Part shown: positions 1-64,000 of the stretch, in pieces
Position numbering within the stretch: the first letter of the stretch is position 1
How the letters are laid out: every line of letters begins with the position of its first letter
Assembly: GCF_000002865.3 (NCBI RefSeq)
Contig: NW_001865063.1
Span: 312,557 to 376,556, forward strand
Reading direction: 5' to 3'
From: Monosiga brevicollis MX1
Lineage: Eukaryota > Opisthokonta > Choanoflagellata > Craspedida > Salpingoecidae
Length of the DNA stretch: 64,000 bases
Position numbers and translations under genes: made by a program
Notes under the pieces: model-generated
Told to the model about the DNA's origin: nothing
The model's input: only the letters and a program-made list of their open reading frames with translations
Database searches by the model: none

Positions 1-447
1 ACAAAGGTGCACTTTATGANTTACATTTGGGAAGTAAAGTGGGCATACGTATGTGTGGACCACCACGTACCAGTTGGAGCTGATCTAGCTGAGCATTTTA
101 GTATTTTACTAAATACCTGCATGGTTGAAAGCGGTTTACTGTTGTGGTTGGGCATTAAATTACTTCTGTCTGAATCGTGGCAAAAAGTATTTTCGAAAGG
201 ATTTTCAAGCTTGGCGGCTTGGAGTTGCAGGCAATAACGATGTAAAATACTTTTAGATCCTTTTCCGTACTGTTCGCCCATTTTTTTTTTTTCATTTTTT
301 TTTTTTTTTTTTCGTGCAGCACAGTCGTGATTTTGAGCCGAGCTTGGCGCTGACACCAGACGCATCGCCGGGGCCATGTGTGCGGGTGTGCGGCGGTGTG
401 CGCCGGCGTGAGCACGCCTCATTCTGCTCGTTGCTTGCTGGGTGAAA
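1..447. other. Upstream region of the Sfi1-like gene
   Basis: No convincing gene is seen here. The stretch holds a nearly pure T run at about 281–312 and one undetermined base at position 20. It probably carries the promoter and 5' UTR of the gene starting at 448, but no promoter motif was recognised. Confidence 0.5.
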
Positions 448-3400
448 ATGAGTCGTGGCGACGAGGCAGCCCGGGCTCGGGACGCCCTTTTGGCCGATCT
501 TGGGCTCGACCGAGCTGTTGCCGCTGAACTCGAGGCCCCAGACAGGCCGAGATTCAGGCCTAGGGGGGAAGCTTCCAACGCCCTCGCCGAGCTGCAAGGC
601 CAGAACCACGCGGCACTTGCCCATTTCCCGGACACGAGGTCTGACCCAGTCTGGGCCAGCGCGAGCGACACCCAATGGCGTTTGCATGTGGATCATCTAC
701 TGCACAGCCTCAATGCAAGGCCCGCTACTGACCGCATCAACCTGATCACACCACTTTCCTGTGACACTAAACACCTCTGGTCCGCCCTTGCCGCTGCCGT
801 GCGTTTACATCCCGTTGTGGCTCTTGAAATCCCTGCAGATCAACCCGTGACGAGTCAAATCCTTTGGCTCAAGCTCTGCCTGCGCCGCTGGCGCCGCTTC
901 CACGCTGAAGCCCTCGCCCGTCATGCCCTTGCCATAGCACAAGCCAATCGGTTTGCCGTGTTTCAATCCATCGACGCGGCTTGGGCTCAATGGAAGGCTG
1001 CCTTTTTCCGTAAAACCTTTCCTGCTGATGCCCTCTGCCGCCACCACCTGCTTCGCTGCCACTGGGACCAATGGCGCAAAGCCACAGCAGATCTCCGGCG
1101 CGCTCGCTGCCAGCTCCATCGACGTACACTCCACCAGACTCTCACCAAGTGGAGGCGCTTTTCTGCTGCTGCCCACGCCCGCACCGTTGAGTCCCAGCGC
1201 TGGAGCGATGCCCGGAGTCAAACCCAAGCCCTTCATCGCTGGTCCCACGCTTGGTTGGCTGCCCTTGAGCGCGAGCGGCAAGCCCATCACCAATGGGCTC
1301 GAAATCGCCTTCGGCGCTGGTACCGTCGTTGGGCTCGCCGCTGTGCCTTGGACCGTGCGGCTCAGCAGTACTCCCACCGGCTCTTGCACCGCGCCTGGTT
1401 TGCGTGGTACCACCGTCTCATCCACCATCAGCACACACTTGCCCAGGCTATATTATGGCACGGTCACACGCACCCGCGTCAGCGGCGCGCGATTTGCTGG
1501 GCTCATTGGCGCGCTCTCCTCGACCACCATTGCCAACGCCAAAGCCGCGCCCGAGTTTGGAATCTTCAGCGTCCCTGGCACCGCTGGCGCGCGCTAACCA
1601 TGTACCACACAGCTCGTATCGAGCCCCTTCGAGCTCGTGCAAAGCAAATGCATTCGCAAGGCCTCTTGCACCGCAGCTTGCAAGCCTGGTCAGCTGTCAC
1701 GCAGCTCGCTCGCCTCTATCACGCCGTGCATCATCGACATGAGCAAGGTCTTTGTATTGCAGCCTGGTCACGTTGGCGCCGGGCCTGGCACGAGCGCCAA
1801 GGGCTCCATGCTCGCATGGACCGAGCCAATGCCCTGGCACGTTGGGTGGCACAACGCTGGACGGCACACGTGCTGCGCCGCCGCCGTCGCCGCCAAGCCT
1901 GGCGCTCCTGGGTTCAAGCCGTGCAGTTGAAAGCTCGCCCCATTCGCTGGCGCCTTTTCAAGGAGCTTCTTCTGCTAGAGCGACTCCGCTTGCAGGCCCT
2001 GACGGCGCAGGCGGCTGCTCGCCATGTTGTGACCACGCCTGCCCCCATTCATGCTCATGCAGCTCTGCGCCGCACCTGGCACACCTGGCGCCAACAGCTG
2101 CTCAAGTCTCGTCAACGTCAACACCAGCTTCAAGAAGCTGAACACCTGCGGGTGCACCAAGGGCTCGCGTGGTCTTGGCAGCGCTGGCGGCTAGTTCACA
2201 ATCGCCGACAACAGCTGCTTCTGCTGGAATCACACGTGCGCGTGCAGCGACAGCAGCACTGCCTGCGTACAGCCCTGCATCACATGCTAGCCTGGCGGTG
2301 CCACCTCCTGCAGCAATCGGCGCAGCTACAGGACTATCGTGCTCGTGGGCGTCTTGCGCACAGCTGGCAATGGTGGCGCTCTTGGATGGCCCTGAACCGC
2401 GCCGCTCGCCACCACGACTACCACAGGCGGCAACAAAAGGTTTGGCGCTACTGGCGCCACATTTATCAGCAGCGTTTGGACGCCCGACACGCTCTCACTT
2501 GGCACTTGCACGACACGCTTCGTCGCTGGCGGACCGTCACGCGTGGTCGCCAGCAGCAGCGCATCAAATATTATCGCTTGCTCCATCGAGCTTGGCATGC
2601 ATGGTATTCCGCTTGGCAGGCCCGTGGGGTGCAACTTCAGCGACGCCAGCTCCTCACCGGTGCCGCCTGGTCACTGTGGCGCGCTCGCTGGCACCACCGC
2701 CAGGCTTCTTCAGCCCGCGCCCATGATCATGCCCTGGTCCTCGAAGCACACTTGGTTCAGAGACGGGCTTGGCGCTGCTGGATTCAGCAACACTGGCTGA
2801 GATATGCCACACGACGACGCGCCTACGCCCTCATGCATTGGGCCTGGCGACAATGGGCCTATGCTGTGCAGGCGCAGGTGGAGTCTGCAGCAAGCGCTCA
2901 GCAGGCTGCCAGAATGGCGTTGGCGCAGCGGGCGTGGCGGGCGTGGCACGATGCTTTGCGTGATCGCGCGTACGCTGACCACTGGCGGCAGCATCGCGCT
3001 TGGTTGCGTTGGCAAAGTGCTTGGCGCTCCAATCGTCAGAACAATGAGCGGGCAAGGCTGCAGATGGAGATGTTCATCCTCCACTCGACTTTTACCAGAT
3101 GGCACTGCAATCTCAAGCGGCTTCGCGCCCAGCAACTTGCTCACGTTCACGCTGCTCAACATCAACGAATGCATCACTTGATCCGCCACACTTGGTTGCG
3201 ATGGCGACATGTCCACCTCCGCCGACAACAGCACGATGCCACAAGGCTTGGTCTAATGCAAGCAAGGCAGACGAGGTGTCTGAGGGCACGGGCTTTGAAA
3301 TGTTGGCGTTTCAACGCGCGCGCGCGACCTGGGCTTCGACTTGTGGAACAGCGCCGGGCGCGGCGGCACTTGCAGCATTGGCGCCACTTGCTGCGCCACT

Positions 3401-4479
3401 TTCTTTACCAAGCCCAGTTGGCTCTTCACCAGCAAAATAAGATGGTGTACATGCACGCCTGGCAACGCTGGAGGCTGGTGTGGCGTACGACAAGCCAGCG
3501 CCACCATCACGATGCTCAACTGGCAACCCAGACCCGGGCTGCTTGGCTAAGCCGGCATGCGCTGACGACCCTGATGTGCCAGTGGCGGTATCATGAACAG
3601 CGCTTGGCGCTCGTGCAGCATCAGCTTACTTGTGGGACAGCATGGCGACGATGGCAGCGTATGTTGCACCGTCATCGCATTCAGAAGGCTAGTGCTGATC
3701 GAGCTGCTGCACGGCAGTGCTTGCGACGTGCCCTGCATACTTGGGTCAAGCAACAGTCTCGCCAACTGATGCGCGTGCAGGAGGCCATCGAACACCGCCA
3801 TCGCGTACTGCGGGGTCACAGCGTGCAAGCCTGGCGCCGATACTTTCACGAATTGTCGGTGGCCCGTTGCTTGGAAAAGTTGCAAGCATGGCGTCGCTTT
3901 CGCCGTCAATTTGCAAAGCAGCAAGATCAATCCCGTCAGCTGGCAGCGCTCGCGACGCAGTGGCTGGCCCACCAGGATCGACAAAGGTGCTTGTTTGCTT
4001 GGCTGCACTGGCGCCAGAGGTGGCAACTTGTTCTACAGGCCTCGGACGATAAGACTGAGGTCCGGCCTGCACTTTCAGGCACATGGGACCACGTCACGCT
4101 TCGCGACAATGGACCAGTCGCGGATATTGGCCGAGACGCTCTGCCTCGTGCCGAACCAGGGACATGGGAGCTCCCGGCTTCTACCGCCGCCTGGGCTTTA
4201 CCATCGAACCTGGGTCGTGTCGATGAGGAGGATAGCTGGTTGCGGCAGAGTATGCGCAGCTGGGCCAGTACGGGTCTGCCCGCGGATAAGGTGCGCAGTC
4301 TTCATCAGTTTTACCTCGTGTTGAGGCTCAAGCGCAATGCGGTGATCCTTCGGAGGTGCTGGCAGCGATGGCGTACGCTGCGTTTGGTTCGGCTGCATGC
4401 TCGGCTTCAACCCTTTGTTTTACAGGAGCTGGCCTCATCGGGCCAGTCAGTGCACGCCTTGAGAGCTTCATCGAGTTAA
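448..4479 (+). CDS. Sfi1-like centrin-binding repeat protein, single exon
   Basis: A single open frame of 1,343 codons. The start is the ATG at 448; the GTG six bases upstream is in frame but not a plausible start. After about 130 residues without obvious features, nearly the whole protein is a series of helical repeats spaced about 33–38 residues apart. Each has a Trp-rich core of the type L-x-x-W-x-x-W or A-W-x-x-W-R, with Arg, His and Gln between; I estimate about 30 repeats. This is the pattern of Sfi1, whose repeats each bind a centrin and form a long filament at the spindle pole body, centrosome or basal body. Length is close to animal SFI1 proteins (about 1,240 residues). The family call is from repeat pattern and length. 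The absence of introns over 4 kb is odd among these intron-rich neighbours. Confidence 0.8.
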   Translation: MSRGDEAARARDALLADLGLDRAVAAELEAPDRPRFRPRGEASNALAELQGQNHAALAHFPDTRSDPVWASASDTQWRLHVDHLLHSLNARPATDRINLITPLSCDTKHLWSALAAAVRLHPVVALEIPADQPVTSQILWLKLCLRRWRRFHAEALARHALAIAQANRFAVFQSIDAAWAQWKAAFFRKTFPADALCRHHLLRCHWDQWRKATADLRRARCQLHRRTLHQTLTKWRRFSAAAHARTVESQRWSDARSQTQALHRWSHAWLAALERERQAHHQWARNRLRRWYRRWARRCALDRAAQQYSHRLLHRAWFAWYHRLIHHQHTLAQAILWHGHTHPRQRRAICWAHWRALLDHHCQRQSRARVWNLQRPWHRWRALTMYHTARIEPLRARAKQMHSQGLLHRSLQAWSAVTQLARLYHAVHHRHEQGLCIAAWSRWRRAWHERQGLHARMDRANALARWVAQRWTAHVLRRRRRRQAWRSWVQAVQLKARPIRWRLFKELLLLERLRLQALTAQAAARHVVTTPAPIHAHAALRRTWHTWRQQLLKSRQRQHQLQEAEHLRVHQGLAWSWQRWRLVHNRRQQLLLLESHVRVQRQQHCLRTALHHMLAWRCHLLQQSAQLQDYRARGRLAHSWQWWRSWMALNRAARHHDYHRRQQKVWRYWRHIYQQRLDARHALTWHLHDTLRRWRTVTRGRQQQRIKYYRLLHRAWHAWYSAWQARGVQLQRRQLLTGAAWSLWRARWHHRQASSARAHDHALVLEAHLVQRRAWRCWIQQHWLRYATRRRAYALMHWAWRQWAYAVQAQVESAASAQQAARMALAQRAWRAWHDALRDRAYADHWRQHRAWLRWQSAWRSNRQNNERARLQMEMFILHSTFTRWHCNLKRLRAQQLAHVHAAQHQRMHHLIRHTWLRWRHVHLRRQQHDATRLGLMQARQTRCLRARALKCWRFNARARPGLRLVEQRRARRHLQHWRHLLRHFLYQAQLALHQQNKMVYMHAWQRWRLVWRTTSQRHHHDAQLATQTRAAWLSRHALTTLMCQWRYHEQRLALVQHQLTCGTAWRRWQRMLHRHRIQKASADRAAARQCLRRALHTWVKQQSRQLMRVQEAIEHRHRVLRGHSVQAWRRYFHELSVARCLEKLQAWRRFRRQFAKQQDQSRQLAALATQWLAHQDRQRCLFAWLHWRQRWQLVLQASDDKTEVRPALSGTWDHVTLRDNGPVADIGRDALPRAEPGTWELPASTAAWALPSNLGRVDEEDSWLRQSMRSWASTGLPADKVRSLHQFYLVLRLKRNAVILRRCWQRWRTLRLVRLHARLQPFVLQELASSGQSVHALRASSS

Positions 4480-4651
4480 CATCTTGTTGAGGATGCATGA
4501 TTGAGAGTGAAAATGTAGGGAGTAGCTGATCAATTCGAAACTTTGAAAACTTTTAATTGACTGAAACAATGCGCGCCGTGGATAGCAACAGCGACTATCT
4601 GGAAACCCGAGGCTTCACGATGGGAAGGGATGATGCAATCGGGCAAAGCAA

Positions 4652-6527
4652 TTATGTTTCTTTGTACTTGTCACTGCTAAAAAGGGAAGAGCTTGACGGG
4701 ATGGGTGCCTCAGTGGCCATGGGCTGTTGGGCGTGTGTTTGGAGCCGATTTGCTCGAATGCCAGCGCCTGGACCATGGCTGTGCCCGTGGCCATGGTCAT
4801 GGTCATGGGCGTGGTCGTGTTCGCATGTATGACCATGGCCATGGCCGTGACTGGGCGCGTCGGCTTCGTCCTGTTGAGCCTGCTGGAAAAACTGTTTTGC
4901 CTGAATAGGGTCCCGAATCAAATTCATGGCTTGATTGAGGATCGCCTGTTGGTGAAAGAGCATGTGGCGTGGGTGAGAAGACACGGGGCAGGGCGAAAGG
5001 GGAGGGCAAAATGGGGTGAAGTGGGAACCTGTTCATCGAGACCAGCTTGCTGTATCTGCTGGCGTGCAAAGGCCAGCTTGCGCATGGCACGAGCCAACGT
5101 GTCCTGTGCATAAGAAGCGTGGTGACGGATCAGAAATGGGGAAAGGTACACATGCCTGAAGCAAGCCACTTCGACGACGACGTGTGGCACACCTCTGCGC
5201 TCAGTTCATCCGCTTGGGTTTGGCGGCGATGCTCAGCAACGCATTCATCTAGGGTTTGGCTTTTCTGCGGGTCCTCCAGAATTTCTTTGATCTCTGGCTG
5301 CCGGACAACGGCGAGTTAGTATACGCCCGTGACGCCCGTGGAGTCTATAAAAACAATGGTTGAAGATGTGACTGGCAAGAGACAAACCATGATGCCGAAA
5401 ACTAGGTCTTGTTGCTGCTTGATGCTGTGATACACTTGCATGCGCTTGTCAAATTCTTCGGGAGAGAGCTCAGCTCGATCAAGGGCCAGCGATTCACTGC
5501 ACAAGCACAAGCACAAGCACAAGCACAAGCAGGCAGGGTCAGCGCTTGGGGCCGGGCATGACAGGAACTGCAAGAGATGAAAGAGGATGGTACGCACAGC
5601 TCCATGGATTCTTGAAAGGCGAGTAAGACCGACTGGCTGTCTTTGAAGCGGCGGCGGGCCTTTTTAAGCTGGCGAATGCCAAAGTCGGGATCTGCATCAA
5701 ATCATGGAGCAATTTCGCGTACAGCAATCAAGGAGCGATTCGGGTGAAGAAGAGAGGCTGTTGCATGGCTGAAGCAAGGGGACGATGCACGCACCAATTC
5801 CATCGTCTTGGAAAATGTCGCGACGCACGTTTTCAGCCTCATCAGCGATATCCTAAGAGTGCGCCACGGCCAGGGGAGTGGCATGCTTTGTGAGATAACG
5901 CAGAAGAATTGCGACAAATGGTGGATGCAAAAAGGAGAAGTGCATGGGCCGTACGCGCTGCGGATCTTGATAGGCGGCTTTGAGGCGGGCAATGGTATCG
6001 GGGGTATTGATGGCCGTCTTGATATGCACGCAAATCGATCGGGCCGGAAGTGAGGGGGGCAACCTGGCGGCGATGATGTGGCCCAGTGCGGCCTGGATGG
6101 TACGAGAGGGACAAGACCTACTTTAAAGTGCTCGAGGTGTTGAAGCAGTTGGTCCATGGTGAGGAGACCGTCATTTTGCAGCTCTCCGGGACTACCAAGC
6201 GCACAGGAGTGGCAAGCAAGGAGGGGTGAGCAAGGGCAGTTTGGACTGCACGGCGGGCCTGCGGGTGGCGCACCGAAGATGGGCTTGTGGCTGCGGCTGC
6301 TCGGCCGTGAGAATGGGGCTCTGCACCCCCATGCCCTGCAGTGCCGTTGTGACGCTCGCAACCGAGGCACCCTCGCTCCGATGCTGCGCCGTCGATGCCG
6401 TGTCCGTCCCTGTTGCTGCTGACAAGGCCGACTCGTCTCGCTCATCATCCGCCGTAATGGCTTTGGCCTCGACCGACCGTTCCTGCGGATGGCCCTTCAG
6501 GCCCATGGCCGCCGCCACCCACTCCAT
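4652..6527 (-). CDS. Unrecognised helical protein with His-rich C-terminus, multi-exon
   Basis: Read from the ATG at 6527 to the TAA at 4652 through at least eight exons. Phase-compatible GT–AG introns join an N-terminal Ser/Thr/Ala-rich segment to several charged helical segments, for example GIRQLKKARRRFKDS (near 5680) and SPEEFDKRMQVYHSIKQQQ (near 5450), then DTLARAMRKLAFARQQIQQ (near 5080). The last exon (about 4652–4955) has a run of about 26 residues alternating His with Gly/Asp/Ala (4790–4865), which could bind metal. One junction near 6110 needs either an intron of only about 29 nt or a sequence error to keep frame. I do not recognise the family. The continuous helix across spliced junctions is the main support for the gene. 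Confidence 0.6.
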
Positions 6528-6649
6528 CCTTCCGTTTCAACACCACACGCACCCACACGGCGGTACCACGACCTCTGGCTCCGTCGCCGACACACACACT
6601 CACACACACTCACGCAAACACGAAAAAGCACACACACGTAAACTTTAAA

Positions 6650-6976
6650 CGAAAGAGAGAGAGAGAGAGAGAGTTTGAGAGAGAGAGTTTGAGAGAGAGA
6701 GTTTGAGAGTTTGAGAGAGAGAGTTTGAGAGAGAGAGAGAGAGAGAGTTTGAGAGAGAGAGAGAGACAGAGACAGAGAGAGAGACAGAGACAGAGAGAGA
6801 CAGAGGGAGAGAGAGAGAGAGAGAGAGACAGAGAGACAGAGAGACAGAGAGACAGAGAGACAGAGAGACAGAGAGAGGGAGGGACAGTGAGAGACAGAGA
6901 CAGAGAGACAGAGAGACAGAGAGACAGAGAGACAGAGAGACAGAGAGACAGAGAGACAGAGAGAGGGAGGGACAGT

Positions 6977-7008
<32 letters not shown>

Positions 7009-7099
7009 GAGACAGAGAGAGACAGAGACATAGAGACAGAGAGACAGAGAGAGAGAGACAGAGAGACAGAGAGACAGAGAGACAGAGACAGAGAGAGAC

Positions 7100-7155
<56 letters not shown>

Positions 7156-7172
7156 TGTGTGTGTGTGTGCGC
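6650..7172 (+). repeat. GA / GACAGA purine tract, about 0.5 kb, ending in GT
   Basis: Almost pure purine on the + strand: first GAGAGAGTTT-type units, then a long array of GACAGAGA units, closing with a short GT tract at about 7154–7170. It lies between the start of the gene ending at 6527 and the 3' end of the hydrolase gene at 7517. The several Ser/Leu-only or Arg/Glu-only reading frames here are by-products of the repeat. Confidence 0.95.
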
Positions 7173-7516
7173 GAGCAATGAGAGAGATGTCAGGCGGTTC
7201 GGTCGTCGGGTGGTGCTATGGTGTTCCATAGGCAGGAGGAGAGAGAGAGAAGGAGTGAGAGACAGCAGCACACACTCGTTCTATGAATCGGAGAAATCTT
7301 CATCGGGCGTGAGGATGATGTGCTCTGCTCAACAGGGGAAAGGATAAAAGAAGAGTGTCTGTGTCAATTCGAAGGAGCGATCGCCAACGCAATGCGCGTC
7401 AATTGAAAGGCAGCGATCTCAAGAACTTGGATCGAATATGATGCCCTTTGGTTTCAAACATGGTCTCGCGCCTCTGAGCGCGCAAGCAACGAACAGGGCT
7501 TGGGGCTTTGATTCAT

Positions 7517-9355
7517 TTAAGCGCGCGCCATGAGCCAACTGATCATGTCATCGCGAACCTACACCAACAGCAGTTCACCAGACCCGAAGTGAGTCGCTGG
7601 ATGTGAGGCGAGAAACACTGAGAAGGAGAGAGAGAGAGAGAGAATTTGGGTCGCCATTGGGTCGCCTTTGGTCAAGCAAGCGTGTTTGCTCTGGGACGTA
7701 CGCGCTCGGCACCGCCGTCTGGCTCGGCAAGCAACGCATGCCAAAACCCTTCATAAATGATTATGTCCTTGTCCTTGGAAATGGCCTTCTCGTGCAGCTC
7801 CCGACTGGCTTGCACCGATGTCACCTTGTCGGCATCGCCATGCTGACACAAAAAGGGTAGATCGTACTTGTCCAGCAGCGATTGGACCTAGACATGTCAA
7901 AAACAAAATCAATGCCAGCGAACACACGCAGTTCCTGCGCCCCCCTCCCTTTCCCTTAAGATCCTGTCCAGGCAGAGAACATGAGAACGCGCATACGTCG
8001 AGAACGGCATCGCGCATTTGCCAGGCCGTCATCAGGCGAGGGCGTCCGTGGTACACCATGGGATCGGCTGCAGCACGCTCTCGCTCCTACTTGAACGTGG
8101 CATGGAGACGCGCAGGATCAAAGTCGGGCGTTGCAAGGCATGGTATGGACTTGGCGGACATGCGTGGTGCCTTTTGCAAACGGCAGCGCACCTTGGGGTC
8201 CTTAAAGCCAAGGTGGTTGGTGCTGGGCACGGGAGCCAGGGGCAGCGTGGGAAACATCCACACAATGTAGTCACCCAACGCAATCTGGCCCCACAAATAC
8301 CAAATAGGATCCGCATGATAGCGTAGAGGCATCGGACACCCATGAGAAAAACGAGAGACCGAGATGGAAACAACCGGAGCGTCAAAAAGGTAAACGACGG
8401 GAAGTCGGCTGGACAAAACCATCCGTCATGGACCGGCAAGGGTCACACTCAGTAGGTTGAAACGTACCACCCAGTCCGGAGGCAACATTTCAGGGGCGAT
8501 GCGGCACATGGGGCATTGCACGACCACGCCCTTGACAATCTTGTGCAACGGCTGTCCGGGCGCCGTAGCCAAGAGAGTAAATGCACCCCCCATGCTCTGG
8601 CCTACAACAACGACAACGCCGGCGGCGATAATACAGCGGTGTCGAGTGAGCTGGTGCTGGTCGGTAGTACCCGGGGTTGAATCACGACCATTACGCACCA
8701 ACAAGGAACATGGGAACATCGGGAAATTCTTGATGGATGGACATGCCATACTCGCCCACTTCAGCGACCAGCTGCTTATAGTCTGGGATATAGGCGCGGA
8801 GACCTAGGAGGCAAGGGCCAAAAGGGCGATGAGATGCCCAACCAGGGCTGACCACTGATGTTAATTTCTCCTCGAGCTCGCGCGTCGCCAAAACATGACA
8901 CATGTGCGTGCGCGCCAAATCAGACCTTCGCTGTGGCCATGACCGGCGTGTGAGATGCCACAAACCATGGCTCCCCGGGATGTCAAATTCTCCACACCAA
9001 TGCGTTCCATCACACCACTGTCGCCCGCAAGAAAGGTGGTCGCACAGAGACATTTGGGGGGCGCGAAAGCGAGCAAAATATGAGCCCTGCCCACCTCAGA
9101 GGCTCTGGCAACGGCAGCTGCGGGCAGCTGTGGCAGCCAAGACTTGAGGAACAAAGTCGGAAGCATCACAGCACACACACACACACACACACAGAGAGCA
9201 CAGGCTTACTCAATATAATGACCATAGCCATGCACCATGAAGACAATCATTCTGGGCACCGGCGTGTCGGGCATGTACCGCACATCGTGCAACTTGACGC
9301 CCCGCTCCGTCACAAAGTATCGGCGATCCGCCTCGGCTGCTTGATCCGCACTCAT
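7517..9355 (-). CDS. Monoacylglycerol-lipase-like alpha/beta hydrolase, multi-exon
   Basis: A serine hydrolase of the monoglyceride lipase type, expected to release fatty acids from monoacylglycerol or related esters. Start is the ATG at 9355 (MSADQAAEADRRYF); stop is the TAA at 7517–7519. Exons in order carry the oxyanion HG segment (VFMVHGYGHYI, near 9225), the AGHGHSEGL strand–turn (near 8935), the nucleophile elbow GQSMGG (near 8600), a core segment at about 8120–8300, then CQHGDADKVTS with the likely catalytic Asp and YEGFWHALL with the likely catalytic His (7720–7880). The last exon codes for a helix ending WLMARA. All three catalytic residues and the usual MGLL spacing are visible. A CA tract (9172–9192) sits in the first intron. 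No signal peptide is apparent. Confidence 0.85.
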
Positions 9356-9596
9356 CCTGGCTCGCACAAGAACACCTTCACCACCACCACCACCAGCACG
9401 CACCCTCTCACCCACCCAATACGTCTCTATCCAATCCCCACGCAGGCAAAGATGCGGCAAGCACACGGGCAAGAAGAAGCCCTGCGATCACGGTCTCGGG
9501 CACCAGCAGAAGCAGAGCGACGTCGCACGCGCCACTGACTGACACTTCAAGAAAAAATAAAATAAAAAATAAAAAATTGAAAAATAATTGTGTTTG

Positions 9597-10375
9597 TCAT
9601 TGTCTCTGACAATGGTGATAGAGGGGATGTAATCTCTTCGAAGAGCCAACGAACTTTCTATATCTCTTGATACTGCATGCTTTTATCGTTGGTATTTGCA
9701 TGTCTGAGTGTCTTGTCTCTGGATTCGACAGGATTGGGTTCACAACCTCTGAAACGGGCTTGAAAAAGCGATTCGTGTCTGCAACGGACAGCTCCGGCAG
9801 CGGGCTGCTCTTCCTCCTCCCTAGGTACTCCTCTGCCATCGCGAAGCGAGCTTTGGTTGGACAAGTCAACACCGGGCGCAGGCTTTGTGAGGTGGTGGGT
9901 GCTGAAAACATTGACCTTCAAAAGCCCTCTCTGCGCACAGACGACGTCGTGGGAGGATGCGAAGCGCGGGCGCTCAGCAATGTCGGGCTGGGCCCCTCCT
10001 GTGGCGGCTGGCGATGGCAACGGTTGTGGTGATGGTGCCTATCAACGCCATCAATGACACCCTTGGCAATGACGTTCCAGCCGAAACAAATCAGTTGGGC
10101 CTTGAAAATCAGACCATGCCGATCTTTGCGGGGCTTGACTTTGCCTGGCAGCGTCGAGTTTTAGGTACGCGAATGGGGTCTTGAGGCGCACCAGTGTCAT
10201 GAGGCTTACCAGTGTCATGAGGCTTAGGGTGTTGCTTTCGACTGTAGATGCGTTTGAGACGCCTCATCGCCTGGGTACCTTTGGGAGCCGGTGGGACGCT
10301 CCGGCCCAGCATGCCCTCATGTCTTTTACGCCGGGAGTGAATGGCGACTTTGCCTTTCCCGCGACCTTTTTTCAT
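9597..10375 (-). CDS. Possible small gene, product unknown (doubtful)
   Basis: On the minus strand there is a very basic open segment from an ATG at 10375 (MKKGRGKGKVAIHSRRKR) to about 10110, and a second open segment at 9597–9911 with protein-like composition (for example SVADTNRFFKPVSEVVNP). They could be exons of one gene, but I could not find a fully convincing junction. The first ATG lies only 26 bp from the start chosen for the divergent gene at 10401, so one of the two starts is probably wrong. An 18-bp tandem duplication (ccagtgtcatgaggctta twice) is at about 10191–10228. No family is recognised. Confidence 0.25.
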
Positions 10376-10400
10376 CGAGCCATGGGCAACCTGTACGCCA

Positions 10401-11420
10401 ATGCCGCCACTACTGGTGCTCTTGCTGGTTCTGGTCGTCGGCCCCGTGTACGTTGCCAGACTGTGCGTATCATGCCTCACGTGCCCATGGCCTGCTTTGC
10501 GCAGAAGTGCTTTGCAGCGGCTCAACGTAAGCGCACAGGGAACAGACCGGCTCAACACCAGCCACCCCGAAGCCCCTAGTGCCCGCGTGCAGCTGATTGT
10601 GCCGCTCGCAGATGACCTTCAAGATGCCGGCGCAGCCCACTATGTTCTCAACGGCTTCAATTTGTCCATGCATTGCAACGCATCTTGTGGGCCCTGTAAT
10701 TCCAACGGTGATTGGATCACAGACTTTAATCTCACCCTCGGGCCTTGCCCACGAGCTTCCCTGCAAGCAAGCGCCGCTGCAGCCCCTTGGTGTGCCCACC
10801 TCGCAGTGACGCGCGGCTGGACACCCTCTCATGGGGGAGGCAAGGCTCTAAATGACTGCATGGACTATCGATGCACGGTGGACGTCCTGCGCCTGCCGCC
10901 TGCGCTCATAGTGGCCAGCGTGTCGGCCCAACGTCAACGTTCCCTGTTTGCGCCCATTAACGTGACAACGCATTCTGTCCCCCTTGTGCCCGGCCTCTGC
11001 GCTCCCGACCCCTGCCCCACTGCATTCCGGTCGCTTACTTGGCAGCTGACTAGCAATCAGTACCCCAATCGTGGCCGTTATCTTGAGCGCTTGGTCTTTG
11101 CTGTCGCACCCGTCGAAGCTGCGCCCACCCCCAACACAAGCCTGCACGTATTGGCCGGTCTCACCAGCCCTGCGCTGACCACCTATCCCAGCAACTACAC
11201 CATGACATACACCATCGACGTCCTGCAGCTCGGCGCGCAGCCCGTGCCAAACTCGATCGCACCGCCCCTGGCTGCCACCTGGGTCGTCAATGGCACCGTC
11301 TGCAAAAATGACCCTCTCTCGGGATTTGAGTGCGCAGCGCATGGACTCTCCCCACAATTGAACACCATGGTTCCTCTTCCGTCGAGCGATCAGCATGGCC
11401 TGTTTGCATGGGCTCTTTAG
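10401..11420 (+). CDS. Secreted or signal-anchored glycoprotein, single exon, unknown function
   Basis: A 339-codon open frame if the ATG at 10401 is used. That start gives an immediate hydrophobic segment (MPPLLVLLLVLVVGPVYVA), typical of a signal peptide or signal anchor; an in-frame ATG at 10341 would add 20 residues before it. The rest has several N-glycosylation sequons (NLS, NAS, NLT, NVT, NTS, NYT, NGT) and paired cysteines, so it is probably lumenal or extracellular. No transmembrane segment follows and no known domain was recognised. The frame ends at TAG 11418–11420. It has no intron, unlike most neighbours. Confidence 0.6.
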   Translation: MPPLLVLLLVLVVGPVYVARLCVSCLTCPWPALRRSALQRLNVSAQGTDRLNTSHPEAPSARVQLIVPLADDLQDAGAAHYVLNGFNLSMHCNASCGPCNSNGDWITDFNLTLGPCPRASLQASAAAAPWCAHLAVTRGWTPSHGGGKALNDCMDYRCTVDVLRLPPALIVASVSAQRQRSLFAPINVTTHSVPLVPGLCAPDPCPTAFRSLTWQLTSNQYPNRGRYLERLVFAVAPVEAAPTPNTSLHVLAGLTSPALTTYPSNYTMTYTIDVLQLGAQPVPNSIAPPLAATWVVNGTVCKNDPLSGFECAAHGLSPQLNTMVPLPSSDQHGLFAWAL

Positions 11421-11536
11421 CCGTGCTTTGTTGGGTCATGAGTAGAAGACCTTGTGCTTGATTTGTTTTTTATTTTTTCGTGTGTTGGGTGTCTCGAATG
11501 GTCTTTATAAGTGAATGTAATCGATGGAATGGTTAG

Positions 11537-11645
11537 GCAAGCGCGAGGCCGCCCGGTCGCCTCGGTTTACCCCCTCTCATCCAGTCGAATTGCGATGGTG
11601 ACATGAGGTGGTCACCCTCCTTGGATACCTCCGCTTTCCTTTTTG
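11537..11645 (+). repeat. 105-bp direct repeat, copy 1
   Basis: Begins with gcaagcgcgaggccgcccgg and runs through a ccctctcatccagtcgaatt core. It is nearly identical to the segment at 12135–12240, in the same orientation, about 600 bp away. The two differ at only a few positions. Nothing coding is recognised in it. Confidence 0.9.
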
Positions 11646-11883
11646 GACCTGGAAAGAATGATTGGAGAGAGCCGGTCAAGAAATTGCTCAGCGTCAGAGC
11701 CAGAGTCAGAGCGAGAGCGAGAGCGAGAGAAGAAGAGGTAGAATGGGGAGATGGAGAGGAGAGGAGGGAGTTAATGGAGATATTCAGAGTCAGAGACAGA
11801 GCGAGTTGAATGGAGAGAAGACAGAAAGAAGACGATCTCTCGAGATGAATGAAGGCAGATAGACAGAAGAACGCATGTCGATG

Positions 11884-11968
11884 GAGAGCATTCAGAGTCA
11901 GAGAGCGAGAGTTTAGAGTCAGAGTCAGAGAGCGAGAGTTTAGAGTCAGAGACAGAAAGCGAGAGTTC
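11884..11968 (+). repeat. Short tandem repeat of TTAGAGTCAGAG / AGCGAGAG units
   Basis: About three copies of a roughly 26–30 bp unit made of TCAGAGTCAGAG and AGCGAGAGTT. It lies between the two 105-bp direct repeats, within a longer purine-rich stretch (about 11690–11970). No gene is seen here. Confidence 0.8.
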
Positions 11969-12134
11969 TCGCGCGCGCACACAGAAACGAAGACACACAC
12001 AGGCAGCAAAAAGTTTCTCTTTCGAGTATCGTTGTTTTCGCTTTGGGCCAAAGTTGGACCTTGTGCTTGAGAATTTTTTTTTTCTTTGTGGTATTGGGGG
12101 TTTATATGCTCGAGCATTCCAAGGCCCTTGTGGG

Positions 12135-12240
12135 AAGCGCGAGGCCGCCCGGTCGCCTCGGTTAACCCCCTCTCATCCAGTCGAATTGCGATGGTGACAT
12201 GAGGTGGCCACCCCCCTTGGATACCTCCGCTTCCTTTTTG
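12135..12240 (+). repeat. 105-bp direct repeat, copy 2
   Basis: Second copy of the segment at 11537–11645, same strand. The copies and the 490 bp between them make a small unit with direct terminal repeats. No clear target-site duplication is seen outside them. Confidence 0.9.
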
Positions 12241-12498
12241 CGATGACTTTTGGTGCATGTCACGATCTGCTGGGAAAGGGGTTGCCGGTAACGCTTGCTG
12301 ACTGCTGTACGGTTGCTGCCAAAGCAAAACTGTTGATTGTGGCCACCAAAAGCTCATTGTTGTGCAGCGAAAACGATCAGCCCTGTGCATTCCCAGTAAG
12401 AACAATTATTGATTCTCGCCATCACCACAATTTTGGACAGAAGGTTTGGAAGTCGCTTGACGACTAGATTCAATATGGGCAACTCGGGAGTAATAAAA

Positions 12499-12850
12499 TG
12501 AACAAGTCGCGATCAAGAGACGGACGTGGAAAGTTCGGAACCAATCGACATATCAACCAGTTCATCGCACAGCCCATCCACAATACGCGACTACCAAAAA
12601 CTCGATCAGCCGAATTAGGATGCAAGCAGATTCCCAAATGTGTGTCAGGGCAAAAAAAAAGAGAGAACAAGTCGCGATCAAGAGACGGACATGGAGAGTT
12701 CGCATCCAAAGTGATAACCATGTACCCGCGGATCAGCTGATAGCCAAGAGCTCTAAATAGACATATAAACCCCATCCACAATGTGCGACGCGACGTTGAT
12801 TCGCAAAAACTCGATCAGCCGAGTTAGGATGCAAGCAGATTCCCAAATGT
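12499..12850 (+). repeat. Tandemly duplicated block next to the PARP fusion gene
   Basis: Two sequence blocks occur twice in the order A–B–A'–B'. Block A (cgcgatcaagagacggac) is at about 12506 and 12672. Block B (ccatccacaat ... ctcgatcagccga ... gattcccaaatgtg) is at about 12569–12641 and 12771–12850. Block B read on the minus strand is the same sequence that ends the PARP-like exon copy at 12753–13010, so this array seems to have grown from that duplicated exon. Confidence 0.8.
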
Positions 12851-13010
12851 GGGCATTGTCGTTGATGACCGCCTGGTGAACTTCGCCACGCGGTGCCGCG
12901 ATGACCGAATCATATCTGCACGCGATAGTTCGGTCAGGTCGAAAGCCAGCCAGAGAGACTCGCGGCTCAGAGCCAACATACAACATGCCAGAGCCGAGTC
13001 TGTCCAACAC
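12753..13010 (-). pseudogene. Partial duplicate of the final PARP exon of the neighbouring fusion gene
   Basis: On the minus strand an AG acceptor is followed by YDSVIAAPRGEVHQAVINDN, which aligns with YNSVVATPPGQFHEVIMFEN, the last exon of the gene at 13590–17100. Intron sequence just upstream also resembles the parent's last intron (both have a GGACA–CATGTTGT pattern). The Glu of the HEV triad region is replaced (VHQAV versus FHEVI), and I see no kinase or upstream PARP exons here. It therefore looks like a broken tandem copy rather than a working gene. It could still be spliced as an alternative 3' exon of the parent gene. Confidence 0.6.
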
Positions 13011-13589
13011 ACCGCTCAGGTATGCTGTTCATTCAGAGTCAGGCTCCACAGCATTTGAAAGGCCAGTTTTGGGTTTTGCGAGGAAGCGGGTCGTGTTGAG
13101 GAGGCGTTTTGAAAGAGGTTTGAGAGACGGCCTTCGGGACAGTGGTGTCTTGAGGTCAATTGAACCAGCTGCGGTCGGCTAGCATTCACAGTGACCAGAC
13201 CAGATGCACCATCGAAAAGGCTGTCGAGACGCTCAGGGAAAGTGCAACCCGTGCCAGTCAGAGGTGTCTCAACAAACAAACAATAGCAATTAACAGAACA
13301 GGCTTATCAGAGAAGTCTCTAGCCAAGACATTGCAAAGTACACGAAGCACACGCGGGCAATGCGTGCCAACACCCACCCACCCCTCCCCCCCATCAACAA
13401 CAACGGGGGGCAACCCAGTACGTCAAGGTGTGTACGTTAGACAGGAGATGAAGACATATCAGCTATCGGGGTTCCTGTGGGAAGACCCATGGTAGATGAC
13501 GCTGATTGTGTGCAAAAGCAATGGGGTGTCCAAATGCGTGGGAGAACAGCGGACTTGACGCGAACAACTAGCAACTTGTCCAGGCTATC

Positions 13590-14420
13590 CTAATTGGCCG
13601 TGTAGTATACAACCAGCTCGGGATAGATTTGGGCATTCTCAAACATAATCACCTCATGAAACTGCCCAGGCGGTGTCGCGACAACTGAGTTATACCTGCA
13701 GAAGTTTAACGGTAAACGCAAGAGTCAGATCAGGAGGCGGGCAAAGACAACATGCAACAGGTGCACGATTTTGTCCGACGCACCGCTCGTTGTTGGGTGC
13801 ATCGGGCTGGAGCGGTGGCGCCAGCGCCCCAGAAGGAGGTGATGGATGAGCATGGGCATGGCCCAGGAGTGCTCGCGTGATGACGAGCATCCGTTCACCG
13901 TTGGGTCCGGCATCGGCGTACTGATGACTCTGGAATCGTTTAGCACATATCCGTGAGCGCTTAGATAAACAGGCGAAATTAAAAGTCAGCGCGGCCATAC
14001 CTTGCCGGGATGGTCGGCCAAGTAAACACCTAAACCAAATCGGTGGCCAGCGCTGCTGCCAGCAAAGCGATGGTCAAGGCCCAGGCGCACTATCTTGTCG
14101 CGCAACACTGTGCTGGGGGCAATACCGTGGAGCAACAGGCGCTCTTGACAGGATGCATCGCGAAGCAGAGCTGGAGATCCCGAGGGCGCATCTAATGTGG
14201 ACGTTTTGAGTTGATCATAGTGCTTCTGACTTTTGATGTGATGCAACATCTCCCGTCGCTTGGCGCTGTAGCGCTCCCACAGCACGGGGTTGTGCACGCG
14301 CTCTACCCGTTGCACTGCAATATTTGCTGGTCCCCGCCCATCGGTGTTCAGCTGCTTCAGTAGCTCACTCACCTAGCCACCCAGTAGATTCTAATTAGAC
14401 GATTCTTGGAAGAGCAAAGG

Positions 14421-14460
<40 letters not shown>

Positions 14461-17100
14461 CAATCACAAGCGACGCACCTCTGATATGAGCTCGGGAGCG
14501 TCGCGCAAGACATCAATGGCTGGCCCAAGTTGGGCGATGGCAAGCTGCTGCGAAATCTGCTTGGCGCTGAAAAGGCTTGGCCGTTGCTTTGGATCTGTTG
14601 CAAGCAAGGCTCGCGTTTCCTTGTACAAATCGCTCGTTGAATCGCACATCTGCATCAGAGACGCCAAAGTGAGTTCCAGTCACACGAGAGCCGCGGTTGG
14701 TTCTTCGTTGTGGGTCAATAGGTATCGCACTATCGCTCACCTCAGTCGCCAAGTGCGGAAAGTCGCAGTCAGACTCTCCTGCTCGTATGCTCCAGCTGCA
14801 TCGATCCACAACCTCATCAACCCGTGGGTGAGCAGGTGGCACCGTTTGTGGGAACATGTAGGTGTTGTAGAGAACGCAGCCAAAGGAAAAGGCATCCTGT
14901 GCCGGGCGCGCACCCACACGACCCATTCCAAATACCACTTCAGGTGCCACATAACCTGCCGTGCCCGACGATGCAGTGGCCGTGCATGGTAGCATGGTGG
15001 CTTCGGCGGCGGCCTTGGCAATGTCAAAGTCACCCAGCCGCACAACGGGCTGATCCTCCAAGCCGTCTAACATGACATTGCTCAGCTTGACATCTCGGTG
15101 CACCAGGCCCTTGCTGTGCATAAACGACAGGGCCGTGCGCAGCTGCGTCATGAGTCCTGCTATCACGGTTGAGGTGGCCAGGTGTCGTGCCGTGCTGAGC
15201 CACTGCTGCAAATCACCCTGTGCACACCATGGCTGTACCAAGTAGGCGCTTGGGTGGCCACTGTGCACGTCCACAAGCGCGCCAAGGACCGGAATGATGT
15301 GTGGATGCTCAAGCTGGCGCATGGCGCGGAGCTCACGCAGAAACGTACGGCACTGATTTGTTTTGTGCTGTTGAGCAAATGCATACTCCTTGACGGCCAA
15401 ATCTTGTTCCCCAGAATTTGATAGCGCGGCGCGGGCCTTGTACACCTTGTGATTTTGGTTGTAATGAAGATCAAGCTGGCCCAGGCTGGAAAGCGACAAT
15501 GCCCGGTCCACTTCGGTCATGGCCTCCAAGATGAGGCTGGCTGGAAGGTCGGGTCCAAGCACTGTGCGGAGCCGCGCTCCCAGCGCGCTCTGGTCAGGAT
15601 GCAAAAAGTGGTTGTCTGGATGTTCTTCTGCAGCTCGGCCACCTCCTCATGAATGGATCCAACTTGATCTGCGCTGCTCTGCGTGATGCCGCTTGCATAC
15701 TCTTCGCACGAAGTCAGCACGGACAGCGTCTTGGCCTGCCAGTCGATCATGTCTTGCAACTGCTGCAACAGGGCTTGCACCTCGTGAAGCGCAAACGCCA
15801 GATACCAGTCTTGATGCTCATAGTCATGCTCAACTCTCCATGTTATCAGCTGCTCCAGGCCGTTCTGCTCGGGCAAGCTCAGCTTTTCGTGGGCTTGGCA
15901 CAGCTCCTCCCAGGCCTCGGGCAATGCCTCGGTTGGAGGTGGTGCACTCACATCCAACCGTTGCGCACACTGCTCCAGTCTCTCCACTCGATGGTCCGTG
16001 TCGGTGGTTCCCGCTCTTGCCACAGCACGCAGAGCAGTAATCAGCTTCAGCACTAGCTGCTCGAGGTTGTTGTTGGCGTTGGTGAACAGTTCTATGCGCT
16101 TGGCTCCCACGTCGCGTAGCATGGCGACTTTGTCCAGGGCTGCACCGAGGTTGGCGGGCGGCGTTTCGGGTGCCATGGTCAGCGCGGTGGGTGGATCGGG
16201 GCACGCTGCCAGCACGGTCTGAAGCTCGAGGAGCACCGGCTGTAGCTCAAAACCAGCAGTGACACCGTGCAGCTCTTGCAGCACTGTTTCTAGGTTGTCA
16301 GTGTTGGGGTCCAATTGACCCAAGCGGTTGCTCAACGCTTCGGGCGCTGCCAGTGCCTGGTCGAGCGCGCCGAGGGCCTGGGTGGTGGTCGCCTGGAAGG
16401 CAGCCCAGTCCATGGCAGGAAGCTCTGGTGGGGCTTTGTCGATGGTCCTCTGGATGTCCGCAACCGCCGTTGCAAGATTGGGGTTTTGTTTGGCGGCACC
16501 GCTGATAAAGGCATCGAGGTGGGGGAGGGGATGGGTGGTGGTGCGCTCCGGCAAGAGGGGCCTGAGCCAAGTATCCACCGCCACAACAACAGAGGCCGTG
16601 GTCTAATGGAGGGTTGTGTGGTGCCATCGGTCGTGATTAGGTTGGATAAGGCCGTGGGGATTGGGGCAATAAATGCATTGGGAAAACAAGATTGAGNNNN
16701 NNNNNNNNNNNNNNNNNNNNNNNNNNNNNNNNNNNNNNNNNNNNNNTAACGGGGGGAGGGAGGTCCTGTACTGACGATGTCCTTGGCTTTAGCATCAGCA
16801 CCGTGCTTCAACAGCATCTCCACCACCTTGTCATGACCGTTACAGCAGGCCTTGCGTAGTGGTGTTTGACCACCCAATGATGCAAACATGCAGTATATGT
16901 CCCATGTTATACCATATCCGTAACATATTCAAAGTGTAATCAATATCACACAACATCATACCAAACAGCATACGTACCTCATATTTGTATTGGGCAGCAT
17001 CTCGGATACGTTGTTGGTCCCAACTGCTCACCAGCCGCAGCGCCTCTTGTGGATCTGATGACCGACACGCCCTCCACAGCTGCGCTCCATCATCACTCAT
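13590..17100 (-). CDS. Ankyrin – helical – protein kinase – PARP fusion protein, multi-exon
   Basis: Starts at ATG 17100 (MSDDGAQLWRACRSSDPQEA). The next exon has an ankyrin repeat (GGQTPLRKACCNGHDKVVEM, 16800–16885), followed by an N gap that may hide more repeats. A long helical segment follows (16600–15620). A kinase domain (15560–14560) shows AVKEY lysine, FLREL glutamate, VHRDVKLSN, DFD in place of DFG, GTAGYVAPE and DPKQRPS. After an intron with a 40-nt A run (14420–14459) a PARP catalytic domain follows (14370–13590). It has LLLHG His, GVYLAD Tyr and HEVIMFENAQI Glu, the H-Y-E triad of poly-ADP-ribosylating members. Kinase and PARP exons join in frame at 14480/14360. Near 15620 the frame shifts by one without an obvious intron, so a sequence error or unusual splice is possible. 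Stop: TAG 13590–13592. Confidence 0.75.
14420..14459 (+). repeat. Poly-A run of about 40 nt in an intron
   Basis: Pure A on the + strand, so T on the coding strand of the kinase–PARP gene. It sits in the intron between the last kinase exon and the first PARP exon and could act as an extended polypyrimidine tract. Confidence 0.9.
16697..16746. other. Assembly gap (50 N)
   Basis: Exactly 50 undetermined bases, inside the kinase–PARP fusion gene between the ankyrin exon and the helical exon. The true gap length is unknown. Confidence 1.
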
Positions 17101-18716
17101 GGTAACGGTATCTTCTATCCACCAACAATCTCATGAGCCCCCTCTCCAAGTACAACTCGTCCGTGAAAGTTGCAAGGACAGGTGTACTTGGTTGGTTGTC
17201 CAGCGCACGTTGTCGACTGCGAGGCGAGATCAGTGGTCTCACACCACTGAAAGCAAAAAAAACCGACAGCGATGCTTTCAACCAAAACGTTCTGGCGTCG
17301 CTGCAAGGCCCCGATCAGGAGAGCGTATCAAACACAAGTGATCAGTCACCACGCACACAAAGCAAGACACGTCAAGCAGCCCGCCGATGCCGATATCGAG
17401 ACCGAGAAAAAAAGGGCAACAAGAAAAAGAAGAAGAAGAAGTCAAGAGCAAATGGCAAAGGGAAGGCAAAAAGAAAATAACCAAGTACCCGCGGATCAGC
17501 TGATAGCCAAGAGCTCTAAATCAACATAAAACCCCACCTCGACACGTCAACCCCATCCACCTCATCCGCATACGTCCAGGGCCAACTGAGGAAGCACGAT
17601 CAGACAGACGTGCTTGGATGTGCAACGTAAAAATAGAAAAGCAGAAGGAGAACCAGAAGAAGAGAAGAGTAAAAAAAAAATACATGGGTGCGATCAAAGA
17701 GATGTCACATGCACAGATTTTCGGGCAATAAGCATGCAACGGCGGATCAGCCCTGATGGTAGGTATAAGTTTGCATATAAAGTACCGGTATCAAGAGCGG
17801 TTTTTGAAATGTCAGACGAACAAATTGCTTCCAAGGGTCTGATTTTGTATTAGCTTGAAGCACATTTTTTGGATGGAAATGATAGCTGCTTCGGGTCTGG
17901 ATTGACCGGGTGTACACGACAACAACTGTGAGTCAGAGAGGAAAGGCAAACACGTATGCTTGTCAGAGCGGGCACATGCGGCCATCTTCCATACAGAGAG
18001 GATGTTGGAATGTGGAGACACCTCAGAGCAAAATATAATGCAAATTAGAGATACATTTCTTCGTGATACTCATTTCAGAGAAAGTACCCGACACACCTCC
18101 TAATCCAGAGAGAGCATCCATCTCAACCTTAAGCCCAAGCGCAAACAAAAGCATTTTTTCGTTCTCCGATCAAACCAGACACCGACATCGTACGTCCCCT
18201 GTGGTCGTAAACGGCAGCCAGGGCCATTCTGCTGGTCACGGATTGAACTCCCGCTGGAAAGCATTTGGACATTGTGTGTCTGTTGGCCAGGATACAAATC
18301 ATCTTGACCGTGTGCAACACACACACACACTGGGAGGGGGATCGAGCGAGCCAATGAGACAACGAACGACTCGGCAGGTCACTGGCTCTACACCATCGGC
18401 GACCACATGTGCTGTGTGGCAGCCGATTTGCGATTGCTGATGAATTGCCTCCTTCACTTCTTCCGTGTTGCTCGCTCTCTGGATCGAGGCACCTGCCCAC
18501 ATACACATCCCCCCGCCACACACACACACCCCGTCTTGTTTGCCTCTTGGCCGTTTGGAATGTGGGCGTTCACAAGGATTTATATGATTTGGTTTTTTGG
18601 CAGTGCAAGCCAATTTTTTTTTTTTTTTTTCGATGGAGTCTTGATGGAAGACATGATTGGTTTTTCTTGGCTGCACTGCCACAACTCACCGCCATCCAAT
18701 TGGTTTGATGTGATAG
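17101..18716. other. Intergenic region between PARP fusion gene and TRAP-alpha
   Basis: No gene is recognised. It is the shared upstream region of two divergently transcribed genes. It is A-rich around 17400–17480 and 17630–17690, has a CA tract near 18318 and a T run at about 18616–18630. It contains one copy of a repeat also found at 12714 (listed separately). Confidence 0.5.
17484..17560 (+). repeat. Dispersed repeat shared with 12714–12778
   Basis: The segment gtacccgcggatcagctgat, continuing through agccaagagctctaaat and an ACATA(T)AAACCCC tail, is present here and at about 12720–12778 in the same orientation. The two copies bracket the kinase–PARP fusion gene: this one is upstream of its start, the other beyond its 3' end. 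Confidence 0.85.
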
Positions 18717-19931
18717 ATGAAGTTCTGCCGCAACGTGCTGCTGCTCGCCCTTCTGCTGGCGCCCTTGGCCCTGCTCAGCCATGGTATGTCGAATCGCGGG
18801 CCATTCTCTCTGCATTGGCCTCCCCGCACATGCTCTTGTCGATTTCAAGACGACCCCGACCCCCGCCCCCCCCCCCCCCAAAAAAAAAAAGAAAAATGAC
18901 TTTACTGACCTTGCGCACCGCCTCGCCTCTCGATGGAACCTTCTTGTGGTTGCAGCTCAGGATGTCGAGGAGGATGAGGACATTGAGGACACCATCGTCC
19001 TTGATGATCTTGAGGTTGAGGAAGAGGAGATCTCCCTCACCAACCTTGTGACCACAACCACCATTTTCCCCTCCCATGTCGATAAAGGTGCGTGCTGACC
19101 AATGCGACTAGGCCCCTGGCCTAGACCCCGAGTCTTGGCTCCACAACGCCCATTGTCTCCCGCACCTGCACAGTGCACCCACAAGTCCAATCTCCCCCCA
19201 GCCATTCCCAGCACTCGAGTTGGCCACGACGCTCATTGTTTGATGTTGTGCCAACCACGCCCCCTTTTTTAAACAAAAAAAAATTTAGTCTTTCCTGCCG
19301 GTTCCATCGTGTCTGCCGTCGTCGGTGTTCGCAACGCCGCCAGCGAGCCCATCATTGTCAACGCCATGGCTGCCTCGATCCGTCCCCTCGAGGACATGAC
19401 CCAGTCCTTCCAGAACGTGAGTTGGGACTGAACGTCACTGTGGAGGCGATACTGCTTCACACCGCCATCGCAATCGCAATCGCCTGCAAACACCTCAGTC
19501 TCACAGATACACACCTTGTCTTTGAATAGCTCTCTCTGATCTTCTTGGCCGACCGCATTGAGCCGGGAGAGGAGGCTAGCTTCAACTACAAGTTCCGCCC
19601 TTCGGAGCGCTTCGAGCCCGCCACCTTTGCTCTTGTCCTTGATGTTGGCTTTACTGATGCCCAGGACCGCCAGTTTGTCGTCCAGGCCCACAACACCTCA
19701 GTCACCATTACCGAGGCTGAGGACGATGGTGACCTGACCGGTCTCCTTCCATTTGTTAGCATGGCGGCCCTGGCTGCCTTTGCCTACGTCTACCTCCAGA
19801 AGCCTGAACTCCTGCAGACCGCTGCGGCCCCTGCTGCCAAGCCCGAGAAGATTGAGCGTGGTACTCGCGCCTCGGCCTCGGGCAACGAGTGGCTCAACAG
19901 CGCCAACCTGCCCCAGTCTGCCCGCAAGTAA
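18717..19931 (+). CDS. SSR1: Translocon-associated protein subunit alpha (TRAP-alpha / SSR1)
   Basis: Subunit of the TRAP complex that sits beside the Sec61 channel in the ER membrane and helps insertion of some secretory proteins. Four exons: 18717–18783, 18956–19087, 19290–19416 and 19530–19931, with phases that join cleanly. Exon 1 is a signal peptide (MKFCRNVLLLALLLAPLALL). Exon 2 is an acidic stretch rich in Asp/Glu, as in animal TRAP-alpha. Exons 3 and 4 give the lumenal beta domain (VSAVVGVRNAASEPIIVNAM; FNYKFRPSERFEPATFALVL) and then one membrane span (LLPFVSMAALAAFAYVYL) with a short basic cytosolic tail. Length, domain order and motifs fit the family. Intron 1 has a C/A homopolymer, intron 2 an A run. 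Confidence 0.9.
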
Positions 19932-20704
19932 ATCGTCTAGGCCGGAATGTGATCGAGGCGCGTTGGGTTTGGAAGCACCATGCCAGGCTGCCCAGGCATC
20001 ACGCTGAGCAGCCTTCCCTTTGAGGCTGCCCATTCCTTTTACGGGTTGCTCTTTCTTCACGAGCTTTTTTACTTTTTTTTTTTCTCTTGCAAACCAAATG
20101 ACTTCAGTCCCCCTTTGTTTGTGTGGAAACGTGCGATGTTCTGTTTCTTTTGCCCGCATGTGTTTCCTACAAAGAAGACGGGAAAGGCAGGTGGGTCTTT
20201 TGACTGCTTTTCCCCTACCCGAAAACTTGACCCAAAGCCAATTTTAAACACAGACCTGATCTTGGTTTCTTCCTTTCTTTCTGAGAGCCCATTGACTGGA
20301 TTGATACGCGCGGCAAATGAATACCGACTTTGCTGTCTCAAATCACGGGAAAGAAAATATGAGATGATTTGATTCAACCCGAGGGAAAATGCCACCGCTC
20401 GAGTGCGGCGCAGTCTGAGCACGAACGTGCAAAACATGGGAGACGCCACAAAGAAAAAGAAAACTGCTCAAACGCGCCACACACACACACAATGTGGGAG
20501 CAGGCGTGAGCACGCACACCAAAAATTGGATCAAAGGAGCTTCGAACAAGGAGCCACTCCCAATCACCCCGCAGCAACGAAGAACAACATGATCCAACGG
20601 CCAGCAAGGGATCAACAAATTACGCCCACGCACACACTACACGCAAATACAGTAAAGAGACGAGCACAGCGCGTCGCTTACACGTGAACAGCCGGATCCT
20701 AAAC
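19932..20704. other. Intergenic region between two convergent genes
   Basis: Lies between the 3' ends of TRAP-alpha and the SIMPL-domain gene. T-rich stretches at 20065–20090 and a CACACA tract near 20480. No gene is recognised. Confidence 0.5.
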
Positions 20705-21675
20705 TCAAAGCAGATTATAGGTGGCAACAACATTAGCACAGGCCACCACTTCTCCGTCGTCCTGCTTGTGTTCCTTGACATCGTGATACACGTTGTTGAG
20801 ACGGCCCAATTGGCTCTGGTTCTGTTGCGCGAGCACTTTGGCCCTTTGCTGCGCCACAGCGACAGCCGCCTCTAATGCTCTTTCGCTGCGGCATTTTTGC
20901 GTCACATGCGGTCGAAAGCAGAGGGTCAATCAAGTTCAGACATGCCAAAAACAACCGGGCAAGGTCATCATTGTTCAAGGCGCGGCATGTTGCACACAAA
21001 CCTAGCAGCAGCAAAGCTCCCGGGCGAGATCACGGGAAGAATATTGATTTCTTTTAAGCAGGAGAAGTTTTTACTCGGAATCGTCATGTAGATATCCCAG
21101 GCCAGGTGTCTGCCGACCCGTTCCAAATGAGGGTGGCACTTCAGACCCACACATGCCAGTCGGGACCGAGCAGGGCATGGCACAAGGGCGAGCACCAACC
21201 GGTCGGAGAATTTGATACTAAGCTTGTATTCGGCACAAACGCGCTTCTCAGTCAAAACTTTGGATGCCATGTTCTCTCGTAGAGCGCTATGAAGTATCTC
21301 TGCGAGTTGCCAGCGGGGGTGAGGCCAGGAAAGGGCGGGTGAGTACAGCTGCCGTTGTTGACGAGCAAATCATAGACCGAGATGAGGGAAAACCAGCTGG
21401 GGGCACAAACGTTTTTCAGCCAAGAGTTGCATAATGTAGGAACGCCGCTTTTGAATGCTCTCAACGGCACTGGCGAGTGACTCTTTGTCAATTTGCAGTG
21501 TGAGACTCAGGTGATATCCATCAGGTTGCACGATGTGGCTGGCGGAGGCGTTGACAGAGATTGACTTGGTAGCAGGCGCAGCCGCGGCCTGGGTACCGGG
21601 CACCTCTGATCTTTTGTTGTCCCCGGCGGGCATGGCAGCGAGTAGACCCTCGATTTCTCTGGTGCTAGACAGCAT
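20705..21675 (-). CDS. SIMPL-domain (IRAK1BP1-like) protein, multi-exon
   Basis: Start at ATG 21675 (a second ATG 42 bases on, MPAGDNKRSE, is also possible); stop TGA at 20705–20707. The first exon has the SIMPL opening (SISVNASASHIVQPDGYHLS, then ESIQKRRSYIMQLLAEK), matching the pattern of IRAK1-binding protein 1 and bacterial DUF541 proteins. It splices in phase to QILHSALRENMASKVLTEKR, which continues the domain. The last exon has the typical C-terminal helix (EAAVAVAQQRAKVLAQQNQ) followed by VYHDVKEHKQ. The middle exon boundaries (about 20930–21180) are not certain. The animal protein binds IRAK1; function in a protist is unknown. Confidence 0.65.
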
Positions 21676-22211
21676 CGTTCAGCTCCGACACCCATTCGCC
21701 CCACCCGCCTAGAAGCTTGACCCGGTACAGCGCCGGGCACTCGCACCGTTGGGTGATGTGAGCATAGATCCTCCGATACGGCTGCACTCGGCAGGGCTGG
21801 GCTGCTCTAGCGTGCTCAACACTGGTATCTGCAGCTTTGCGCCGTGCTGTCGTGCGACGAATCCTGGTTGAAAGCAGCGAGGCAGGGTGCCGGGGGCCTC
21901 CAATGAATAACAAGGACATACATAGCAAACCAAAAACGAACGAAAGCCATTCTGCAAGGATATTCAAACAAGCTCACCATGCCGCAAACCAACCTTGCCC
22001 ACCATGCGCCAGCCCAAGTACAGCGCCCAGCTCCAACCCCAAACCAAAGCCCCTCCCCCCGAGTGCCGAGTGTCCGTTCAGTCACACACAACAGAAAACC
22101 CGTTTGATGCCCAAAAATTTTTGATTTTTTTTGGTGTGTCTTGAAAAAAATGAGATTGAAAATGAAGGGGTAAGTTGAAGTAATTGTACCACACACACAC
22201 ACACACACACA

Positions 22212-22279
<68 letters not shown>

Positions 22280-22587
22280 TATATGGGGATCGACTCGGTC
22301 ATACTGTAGGCATCGAGTAGAGCGGGTATGTATGTGTGTTGTAGCCTTGTATGTGGCTCCTGCCAGCCACAATTGACTGCAAAAGTGGCTCGGTTTGGAT
22401 GCGTGGGTGATGGACCTGTCGACCCGGATTTAGCAAGTTTAATTTCTGTTCGTGAGTGCTCCTCGGCATCACGGATCTACTCATCGCCTACATTTACCGT
22501 GGTCAAGCGCGTATACGGCAATGGTTGGGCTTTTGATCCTGTTCTCTCCGCGATCAGACCCAGGCCTTGGTTCATGTGTTTGGTGCA
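21676..22587. other. Intergenic region with CA/CT tract
   Basis: No gene is recognised. A composite microsatellite, (CA)n followed by (CT)n, occupies 22188–22277. The region lies upstream of the SIMPL gene and downstream of the first GT31 gene. Confidence 0.5.
22188..22277 (+). repeat. Composite (CA)n(CT)n microsatellite
   Basis: About 13 CA units followed directly by about 30 CT units, nearly without interruption. Confidence 0.97.
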
Positions 22588-24751
22588 TCACAGGTCCACT
22601 GGGCCAGCCCCTTCGCACTGCATCAGGTGCATGTCATCCAGGCTGTACATGTAGCTGGCAGAAGCATCTATGGTCAACAAATACCGCCATCGATCCACAA
22701 AACATGAGGGCGCGCAACAATCAGGGCAGGGATGCAGCAGCAGCAACAGCAGCAACAGCAGCAGCAGCAGCCGAGCTCCGCACACAAGCTACGTACAGTG
22801 GGTGCCAAGCCAGCGCTCTGCACAACAATCCGGGCCCTCCTTTGCCTCGGGACTGTAATCCCAAAACCTGCAGGATCAGGAAAGACAAACGAGTCCGCCG
22901 TGAGCGTGGGCCTGAACTTGAGCCCGGGCTTTTTTCTTCCGAGAGCCTCAAAGCTACTCGTCATCAAGACTTGCAAGCCCCTGAAAAGTCCCTCATTGCA
23001 GCATGCCGGCACCTGCACCAACCAATTGTCAGGGTCGTCTTGGCGACGGATGCTGCGCTCCGACTCGAGACCCAATGCAATGAAGAGCTGGCCACCGCGT
23101 TCATCCACTGTTTCCTTGGGCATGATTCCCAGGCGGTTGAGCGCCAATGCCAGTTCCAAGTCGTCGGCAAACGTGTCGCGATCACTCAAGACCGTCATGT
23201 TCTGGTCCACGGCCTGGCCCAGGCGCTGCAGTGCGCCTCGCGACAAAATGGTACCGGGCCCACCCGAGTAAAAGGGGATCTTTGCTTGCAGGCTCAAGTC
23301 AGTAAACAGGAAGCGACGTCCAAAGTAGTGGGTCTCTGCTGCGTCGTACTGCTGCAGAAAGTGACCCACGTTGTCCATCATCATGTACGTGTCGTCGTCA
23401 CCTCGGATGAACCAATCAAAGTGATTCAGCTCCTCCCGATAAGCGCGGAGCCAAGCGTACTTGCTCTTGCGCCACAACATGGCCCGCGATTCGCTTGAGG
23501 GCAATGTGGCCAACCAGGTGGGAAACGCGGCATCCTCTTCCGTGGTGACAAAAACCAGCTTGTCACAGTGTCGGCCCCAGGTGCGCTCGACGGCGACGGC
23601 CTTTTCCCCGTGGTTGGCTGGATTGGTCATGATCCAACAAAAGATGCGTGCGCCGCGGCGATCGGCAGGTGTCCACACGGTTTGCATGGGATTGCGTGCG
23701 ATGGCAGCCCGTAGCTGGTGTGCGTGAACCGTGTCGTCGTGCGCCCGATCTGGGTCGACCTGCTGCTGTGGCACCGCCAACGCATGGACGTGCCAGAGCT
23801 GGCTGCAGCTGCGCTGGCCGCAAGGCACGAGGCGCACCGAGGCAATGTCCTCATCGTAAGGCCTGGGCGCCGTCAAGCACAAGTCCCCCTGTGCTGTACG
23901 GATTTGACTGCTCACGTTCCAAGCAAAGTTGTCAAAGGCCTTGATTTCCCACTGCTGTGTTGACTTGGTGGCATCGCACTGGGCGAGGCGCACGACCGCA
24001 CCCACCTCCACGGCTGCGTCATTCAATTCCCGGGCCCGCCAGCTGAAGATGAGACCAGGTCGAGGTAGCTCTAGATTGAAGCGAATTCAGAGCAAGCTTA
24101 CCAGCGGTGTCGAGGCATTGATCAGAATGTGTGATGATGCGCCCTTGGTGGAAAGTCCAGTATTGCGACTTGATTTTGCTATTGCAGTTGTACACGATCA
24201 AACGGTTGCTGTCATAGCCATCTGGACGCGAAGCGAGTAGCACCGACAGGCATAAGCATTCGCTGAAGTCCTACAGCATGTTTATGTGTGCGTGTGCGTG
24301 TGCGTGTGTGGACTTGACTATTTCGTGACGAAACCAAAGGGACCTGGACGTGGCCTTTGAATAGTGTTGCCCTCTGGCCGAGGAGGCAAGGGTCATGATC
24401 GCACCTAGGCAGGTGGCGCTGCGCGCCACGCGAATTTGGCCAGGTTGGACTGGCGCGTCTGTTTCCCAAAAGCCATCTTGATCTTCCTCGGCGGAATCCT
24501 GGGGGCTATCATTCATGTCCTTGAGCGCACCTTGAAGGTCCTCAGGTGAGACATCGGCGGCGTGCTCCGTGTTGGCACGCTGGCGCAGCACATCACGCAA
24601 TTGTTGTACGATTTCTGTCAAGTCAGTGGAATCCGATTCCGAGGCAGCGGCAGCCTGACGCTACGGATGCACACAGGCGGGACGGCTCGGTCAAGGCGAG
24701 GGTGGGCCGAGCGGTATGCGGAGTTTAGTTTTTAGTTTTTAGTTTTTAGTT

Positions 24752-24789
<38 letters not shown>

Positions 24790-25503
24790 CAAACAAATAC
24801 ACCGCAAGCTGGAACAAGCCAACAGCACCGCGCAGGTGGATTGGCAGTTGAGAAGCTGCAGGAACGAACCTTGTTGTTGGCGCTCAGACTCTGCGTGAGG
24901 GCCTTGACGTTGTTGGCGAGCTTGCGATGCTGGGTATTGATTTGGCGAATTTCCTGGTGCGCCTGAATCAAGTCGTTGATAATGTGTTGGACGGCACCGT
25001 TGGCGGCATGACTCAGATCCTGTGCATGAGATACGAGCTCATAGGATCGCTCCCGCAGCTCTTCCTCCCGGGCCTCAGCCTCGGCCAGATTGGCCTGTCC
25101 ACAAAAGAGATGGAGCAAAAGGGGACAGACGTGAGGACGCACTCGAGTCCACATTATGGATTCAAATGGAGAGGCATAGCGCGGACAAACGTCATCGGTT
25201 TGACTGGCCGCGAGTGGGGCTTCGATGAGCTCGTCCTGTGCGCGCAGCGCACGCGGCCCGGCGCTGCGCTGAGGACTCTGTATAATTGCACAGGGTCAAG
25301 GAGGGTGTGGCATGAGACAGGGCATTTTGGCGATGCGTGCCAAGCACATTTATGGGGGCGGGGGCGGCAAAGGATACCAAAAAGCGAGAGCGTCCGGTGC
25401 GCACGCCAGCTTGGAAGGCGATGAGCATGCCAACGCCAAACATGGAGAGGGCAGCAATGGCCAGCCATGAGGCGGCAAAGGGCTTGGCTGGTTTTTTGAG
25501 CAT
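22588..25503 (-). CDS. Type II membrane glycosyltransferase: coiled stem, ricin-type lectin, GT31 (C1GALT/Fringe-like) domain
   Basis: Starts at ATG 25503 (MLKKPAKPFAAS) with a signal anchor (WLAIAALSMFGVGMLIAF), the layout of Golgi transferases. The second exon is a helical stem (24880–25100). Next is a beta-trefoil lectin domain with repeated CL...QxW motifs (SQYWTFHQGR near 24170; CDATKSTQQWEIKAFD near 23960; SQLWHVHALA near 23790). The catalytic part (23650–23000) has CWIMTNPANHGEKA, LWRKSKYAW, the metal-binding RGDDDTYMMMDN (near 23395), PFYSGGPGTILSRGAL and TFADDLELALALNRLGI, all GT31 hallmarks as in core-1 beta-1,3-galactosyltransferase and Fringe. The last exon starts after ATAG near 22670 and ends CEGAGPVDL, TGA 22588–22590. 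A CAG/CTG run (22735–22768) lies in the last intron. Acceptor specificity cannot be told. Confidence 0.85.
24725..24789 (+). repeat. TTTTAG / poly-T tract in an intron
   Basis: Several GTTTTTA units run into about 30 T. It lies between the stem exon and the first lectin exon of the minus-strand GT31 gene. Confidence 0.9.
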
Positions 25504-26295
25504 GTTGGTTGCGTTGATGATTGGCCACCGGACAAGACAGCTCAGCAAGTGCACTGCCACACACGAGGCGCGCCGAAACAGCTGTCAAGAGGCAGACAAT
25601 CAGCCCAATGAGGCAAGGACTGCGTTGCGCCGCGCAGCGTGGTGGACGGGCGAGACACGGAGGAGCGAATGAGACTCGCTCCTTTGTCGTCCTATTGTGC
25701 GATCCTACCAACACCAAGCCGTTGTGCTGGCCTGCCTTTTCCCTCGGGTCGGCAGAAACGAGTTTTGGGCAAGCTGCTGGGGGCCAACGAGCTCAAGCCA
25801 CCACGAAGAAGCAACAGCCGCGAGAACGCGGACATGAAATGCCTTTTACCTGTACATATGCATTCATGCAAGCATCGACAGAGAGAGAGAGACAGAGACA
25901 GAGAGAGAGACAGAGACAGAGACAGAGACAGAGAGAGAGAGAGGCAGAGACAGAGACAGAGACAGAGACAGAGACAGAGAGAGACAGAGAGACAGAGAGG
26001 CAGAGACAGAGAGAGATGTCCGCTGCTATTTCGCGTGCGAATGTGTGACTCCTCGTCGCCACTCGCTCGTCTTATGCTACTGCCCAGGAGGGAGAAGAAG
26101 GAGACGATGGATGGATGGGTTGTCGCTGGGCAATCGATACGCTTGGTTGCTTGCTTGCTTGCGTGCTTCGTAATTCAAAGCGCGCTGTTCCTGGCTCCCA
26201 CTGCCAGCAAGCAGACTGGGGAATGCCCTCATTCTCCCAGAGCTGGTGTGCCCGGCTTGTGCAGGCAACTCCAGCTTCTCGCCACCACTGCCGCC
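25504..26295. promoter_or_regulatory. Shared upstream region of two divergent GT31 genes, with GACAGA tract
   Basis: The 0.8 kb between the starts of the two head-to-head glycosyltransferase genes (ATG 25503 on minus, ATG 26296 on plus). It contains a GA/GACAGA tract at 25877–26015. A shared promoter is inferred from geometry only; no core element was recognised. Confidence 0.4.
25877..26015 (+). repeat. GA / GACAGA microsatellite
   Basis: About 140 bp of GACAGAGA-type units on the + strand, similar in make-up to the tract at 6650–7172. Confidence 0.95.
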
Positions 26296-29200
26296 ATGCT
26301 TCAGACACGCTCACGGACGAGCTATCTGATCTTGGCCGCCATTCTGGTGGCCGCCATGTTGGGCTTGGTTCAGGTCCTCCACGTCGGCCATCGCCTTGTG
26401 GACACGCTCCAGACAAAGTATGGGCACTCGCCGCTCGCTGACTACAGGCCAGGGCCAGGACCCATCGGCGGCACCGCCAACTCACGCTCCGCTGCTTGAT
26501 GATGCTCACCGACCGCTCCAGGCAGGCTGAGCATGTTCAACATCGACGTGATATGCTGGCCAGCCTGGACCGCATGTTGGCGCTTTCCGAAGGTCTGCGC
26601 CATTGGCTTGTTCTTGTTGAATGGCATATGCCCCTGCCCATGCCTGATCGTTCCATTTCCGACCCCCTGATCGCCGTAGAGGCCCTGCTCAAGGGACATC
26701 AGGCCAATGCTGCTCTTAGTGACAGAGCTAAACCCGAGCCAGCCGGGCAGGCCCTGGCGGTTGACGACGATGACGTGCGCGCCGCTGCAGAGCTACTGCA
26801 AAAGGCAAAGTATGAACTCTGCGCGCCTCGACCGCGGAAGGACGGTTGCACACTCATTGGTTCCGGTACCGCCCTGATACAGCCTCGAGCCCACCGACCT
26901 TGAGGACCCGCGCAAGCTGCTCCAGCTCATTGCCGACAAGTACGGCACCGAAGTCGTGCAGCTGCGCAAGGAGCTACAGCGCTTAGACAAGGTCTGCCCG
27001 AGGATCGTGATGATGGTGACACGGTAACTGTGCCAATTCAAATGTTCACCCCCTTGGCCAAACGACGTGTTTAGGTTCAAGTGGAGCTGTACAACATGCA
27101 AGGCAGTTCACGAACGCAGATAACAGAACTCAGGACACGCCTCGATCAAGTCGCCGACGCCCTGAAACCCAGAAATGCCCCTGGAGGCGAGGAAGACGAC
27201 GACGACGTGGCCGAGAAAACATTAGAGGCCAAAATCCAACAGATTCTTGATCGAAGGCAAGAAGTGGACCAGCAAAAGGCCAAGGCCAAGGCCGAAGCCG
27301 AGGCCGAGCCCATCGAGGACGAGGATCTCGACGGCATTCCCGACCCCGTCCCAAAGATAGAAGCTGGGCCCTTCATTGCCCTGATGCAAGCTCACCTTCA
27401 AGGTACGCCACGTCTTTGGTGCATATTCACCATGCCAGACACTCACACAGCCGAGCTCAAAAGCCCTTTTTCCTCACTCCGCTCTGTCGGTCAATCCTCA
27501 CCCCGCCATGCCTGGCCCTGTAGGCAAGCTGTCCCACGAAGAGCTCGAGACAACGCTGGGCATTGACGCAGCCGAGGCCGCCAAACCGTTGACCTGGCGT
27601 GACGTAGCCGCGTTGAATAACGAGGATCAAAAGCAAAAGACGTTCAAGTTTCTCGTCCACGAGGGGCTCTTGGACCCCCACGAGGTCTCACTGCAAGCAG
27701 TCAGTCAGCTTCTTAATGGCGTCTTCCTGGGCCGCCGATGCCTCGAGTCAAAAGAGACGGGTGGCCGCGATGCCATGATCTTGCGCTCCTGCAGCCTGGG
27801 TGGTCCCTTTCAGCATTACGCCTGGACAGCACTCGGTCAGTTGCGAGGCGGCTACGCTGAGAATGATTGCCTCGAGGCCACGGGCACGCAGGCTGGCCAA
27901 CCCATTCGCGCAGCTGCGTGCAATACAAACTCTCCTGGCCAGCGCTGGGACTTTGTACCCAGTACACCCAACGGTGTTTTTGGCCAGCTGCGCAACCGTG
28001 TTAGCGGTCTTTGCATGGATGTGGACCAGCATTCAAACGCGGACAAGGAACCCACGGTGATTGTCCAAACCTGCAGCCCCGACTGCTTTCAGCTCTGGAG
28101 CGTCACAGGAAACCGCACCTACATGGACAGTCTGCTCCCGACAGCGCAGACCGATGCACATGACCACGAGCCCCGTCTGGATCATGGACACCTTCAATTG
28201 CCGGGTGACTTGCCCGACTACGTGGCCGCATCTAAAGCAGACCCCGACCAGCCGACCAAACTTAAGATTCACCGCCGTCACCGAATTGCTTGCTGGATCA
28301 TGACCAGTCCCCAGAACCATGCCACCAAAGCGGCCTTTATCAACCAGACCTGGGGGGCACAATGTGACGTTCTTCTGTTCATGACCACCCGCCACCAAGT
28401 TGGCCTCAACACGGTCGTCCTCACCCTTGGAGAAGAGGAGAACCGCCATTTCCTGTGGCGCAAAAGCATCATGGCCTGGTCCTTCCTCTATCAGCACCTG
28501 CTGAACAAGGCCGACTGGTTCATCCGCGCAGACGATGATACCGTAATTCTCATGGACAATCTTCGAGACATGCTCGATGGTAGGGTTGTTGAATCACCGA
28601 CCCGAAGCGTGACCCGATGTCACTGATCATGCATCGCGCTGTAGCGCCCACGGCGTCTACAGAGTATGTGCGCGCTGAGCTAACCATCATCTCGATGTGT
28701 GCCTTGAAAATAGAAATGCAACCGACCGACCCCCACTATCTGGGCCGCCGCCTTTTGGTGGAGGGCAACGACTTTTACAGCGGTGGAGCTGCCAACATCT
28801 TGAGTCACGAAGCCCTTCGGCGCTTTGGTGAAGGCATCAAGAATCGAGCCCGCGACATTTTGCATAATGGTGATACCTTTGCAGATGATCTGTACGTGAT
28901 CTTTTTCTTCAAGCAACAGAGTGCCTGTTCCCGTCTGCTCTTCACTCCCTGTGGGAGCTCACCAGCTGCGCTGTGCTGCTCAAACTGGACCCCGGCGCTT
29001 TTTTCAGAGAGCTGGCGCATAGCCTGCACAAAGTCGGCGTTGAGCGGGAGGACACTCGCGATGCACGCGAGCGCCAGCGCTTTTTCGTGCTTGGCCTTTT
29101 TGACGAGCGCACAGCACGTCGCTCGGAAAGCCCTGATTATTGGTATGCTTGGGTTGCCTGAGCTCATTGCGCCGTGTCCTCATGCTCTCACACTGGGTCA

Positions 29201-29508
29201 CCTTGCCGCTTTCGACCAATTGGGTTCATTCTCGCCCCTTTGCTAGGTACTGGAAGTATGATTTCTACACCCCCAAGGAAGAACCCGATGAATGTTGCTC
29301 CACGCGCTGGATTGCATCGCATTGTAAGCAGATGCTAGCCAGAGGAGAGATTGTGAAAGACCAGCTCATGCCATATTGTTGAAACCGTGCTTCGCGACAT
29401 AGACGTGACGCCAGAGCATTCGCTACAGCTTCAGGAGTTGCATCAGGCTGGATGTGAAGCGGCGGGCCAGCAGCCATGGAATGCTCGCGTGAGTCGACCA
29501 GCTGTATA
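26296..29508 (+). CDS. Type II membrane glycosyltransferase: stem, ricin-type lectin, GT31 domain (paralogue 2)
   Basis: Start at ATG 26296 with signal anchor SYLILAAILVAAMLGLVQVL. Stem exons follow: AEHVQHRRDMLASLDRML (from 26526), NLEPTDLEDPRKLLQLIADK (near 26885) and a Lys/Ala/Glu coiled stretch at 27080–27400. From 27525 comes a lectin domain (SPGQRWDFVP, CFQLWSVTG) and then the transferase: CWIMTSPQNHATKAAF, LWRKSIMAW, RADDDTVILMDN (near 28530). After an intron come PHYLGRRLLVEGNDFYSGGA and FADDLELAHSLHKVGVERED, joined in phase across 28890/29010. YDFYTPKEEPDECC near 29260 is the usual C-terminal Cys motif. The last exon is uncertain: a frame ending CEAAGQQPWNARVSRPAV, TAG 29506–29508, resembles the CEG ends of the paralogues, but I found no phase-perfect junction into it. 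Confidence 0.8.
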
Positions 29509-29938
29509 GCGGCCTCGTCTTCAACAAGAATCTTTTCTCGACACGTGTTAAGAAGAATGTTTAATGGGCATTCGCTCGGGGTCGGCCTTGAATTCTCTTT
29601 TTTCTGGCATTCCATCGCGGAGCTAACGAGAGTTGCTTGGTTCACAAGGCACACATTTGCAACCTTGATGTCGACAGGCCTGAGTCAATCTGTAACCTCA
29701 TAGAAATATTGGTCTCGGCAGCTGGTGTGATCACGCCGAGCAGGGTCATGGGAAGGAAAACTTGGCTCTCGCGCGACTGAACCAAAAAAAAAACCGCACT
29801 TTGGCGGAGATAATTAAACAGCAGTAACTGAACCGTGTATATTTTCAATTGTCTGCACAGGGCTCGAGTTTAACAAAGTGGCGACACGCAGCGACCCGTT
29901 GACAGCGACCCGTTGACAGACGCAACCAACGCTGTGGC
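29509..29938. other. Intergenic region between convergent genes
   Basis: 430 bp between the end of the GT31 gene and the end of nucleobindin. No gene or repeat is recognised. Confidence 0.5.
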
Positions 29939-32705
29939 TTACTCGGCCGGTGGTTCTTGTGCAGCCCGCTTCTTGCGCGCCAAATGAGCCATTTTTTGAG
30001 CGCGACGCGTCTTGATGCGTTCCTGATGATCTGCCTGCATCTTTTGCAGTCGCTTAAAACCATCGCCTGCCAAGCGCGGGCGCACCGCCGTCAGAACAAG
30101 TGGAGAGACAGAGCAGATGCGCATGCAGTGCGTAGCAATCATCACGACGGCTTTGGACAAGTGGGTCTGCCTTTCCCATACGTACTGCGCTCCTTTGCCA
30201 GGCGGGCTTGCACAAGGTCAGCCGTCTCGGCCACCCCTTGCGGCACTGCACCACCATCGCGATCCTCTTTCAAAGCCTCGACGCGCTCGCGGAACTTTTC
30301 GAGAGAAGCGTCATCAAACTCCGGCTATCACCCAAGTGCACATGCTGTCAGCTTAGCCAGCACTAAACACATGATTCCAACGATAGAAGGGCAAGAAGCG
30401 TGCTCGACATTCCAAGCGCAATCGCACCACAATGGCCGTCCAGTTCTTGCTATCGGCAAAGCTGTTGCTGGCTGCAAACAGCATAAATTCTTGCAGAGAG
30501 ATCATGTCGTCCTGCAGAGATTTGCCAATCCCCAGAGTTGAGCACAGCGGGGTCAAGAGGGCAGCCCACATGTAGTCCACAAAGGATATGTAAACAAGCT
30601 CGTTGGCATCAAGCCATGTCTAAGAAGTAGAATACGTACCTTGTTAGTATCCACATCTGCCATAAAAGCCTGACGCATGCGCACGGCCTCATAGGCAACC
30701 GCTTGCTCATCTACAAAATCTTCAATCCTGCATGGGGACATCACATCGATTTGCCAGGCATGGCATCGTGACCAGCATACAAGGATCAGCCTCGCCAGGT
30801 TTGGGAACGTCTCAAAACATACACAATGTGCATGATATCCGGAACATGAGAGCCCACATGGCCTGGCAGGCGCATGCTTACGTGTGTAGACGAGTGGCCT
30901 CGGCATTGACGAGCGCTTCCACCTCTTGAATATCCCACCGACGGTCCGAATTGCTGTCATGCATGCTGAAAACCCCCCCCCCCCCCGGCGCTGGGTGAGG
31001 GCGCAGGCGCGTTGTTCGCTTGCGGTGCATTGCGAGGGACTGACCTTGGGCGTGAACTTCTGGCCTTTCATGCCATCAATGTTGTCCCAGACCTCCTGAA
31101 GCTGGTCGCGGTGACCCTGTGCAAGCAATTGACATCAACCTCAAATCTCAGGCCTTGAGCCCTGGCACGCTGAAGAAGGCATACAAGGAAAAGCTACAAG
31201 TCGCGCACCGGCTGAAAGTCGCGGCGCTTCTTGAGATCGGCCCAGGCCTTTTGATGCTCTTCATTCAAACGACGACGATCCGCAGCGTTGGTGGTGGCTT
31301 TCATGCGCTCGCGAAACTCGAGTTCACGCTGCATCATGTGCTCGACAAAAGCCTGACGACTCCGTTCATCCAGTTGGCCCATGAGGCGCACACGCTTCTC
31401 AACCACGTTGCGAACCAAGGCCTCGTTATGAGAGCCCTCACCCTGGAGCGCGTACCAAGGTATTTCAGGAATGAGAAAGCAAGGCTCTGAATCCAGAGAC
31501 AATATAAACTAGACTGACGACAACACAGGCGAACCTTGTCGCCAAACTTGGCTTGATCGGGTCGCTCTGGCTCAGTATTGTCGGCGCGCTTGGCGGCGCG
31601 GCGCATCCGTTCAATGACTTGGCGCTTCTGCGAAATGGCACACCGAATGAGACCAGTACCTGTGGAAGATAGACAGGTGTTTAGCATTCCCAAAAAAATT
31701 GCTTGCGCCTGTCCTGCTAACCGAGGCTGGAATCACAGAGGAGTGTGTGTGTGAGTCAAACCTGTTCATCCAAGCGGCTTCGAAAGCCACGCTGCAGTTT
31801 TTGGGCCACTTGGGCCTCGACAGCCTTTTCTGCCACGCTGTCATCCTTGTTCTATTTGCAGACACCAAAGTGAGGATCTTTGTGGAAACATCGCATCCTG
31901 CCTCAAGCATGGATAGGGAGGCCAGGAGCACACGAAGAGCCCATACCGCTCGAAGGGCCTCGAGGACGCTCTTGGCCATGTTGGGATCCTTGACTAGCTG
32001 ATCGGCAGTTTCTTCCTCGTAGCGTTCGTACTCCTTGTCGAATTCTTTCACACGCAGCAAGCGCATTTCCTCAACGCTCGGCCACAGCTTTTTGGGTTTT
32101 GGCTCGGCACGCACGGGAGCTTGGTCGGCCTTGGCATTCCCCAAGGCTTGCGCTTGCTGCTCCTGCTGCTCCTGCTGCTCCTGCTCCTGCTCTTGCTGCT
32201 CCTGCTCCTGCTCTTGGTAATCTATGGCAACATCCATGGCCATGAATGTATAGCACCAGCGAGGACGCACATTTCGCCGAGAGCGCGACTTGTCAAGATC
32301 GTACATTGATCATCCTCATCATCATATTCGTCGTAATCGACGACCTGCGCCATTTGAGCGAGCCAGGGCAGCGAACATCACGAGTCAGCGACGGTCCAGG
32401 GTGGTTGGTGAGTACGGTGGACGAACGTACATCTGCGGCCAAGTGAATGTCTGGCAAGTCTTCGCTGGCTGGATCAGGCGGTGAGGGTTGCGTGTCTTGC
32501 TGCGTTGCAAGCATGGTTCGTGCACCACCCGTGACGTGGCACCAGCACACAGCTTCAGGCAGCAAAATGAAAGGCAAGCACGTACTGGAGCAGGAGGAGC
32601 AGGCTCTTCCTTTGGTGTGCCTACAGGCGCTGCATAGGCAGCCGCCAGTAGCATAACCAGCGCCACCCAAGCCATCGACAGCCGCAGCACCGATAAGCGC
32701 CCCAT
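29939..32705 (-). CDS. Nucleobindin (NUCB1/NUCB2-like), multi-exon
   Basis: Ca2+- and DNA-binding protein of the Golgi/ER lumen and cytosol. Start at ATG 32705 with a signal peptide (MAWVALVMLLAAAYA within the first 25 residues). Then come an acidic YDEYDDEDD segment, a Gln/Glu run (32150–32220) and helical exons (KEFDKEYERYEEETADQL; KAVEAQVAQKLQRGFRS; KRVRLMGQLDERSRQAFVEH). The diagnostic part is GHRDQLQEVWDNIDGMKGQK (near 31085), matching the nucleobindin motif before the EF-hands. EF-hand 1 is DSNSDRRWDIQE (30920–30960); it lacks the usual central Gly. EF-hand 2 is spliced: DVDTNK (30660) to DDMISLQEF (30500). A basic tail ends at TAA 29939–29941. At the exon before EF-hand 1 a run of 14 G on the coding strand lies in or beside the intron, and frames do not join perfectly there. 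Confidence 0.85.
32155..32220 (+). repeat. Coding CTGCTC repeat (Gln/Glu run in nucleobindin)
   Basis: CTGCTCCTG units on the + strand encode a Gln–Glu-rich stretch of about 20 residues in the minus-strand nucleobindin gene. Confidence 0.9.
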
Positions 32706-33401
32706 CCTGACGGTGGACTCTGCACGGAACAGAGGAGGTGATCCGAGCACAACGGTGTCGATTCGATACTCCTGGCAAAACTACACCCCAATAAAAAGCC
32801 ATAGTGAGGTCCGATCAACACTGAATAAAGACGCCCTCCCAACCTCCCCCCCCGACCCCCCCCGACCCCCTTACACTTGTTCCCTTGCCCTCCTTCCCGC
32901 TGCCCTTTATCGCCCGCCCCACTTCCGAATCACAACCAAACGAACAGACAAATTAAAAAAATGAAAAAAATGAAAAAAAATAAAAATTCGAGGGTGGGGT
33001 GTGTGTGTGTGCGTGTGTGTGTGCGGTCAGCCAGCGAGTCGGTAAGTGGAGAGAGAAAAAAGAGGCTCATGAGTCGGTTAGAGAAAGGGGAGAGGAGAGG
33101 GTGTAGAAGCGAGAGTAAAGCAGAGAGGGTGTAGAAGCGAGAGTAAAGCAGAGAGGGTGTAGAGGAGAGAGGAGAGCGGATCAGAAAAGGGATCGTAGGG
33201 TGAGAGAAGGTCATACGAGTCGAGAGTAGAGCAGATCAGAAAAGGGATCGTAGAGTGAGAGAGCAAGTGGTACGAGTCGAAAGTAGAGTTCTAATGCATT
33301 GATCAGTTGAAAAATACATGTACAAGTTTATCATGTGCCTCGACCCCGCTGCTCGAGCGGGATCGCCAGTGGAAAGCTCAAGCAGAGCGCCAAAGACACT
33401 C
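32706..33401. other. Intergenic region with two short tandem repeats
   Basis: No gene is recognised. A homopolymer-rich part (C runs near 32850, A runs near 32960) is followed by a GT tract at about 33000–33023 and two minisatellites at 33090–33290. Confidence 0.5.
33090..33290 (+). repeat. Two adjacent minisatellites (about 28-bp and 56-bp units)
   Basis: A 28-bp unit containing gtgtagaagcgagagtaaag is repeated about twice at 33090–33165. It is followed by about two copies of a roughly 56-bp unit containing cagaaaagggatcgtag and acgagtcgaaagtagag to about 33290. Confidence 0.85.
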
Positions 33402-35500
33402 TTAGTTGAAGCTAAAGTCAAACTTGAGACCCGTTTCGAGCCGCTTGCGCGTTTCTTCCTCGTCCGCTGGACGCTCCAGCTCTTCTCGGCTGCGCCACTG
33501 GTGCCCGGCCTGGATGAGGGATCAGGGATGAAAACAGCATCAGTCACCCGGCGATAACAGAGTGAAAATTCAAGTGCCTGCCGACAATGAGCAAGTGCAA
33601 CATCAACAAGTGCTACTACGCTGCTGATGGACGTACCGCATTCCGATCGACAAAGGCGTCACCGTTGGTCGGTTTGGTTGAGGGATGGGAGGATGATGAC
33701 CCTGAAGAGGCGGCTGGTTTGGAAGCAGGCTTGGCCGCCGACTTGGCACCGGTCTTGCCCTTGGCAAAAGGATTGGGCTTTCGGCCACCAGCCACGGCAG
33801 GCTTGGCAGAGGTGACGGCAGGCTTGGTCGAGCTTGACGTCGATTTGGGTTTGCCCTCCGTGGCGCTACTCTTGCCACTCGCGACTTTGGGCTTGGCGCT
33901 CGTGACTTTGGGCTTGGTGGTCGCGACTTTGGGCTTGTGGTCGGAAGGCGACGCATGCACGGTTTTGTTGTGACGAAGTGTCGACGACGATGGACCATGC
34001 GCCGACGACTTGGCCGAGCTGAGACGATTCGGTGAAGCCTCTCGTGAGCTACCTCGCGAGCTCGTCTTGGAGGAGCCTCCTGCCGGGGACCGCGCCGAAG
34101 CTCGGGTGCCTGACTTGCTCGCGGGCGCTGAGGCCCCGGGTGTGCTCGTGCCAGAGTGAGTGCGACTCGGCGTGGCTTTGTGATGGCGGCTGTGGTGGCT
34201 GGCACCATGATGCCCGGTCGTACTCTTGGCCGTGCTTGCTTTTGTCTTGCCCGGGCTGCCCGGTGATCGTGTGGTGGCCGTGGGCTTGGAGCCGAGTGTC
34301 GGTTTGGGCTTGGTCGTGGCACTGTCATTAGGCTTCTTGACACTCTTTGTGTGAGCAGCTGCCTCGTGGCTCGAAGAGGTTTCTTTCGCCGTCGTAGATG
34401 TGGCAGGGGCTGCGGGTGGGGCTCGTTGCGGCACCATCTTGGGCTTGACGGCGGGTTTTGGTTTGGGTGCTGAGACGGTAGCCTTGCCAGTTTTGTCACA
34501 TGATTCACCACTCTCACTCAGCGTCACCGATGCCGGGCGGGGCTTGGGCGCAGGCTTTGGTCCGCTGACAGATGGCCGGCGGTTTGTGGAAGCAGCAGCT
34601 GGGCGTGGTTTAGGCGCTGGTGCAGGTTTGGACTGCGCACTCGATGTTGCATTCTGTGCCGCGTCTGAAGAGGGGCTGTCCTTTTCCTGCGATGAAGAAG
34701 GGGCGGTTGTTTGCAAGTCTGCGGAAGCATCGTGCTCTTGATCAACGGCAGATGTAGCCTGGGTGTCATCCTTGCTCTGATCTTGACTCTTGTCCTCCTC
34801 ATCCTCATCCTCATCTTTCTCCTTCTCCTCCTCATCTTCCTCCTCGTCTGGCGCCGCGTTGAGCGCTGCCAACTTTTGCTCCAGCTCCTGGGCCTCGCGC
34901 TTCAGACGCAAGGCTTCCTCGGCCGCTGCTTCCTGCTCCGCTTTGTGCTGTGCCTGTGCTAACCGCTATGCAGAGAAAAAGAAAAAAAAAGTCAGGTGGG
35001 CAACAGGAATGAGCTTGTAAAGCGATGAAGCAAAAGCGTCGGGCACAGCTGACCTTGGCTTCCGCGGCCTGAGCCTGCGCCTCACGCTCACGCTGTTCAG
35101 CGGCCAATTTCTCGGCAGCGTGCTGATCAAGGGTCGCGTGGTCTGGGGCATAGAAACGAGGGTGGTGCAGTAAACGCCAGCTGTGATCGTGGCTGACGAC
35201 TGCGGGTCCAACCATGGCTTCGGGCGCACGTATGAGGTCGGCGGGAAGCGTGGCCAGAACGGATGGGGGTGGGGCTGGGGCCAGACGCCCCACTGGTTGT
35301 TGGAGTTGACCATCAGCGGTCAGAATGCTAAAGGGAGGTAAAGTCGAGTAGAACACTTCGGTACATATAAAGCTGGGATGACTGTCTGTCTCGGAAATCG
35401 CTTCCTTCACATCGATGGGCAGAGCCTCCACTTGGACTGGTGTTTGGCCAACTACAAATCATGATGCGAGGTTCAATAAGACGAGGCAATGGAGACCGGG

Positions 35501-35547
<47 letters not shown>

Positions 35548-36409
35548 ACGAGGGAAAAGGGACAGAAAGCAAGTAGCAAGAGCACGCAGCACTGAGAATG
35601 AAGCAGGATGCAACATCACGGCCGGATCAGAGACCGACAGAACATGTGCCCGAACCTGAGGGTGCAGCATCAGTGGGCGAGACCGTCGCTGGTGACTTGG
35701 CCGGGCTCTCAGCTGTAACGACAGGCTCGACCGCAGCAGGTCGGCCTGGCCGCCAAATGGGTGGGCGCAAGGGCCGATCATCATCACTTTCATCTGTGTC
35801 AGTCCCAGCTGCGGATTTGCCTGAAGTTGGCGCATCATTGTCATCCGTATCTGCGCGCTCTTCCGCAGACGGCTCTACCGCTGCGTCTTCAGCTTCTTCC
35901 TGTTCCTCTTCCTCTTCATCATCGTCACTCACTCCCCCAAAGAACGGTGGCATGCGCTGCCAGTAGGAGTGCCGTCGATATGGGCACTTCAGTGAGATCA
36001 TGGCTTGTTCGAGCCGCGGCAACGGCCAACGATCAAGGAGTGATTGCAAAGCTGGCACAAACCGTGGCGGGGCCTCGCTGTTGACGGCGAGCCATCATTT
36101 CACGGCGACGACGGGCATTGTATTCCTCCTCTGATTCCTCATCCTCGTCCACAGCCGCTGGTGACGGCTACAGGCGCAATGTGAAGGAAGATTAGTTTGT
36201 TCCGCCTGGATCGCGTCGAGGCAAGAAGAATTGACTCACTTCATCGCTGCCGCCGCCCAGCACATCGCTATGAAAAAGGTTGGCCATTTCCAGGGCCGCG
36301 GCCCGGGCCGCAGCCAATCGTGCCTACCAACGCGCGACCACAAGCATCGAGCACCGTGACGACCAGTGATTGCGATCAGCGCTGCTAGCTCGCCCGGACC
36401 CAAACCCAT
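33402..36409 (-). CDS. Large intrinsically disordered Lys/Pro/Ser-rich protein, multi-exon, unknown function
   Basis: Probable start at ATG 36409 (MGLGPGELAALIAITG); stop TAA 33402–33404. Exons in order: an Ala-rich helix ending LFHSDVLGGGSDE (36240–36325), an acidic/basic segment EESEEEYNARRRREMMARRQ (about 36080–36170), a long acidic Ser/Asp/Glu segment (35630–35970), a Pro-rich exon with FYAPDHATLDQHAAEK (35060–35330), and a large exon (33640–34970). The large exon starts with a coiled coil and acidic tract, then has many KPK, PKP and TKPK repeats with Ser/Thr, ending in phase into AGHQWRSREELERPADEEE and KFDFSFN. The highly basic Lys–Pro repeats resemble microtubule- or nucleic-acid-binding tails, but I do not recognise the family. 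The first junction is not phase-perfect, so the start is uncertain. Confidence 0.6.
35501..35546 (+). repeat. Poly-A run of 46 nt in an intron
   Basis: Uninterrupted A on the + strand (T on the coding strand), between two exons of the Lys/Pro-rich gene. Together with the run at 14420 it shows that long pyrimidine runs are tolerated in introns here. Confidence 0.95.
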
Positions 36410-36703
36410 TGTTGACACCGCCTCCACCTAAACAATTTCCTTCTGCACCCACACACTGTCCATCCTTCCATCCGCTTCAAGCCTTGACGCCAGAAGACGA
36501 TCCCAAAGCATGAACCATCCACCCATCCACTCCCTGATCCTTCTTCTATCAACAACCCCCAGCCCCCTCCCCTCCGCCCATGTCGTACGACATGCGATCA
36601 CAGACCTCAGTATCCGCCATTCCTCCGTCCTCGAGTCAAACGCTCCAGCGAAATGAAACCTCTCGTCTCTCTCCTCTCTCTCTCTCTCAAACCAATTCAC
36701 ACA

Positions 36704-36795
<92 letters not shown>

Positions 36796-37291
36796 AAAGA
36801 ACAGCATCACAAGCCAACGTCGATATCTTTTATTTTTGGTACGCAAACTAGCCAAATAATGTTATTGCATATCGTGGAGCATCTACAATAAGTTAAATAT
36901 CTTCAACAATAACTTCCCTATTGAGGTGGCATAACGAACGGATTCGTTCTTCAGTGGTCAGAGAGAGAACGGGAACAGGGAAGGGTGGCTCTACGGCACC
37001 AGTGGTCGATGGGTCGTGTCGCTTTCTTCCCACTTAGATCAGAAACGCTGGGACTGACGCTGGCTAGTTGAACACTTGGATGGATTTCCACGCAAGATAC
37101 AATGAGCTCACTGCGCAGGGCGCAGGGCAGCCTGCTTTCGTGCGCACACGCGCACCAGCCGCTGGCTGGCTATTCCGACAAATGCACGAACAACAGATAG
37201 AATATCAAGAAAACAGGCACAAGACATTTGCAAGAGTGGCAGAAGAGCTGCAAATCATTGACAAAGCACGCCTTGAAGATGCGTCTCTCCT
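36410..37291. other. Intergenic region with CT tract
   Basis: No gene is recognised. A (CT)n tract lies at 36672–36792. The region is upstream of the Lys/Pro-rich gene and downstream of the Cys-rich membrane protein gene. Confidence 0.5.
36672..36792 (+). repeat. CT microsatellite
   Basis: About 120 bp of CT with occasional GT interruptions. Confidence 0.95.
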
Positions 37292-39456
37292 TCAAGCTTC
37301 CGAGGAGCCGGCAAGCTCGTTGCTGCGGTCCAAGAACGGCGGGTCGGCTAGCAGCTCGTCATCGTCGTCGCTGTCAAAGGCGCCATTTTGGATGTCACCC
37401 ACCGGCTGGTAGGCGAGGTCGACGCGCGCGCTGCGGCGACGATGGACGACGTAGGCGACCAAGGCCCCCACAGCAAGGACACAAGCTACGGCCGTCACGG
37501 CCGTCACGGCCATGGCCGAGTTGCTCTTCTTCTTCTTGCCGCCATCGGCGGTGGGCTGGGTGGACGGGGCCGGAGAAGACTTGGAGTGCAGCATATCAAA
37601 AAACTCTTTGTCGCACGGTTCAGTGGGCGCGGTCACGTCACAGACTGCAAAATAGTCACCCTGTACGCGCGCGTACAGCAGGGGCATGAGCTGGCCGAGG
37701 CTTGCAGGTGTATTCTGCAAAATCTTGGATGCTTGAGGCTATGTAAACCACGTACCGCGTAAAATCCGCTGGGAATGATGTCGAGCAGGGAGGGGTCAAG
37801 ATGATCGGCCATCACCGCTTGGATCTCCAAGGTCTCCGCAATGCAGCAACCCAGCTCATCGCGCAGCATCTTCATGTAATCGCGGCACTCGGGCGTGCAA
37901 TTCTACGAGATGATGCGAGGCGGGCGTCAGACTCGATAGAGTGACTATGCAAGATAGATATGCTGGCTAGCTCGAGTGGCTTCGGACGCACAAAATCGTT
38001 GCAAGCTCGCAGCGAGTCCGCGTCACCCTCGACAAAGCCCATCTCCATGACCTCTATCACCCAGGAGTGTACGCATGAGTAGGAGGACAAGATTCTGAAC
38101 AGCGTGCAAGCATTTCCCATGCCATATAGCTGAACAATCTGAGCTGACTGGACAAGCTGAGCCGACTAAGCAGACGCACCAAATTGTTTGGCACCGCAGT
38201 AGGTCCCATCCGGAGCCTTGTGGCAAACAGTCTCCAACGTGGCAAAAACAAAGGAAAGATCCATCTATCAAGAATGCATGGCAAGGTTGTGGTGGACAAG
38301 GCAAGGCGTGAAAGGAAGAATGGGGTTTTGTTATAGGGTTCAGGTCAACGGTGACCAGGCTGGGTCAACGGTGACCAGGCTAGGTCAAACATACAATGCC
38401 AAAGTCTTTGACAATCTCGTCGAGGCCGCACGAATCCAGAAGCGCGATGAACCGCTCCAGGCAGCTCATTTCGCCGTCGACATCGCAGAGAGAGTCAAAG
38501 AGACTACGGAATTCCTACCACGCGTCCATGTATGTCAGCCGATGCAGAACAGTACAAGGCACGAGCTACCCTATTGATTGGCCGTTGAGGAGATTGGCGT
38601 GACGTGGGGCTCGCACGCATCCCCTTGCCTACCGACCTGGCTGTATGTCGCGGTGAGGTTGGCAAACCACTTGGCATCGTCCAAGCAAGAGGGTAGACCT
38701 AGCCGGTCGGGTCAGCCGACGACGATCAGTTTGGGCCGAGGCGATGAACAATGACACAACAAGAGCATAAACAGGGCAGGGCTGCGCGGTCACCGCCTAC
38801 CCAAATCATCATCTCCGTCGAGTTGACAGTAGTCTGTAATGGCTGGGGAGACTGCCGCGTGGCACCCAGCAGGATGGCAAGGGTGAGTTGGTAGGTGTCA
38901 AATCAGAAAGCCTTGACGTATCCAGGACGTACTAGCGGTTTGTAGGGCGGCGAGCCTCTCCATGACCTTGCTGACACAGCCAAGCGACTGGTTGGTTGCA
39001 GGTGGCGGAACAACACAGCCAATCCGATGAGCGACGAGGGCTGAAGCCTGCAAGCGTGAGACTGTGAGCACTGGCAGGGTCACACACCTCAAAGAGCTTG
39101 GTCATGTCACACGCGCTGACGATGTCATTGCAAATATCAACGAGGCTCATGCCCGCGATGGTGGCATCGTCATCTGAAATGGCCACGTCTACGCAAGCCG
39201 TTTACCAACAAGCCAGAGCAGTGAGATCAAAAGCTTGAAGATAGCACATCGAGGGCCAGGATAGTGGTGCCGAGATGACGAGGGGGGCATGGGATGCGCT
39301 CGTTGACGTACCACACAGGCTGCGGCGATGGATTTCGTGTTCCAAGGCAGCCATGGTCGGCTGCAGGCGAAAGGCAGCCTGAGCCACCAAGCTGGCCGGG
39401 TTGGCAGCCACAGCCGCAACCAGCACCACAAGTGCCAAAAGCACAAGACGAGCCAT
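37292..39456 (-). CDS. Type I membrane protein with Cys-rich ectodomain modules, multi-exon
   Basis: Start at ATG 39456 with a signal peptide (MARLVLLALVVLVAAVAA). About nine exons follow; several encode short modules with spaced cysteines and flanking helices: VDICNDIVSACDMTKLFE (near 39110), SLGCVSKVMERLAALQT (near 38965), YCQLDGDDD and GLPSCLDDAKWFANLT (38640–38830), DVDGEMSCLERFIALLDSCG (near 38440), ETVCHKAPDGTYCGAKQF (near 38210), and NCTPECRDYMKMLRDELGCC (near 37860). The last exon has SAMAVTAVTAVACVLAVGAL as a single transmembrane segment after a Lys cluster, then a short acidic cytosolic tail (DSDDDDELL) ending at TGA 37292–37294. The repeated Cys modules look related to one another. 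No known domain is assigned; a surface receptor or adhesion role is inferred from topology only. Confidence 0.7.
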
Positions 39457-40286
39457 GTCCACAGATACAGCACCTCACACGTTCCGAGCCTCCACCACGA
39501 GCAGGCAGCCAAGCGAGAGCGGCAGCCAGAGGCACCAAGTGGCGTCAATGACCAGATCAACGCACACACACACTCTCTCTCTCTCTCTCTCTCGTCCCAC
39601 AGCGAGAGAGTTTGAGAGAGAGTTTGAGAGAGTTTGAGAGAGTTTGAGAGATTTTGAGAGAGTTTGAGAGAGTTTGAGAGAGTTTGAGAGAGTTTGAGAG
39701 AGTTTGAGAGAGTTTGAGAGAGTTTGAGAGAGTTTGAGAGAGTTTGAGGGAGTTTGAGGGAAAGAGAGTTTGAGAGGCCATAATCCATTAGTATTATACT
39801 TTTGGATTACATCATGCATTCTCAGGTGTTAACACTGGATGCTGCTGAACTGTGAAGAAGACGATGTAAAGTATTTCGACGACCATGGAAATATATAAAT
39901 CCCAAGTCTCCTACCGTGAAATAAAGTAATTTACTTTACAAGCGCACCGTGAGAATACTTTTTGTGGCGCGCAACGGCTGCGGACACAGGGCAGCGCAAG
40001 TCGGATCAGCCGAGATAGAGGGAAGAGAGACGCGACGCGCGGCGACCGTCTTGAACGTGGCCGTGGTGGTGGGGGTGTGGGGGTGGAATCGGTGATGAGA
40101 TGGGTGGAAGTGGGGAGCTGGGACTGTATTCTCTTCGGCAAGCATTCTTTCCAGACGTGCAGGACCATGGATTAGACGCAAAGCAGTGACGAGAGGAGGG
40201 ACTGTGGTGTGTCAGGTTTTTTTTTCCATTCCTCTCCTCCACCACGAGGTGCCCATTTCCTTTTTTCCTGTTGATCCCCCGGCCAA
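39457..40286. other. Divergent intergenic region with AGAGAGTTTG minisatellite
   Basis: Between the starts of the Cys-rich membrane protein (−) and the third GT31 gene (+). A CT tract (39568–39595) is followed by the AGAGAGTTTG array at 39600–39776. The part from 39780 to 40286 has no repeat or gene that I recognise. Confidence 0.5.
39600..39776 (+). repeat. AGAGAGTTTG minisatellite (10-bp unit)
   Basis: About 17 copies of GAGAGAGTTT with little variation. Reading frames made only of Ser, Leu, Gln, Thr and Asn on the minus strand come from this array. Confidence 0.95.
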
Positions 40287-42266
40287 ATGCCGAGCGTCCG
40301 ATCGGCGGTGTTGGTGGCGCTGCTGGGCGTGGCGTTGCTGCTCTCCGGGGCGTGGCTGCTTATGCAGCGGCAGAACATTCCCGTGCTGACCGACCTGAGC
40401 GCTGACCGTGTGGTGCTCGATCATGGTCTCTCGCTCGACCATCCAAGCGTGCCCGAGCCGTCGACGACAACCAGCGCCAACGGCTTGGAGGAGGGCGATG
40501 ATGGCGACGATGACCGGCCCTACAATGGCGATCCCATCAGCGAGCTGACCGTACCTCCAGGTCGCCTTCGCCTGGCCACGTCCCTGCTGTGCCTTGACAC
40601 TTATGAGGCCGGGCGCCTCAAGCTCTGGTACTGTTACAATGAGCAACCGTCCACTCAGGTGAATCCGCCATCTCGCCTGGCCCATGTCCTGAGCTTGTTC
40701 GCCCTAAACTTGCAACCCTTCTCACGTCCACGGCTATGCGCGACACCAAATTGGATCGCCGCGGTGGATCTCGCAGAACTTTGTATACAACCAGTCCACT
40801 GGCATGCTGTCGCTGCAACTGGATAACGCTTCTTGTCTGGGGCAGAGCCCCACCAATCCAAGCCATGTCGTCCTCCTTCCCTGTGCGTTTCATCAACACG
40901 TCGACACCACCGAGATGATGTACTGGGACTGGGTTCGCGCCGGGTCCTCTGCGCCCCTCTTTCAGCTCCGACACCGTGCGTCGGGCCAATGTCTGGAACC
41001 GCATGTTGATTTGTCGCGCTGGCACGCTCGTGGGGGGGTCCAGGCTACGTGGCGTCTCGCCGACTGTGCCATGGCACCACAGGTTGGTCCTTTTCTTTTT
41101 GCTTGCTACTGCCAGTCCCTCGCTCCCATTGCTTCGGTCCTAATGATCATTGCTTCTCGGCGCTCCCGCGGCAGGGGAACCAGTTTTGTCGGCAGCTACT
41201 GGATCGCCATGCCTTTGGCGTGGACTGGACATTTCCGGGTCCCAGACTTGAGACCAACGACACAAGCCATTCCGATCTATCGGCCACCAGCTTGTTGACG
41301 CCTTTACCCAAGCAGGCTCGGCTAGCGCGTGACTTTCGGCAAGGCACCCAGCATCGTTATTTGTGCTGGCTCATGGCTCATCCCGCCAAACTCCACACGC
41401 GCACGCGCGCCGTTCTCAGCACATGGGGCCAGTATTGTCACCATCTGGTTCTGGTCTTGCCCAACCCACACAACGGGCGCTTGCGCCAAGTGACCGTGCC
41501 CACCCGAAACGATGAGCCGTCGCTCGAACTTTTATACGTTCCCATTCCGGGCCAACGCGACCGCCGTGTCTACCTCTGGCGCAAGTCGCGGGCCGTCTGG
41601 CAATGGCTCTACGAGGGCTATGGGACCCTTTTTGACATATTTGTACGCGCAGATGACGATACCTACCTGAACATGCCTCAGCTTGCGGCACTGCTTGAGG
41701 CCCGGCAAATCGGGCCCTCCAACGCCACCTTCTTGGGGCGCCGCTATCAGGTCCAGTACGCAGGCCACAACGTCTCTTATTACTCGGGGGGATCTGGGAC
41801 CATCCTGACTCAAGCAACTTTGGGACGCCTGGGTCGCGCACTGCAAGACCACGAGGCTCGTCATGGCGCAGAAGTGGCCGGAGATGAGGTGGAGGAAGGG
41901 GAGCTGGTTGATGATGATGCTGCTCGGGATCCTATCCACAACTTTGACACCTTTGCCGACGACATGGAGTTGGGCCGGGTCTTGGAACAATTGGGCATTC
42001 CAGTGAAGCAATGGAGTGATGCAGCCGGTCGGCGATTGTTCCTTGGACTGGGCCTCGATGATGAGCGACTCATGAGTCGGGAGCGGGACCCACATGCATG
42101 GCTCTGGAGTTACGACCAATCGGCGAAGCATGGGCGGGAGTGTTGCAGCCCCAAATGGGTTGGCACCCATTATCTAGATTGGCAAGCCATGTATTACATG
42201 CATGACCTGATTCTTCTGGGTTGTGAGGGGCACGGGGACGAAGTGTGGTGGTTGGAGGGCAGCTAG
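40287..42266 (+). CDS. Type II membrane glycosyltransferase: ricin-type lectin and GT31 domain (paralogue 3)
   Basis: Three exons: 40287–40658, 40777–41082 and 41175–42266, all phase-compatible. The N-terminus is short and then a signal anchor (SAVLVALLGVALLLSGAWLL). The stem is shorter than in the other two copies and lacks their coiled coil. A lectin-like region follows with CLDTYEAGRLKLWYC, NASCLGQ, and ASGQCLEPH motifs. The transferase domain shows CWLMAHPAKLHTRTRAV, LWRKSRAVW, the metal-binding RADDDTYLNM (near 41650), VSYYSGGSGTILTQATL, TFADDMELGRVLEQLGI and the C-terminal ECCSPKWVGTHYLDWQAMYY with CEGHG. It has an acidic insertion (GDEVEEGELVDDDAARD) absent from the others. This is the cleanest copy in the window; all catalytic motifs are present. 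Stop TAG 42264–42266. Confidence 0.88.
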
Positions 42267-42682
42267 TGCCTGCCTGCCACGACCAAGCTTGGGGGCGTGA
42301 GACCCGGCTCGGAATTGTGTGAGAGTGGTGTCTGATGGCACCGACACGTGACTCCCAGTGCTGAGCACGATCATCAAGGTGAGTCGACGATTAACGTGAC
42401 ACTGCAAGAAAGCTGGGAATTTACTCGAACAAAATCAATTGAACGCATTCATTTACACGGAGGTGATCACAAAGCCTCCACTTTGTGGGAGCTGAAAAAA
42501 ATGAACAACGAAAACAGAATGAGAGACCGCTGGCTGAATACATATGGCCGCATTGAGGCATTGAGGTCAACGCCATAAAAAGCACATGCAGATTATAGAG
42601 CCGAGTGCCAAGAAGTCGATGGCCCACTACCCTGCGCAAGTGCATGGTAAGGGTCTGGGAGCGCTGTGCAGAGTGGCGTGTT
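42267..42682. other. Intergenic region between convergent genes
   Basis: 415 bp between the ends of the third GT31 gene and the EF-hand gene. No repeat or gene is recognised. Confidence 0.5.
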
Positions 42683-43698
42683 CTACTCAATGACGAGTGC
42701 AGGGGCGCCGCTGAGGGCAATGATGTAATCGCAAAACTCCTTGAAAAGGATCTTGCCACCGCCATTCTGATCAATCTTGCCAAACTCCGCCTCGGCTTGG
42801 GCATCCGACATGTTGCTGCCCAGCTTGGCCATGCCAGCCTTAAATTCGTTGAGGTCAATGCGGCGATCATCGTTGTCATCGAGCTCATCAAAAATGGACC
42901 AGAGACGCTCATAGAAGAACAGGTTGCGCAGGAACGCGGCAAACTCCTTCTTCTCAACCCTGCGGACACCACACAAGAGTGCGGTGAGTGAGCAGCGCGG
43001 AGCGAGACACGGGGCGCCAGGTGTGCGTTGTGTGGCGATAGCAAGCGTGTGCAGCCCGCGACTTGTGACGGTAGACACACCAGGGATCGCCGTCGCCGTC
43101 CTTGAGGGTGGTGTGCTTGTAGGCACGCATGAGAGAGGGCTTGCTCACTTCCCAGCCCTTGGCTTCAACCAAGCGGTCCAGTTCAGCCAAGCTGCAGCCA
43201 CCATTGCCATTGAAATCGGCTGCGTTCCACACGTCCTGCAGCAGGTCAAGGCAAGCCGCAATGTGAGATGATGTCGTCGGAAATACATCGGGGTCAGCGC
43301 CAAGGGCAGGCGTGCATATCTCACCATGATCTTGTCCTTGGATGTGATGATCTCATACACGGGCTGCAGGCCCTCTGTAGTGAGGAGCTCGAGCTTGAGA
43401 GCCTCCTCGGGGGAGGGCTCTTCGGCTGGGGCAGCGGCAGCAGCAGGTTCGGCCTCGGTCTGCGCGGGCTCGGCCTCGGTCTGTGCGGGCTCGGCTTCAG
43501 CGGTAGCGGGCTTGTCCTCAACAGGGGCGGCCGACGCCTCGGGCTGGGCCTGGCACCAAATTCGTCAAGCCGTACAGCGAAAAGATACATTGAGTGCACG
43601 CATCGACCAAGAGGCAGCATGGCTGGAACGAACAAGGGGCGTACCTCTGGCTTGTTGCCCTCGGACGTCTCAACGGCTTTGCTGGCTTGGCAACCCAT
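42683..43698 (-). CDS. Calflagin-like (flagellar Ca2+-binding) EF-hand protein with N-terminal acylation signal
   Basis: Four exons from ATG 43698 to the stop at 42683–42685. It begins MGCQASKAVETSEG, a strong N-myristoylation signal with a neighbouring Cys that could be palmitoylated. A Glu/Pro/Ala-rich segment with TEAEPAQ repeats follows (43390–43550). Then come EF-hand-like motifs: DFNGNGGCSLAELDRL (near 43190), FDELDDNDDRRIDLNEF (42840–42890) and FGKIDQNGGGKILFKEF (near 42760). The acylated N-terminus plus the FFYERLWSIFDELD... SDAQAEAEFGKID arrangement closely follows trypanosome FCaBP/calflagins, which bind Ca2+ and associate with the flagellar membrane. A flagellar location here is inference. 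Other acylated EF-hand sensors are the main alternative. Confidence 0.75.
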
Positions 43699-44515
43699 GG
43701 TGCTGGATCACAGTGTTCAAGCTGCTCAACTTGATTGATTTGGTGGGGGAGAGATGGGTTGTTGACACGCGCACAGCAAGGGTGAGTGAGCACAAGGGGA
43801 AGGAAGGAAGGAAGGAGGGAAGGAAGGAAGGGTGCAGTCGGGTCGAGAAAAATAAAAATACCGCCCACAACACCACCACCACCAACACACAGCAGCGACT
43901 CGACTCGTGGTTTTGGGTGTTGTTGGGTGTTTTGAGGTTTGGTATCACTCACCTTGCCGTAGCCGGGTGCGATGTGTACCTCAGCCCACAAGGCCACCTC
44001 CCACACCCATTATAAGGGCTGTTGTAGCGCTCCAGCTGAACCCCCAATCGGCTGCCGTATCCGTTCAACCCGTACCCACAGGACTGCAGCTGCCCTTTTG
44101 GGGAGGGGTGTGTGTGTGTGTGTGTGTGTGTGTTGGTTGTCATGGTATGCACGTCTTTGTGTATCAAAGGTTACACTTTCGTTGTAATTCGTATGGTGTG
44201 TGTGTCTCTCTCCCTCTCTCAAACCGACCAAACCAATTCATCTCTCTCTCTAAATCTTTAAGCTCTCTCAAGCCCTCTCTCTCAAGCTCTCTCTCAAGCT
44301 CTTCAAGCTCTCTCTCAAGCTCTCTCTCAAGCTCTCTCTCAAGCTCTCTCCCTCAAACTCTCTCTCAAGCTCTTTTCCAAGCTCTCTCTCACTCTCAAGC
44401 TCTCTCTCACTCTCAAGCTCTCTCTCACTCTCAAGCTCTCTCTCACTCAAGCTCTCTCGCTCTCAAGCTCTGAAACTCTCAATTTCTCTGCTTGACAAAG
44501 GAGCAAGTGGGCACT
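43699..44515. other. Intergenic region with GT and CTCTCAAG repeats
   Basis: Between the start of the EF-hand gene and the end of the repeat-protein gene. Holds a GGAA run (43797–43830), a GT tract (44107–44133) and the CTCTCTCAAG array (44208–44480). No gene is recognised. Confidence 0.5.
44208..44480 (+). repeat. CTCTCTCAAG minisatellite
   Basis: About 270 bp of imperfect CTCTCTCAAG and CTCTCACTCTCAAG units. It is the complement-like counterpart of the AGAGAGTTTG array at 39600: both have a 10-bp period. Confidence 0.93.
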
Positions 44516-46374
44516 CTATTGTATCGTGCAGGGACAGCCCGCGGTGGTGACGGACTGGTCTGGCGCACTTTGATTTCCCAGGTCCTCAAACTTGGCAATG
44601 TAGGATGCATTCAAGTCATTGTTGCCGCAAACCTGGACATACGCATCCACAGAGGTGAGGTTCTCAAAGCCTTGAATTTCGGCCAGATCAAAGTTATCCT
44701 ATATGCGGACAGGGGGATCATGAGGTCCGGCGATACTTCCACGCTGGTAGTGGCCGGTGCACACGAGGGCGAGGGCGAACCTTGATGTTGAGTTGCTCCC
44801 CAATGCGGGTGAGGGTGTTAAAGCCATCGATCTGTAGCAAGTTCGCATTGTTCTACAGAAAGGAGATGAATGGGCAATTAATTATCGCCGGGATGCGATA
44901 AACGGGCGAAATGAGCAGTCATGTGCTCAATTCAAAGCTGAACTGACGTTGATGGCCAAACTTGCGCCGATCACGGTGAGCGCCATGAACCCAGCGATGG
45001 TCGTCAACATCGGGTTCATCTAAAAGTTGAAGACATTGTGAGTTGTTGAAGCCTGTGAGGCAAAGAGACTGTCCCAACAACGCGGCACGATGAAGTCATG
45101 CCTCAACTAACATTCATGCTCAGGGTGTTGTGGACGGTGTGAAGTCGATCCAGGCCAGAGATGCTGGTCAAGGCATTATTATTCTACACAAGCAATTTCG
45201 CGGGGGCACAAGGGTAGGCAGCTGTCATGCATGCGTGCGTGCTGCCAACGCGAATAGGCAGAAGATGCGGATGGGAGGTTCGTACGGAAATGTTCAAGGT
45301 GCCCACGTAGGACAGGTGGTCTAATTGGTTGATCACAGACAATTTTGGATTGGACTGCAAATGCCGGCCGTTGACAGCGGGTTAGCATGCAGAATGCTCT
45401 TTTTTATGGTGGCTCAAGAAGGCTGGTGGCCTGGTTGAATGGCCTGGCCGAGGCCATGGTACAGGATCAGCCATCTCAGTGCGTTGTGCCAAACCACGTA
45501 CCGAAATCAGTATGTCGTCGCCGGCTGTATTGAACAGATTCGATAACCCATTCAAACTTGTGAGCTCGGAATTGTCCTGGGCAAATTTGAAACCCCCAAG
45601 GCCCGAGCATGCATCAAAGAAAGAACCAGAGGGGGGCGATGCAGTTGACAGCAACAAAACGGTCATGGATACCATACCGTGATTTCAATGACGCCACCGA
45701 CAAAGGACATTTTCGATAGATAATCAAAGTTGGTGAGTTGCGTATCCTGTCAGACCAGCATGTGGTGAGCAACCATCTGATCGAGCCACAGGTCAACCTT
45801 TGATGCATGCGGTGGAGCCCAATATTACCTTGATAATCAAATCCCCATTGATTGAACTGAGGTTCGCGAGAATTGAGAGATCTTGCGCTGTCAGCGAGGG
45901 ACAGGATATCCAGCGGACGCTCTTTGTCAAGTGCCTCACCACCGGGGACAGTTGCGAGAGATCGCAGCCCAAGAAATCGGGCATGGTGGTAGTTGTCAAT
46001 CGTGTGGTTGCCGGTCGCGTGGTCGTCATCGGAGGCCTGGTTGTCGACATGGGGCTGGTCGTTGATACGTCATGGTGGCCCGTTGTGGAACCATGGTGGC
46101 CCGTTGTGGAACCATGGTGGCCCGTTGTGGAACCATGGTGGCCCGTTGTAGAGGCCGAGCAAGAGGGAACACATTCCATGCGCTGGAGCAAAGACTGGAT
46201 TTGAGCCTGTTGGGCCGCGAGCTGGGCCAGCACGTCGACACCGTTGATATACACGGGCTCCTGCGTCAGTGTTTCAATGTGTAGACTGCCGTCGGAGCCA
46301 GAAAAGAATCGAGCGCGCGCCGTCTCTTCGACGCCCTCCACAACTAGCAACAAGGCCGCCACCGCCACCACCAT
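44516..46374 (-). CDS. Secreted protein with Thr-rich stalk and exon-per-repeat leucine-rich / receptor-L-like domain
   Basis: Start at ATG 46374 with a signal peptide (MVVAVAALLLVVEG). The first exon (45829–46374) encodes a helical segment, then four STTGHHG repeats and a Thr-rich mucin-like stalk, then CDLSQLSPVVRHLTKSVRWI and a first repeat ending SINGDLIIK. At least seven further exons follow, six of them coding one repeat of 23–25 residues in phase 0: DTQLTNFDYLSKMSFVGG (45678–45746), DNSELTSLNGLSNLFNTA (about 45500–45575), SNPKLSVINQLDHLSYVG, NNALTSISGLDRLHTV, NPMLTTIAGFMALTVIG, NNANLLQIDGFNTLTRIG. The last exon, DNFDLAEIQGFENLTSVD, adds a Cys-containing cap and ends at TAG 44516–44518. 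The pattern (N-x-x-L-x-x-I-x-G-h-x-x-L) resembles receptor L domains and fungal Ecm33-type repeats. No transmembrane segment is seen. Confidence 0.75.
46071..46150 (+). repeat. 21-bp coding minisatellite (STTGHHG repeats)
   Basis: Nearly four perfect copies of a 21-bp unit (tggtggcccgttgtggaacc plus one base). In the minus-strand gene each copy encodes one STTGHHG heptad of the stalk. The near identity at DNA level points to recent copy-number change. Confidence 0.95.
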
Positions 46375-46448
46375 GCCAAGAACAAGACCGCCCCACCGGG
46401 CCGATTGCTCCAGCGTTTATCATGATCTCCGGTCCCTCGATCTCCCGA

Positions 46449-46700
46449 TCTGGCAGCCGAAACCTCCCAGAAGCAGAAGCAGAAGAGGAAGGAGGAAGAG
46501 GACAGAGGAAGAGGAAGAGGAAGGAAGAGGACGAAGAGGAAGAGGAAGAGGAAGGAAGAGGACGAAGAGGAAGAGGAAGAGGAAGAGGAAGGAAGAGGAC
46601 GAAGAGGACGAAGAGGAAGAGGACAGAGGAAGAGGAAGAGGAAGGAAGAGGACGAAGAGGAGGAAGAGGAGGAGGAAGCAGAGGAGGAAGCAGAGGAAGA
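46449..46700 (+). repeat. GAAGAGGA purine minisatellite
   Basis: About 250 bp of GAAGAGGAAGAG and GGACGAAGAGG units, purine on the + strand with rare C or T. Confidence 0.95.
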
Positions 46701-47027
46701 AAATGCGCGCATCAGTGGGCGAGATCCCTCCCTTTCCCCCCTTTCCCCCTTTTCCACGCTTTCGAGTTTTGGTCTGACTCCGGACTGAACCTTTACTACC
46801 TTTGCTTTCCTACTTGACATACGCCTTGCTTGGCTTTGCCCCCTATACATGTATTTCTCCTTGCTTGACTGTTGTTCTTATTGTTTTTTATTGTTTTACA
46901 TGTTAGTGACTTTTAGTGGCTTTTTGTGGCGTTTAGGGCTTTTAGTGCATGTGGGTTTTTTGACAGGATGATCTACTGATCGATGGATGATGTGCAACCG
47001 GAGCTCGCTCCGGGTAGAGAGTAAGTG

Positions 47028-47082
47028 GAGTGAGTGAGTGAGTGAGTGAGTGAGTGAGTGAGCGCGGAAGGTGGGACGATCG

Positions 47083-47119
<37 letters not shown>

Positions 47120-47120
47120 C
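47028..47120 (+). repeat. TGAG run followed by CA microsatellite
   Basis: About eight GAGT/TGAG units, a short unique stretch, then about 18 CA units. Confidence 0.93.
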
Positions 47121-47628
47121 GACTGACTCACGCACGCACGCACGCACGCAAGCATACAGTCAAGAGGAGAGGCTGACGGTAACGGCGGTTTGATGGAATC
47201 AGACAGGCCCAAGAGGATCGCGCATAGATATCGCTGGGTGGGTGTCATGTCATGTCTTGTCGTCACTGTTACCACACCCATACACATATACACAGAGATG
47301 GCGAACCATACACCCCCGCAGAACCCTTGCTGTGACTGTGCCGACTGCTGCGCTGCCGTTTTCAACCATGTCAGGGCCTACTGTTAAGGTCCCTTCAAGG
47401 TTGAGGTGAAGGTTAAAGGGGTTAAGCGGGTTAAGCAGGTTAAGCCCACACGTCAGCAGCATGCCAAGCAATTGGTCGAAGAAAAACACACACACACGCA
47501 CTAACTCTACCCTTGTCTCTGAAATTCGCTTTAAAGAGGTGTTGTCATAATAGATCAGTGCTGGATAACAGTTGATAAAAACATGTTGTGAACAGTTGTT
47601 TTCTTTGAATAAGATCTTGTTTTGATTA

Positions 47629-47663
<35 letters not shown>

Positions 47664-47966
47664 TCCTCCAAAAGCAAAAGAGAGGTATGACTGGCTGTTT
47701 GGTGATTTGATTTGGCATCGCCCCCTTCTTCCTGGTCTTCCTGCCTCCCCTGCTCGCCTCGCCTCTCCATCTCCTCTCCATCTCCTCGCCTCCTTGCCCG
47801 CTCTTCTTCTTCATCCCCTCGCCCCGGGGCTGCCCTTTTTTTTTTTTATCAATTTCTCTGGATGCTCGCGGCTCCCTCTCCTCTCCGCGTCGCCACTCAC
47901 TGCGGTGCTGCTTGGGTCGCCTCTGCGCGTAGTTGTTTTTATTTTCTGCATTTGCCTACCATCAAG

Positions 47967-49057
47967 ATGCTGAAGAGCGTGATTGCTTTGACCATGCTGG
48001 TCGCTGCCGCCAGCGCCTGCGAGAGCGCCCTGGACCTCATCAAGTCGGCCGAGGGCTTCCGCTCTTGCACCTACGTGGACACCACCGGCCACAAGACCAT
48101 CTGCTACGGCTTTAACCTCGATGCCTCGGGTGCCAAGCAGAAGATTGAGTCGGTTGGCGGTGACTGGAACAAGATTTACAACGATGGTGGCTGGTCAGTC
48201 CAATGCGCCACAAACAACCCTTCCGACTGATTTGTCTTTGCGCCTGCGTCTTCTTGCTTGGGCGTCTTGCTGTTGTGCACCTTTCTTCTTTTTCTTTTTT
48301 TTTTTTCTCGTGTTCCTTTGTGCTTGTCGTGGCTGCCATCCTGGCCACCTCCAGCAACGTTTCGTGGCATGGCGCACCCGAACCCGAGAGGGATGGGCCA
48401 GCAACACCCCAACGGATGGTGGGGCAGCAAGTTGGGCCACCTTCTCTTGTGTCGTGTCTTGTGTGTGTACGGAGGTTGGCTTGCCCAGTGTGTGTGTGTG
48501 TGAGGAAAGAAAGAGAGAAGCAATGACGTAAAGCGAAAGACCAATGAGTGGGGTGATTGTTTTTGCCTATGTATGAATGAACCACTCCAATCTTTTGTGT
48601 AGTAGTGTGCTTTTCTTCACACTCTCTTTCTTTTCGCTTTGTTTTTATCTCTCGTGCTCTCTCTCTTTCTCGCTCTCTCTTTCTCGCTCTCTCTTTCTCT
48701 TTGTCATCTCTCTATTGACCACTGCTCATCCATTCTCTGCCTCGGCTTTGCTCTAGCCTGTCCGAGTCGCAGTGCACCACCCTGCTCGAGGGTGAGGTCA
48801 AGAACGCCGCCGCCAGCGCCGTCTCCGTCTTTGGCAGCCAGTGCTCTTGCATTGAGGCCGTCCTCACTGACATGACCTACAACCTTGGCAAGGCCGGTAT
48901 CGAGTCCTTCCACACCTTCATCTCCGACATCAAGGCCCACGAGTGGAGCGCCGCCGCCTCGGATGCCCGTGACTCGCTCTGGTGCCGCCAGGTCGGCAAC
49001 CGCTGCACCCGTGACACTGGCATCATTGCCCAGGGCTGCGCGGCTGAGAACCAGTAA
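47967..49057 (+). CDS. Secreted T4-type lysozyme (glycoside hydrolase family 24)
   Basis: Cleaves bacterial peptidoglycan between N-acetylmuramic acid and N-acetylglucosamine. Two exons, 47967–48193 and 48757–49057, giving 175 residues, close to T4 lysozyme (164). Start at ATG 47967 with a signal peptide (MLKSVIALTMLVAAASA). The catalytic region is AEGFRSCTYVDTTGHKTICY with Glu29, Asp38 and Thr44. Their spacing (9 and 6) is the same as the Glu11–Asp20–Thr26 triad of T4 lysozyme. The second exon has the C-terminal core (TDMTYNLGKAGIESFHTF and WCRQVGNRCTRD). There are more Cys residues than in phage enzymes, fitting a secreted, disulfide-bonded form. Likely use: digestion of bacterial prey or defence. 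The family is typical of phage and bacteria, so ancient transfer is likely, but the gene now has an intron and signal peptide. Confidence 0.85.
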
Positions 49058-49358
49058 ACCAGCCGCTCCCCAGCCAATGTTGCCCCGCGGTCATAATTGC
49101 GGTTGTGTTGGTCCACGTGTGACTTGACTGCCGGCCAAGGCAAACTACACACTTGTGCACCTACCACGCGCTTTGCCGTCACCCACTCGTTCTCATGTTG
49201 GGCACGAGAGCATCGGGTTGAAGGGAATCTTTACAAGGCATCGAGTTGTCTTCCTTATTCCCTTTCGAGGCTGTTTCGTATTGTCGTCTGCGGTGGGGAA
49301 GATGTGTGTACTCACGTCTTCTCGGCACATGTGAATCGATCAATTGTCCCGAAAGAAA

Positions 49359-49419
<61 letters not shown>

Positions 49420-49515
49420 CTGACTGCCAAATAAATCCCGTGTTGTTCGAAAAAAAAACCCCTAAACCAAAGAGAGAGGGAAAGGGATCAAGCTGATCTC
49501 GTGGTTGTCTGTTGA
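49058..49515. other. Intergenic region between convergent genes, with CA tract
   Basis: Lies between the lysozyme stop and the end of the CHY-zinc-finger gene. Contains a CA tract at 49363–49418. No gene is recognised. Confidence 0.5.
49363..49418 (+). repeat. CA microsatellite
   Basis: About 28 uninterrupted CA units. Confidence 0.97.
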
Positions 49516-50108
49516 CTATCCCTTGTTTTTGGGGCCCACCCGTTGTGACTTTTTGCTGGCCGTCTTTTGGACGCCGCTGCGGCTCACGCCTTGGTTTTTC
49601 TTTCGTTCCTTGCTGCTCAAGTTGGATGTGTCCCTGCGAAGCAACGCACGGCAAACCCAAAACCACGGTGATGCCAATCAAGCTGCGTAAAAGAGAGAGC
49701 GCGAGAGAGAGCTGTCAGCCAAGGAAAACCTACCGAGCACCGTCGCCACCTTGCCAATGACCCCGGCTTGATTTGCCCTTGAGATTGGCTCCACACGCCT
49801 CGCAAGCCGTGTTGTTGATCATCTGCTCCCGCGAGCACTTGCCGCAAATTTGCCTGTTGGAACGCGTTCCACCCGAGTATAGCCGCACCGCTTAGGGTTG
49901 GTCGTTGGCGCATAACAACAGGCAACAAAAGTGCAGACTCCTTACCGGTTGGCCAAGACGCCATCAATTGCCCCTTCACAGCCTGCTAGCTCGTGGCACA
50001 CCGGGCACGGATACGCACGACCGCAGCACTTCCAACGGTACCACCTGCACACTCGAGCATTTCAGTAAGCATGAAGTCACAACCACAAAACAGCAAGCCG
50101 CGCGAAGG

Positions 50109-50144
<36 letters not shown>

Positions 50145-52651
50145 CCCCCGAATAAAGGAATCACGAGCCGCGCAACTAACGAGTCACACTTACCGATACG
50201 ATTTACGAAAGTGTTGACAGGCGCCATTGTCCGGCAGAGCGCGGCCCTCAGTCATGACCTGCGGTGCCAGGGCCTTGCGGCTTTTGCCCTTGCCATCACC
50301 CACAAAGGCGCCCAGGGCCGGTAACTGCACCTCCTTCCCGCTGTCATCAAAGGTGGTAATGACAAAAGAGGTAACGGCCAGAGCAAGTTTGTCATGGCAG
50401 TGGTGACAGTTGGCTTCCACCCGCTGGCCCCGCACCTGGTGGCACAACGAGAGCCATTGAACAAGAATGTGAGCACTGGGTCAGCATCCCGCCGTGACTG
50501 GCTGATACTAAGCTTACCGCTGATTTGGCAAACAGGACATCCTCATTACACTTGAGACAGGTAGCCAGCAGACGGAGTTTGAGCACGTCCAAGATGCGAC
50601 AGGCGTCCGTATCGATGTAGCTGCGCAAACAAGGAACGTGAAAGGAGGAAAAAAAATGGACAATAGACACGTTTTGTGCCAGTGAGGAGACAAGGAAAGA
50701 CGCTACAACTTGAAGCGTTGTGATCCGATAAAAATTAACTGTGCACACACATACCCCAAAAGGTTGTTGCCCTCGAAGATGAGCTGTGGTCGGAATTCAG
50801 CACGCAAAATCGTTTTGCACCTACAAGACCGACGACCGCCACGGTCCGGGGGTGCTGGCCCTGAGCGGCGCTGCGGCAGACTTGAGAGCGCAGGCAAATG
50901 ACAGGCTTTTGGGCAACGTACTTGGAACACCGCTTGGCCAGGCGGTTCTGGGGTGTAAAACGGCCGGAGAGGGTAACCTCAACGGCCAAGGAGCATCGCT
51001 CGCACGCCACCAGAACACCAAGCTCGTGGGTCTGAGCTGTACCCATGTTCCACCAGACATTGTGCTCCAGCTCCAAACGCGTACCACGCGGCGCGGGGTT
51101 CAGTTCAATCTCGAGGGGCTCCAGCTCTGACGGAAAGAAAAAAACAAAAATTATCAGTGTGTGTGCACGCGTGCGGCGCCAGTTCAAGAGAGATGAACAA
51201 GGAAAAAGACAACTGGCAGGTGCTTGCTAACCCGCATCTTCGTCATCATCCAAGTCATTGCTAGAGTCTGAATCGCGGAGTGCTTTCTCGCGCTCGTATT
51301 CGGCATCCAAGTGTGCGTAATCATGACCCAAATTGCCCTTGCGAGCAGCTTTCTTCTGAGCCTGCTCGGCGGCTTGTGCTTGCCACCAGGCAGAGCTCAC
51401 GGCACGGTGGGCTTCGTTTTGGCGGTGAATCTCAGCCAGCATTTGTTCTTGTTCTTGGATCTGGGCTTGCAGCTCGGCTTCCCGCTGAGCCACCTGGGCC
51501 AGACGTTCGGCCTCCTAAGTTTTAGCAGGGTCAGCGGTGAATGAAGGGAAGGGCCCGGGTCGCTCGAGCACGAACAAGGGTTTTTCGTCATCACTAACCT
51601 CGCGCTCATACTCTTCGGCGCGAAGACCGCGTTCCTTCAGGGTCCGAGCTTCAAATTCAGCGCGTCGTGCTTGTGCCTGGCACAAGTCCCAAGATGTGAT
51701 TTGACATGTGAATGCGAGCAAGGGCAAGGAGGTACGCCGGGAGAGCGACATCCAGACACAGCAGTTTAGGGTGGTCCAGCGCCGTGCGAGTAAGAGATGT
51801 AGGCCCAACCTCAACTTTTGCACGGGCACGCTGCTGCCGCAGCGCTTCGTGGGCTTCTTCCAAGCGGCGTTGCCTCTCCTTCATGTTGAGGCGCTCTGTG
51901 ACGGGTTAAGTGATGAGCAGAATGTACGCTCAGGTCTGTGAGGTGGTTGGATGCGCAACTGTGTCCACAAATTCCAACCTTGTCGCTGCTGATAAGCATT
52001 GTAGGCCCAGTAGGTGAGACTAACAAGGCCAACCAATGCGATGACCTATCGTCGGTGAAGGTGATCCGATTAGTCATGCAAGGCGCGCAAATACGGATGG
52101 GGACGATGTGGCCCAGAACACAATGTCAACATACAGCCCCGATATTTTGAGCCGTCAGGTGATCATAGGCAAGCTCGCCGAGCCAGGTGGCGACTTCACG
52201 AGGATCGGAAAGACGAATCACTGGGCACGCGTACACAAAGGCCAAGGTTAGAATACACTCGCCAATCACAACAGAGTAAAAGCCATGGCTGTGGCGGCGG
52301 TTGCTCGTGCCGGGTGCGCAGTGGCGGGGGTTGCGTGCAAACAGCCACCTTGAAAATAGAGAAGGGCAAAGAAGAGCGCAAAGAGGGCAAGCACGGCGCC
52401 GAGCGCGCCAAGGGTTTGCTTGAGGATGGTCTAGGCCGCATGGTTTCAGGTGAGGTGGGAAGGCCACACATAATGGAGGGGGAAAGCTGCGAGCAGCAGT
52501 TGTAGAGTCAAGCTGGCGCGGCGCATACGTGGAAGCGCTCGCGATCAAGTTTGCCCGAGGTCTTTTCGCGCTTTTTCTCGCGCTTTTCGCGCTCCTTGGC
52601 ATCCTTTTTGATCTGTTTTTCGCGGGCCTTTTGGTCGCTGGAGGTCTGCAT
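49516..52651 (-). CDS. Membrane protein with long coiled coil and C-terminal CHY-type zinc finger, multi-exon
   Basis: Start at ATG 52651 with a basic helix (QKAREKQIKKDAKEREKREK). Three hydrophobic segments follow: LGALGAVLALFALFFALLYF (near 52390), FYSVVIGECILTLAFVYACP (near 52250) and VIALVGLVSLTYWAYNAY (near 52020). Then a coiled coil across several exons: ERQRRLEEAHEALRQQRARA (51850), ARRAEFEARTLKERGLRAEE (51640), and QREAELQAQIQEQEQMLAEI (51470). The C-terminal half has LEPLEIELNPAPRGTRLELE, CxxC pairs (ACERC, KRCSKCKT, TCLKC, ANCHHCHDK) and the CHY-finger core CQHFRKSYR...CCGRAYPCPVCHELAG plus ICGKCSREQMINNTACEACG. The last junction gives GGDGARDTSNLSSKERKKN, typical of CHY proteins, and TAG at 49516–49518. 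Exons join in phase, supporting one gene. The zinc finger is expected to bind several Zn2+; function is unknown. Confidence 0.7.
50110..50143 (+). repeat. CA microsatellite in an intron
   Basis: About 16 CA units in an intron of the CHY-zinc-finger gene, between two exons of the zinc-finger core. Confidence 0.95.
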
Positions 52652-53160
52652 GGCCCCGTCAAGGCGCGAGTTGCGACACAACAGCAGCCGTCTGTCAGGC
52701 CGGTGGTGCCCGACAGGTCCGTGGATGCGTCGGGCAACTAACTGCTGTACAGACACACCTTGTGACGAGTGACGATGCGCCGACCACCCGCCCGAGTGGC
52801 AGTGGGCAAGACACGTCCACCAGCCCCGTCGCCTGCCATGACTCGCGGTGGGGTGAAGCAGACCAACACCTCCTACACCGATACAAGACGATGAGGCATC
52901 AGCGGGCCAAGCGGAAACGAATGCAAGCAGCACTGGACCAAACGTAGCAGCGTCAACCGGAAGCAAGAAGGCAGTAGCAAGAGGCAAGGAGGCAGGAGGC
53001 AAGGAGGCAGGAGAAGGCTGGGGGAGACAGTAGGGAGGAGGAGGAGACAGGAGGAGGGAGGAGGAGGAGGAGGCAGGAGGCTCACTGACGTTGTTGTGAT
53101 CAAATGAACGTGTGTGTGTGTGTGTTTTCAAGTTTTTTTTCATGTGATCAAAGACTTTTT
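52652..53160. other. Intergenic region with GGAGGCA purine tract
   Basis: A GGAGGCAGGAGG-type purine tract covers about 52970–53085, and a GT tract follows at 53110–53125. No gene is recognised. It runs into the 50-N gap, so the 5' end of the next gene is missing. Confidence 0.5.
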
Positions 53161-53210
53161 NNNNNNNNNNNNNNNNNNNNNNNNNNNNNNNNNNNNNNNN
53201 NNNNNNNNNN
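53161..53210. other. Assembly gap (50 N)
   Basis: Exactly 50 undetermined bases just before the first visible exon of the polycystin-like gene. The true length is unknown. Confidence 1.
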
Positions 53211-53218
53211 AACTTTAG

Positions 53219-55660
53219 GATGACGGCTATCTCGCTTCGCCCAGCACGGCTGCCGATTACGTCGGTCTCAGCTGGCCCACCTGGCTGGCTGTCGACCCCA
53301 CGGCTGCTTTCCTCGGCTTCTCCTTGCTCTTCACCACCGAAGCCCCCGCCGCCGGATATCTGGACATGGACATTGACTACTCGGGCCTCTCTTCAGTCGT
53401 CCTCCTTCCCGAAGTCGTGCCCGTTGTAGCCTACTACGACGCCCACCTTGCTGCTTGGCTGACAGTCCCCGGTCAAACTGCCAATTTGGCCACCAAAATC
53501 ATCACCTTTGACCTCAACGTGTCCCGCCAGTATGCCCTCTTCAGTACACCCTTCATTCCCGAGCCGCCCACCACCACCACAATCACCCCCACCACCACCA
53601 CCAATCCAACTGACGCCGTGGATCTTGCCTCCCTCGTTGGGCCCATCAGTGATAATGCCACTTCGGCTATATCTGCCATCGGCGGTGGCACGCTCTCCAA
53701 CGATGCTCTCGTCCACCTGGAAGCGCTTCTCAACAACCTCCTCGATAGCGTGCCCAGTAATGGCACGCTCAACGTTGCTACAGATGGTCTATTCATCCAG
53801 GCCATGCGCCGTGATGCTGCAGCCGTTGGTAACCTGCTTGCCGACGCCAGCCAAGCCAACGGCACCGCCGGCCCCTCAGCCCAGTTGCCCACCGACATGG
53901 GTACCACCCTCGCCGAGCTTGGTGTTGCTGGCGACGTCAACTTTGTCCTCGCCGCTTTTTATGGCACCGACGCCAACACCTCGAATACGATCGAAGTCAG
54001 CCTGCGGCAAAGCACCGGCCCCGGTACCGGTGAAGCCCTGACCATCCGTGATCTTCCTTCCAACATTCAGCTTGTCTTTTACGTGACTCTCGACAGCGCC
54101 ACTCTCAACGAGACGGCCTGTCGTTTCTGGAACACGAGCAAGCCCGTCGGCAACTGTGACCCTGCTCAAGCTGGGTGCCTTGGCGCCTGGGACGACACCG
54201 GTATCACTCTTGAGACTCTGGAGCGCATCGACAACACAAGCAATCTCTATCGCGTCGTCGTCTCGACCAACCACATGACCGCTTTCTCCGTTGGCATTGA
54301 TTTCACCATCGAAGCTCCCGACGTCAGCCTAAGCAACTTTGACCCCACCAATGCCATCTACATCTGGATCCTCTGGGCCAGCTTCTATGCTTTCTGCGCC
54401 TTTATCTATCTGGTATCCTTCCTGGAGCGTCGCGCCTATGACCACTACCGCGCCGCCGTTGATCTGGGGCTGGCTGAGGAAAGTGCCCCACCCAAGTCGG
54501 ATGCCCTGCTTGATGTCGAACTTGCTGAAAAACCCTTCCTGGTCGGCTGCACGCACCGCTTTTTCCACATGTTCAAAGTCAAGCATCAGTGGGTTTCCCT
54601 CCTTTGGCCGTCCACACGCCGCGTTTATCCCAAGCGCCACATCAAAGTCACGGCCTTTATGGCTACCATCTCCATGGCCTTTGGCATGATGGCCATCTTC
54701 AATTACACGGAGAGTCAAAATCCGGGCGAGCACACCAACACCTGGCGCATCACCATCAACAACAAAAACACCTATTTACCCCTCGAAGGCTTTTATTCCT
54801 TCTTCATTACCCTTCCCTTTATGCTGGCGCTCAGCATGTGCCTCAGCAAATACTCGACTTACCTGGACATCTTGCGTCGCGCTCGCCCCGAACGCTACCG
54901 CAATCACGCCTACCTGCAGAAAAAGATGCAACCTTACGTTGCCATGCGCAAGAAGCAAGGCCAGGTTGCGGCAGCTCCGAACCCTCAAGTCATGGCCACT
55001 AGCACCGACACCACCATATCCGTGCTCAATTCATGGACCACAATTGAAGAGGAGGGGTACCGAAACGAGGAGGATTCGGTGCAGGCCGAACCCGCGGCTG
55101 TTCAAACCAGCGCCGTGGCCATCAACATGCCCCAATCGGAACCCGGATCTGGGTCCACGCCCTCTGTCATGTTGCAATATCTCGACGTGGACGGCCTCGA
55201 TGGTTCGCGAGTCGAATCCATCACGGCCCCCGATTCCGCCCCTTCAGCCGCGGACAAGGATGCGCGCACCGATGCGCAGGTGGAGCTGTTGGATCGAGAC
55301 ATGCGACGCTACCGCTGGTACTCGTATGCGCTGGCCAACACTCTGATGCTGGCAGGCATGGCACTGGCGCTCATCTTCATGGGCTCGACTAGTCAGGCGC
55401 TTCAGGAGCGATATTTGGTGGGCGTGAGCGAGTTTTTGATTTGCACTGCCATCATCACCGCTCCCATCGTATTTCTGATTGTGGCCATGCACCAGCAATA
55501 TCGCGCCCAGCGTCAGCGCGCTGGCATGACAGATCAGCAATGGGCTGCCCACGTGGCCGCTATTACTGCCGTGGCAATGGCTGTTACAATGACTGCCGAT
55601 ATGATTCGGCGTGAAATCACCCGTGCTCTCAAGGAGAACCTCAACTTTAGCTTTCTTTGA
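53219..55660 (+). CDS. Polycystin-like GPS receptor with five membrane spans, 5' end missing
   Basis: Visible part is one open exon from an AG acceptor at 53217–53218 (DDGYLASPSTAADYVG) to the TGA at 55658–55660. The ectodomain has a Thr/Pro stalk (near 53570) and many N-glycosylation sequons, then a GPS-like motif: TACRFWNTSKPVGNC, GCLGAWDD and TNHMTAFSVG (54110–54300). Membrane spans follow: IYIWILWASFYAFCAFIYLV, VTAFMATISMAFGMMAIF, FYSFFITLPFMLALSMCL, YALANTLMLAGMALALIFMG and FLICTAIITAPIVFLIVAMH. The segment FKVKHQWVSLLWPSTRRVYP before span 2 resembles polycystin-1 (…H-x-W-L-S…TR). Neither the PLAT domain nor the six-span channel part of polycystin-1 is present. The family call rests on the GPS plus these spans. 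An adhesion-GPCR-like alternative is less likely because there are five spans, not seven. Confidence 0.6.
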   Translation, partial: DDGYLASPSTAADYVGLSWPTWLAVDPTAAFLGFSLLFTTEAPAAGYLDMDIDYSGLSSVVLLPEVVPVVAYYDAHLAAWLTVPGQTANLATKIITFDLNVSRQYALFSTPFIPEPPTTTTITPTTTTNPTDAVDLASLVGPISDNATSAISAIGGGTLSNDALVHLEALLNNLLDSVPSNGTLNVATDGLFIQAMRRDAAAVGNLLADASQANGTAGPSAQLPTDMGTTLAELGVAGDVNFVLAAFYGTDANTSNTIEVSLRQSTGPGTGEALTIRDLPSNIQLVFYVTLDSATLNETACRFWNTSKPVGNCDPAQAGCLGAWDDTGITLETLERIDNTSNLYRVVVSTNHMTAFSVGIDFTIEAPDVSLSNFDPTNAIYIWILWASFYAFCAFIYLVSFLERRAYDHYRAAVDLGLAEESAPPKSDALLDVELAEKPFLVGCTHRFFHMFKVKHQWVSLLWPSTRRVYPKRHIKVTAFMATISMAFGMMAIFNYTESQNPGEHTNTWRITINNKNTYLPLEGFYSFFITLPFMLALSMCLSKYSTYLDILRRARPERYRNHAYLQKKMQPYVAMRKKQGQVAAAPNPQVMATSTDTTISVLNSWTTIEEEGYRNEEDSVQAEPAAVQTSAVAINMPQSEPGSGSTPSVMLQYLDVDGLDGSRVESITAPDSAPSAADKDARTDAQVELLDRDMRRYRWYSYALANTLMLAGMALALIFMGSTSQALQERYLVGVSEFLICTAIITAPIVFLIVAMHQQYRAQRQRAGMTDQQWAAHVAAITAVAMAVTMTADMIRREITRALKENLNFSFL

Positions 55661-56850
55661 GCTAGAAAGCACGCTCTGCCCCTTTTCGTACCCTTGTTAA
55701 CTTGACCATACTCCTGACCATTGCCCATACGCACACGACATTAGCCTTTCTTTCTTGCTTCTTTCTATTCTTTTTTCTATCTTTCTTTCTTCCTTTTATG
55801 TTTGAAATTTTCTTCCACGACTTTGCGTTTGTGGCCCCGCGTTTCGTGCCTTGTTTACCGACCCAGCCCCCGCGCGCACACACTACCGCGAGGATCTTGT
55901 TCCCTACATTACACATTCATCTTCTCGCATCTTACCCTTTCTCCGTATCTCCCATATGTCCTTATCCCCTTCTGACTATATTACCAAGTGAACCTGTTCA
56001 GGCTTGTTGTCGCCTTGTTGCTTTCTGCGAGTGTGTTCAGTATCATGTAAAGCTCGCGTCTAGCTGTTGAGAGAATCACAATCGAACCTAACCGTCGATG
56101 CTTCTCAACATCAAATCAAAACGGGCATATGATGGAAGGGGGGAGGCGGAAAATAGCTCGTCGGTCAGCGATGGCACGATGCAACATGGTATTTCCGCTG
56201 CATGGATTATGTTTGAATCAGGGCCCGTGGCTACGCACACAGCCATGGGTGCCGGTCATGCCCCCTTTTCTCCAGTGAAGGCAAAATGAGCGAAACGGCA
56301 TCGTCATGCGTAATGATCGTAAATTATTGGAAGCACAATTGCAAATTAGAGGGAGACAACTTGGGGCTGGCATCAAAGCCGGAGGCTGGCGAAGGCACTC
56401 AAGACGGCAAGTGTGCCGATAGCTTGAAGCGCGGCAGCACCAGTTGGGTCCCAGGTAGTGCTGGTAGGTGAAATCCTATGCAAAAGGCCGTGTGTGATTG
56501 ATTTCTTTCGGGTCGAATCCTTCAACGCACATAGCCCTTGCAAATGGACATGCCGTCCGGACCTGACGAACAGCTCATGTATAATGTAAATTGTTTTCCA
56601 TACGTTGAGCTTTGAGTTCTTCACGGGCGTTGGTGACTTGGGGAAAGACTTTGCTTGAAGGCGAGAGATCGAGAGAAATCCGCCTTTTCGGTTGTGTGCG
56701 TGCGCATGCATCAGACAATAGCAACAACCAATCTTCGATTAATTCTGTTTGCACAATGCTAAGCAACTACCAAACCGGCTCACTGGGTCTGTAGCTGTAT
56801 CCCACCCCATATCCTGAACATCTGCTCTTGCTGCACGTCGCTAAACCACA
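55661..56850. other. Intergenic region
   Basis: 1.2 kb between the convergent ends of the polycystin-like and SPRY genes. T/C-rich just after the stop (55745–55800). No gene or repeat is recognised. Confidence 0.5.
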
Positions 56851-58014
56851 TCAGGCCTTAGGCACCGACGCCGAGGCTTTGGGTGCAAATTGCGGCTCGG
56901 ATGCGGTTGAATCTTTGGTCTCAAACTCGGCCAAGCGACGACGGAGACGATCCCGTTCCTCAAGAGCAGCCGCGAGACTCTTTTGATCAATTTCGCGAGC
57001 CTGCTTGAGCTGTCGTGCTTCTTGAGCCTTGAGTTCCAAGCGGCTGCAAGCGCGCTCGATGAAATCCTGCTGAGCTTGAAGAGTGGTGCGCAGCTGCTCC
57101 ACTTCCTGAGGCTGCGCGCAAAAGGAGCACAGAGAAAACACATTGAGTTTCGATCGCTTTGATTTCAAGCCTCTGGTTTGCCATGTTGAGCAGCAAGATT
57201 GACCGGGGCTAATCGGATTGCTAGCCAAACTTACCAGCTTGGGATTGCGGTTGATGACAAAGGAATGGCCATCGTAGTGGAGCGAGCAAGCAAAGACAAT
57301 TCCCCCTTTGATGTCACGAATGCCGCTGCACATGGTGCCATGGCGCTTGTCGTTGATGTACAAGACAATTCGGTTGGAGAAAAAGTCCACCAAAAACCCG
57401 AGCTTGTCTTTGGCCTTGAGCTTGGGGCTTGGGCGCGCGGCGCCTGGTGTCGTATAGATATATCCTGCATCTGGAGAAAGCACGCAAGTCCAGACACCGT
57501 TCTGCACAGTGTTATGACCACCAGCATGCAAATAGGTCTGCGTCAACGCACCACCCCCAGCCATAAAGCCCACGGGCTTTTGGATGAATCCAAAGCCTAC
57601 AATATAACGTACAAAACACACAACAAGATAAGAATAGCTGACTCGCTGCACACATGACCACCGATGGCAAGACGTACAGCCATGCACGTCTTGCAGCAGC
57701 TCAACTTCAAAGTAGACGACGTCACTGTCCTTCATAGGGTCGGTCATCCAGGCAGTTACCCAATTGTTACCACCTCGCTTGGCGACTTTGATGGTTTGAG
57801 CGCTCTCCTCGATGTCAAGGCGGCCAGAATAGGGACAGAAGCTGCCTTGAAGCGCATCGGTGTGCTTCACCAAGGAAGGCGCGCGATAGCTCAGGGCCTC
57901 TCCATCATCAGCGCTGCACAGCACACAATTGCCACAGTTCCGGCAGTACTGGCCGAGCTGGTCGGTGGCCGTGCCACACTTGGGACAGTGCTTGTGATAA
58001 AGGGGTGAGGCCAT
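56851..58014 (-). CDS. SPRY-domain protein with N-terminal zinc ribbon and C-terminal coiled coil
   Basis: Start at ATG 58014 (MASPLYHKHCPKCG). Stop TGA 56851–56853. The N-terminus has four CxxC-type pairs (HCPKCG, YCRNCGNCVLC), a likely zinc ribbon. The SPRY/B30.2 fold follows over three exons: VAKRGGNNWVTAWMTDPM and DVVYFEVELLQD (57690–57800), then VGFGFIQKPVGFMAGGGAL (near 57580) and LGFLVDFFSNRIVLYINDKR with FACSLHYDGHSFVINRNP (57240–57410). The last exon is a coiled coil (QEVEQLRTTLQAQQDFIERA; EERDRLRRRLAEFE) ending in an Ala/Ser/Pro tail. SPRY domains bind protein partners, often in signalling or ubiquitin ligases, but there is no RING here. The partner is unknown. Confidence 0.75.
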   Translation of the reverse strand: MASPLYHKHCPKCGTATDQLGQYCRNCGNCVLCSADDGEALSYRAPSLVKHTDALQGSFCPYSGRLDIEESAQTIKVAKRGGNNWVTAWMTDPMKDSDVVYFEVELLQDVHGCTSCHRWSCVQRVSYSYLVVCFVRYIVGFGFIQKPVGFMAGGGALTQTYLHAGGHNTVQNGVWTCVLSPDAGYIYTTPGAARPSPKLKAKDKLGFLVDFFSNRIVLYINDKRHGTMCSGIRDIKGGIVFACSLHYDGHSFVINRNPKLVSLASNPISPGQSCCSTWQTRGLKSKRSKLNVFSLCSFCAQPQEVEQLRTTLQAQQDFIERACSRLELKAQEARQLKQAREIDQKSLAAALEERDRLRRRLAEFETKDSTASEPQFAPKASASVPKA

Positions 58015-58703
58015 GTTGCTTGACGCTTCCAAAAACCAGCCAAGAAAACCGTGAAACTTGGAGGTGTATGATCTTGCGACAAGATGGAGATGCGGAAAAA
58101 TGCCGAGCCGAGCGCTCAAGTTGCCCCCATTGATGAACCATGCAGCGTGATCGTCTCACACCATTAACACATCGACTTTTGATTAACGCTTGTTTGTGCT
58201 TGTGAAGTTTTTTTGCTTGTAACGCCAACAAAATGCTTGTATCCTTATGCGTTACGTATTCAGGATGTGGCTGCCATGCCAAAAATGGCAGGTTGGGACC
58301 TAGAGTCATGCGGATGTGTGAGCGTGAATGAGTTCGATTGCAAAAGTTTGGAGAGCATTTATCAACGAAAGCTCATCGTCTCCGCCTCCGCCATCACCAT
58401 CACCAGCCAGGCGGTTTGTTCGTGTGCTCACTTGCTTGAAAGCTTGTAGCTTGTTGCTCTCTTGCTTGCAACAGTGACATGTACCTCCGACCATTATTTC
58501 CGCTTGGGGCACACCTGTCAAAGGCGTCCTTCTTGAGAAACAGGCGCATTGGGAACAGCGTTGGTGAGCGTGCCCTGATTGTAGTGCTGCTCATTCAAGC
58601 GTGCGCCGGACAGCAATACTCTCCCCACGTGAGAGTGTGTCTCGCAAGGATTGGTTCTTCATCATTTCTCTGGCACGTCTAAACGGCTAGAGACTGCGTC
58701 ATC
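58015..58703. other. Divergent intergenic region
   Basis: Holds the upstream sides of the SPRY gene (−) and the Cys-rich gene (+), 0.7 kb apart. No repeat, gene or recognised element. Confidence 0.5.
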
Positions 58704-61140
58704 ATGGGCCACAGTAGCAGCAAGCCCGGCCCAAGCTACTACAGACGCAGCGAAGAGATTCTCCGGGCCACCTATCACGAAGAAGCGATTGCCTTTGCCT
58801 TCCTGCCTGGTGCTGCCGAGGACATTGAATGCATTCCGGTTAGTTTTTGAACCATCCTTACTCGCTCGTACAGTCTCGCCACCCTTCTGACGCTACCGTG
58901 TGAGCTCAGGAGACAAAGCTAAAACCATGCCCACTCGGGCGGCATGCCTTTGTGCGATGCCCAAACCTGCGCGCCGAGACATCCGGGACGCACACCACCG
59001 GTATGCACAGTCAACCCTTGCTTGCAGATCGCAGAGAATGATGATATTCCATGTTTAGCCCAGTTTACCCCGCGATGGCTCACTCGTTTGCATTTGTTTT
59101 CCTCCCCTTCGCTCCTTGTGTCGGAAAATATGCTTTTCATTTGTGTGGCCGCCAGTCCATGAAGTACCTGTGCTCGTGTGTCGCCGCTGTCTGCTGCAAT
59201 GTACGCTGGGCTCGACACGGGAGGTGTGTGGTCGACCCTGCGGTTGTCCGCCGACCGCCACACACGACAAGCCCGAAGAGGGTGTGGTCTACTTTTGCTA
59301 CCTCAAGGCCGGCCATCATGCCCAGTGCGCTTGTGTGCTGTGTGGACATGGTCGGACGGGTACCTACAGAGTCACGTTTGATCAAGCCACGCAGCAAGAT
59401 TTTCCCCGGCTAGCCCAACAGCTTGCAGACCGCTTTGAAAGTGCAGATTGGGTGCCTGCACCCCTTGCTCCGCGCCACGGATCTGACCTCGATGAGCTCC
59501 TGCGTCAAAGAGAGGAAATGAATTGCGCTTTGAAAGAAACCGCTGCTCAGCAGCAAGAGATGGAACATACATTTGCTGCACAAGATGGACGTGCTCCTTC
59601 ACGAAATCAGCAAGCCTTGCTGTGTGCCCGATCCCAATCTGTTGCAATCCCGTTTGATACATGTGTACCACAAGCCTTGGCCTACCACTCTGATCATCAA
59701 AATGAACGTGCTGTTTACATCAAGCAGCACCTGCAGCAGAAGTATGAAAAGAGAATTCTTTCAGAGGCCGGCTCGGATGGTTACACGTCCTATACGCGCC
59801 GCACAGTCGAGGAGAAGACCGATGGGCACATTCAGGCCGCAGCGGGCTCGATAATGGCGCATGTGGATCAGGATTCAGGCCAGCTGCAAATCAACGGCAA
59901 CGCACCCGCCGCTCTTCTAGGAACACCCCAAGAAAAGGGCGATGCCGACCCAACACCAGACCCAACGTCAGACCCATCGTCAGAGGATACTGTCAAAGTG
60001 ATTCCTGCAGCCGATCTTTCTAGCCGGCTTCACGCATGCGAAGCCGGGCAGCACAATGGGAAGATCGTGCCCCAGGCTGTCTGCTTCAAGATTTCGGGCA
60101 AATACATGGACTCGAACGGGAAAACGCATAACGCCGAGGTTACCGTCTGGGACTCTCTGATTGTCTGTCAAGACTGTAAACTGGCCACCACCCTGCTCGT
60201 GTCTCAAGAAGAGAGCTTGCGGGAGGTTGTGCCCGCGGAGCTATTGCAACATGATTGTGTCATCAACCTTAAAAGCATCTTGACAAACGCACCTAACATG
60301 GCTGCTGATGGAGCTTTGCGATCAAGCCCTGGTGCAAACCATGCCATGGAGGCACGTGGTTTGGCCCTGCCAAACCGACCAGGCGCCATGACAACGCATT
60401 CACAAGCAGCCTCCCATGTGACCATGCGTCAATTTCAAGAGTTGGATGTCCCCGGCCTCGGTCGCTTGGTGCCCCACAACGTCATTTCTGTAGACGAGAT
60501 GCAGCGCCTCAAGTGTCTCTGCCACGAGGGCTTGCACAATTTTTTGCACGTAGGTTGTCGTGTGTTTCGGGTGTTGGTTGCACGGGGGCGACCACTCATG
60601 TCAACCGTCGTTGTAGGCCACCCCGATTCTGCTGTTGACCGTGCAAGCCAAAGTGACAAGCACGAATACACACATGCAATTTCAGTCCGAGTCGCGCAAG
60701 GTCAAGCGTCGCCTCTTTGTGAAAAAGGTGACCATCACGCGACACAAGGAGGAGCTTCGTCGCCAGTGCCATGAGATTTTGCTCGTGGAGAATCGAGTGG
60801 TCGTGTATTCGATGTCATGCCTCTTTTGCCAGAAATCTCGTGAGTCCATGTCTGCGCTGCCAGCTCTGCGCACCGTTCGGCCGGGTCAGAGGGAAATAAG
60901 TCACCGCAGCACCCGCTACCTGGCCCGTTGTGGTTCCTGCGCCCCTTTCCTCATGCTCTTCCTCATGCTTTTGCCACAGAACCCATGCCTAGCTGGTTGA
61001 TGCAGACGTTGGAGACCATGACTTTTGACCACGAAGGCCGGAGCGACGAATTTGAAATTGAGGATATTGGTGATCTCGGCGCATTGGACACGTATCTCTA
61101 TCAGCGATATCGCGAGCCCGTGCAAGCGCGCTTTGCCTAA
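58704..61140 (+). CDS. Cys-rich protein with possible N-myristoylation, multi-exon, unknown function
   Basis: Start at ATG 58704 with MGHSSSKPGPSYYRR, a good myristoylation signal. The first exon ends AAEDIECIP. The second (58913–58985 region) gives CPLGRHAFVRCPNLRAE. A large exon from about 59155 has many Cys pairs (VCRRCLLQC, VCGRPCGCP, CACVLCGHG), then a long charged helix (LDELLRQREEMNCALKETAA), an Asp/Pro/Thr tract and VWDSLIVCQDCKL. A GTAGGT donor near 60550 and an acceptor at about 60617 keep the frame into RRLFVKKVTITRHKEELRRQ and SCLFCQKS. The last exon starts after CCACAG near 60980 and encodes EPMPSWLMQTLETM to the TAA at 61138–61140. The Cys pairs suggest zinc binding. No family is recognised. 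Confidence 0.65.
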
Positions 61141-61968
61141 GAAGACTCATGGCCTGCCAGCAGGGGCAGCTCCTGAAGAATGGCCGCACTATTGGATTCA
61201 GGCCTCGTAGCCTAAAGCAAGCGCAACATAGGGGAACCCCATCGCAGCAATTGACTCTTTGCTTACCAAACCGACCCACTCACTACCCAGCACAAACATG
61301 ATTCCCACCACTAGCCGTAGCCTCATCCACCCTGCATCTACGCGGTCACTGACCATGAAGTGCCGCTGACACTGCCATAACGCTACCGGTTCTCTCTGTC
61401 TCGACATCACACTCCTCTTGTCCGCTAACTTTTGCAATTCCTTTTTGATCTCTCTCTCTCTCGATTTTTCTCTCTCAATTTCTCTCATTCTCTTTCCTCT
61501 CTCTCTTCTTCAGACCTAATCTCTCTCTCGCAAACTCTCTCATCTCTCTCTCTCTCTCTCTCACTTCTCTCTCTCTCATGTGTGTGTGTATGTGTGTGTT
61601 GTTCCGAAATCGAATGTGCATTTTGGTGGTCGACGGCGACCACTTGACCCGACGCGCATCAGCCTGTACGCAGGGTAGAAGTGCCTGTACCATTGCGATT
61701 CAATTATTCTGGGCCCGAGTAGCCCTCGGTTCTGCCGCCTGTGGCACCAGTCGACATCGAGTGCCAGGTATGTTCCGGTTGCCGGCTTGCTTTTGTGCAA
61801 CAGCGCGCGCGTGTGTGCGCGTTTGGCATGTTTGGTCTCGAGGCTTGTGAAGTCACCGAGGCCAGCTGCCTGCTACTTCCGGCTCCCAGCTCAGATGCGC
61901 TTTGGTTATGTGCTTGGTTGTATCGCAGGGTTGCTTTGATCCGTCATCCTTGCCAGGTTCTCGCCATC
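61141..61968. other. Intergenic region with CT tract
   Basis: Between two genes on the + strand. A CT-rich stretch with short interruptions covers 61440–61580 and ends in GT units (61578–61599). No gene is recognised; the open frame from 61741 runs into the real start at 61969 but has no signal peptide at its beginning. Confidence 0.5.
61440..61600 (+). repeat. CT-rich tract ending in GT
   Basis: Interrupted CT microsatellite followed by about ten GT units. Confidence 0.9.

Positions 61969-64000
<2,032 letters not shown>

Follow-up and report, generated by a model that had tools for sequence, protein, structure and literature searches.

An ankyrin–kinase–PARP locus of Monosiga brevicollis and the predicted multigene family to which it belongs

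Phosphorylation and ADP-ribosylation are as a rule the work of different proteins. Ankyrin-repeat kinases (RIPK4, ILK, TNNI3K) combine an ankyrin array and a kinase in one protein and, to our knowledge, carry no PARP domain. Expanded receptor repertoires, of the NLR type and others, are composed of many paralogues with repeat arrays of variable length, conserved output domains and relic copies.

According to PMC9688111 (portions available), neither M. brevicollis nor S. rosetta was found to have a tankyrase. The occurrence of ankyrin repeats together with a PARP domain in M. brevicollis was recorded by Perina et al. 2014 (PMC4245714), the accessible text of which names neither a kinase nor a family size; those ankyrin–PARP proteins are probably the genes described below or some of them. 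M. brevicollis proteins were placed in Clade 1 by Citarelli et al. 2010 (PMC2964712; passages available). No mention of PARP occurs in the accessible parts of PMC6040629, PMC8592570 and PMC12424679, and the main text of PMC8592570, as far as available, names no PARP or ankyrin gene. What is presented here is a combination of known domains in an architecture that was not found described in the literature searched; no kinase–PARP fusion family was described there, and a mention in papers on the M. brevicollis kinome or genome, in other papers or in public gene models is possible.

The locus in the window

The window is the whole stretch of 64,000 nucleotides that was analysed. The following features were assigned in it:

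17477..17535, minus strand: 59-nt direct repeat upstream of the gene (partner 12714–12772 downstream; 92% identity)
17101..17540, minus strand: 5' flank with counterparts at other copies, a candidate promoter (among others L030, 84% identity over 281 nt; L034 and L013, 80%)
16978..17100, minus strand: first exon of 123 nt, followed by donor GT, with ATG at 17100 and an ankyrin-like cap at the N terminus (MSDDGAQLWRACRSSD...)
16776..16874, minus strand: ankyrin repeat exon, 33 aa, 99 nt (PF00023); TG replaces the acceptor AG
16697..16746, no strand: assembly gap of 50 N inside the expected ankyrin array region
15604..16602, minus strand: linker of about 333 aa without named domain, conserved across the family; acceptor AG present
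15600..15612 (approximate; about 15607), minus strand: deletion of about 172 nt relative to paralogues, shifting the frame between linker and kinase (paralogue comparison)
14741..15646, minus strand: kinase exon 1 (PF00069); frame open from 15646, donor GT, first in-frame Met at 15520
14479..14649, minus strand: kinase exon 2 (AG/GT, phase 0)
14001..14372, minus strand: PARP exon 1 (PF00644) with the H (LLLHG) and Y (GVYLAD) positions
13784..13929, minus strand: PARP exon 2 (AG/GT)
13590..13695, minus strand: PARP exon 3, containing the E of the triad (QFHEVI) and the stop codon (residue alignment, splice sites)
12800..12920, minus strand: degenerate PARP exon 3 left as a relic by a second copy (70–86% nt identity to paralogue PARP exon 3 over 28–78 nt)

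The kinase motifs AVKEY, HRDVKLSN and APE and the PARP residues H, Y and E, which the first-pass annotation had located in consecutive minus-strand exons, were all present in these exons of the window copy. The in-phase junction that it had proposed between the last kinase exon and the first PARP exon was likewise borne out: the kinase and PARP exons, joined at GT-AG sites, gave 551 aa and a stop codon without frame break. Pfam matches (query: exons joined by hand) were: kinase PF00069, E = 4e-37, 128.5 bits (cut-off 31.7); PARP PF00644, E = 5.1e-12, 46.2 bits (cut-off 26.7); ankyrin PF00023, E = 5.7e-8. The start exon was also found in paralogues (38–82% identity). The relic PARP exon at 12800–12920 and the 59-nt repeats flanking the gene point to an older adjoining copy.

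An ankyrin exon upstream of the kinase had been noted as well; it does lie there, and in the window copy it is not in frame with the kinase. The acceptor AG that paralogues possess at this exon is lost. The linker frame (15604–16602) is out of frame with the kinase frame, which is open only from 15646, because about 172 nt of paralogue sequence are missing at about 15607: the start points of linker and kinase are 333.67 codons apart in the window against 387–428 codons in the paralogues, and linker and kinase form one open exon in every paralogue whose linker matched in full (16 of 16). Judged from the present assembly, the ankyrin part sits upstream but cannot be read into the kinase. A shorter kinase–PARP protein devoid of ankyrins, starting at Met 15520, is conceivable. 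The window copy thus belongs to a large multigene family and is itself probably damaged.

Related loci in the genome

The searched assembly comprised 39.5 Mb in 57 contigs. In a Sec1-family exon of this assembly (L040), a 45-aa piece agreed at all 45 residues with chain 2xhe_A, named UNC18, an entry that belongs to the munc18–syntaxin structure of M. brevicollis. PF00644 matched at no fewer than 28 places (at least 28), and searches with the window kinase and the window PARP part returned at least 131 and at least 164 matches, respectively. The pairing of the two domains was counted over 63 of the at least 131 kinase matches and 54 PARP entries among the matches listed; second-exon pieces, most weak kinase matches, the small fragments C9:9336, C9:104532 and C17:198053 and the first half of C40:820101 were left out of the count. 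Forty-six of the 63 entered kinase matches were at least 42% identical to the window kinase, and at 45 of these 46 a PARP exon followed on the same strand, 167–509 nt downstream; the single match lacking one was the fragment C9:58464. None of the 17 entered weaker kinase matches (27–35% identity) had a downstream PARP exon among the PARP matches listed. The same domain order at 45 of 46 related loci indicates that the arrangement in the window is not due to chance; a chance juxtaposition of two genes was rejected on this recurrence and on the open spliced frames of the paralogues (below). As read from the sequences, the finding is a gene family and not one odd gene.

For nine PARP pieces there was no entered kinase. 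They are read as putative relics, and several lie next to full copies on C9; a stop lies inside three family kinase matches (C17:205481, C31:555243 and C47:8400). Two copies on C48 are 98–99% identical over 2,060 and 1,636 nt. For at least 17 of the 46 copies the nearest contig end is no more than 50 kb away, against about 6.6 expected (P = 1.3e-4 for independent copies), an enrichment that may come only from repeats breaking assemblies. As to a subtelomeric position, TTAGGG x4 was found once in the assembly (C29), so that telomeres could not be placed.

Twenty-one paralogues and one short stretch were examined in detail. Kinase and PARP exons were open with GT-AG junctions in 18 of 20 paralogues tested (L035, with no detectable exons, was left out of this scoring), as in the window. 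L033 has a broken junction and a stop in the kinase–PARP part; L029 fails at one acceptor only, where an AG lies three bases upstream. Full models were built for 11 of the 21 paralogues with a script that picked phase-keeping splice sites; one ankyrin exon each was omitted in L011, L023 and L024 (no in-frame placement), and the spacer end of L034 is doubtful. From ATG to stop, 10 of the 11 were open over 1,024–1,295 aa, and L033 has one stop. L028, for example, reads as one frame of 1,139 aa with three Ank stretches, Pkinase (1.9e-36) and PARP (3e-10; PF00644, 40.4 bits), all above the Pfam cut-offs. Some copies are broken, among them the window copy and L033; frame-shifted ankyrin exons occur in L011, L014, L015 and L023. 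The first-pass annotation had proposed a single polypeptide. For the family, the open kinase–PARP frames and the 10 of 11 full models make this the best reading; for the window copy, with its frame-shifting deletion and lost acceptor, production of the whole fusion is not supported. The order ankyrin–linker–kinase–PARP is very probably the architecture of the predicted family proteins.

Exactly 99 nt in phase 0, i.e., one 33-aa repeat per exon, was the length of 81 of 102 ankyrin-type exon matches in the loci examined. A whole number of codons in phase 0 was found for 90 of the 102; nine others break the frame, and the last three, that of the window copy included, are without splice sites. Such exons numbered from 1 to 13 per locus in the stretch that separates the start exon from the linker, some loci being cut at an end or containing N. 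The repeat framework xGxTPLHxACxxGHxKVVEMLLKHGADAxAKxx is conserved, and positions 1, 3, 8, 11 and 12 (entropies 3.1–3.8 bits) are far more variable than the framework; the variable positions include some that are randomised in designed ankyrin binders. Ankyrin exons lie upstream in 17 of 17 paralogues with a linker match and a small spacer exon between array and linker in 16 of these 17. The gap at 16697..16746 is therefore unlikely to be a gene boundary, and would be expected to conceal the remaining ankyrin array and a spacer exon.

The linker is 47–80% identical between the window and 16 paralogues, is helical-looking by eye, and gave no convincing Pfam match in the 17 members scanned. No strong transmembrane stretch was found in the 11 full models (highest 19-residue Kyte–Doolittle mean, 1.82), which suggests that the family proteins are soluble and intracellular.

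Selection and catalytic residues

Median pairwise dN/dS was: kinase exon 1, 0.135 (22 copies, 174 pairs); kinase exon 2, 0.232; PARP exons 1, 2 and 3, 0.170, 0.213 and 0.167, respectively; linker, 0.274. With values of 0.135–0.232, both catalytic parts are under purifying selection. Pairwise distances of kinase and PARP exon 1 were correlated (r = 0.95 for 21 copies; 0.80 when the three most diverged were removed; 0 of 5,000 permutations reached either value), as expected if both duplicate as one unit. For the 34-aa PARP exon 3 against the kinase, r was 0.23 when the three diverged copies were removed (357 of 5,000 permutations).

The ankyrin surface positions used in the selection test were fixed beforehand from designed binders. 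Their dN/dS was 1.2–1.9 at identity cut-offs of 65–85%, against 0.5–1.2 elsewhere; the gene-level bootstrap intervals (0.96–3.04, 0.87–2.90, 0.41–2.47) include 1, and 265 of 2,000 random sets of six positions scored as high. At 90% identity or more, surface and rest were alike (1.04 vs 1.07, 13 pairs). The exon-level interval, 1.11–2.10, ignores relatedness within genes. Positive selection on the ankyrins is not established, since gene-level intervals include 1 and random sets score equally high; for the ankyrin surface, diversifying selection is suggested and no more.

The following kinase residues were kept: catalytic Lys, 22/22; HRD Asp, 21/22; first Asp of DFD, 20/22; APE Glu, 22/22. In place of DFG, the window copy and 19 other rows have DFD, L019 has GFE, L029 AFD and L041 DFN; no GxGxxG loop was seen in the family kinase. 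With DFD and the loop absent, kinase activity is plausible, not assured. PARP residues were kept as follows: H, 20/21; Y, 20/21; E, 21/22. Polymer-forming enzymes carry H-Y-E and single-transfer enzymes H-Y-I; for the H-Y-E PARP of the family, polymer formation is thus possible.

Three members are diverged. L019 (C37:17341) has HGH for HRD and no DFD, with the PARP H, Y and E kept; in L035 (C50:1178414) the kinase motifs are intact and the PARP triad is replaced by M, W and H; L041 keeps the kinase K and HRD and the PARP H and Y, over a stretch that ends before the last PARP exon. The complementary losses in L019 and L035 suggest that either output may suffice in some members.

Proposed function, alternatives and comparison with known systems

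An intact member would be a soluble protein of about 1,000–1,300 residues with an N-terminal ankyrin array, a linker, a Ser/Thr-type kinase and a C-terminal PARP. The array may bind a ligand or target protein, differing between paralogues; the linker would relay the binding; the kinase would then phosphorylate, and the PARP ADP-ribosylate, the captured protein, their own molecule or both; and the repertoire as a whole may recognise many or changing targets, e.g., intracellular microbes or their products. A large, recent and modular expansion with relics and exchangeable repeat exons suggests recognition of many or changing targets. Taken together with the architecture, the reading of the family as an enlarged set of soluble proteins that recognise targets and have two modifying outputs is given a probability of about 0.6; the repertoire with both enzymes in use is held well below the architecture itself. 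A stricter version, in which the approximately 45 paralogues form a cytosolic repertoire whose exchangeable single-repeat exons make up differing ankyrin binding arms and whose kinase and poly-ADP-ribose-capable PARP mark what these arms capture, like an immune receptor family, is improbable at present.

The fused protein could instead be a house-keeping scaffold enzyme, the arrays of which bind similar partners and the copy number of which results from duplication in unstable parts of the genome, not from selection for diversity. The excess at contig ends (at least 17/46 vs about 6.6 expected) would agree with this, as would the near-identical C48 copies, the common relics (nine PARP pieces lacking a kinase) and the inconclusive selection test on the array; the contig-end excess, however, may stem only from repeats breaking assemblies, the arrays differ greatly in length (from 1 to 13 ankyrin-type exons), and repeat positions 1, 3, 8, 11 and 12 are far more variable than the framework, so that such a scaffold is considered unlikely. 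That one enzyme alone matters, the other being a passenger or a regulatory pseudo-enzyme, is somewhat unlikely: L019 and L035 have each lost one activity by motif, and the kinase has DFD for DFG and no glycine-rich loop, but the remaining copies keep both residue sets under similar purifying selection on both exons, and the diverged L041 has retained K and HRD in its kinase and H and Y in its PARP. Kinase and PARP as adjacent genes on the same strand are scarcely credible, since in 19 of the 21 sequences examined neither a stop nor a start nor intergenic space separates the two, and the GT-AG introns are phase-matched.

For the window locus itself, a non-functional gene is the probable state, either a pseudogene of recent date or a copy that was damaged when near-identical paralogues were misassembled. 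The deletion of about 172 nt, frame-shifting relative to 16 of 16 full-linker paralogues, the missing acceptor AG, the 50-N gap and the adjoining relic all speak for it; the kinase–PARP part is nevertheless still open across 551 codons, a start at 15520 could still yield a kinase–PARP protein, and pairwise dN/dS resembles that of the other copies, from which it would follow that any loss is recent or that the fault lies in the assembly.

Two writers behind one variable binding arm would make the family a natural case for the cross-influence of the two marks, in a cultured organism on the branch beside animals. If the repertoire reading is true, the family would represent a recognition system so far overlooked, in a species that already serves studies on the origin of animal immunity (PMC8592570, portions available).

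The comparison with tankyrases (PARP5a/5b, Clade 4), made in the first-pass annotation, is a loose one. The family shares with them ankyrins N-terminal to a C-terminal PARP and the E of the triad; it differs by the kinase and long linker between ankyrins and PARP and by fewer repeats. No SAM match was present in L028 or among the weak linker matches listed (17 linkers, 25 of 41 families), and membership among tankyrases was rejected on the missing SAM and the presence of the kinase. Among solved structures, PARP12, PARP15 and PARP14 ranked ahead of tankyrase 2 as relatives of the family PARP (similarity ranks, not a tree). These Clade 3 mono-ADP-ribosyltransferases gave the best catalytic-domain matches, with PARP12 the closest solved structure (1.6e-9); human PARP12 has I at the aligned position where the family has E, and the L028 model, unlike PARP12/14/15, contains no WWE, macro or zinc-finger domain.

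A viral, plasmid or prokaryotic origin of the PARP part was rejected, no relative being found in viral contigs, plasmids or prokaryote contigs; the viral- and prokaryote-contig searches reach close relatives only. Anti-phage matches (mad6, 4.3e-41; PD-T4-6; others) and NCBIfam matches, the latter all below cut-off, lay inside the kinase or ran on from it, and were set aside as generic kinase similarity.

The family has array and kinase in common with RIPK4, ILK and TNNI3K, which are not known to carry a PARP. Domains of the NB-ARC, NACHT, LRR, TIR and death types were absent from the L028 model. The predicted family resembles NLR-type repertoires in its many paralogues, variable arrays, conserved outputs and relics.

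Flanks of the ankyrin-kinase-PARP gene

Features around the gene (window coordinates):
11536–11643 and 12132–12239: 108-nt direct repeat downstream of the gene; units 94% identical, 596 nt apart
12714–12772 and 17477–17535: 59-nt direct repeat; two units, one on each side of the gene
12800–12920, minus strand: relic of a PARP last exon
18717–19931, plus strand: gene for the translocon-associated protein alpha subunit (TRAP_alpha), the divergent neighbour; PF03896 match, 9.2e-7, obtained with exons put together by eye

The relic of the PARP last exon and the flanking 59-nt direct repeat are probably what is left of a copy that once lay in tandem.

Placement and duplication of the family copies

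At least 17 of the 46 family copies sit no more than 50 kb from the end of a contig, vs about 6.6 expected (whole genome); the assembly contigs concerned are C7, C9, C12, C14, C28, C47, C48, C51, C55, C56 and others. This excess may reflect either subtelomeric clustering or an effect of the assembly. At the end of C51, the paralogous locus L014 carries 13 ankyrin-type exons (oriented positions 151–2415) arrayed with a regular spacing of ~217 nt, several of them with single-base frame shifts; the array is read as a recent tandem exon duplication with decay. The paralogues L023 (C48:576 kb) and L024 (C48:652 kb), separated by 75 kb, are 98–99% identical across 2,060 and 1,636 nt; such near-identity would fit duplication in the very recent past, gene conversion or an assembly duplicate.

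Diverged family members

Two diverged members were found with complementary losses: the kinase motifs are degenerate and the PARP triad (H, Y, E) intact in L019 (C37:17.3 kb), vs a degenerate triad and intact kinase motifs in L035 (C50:1.178 Mb).
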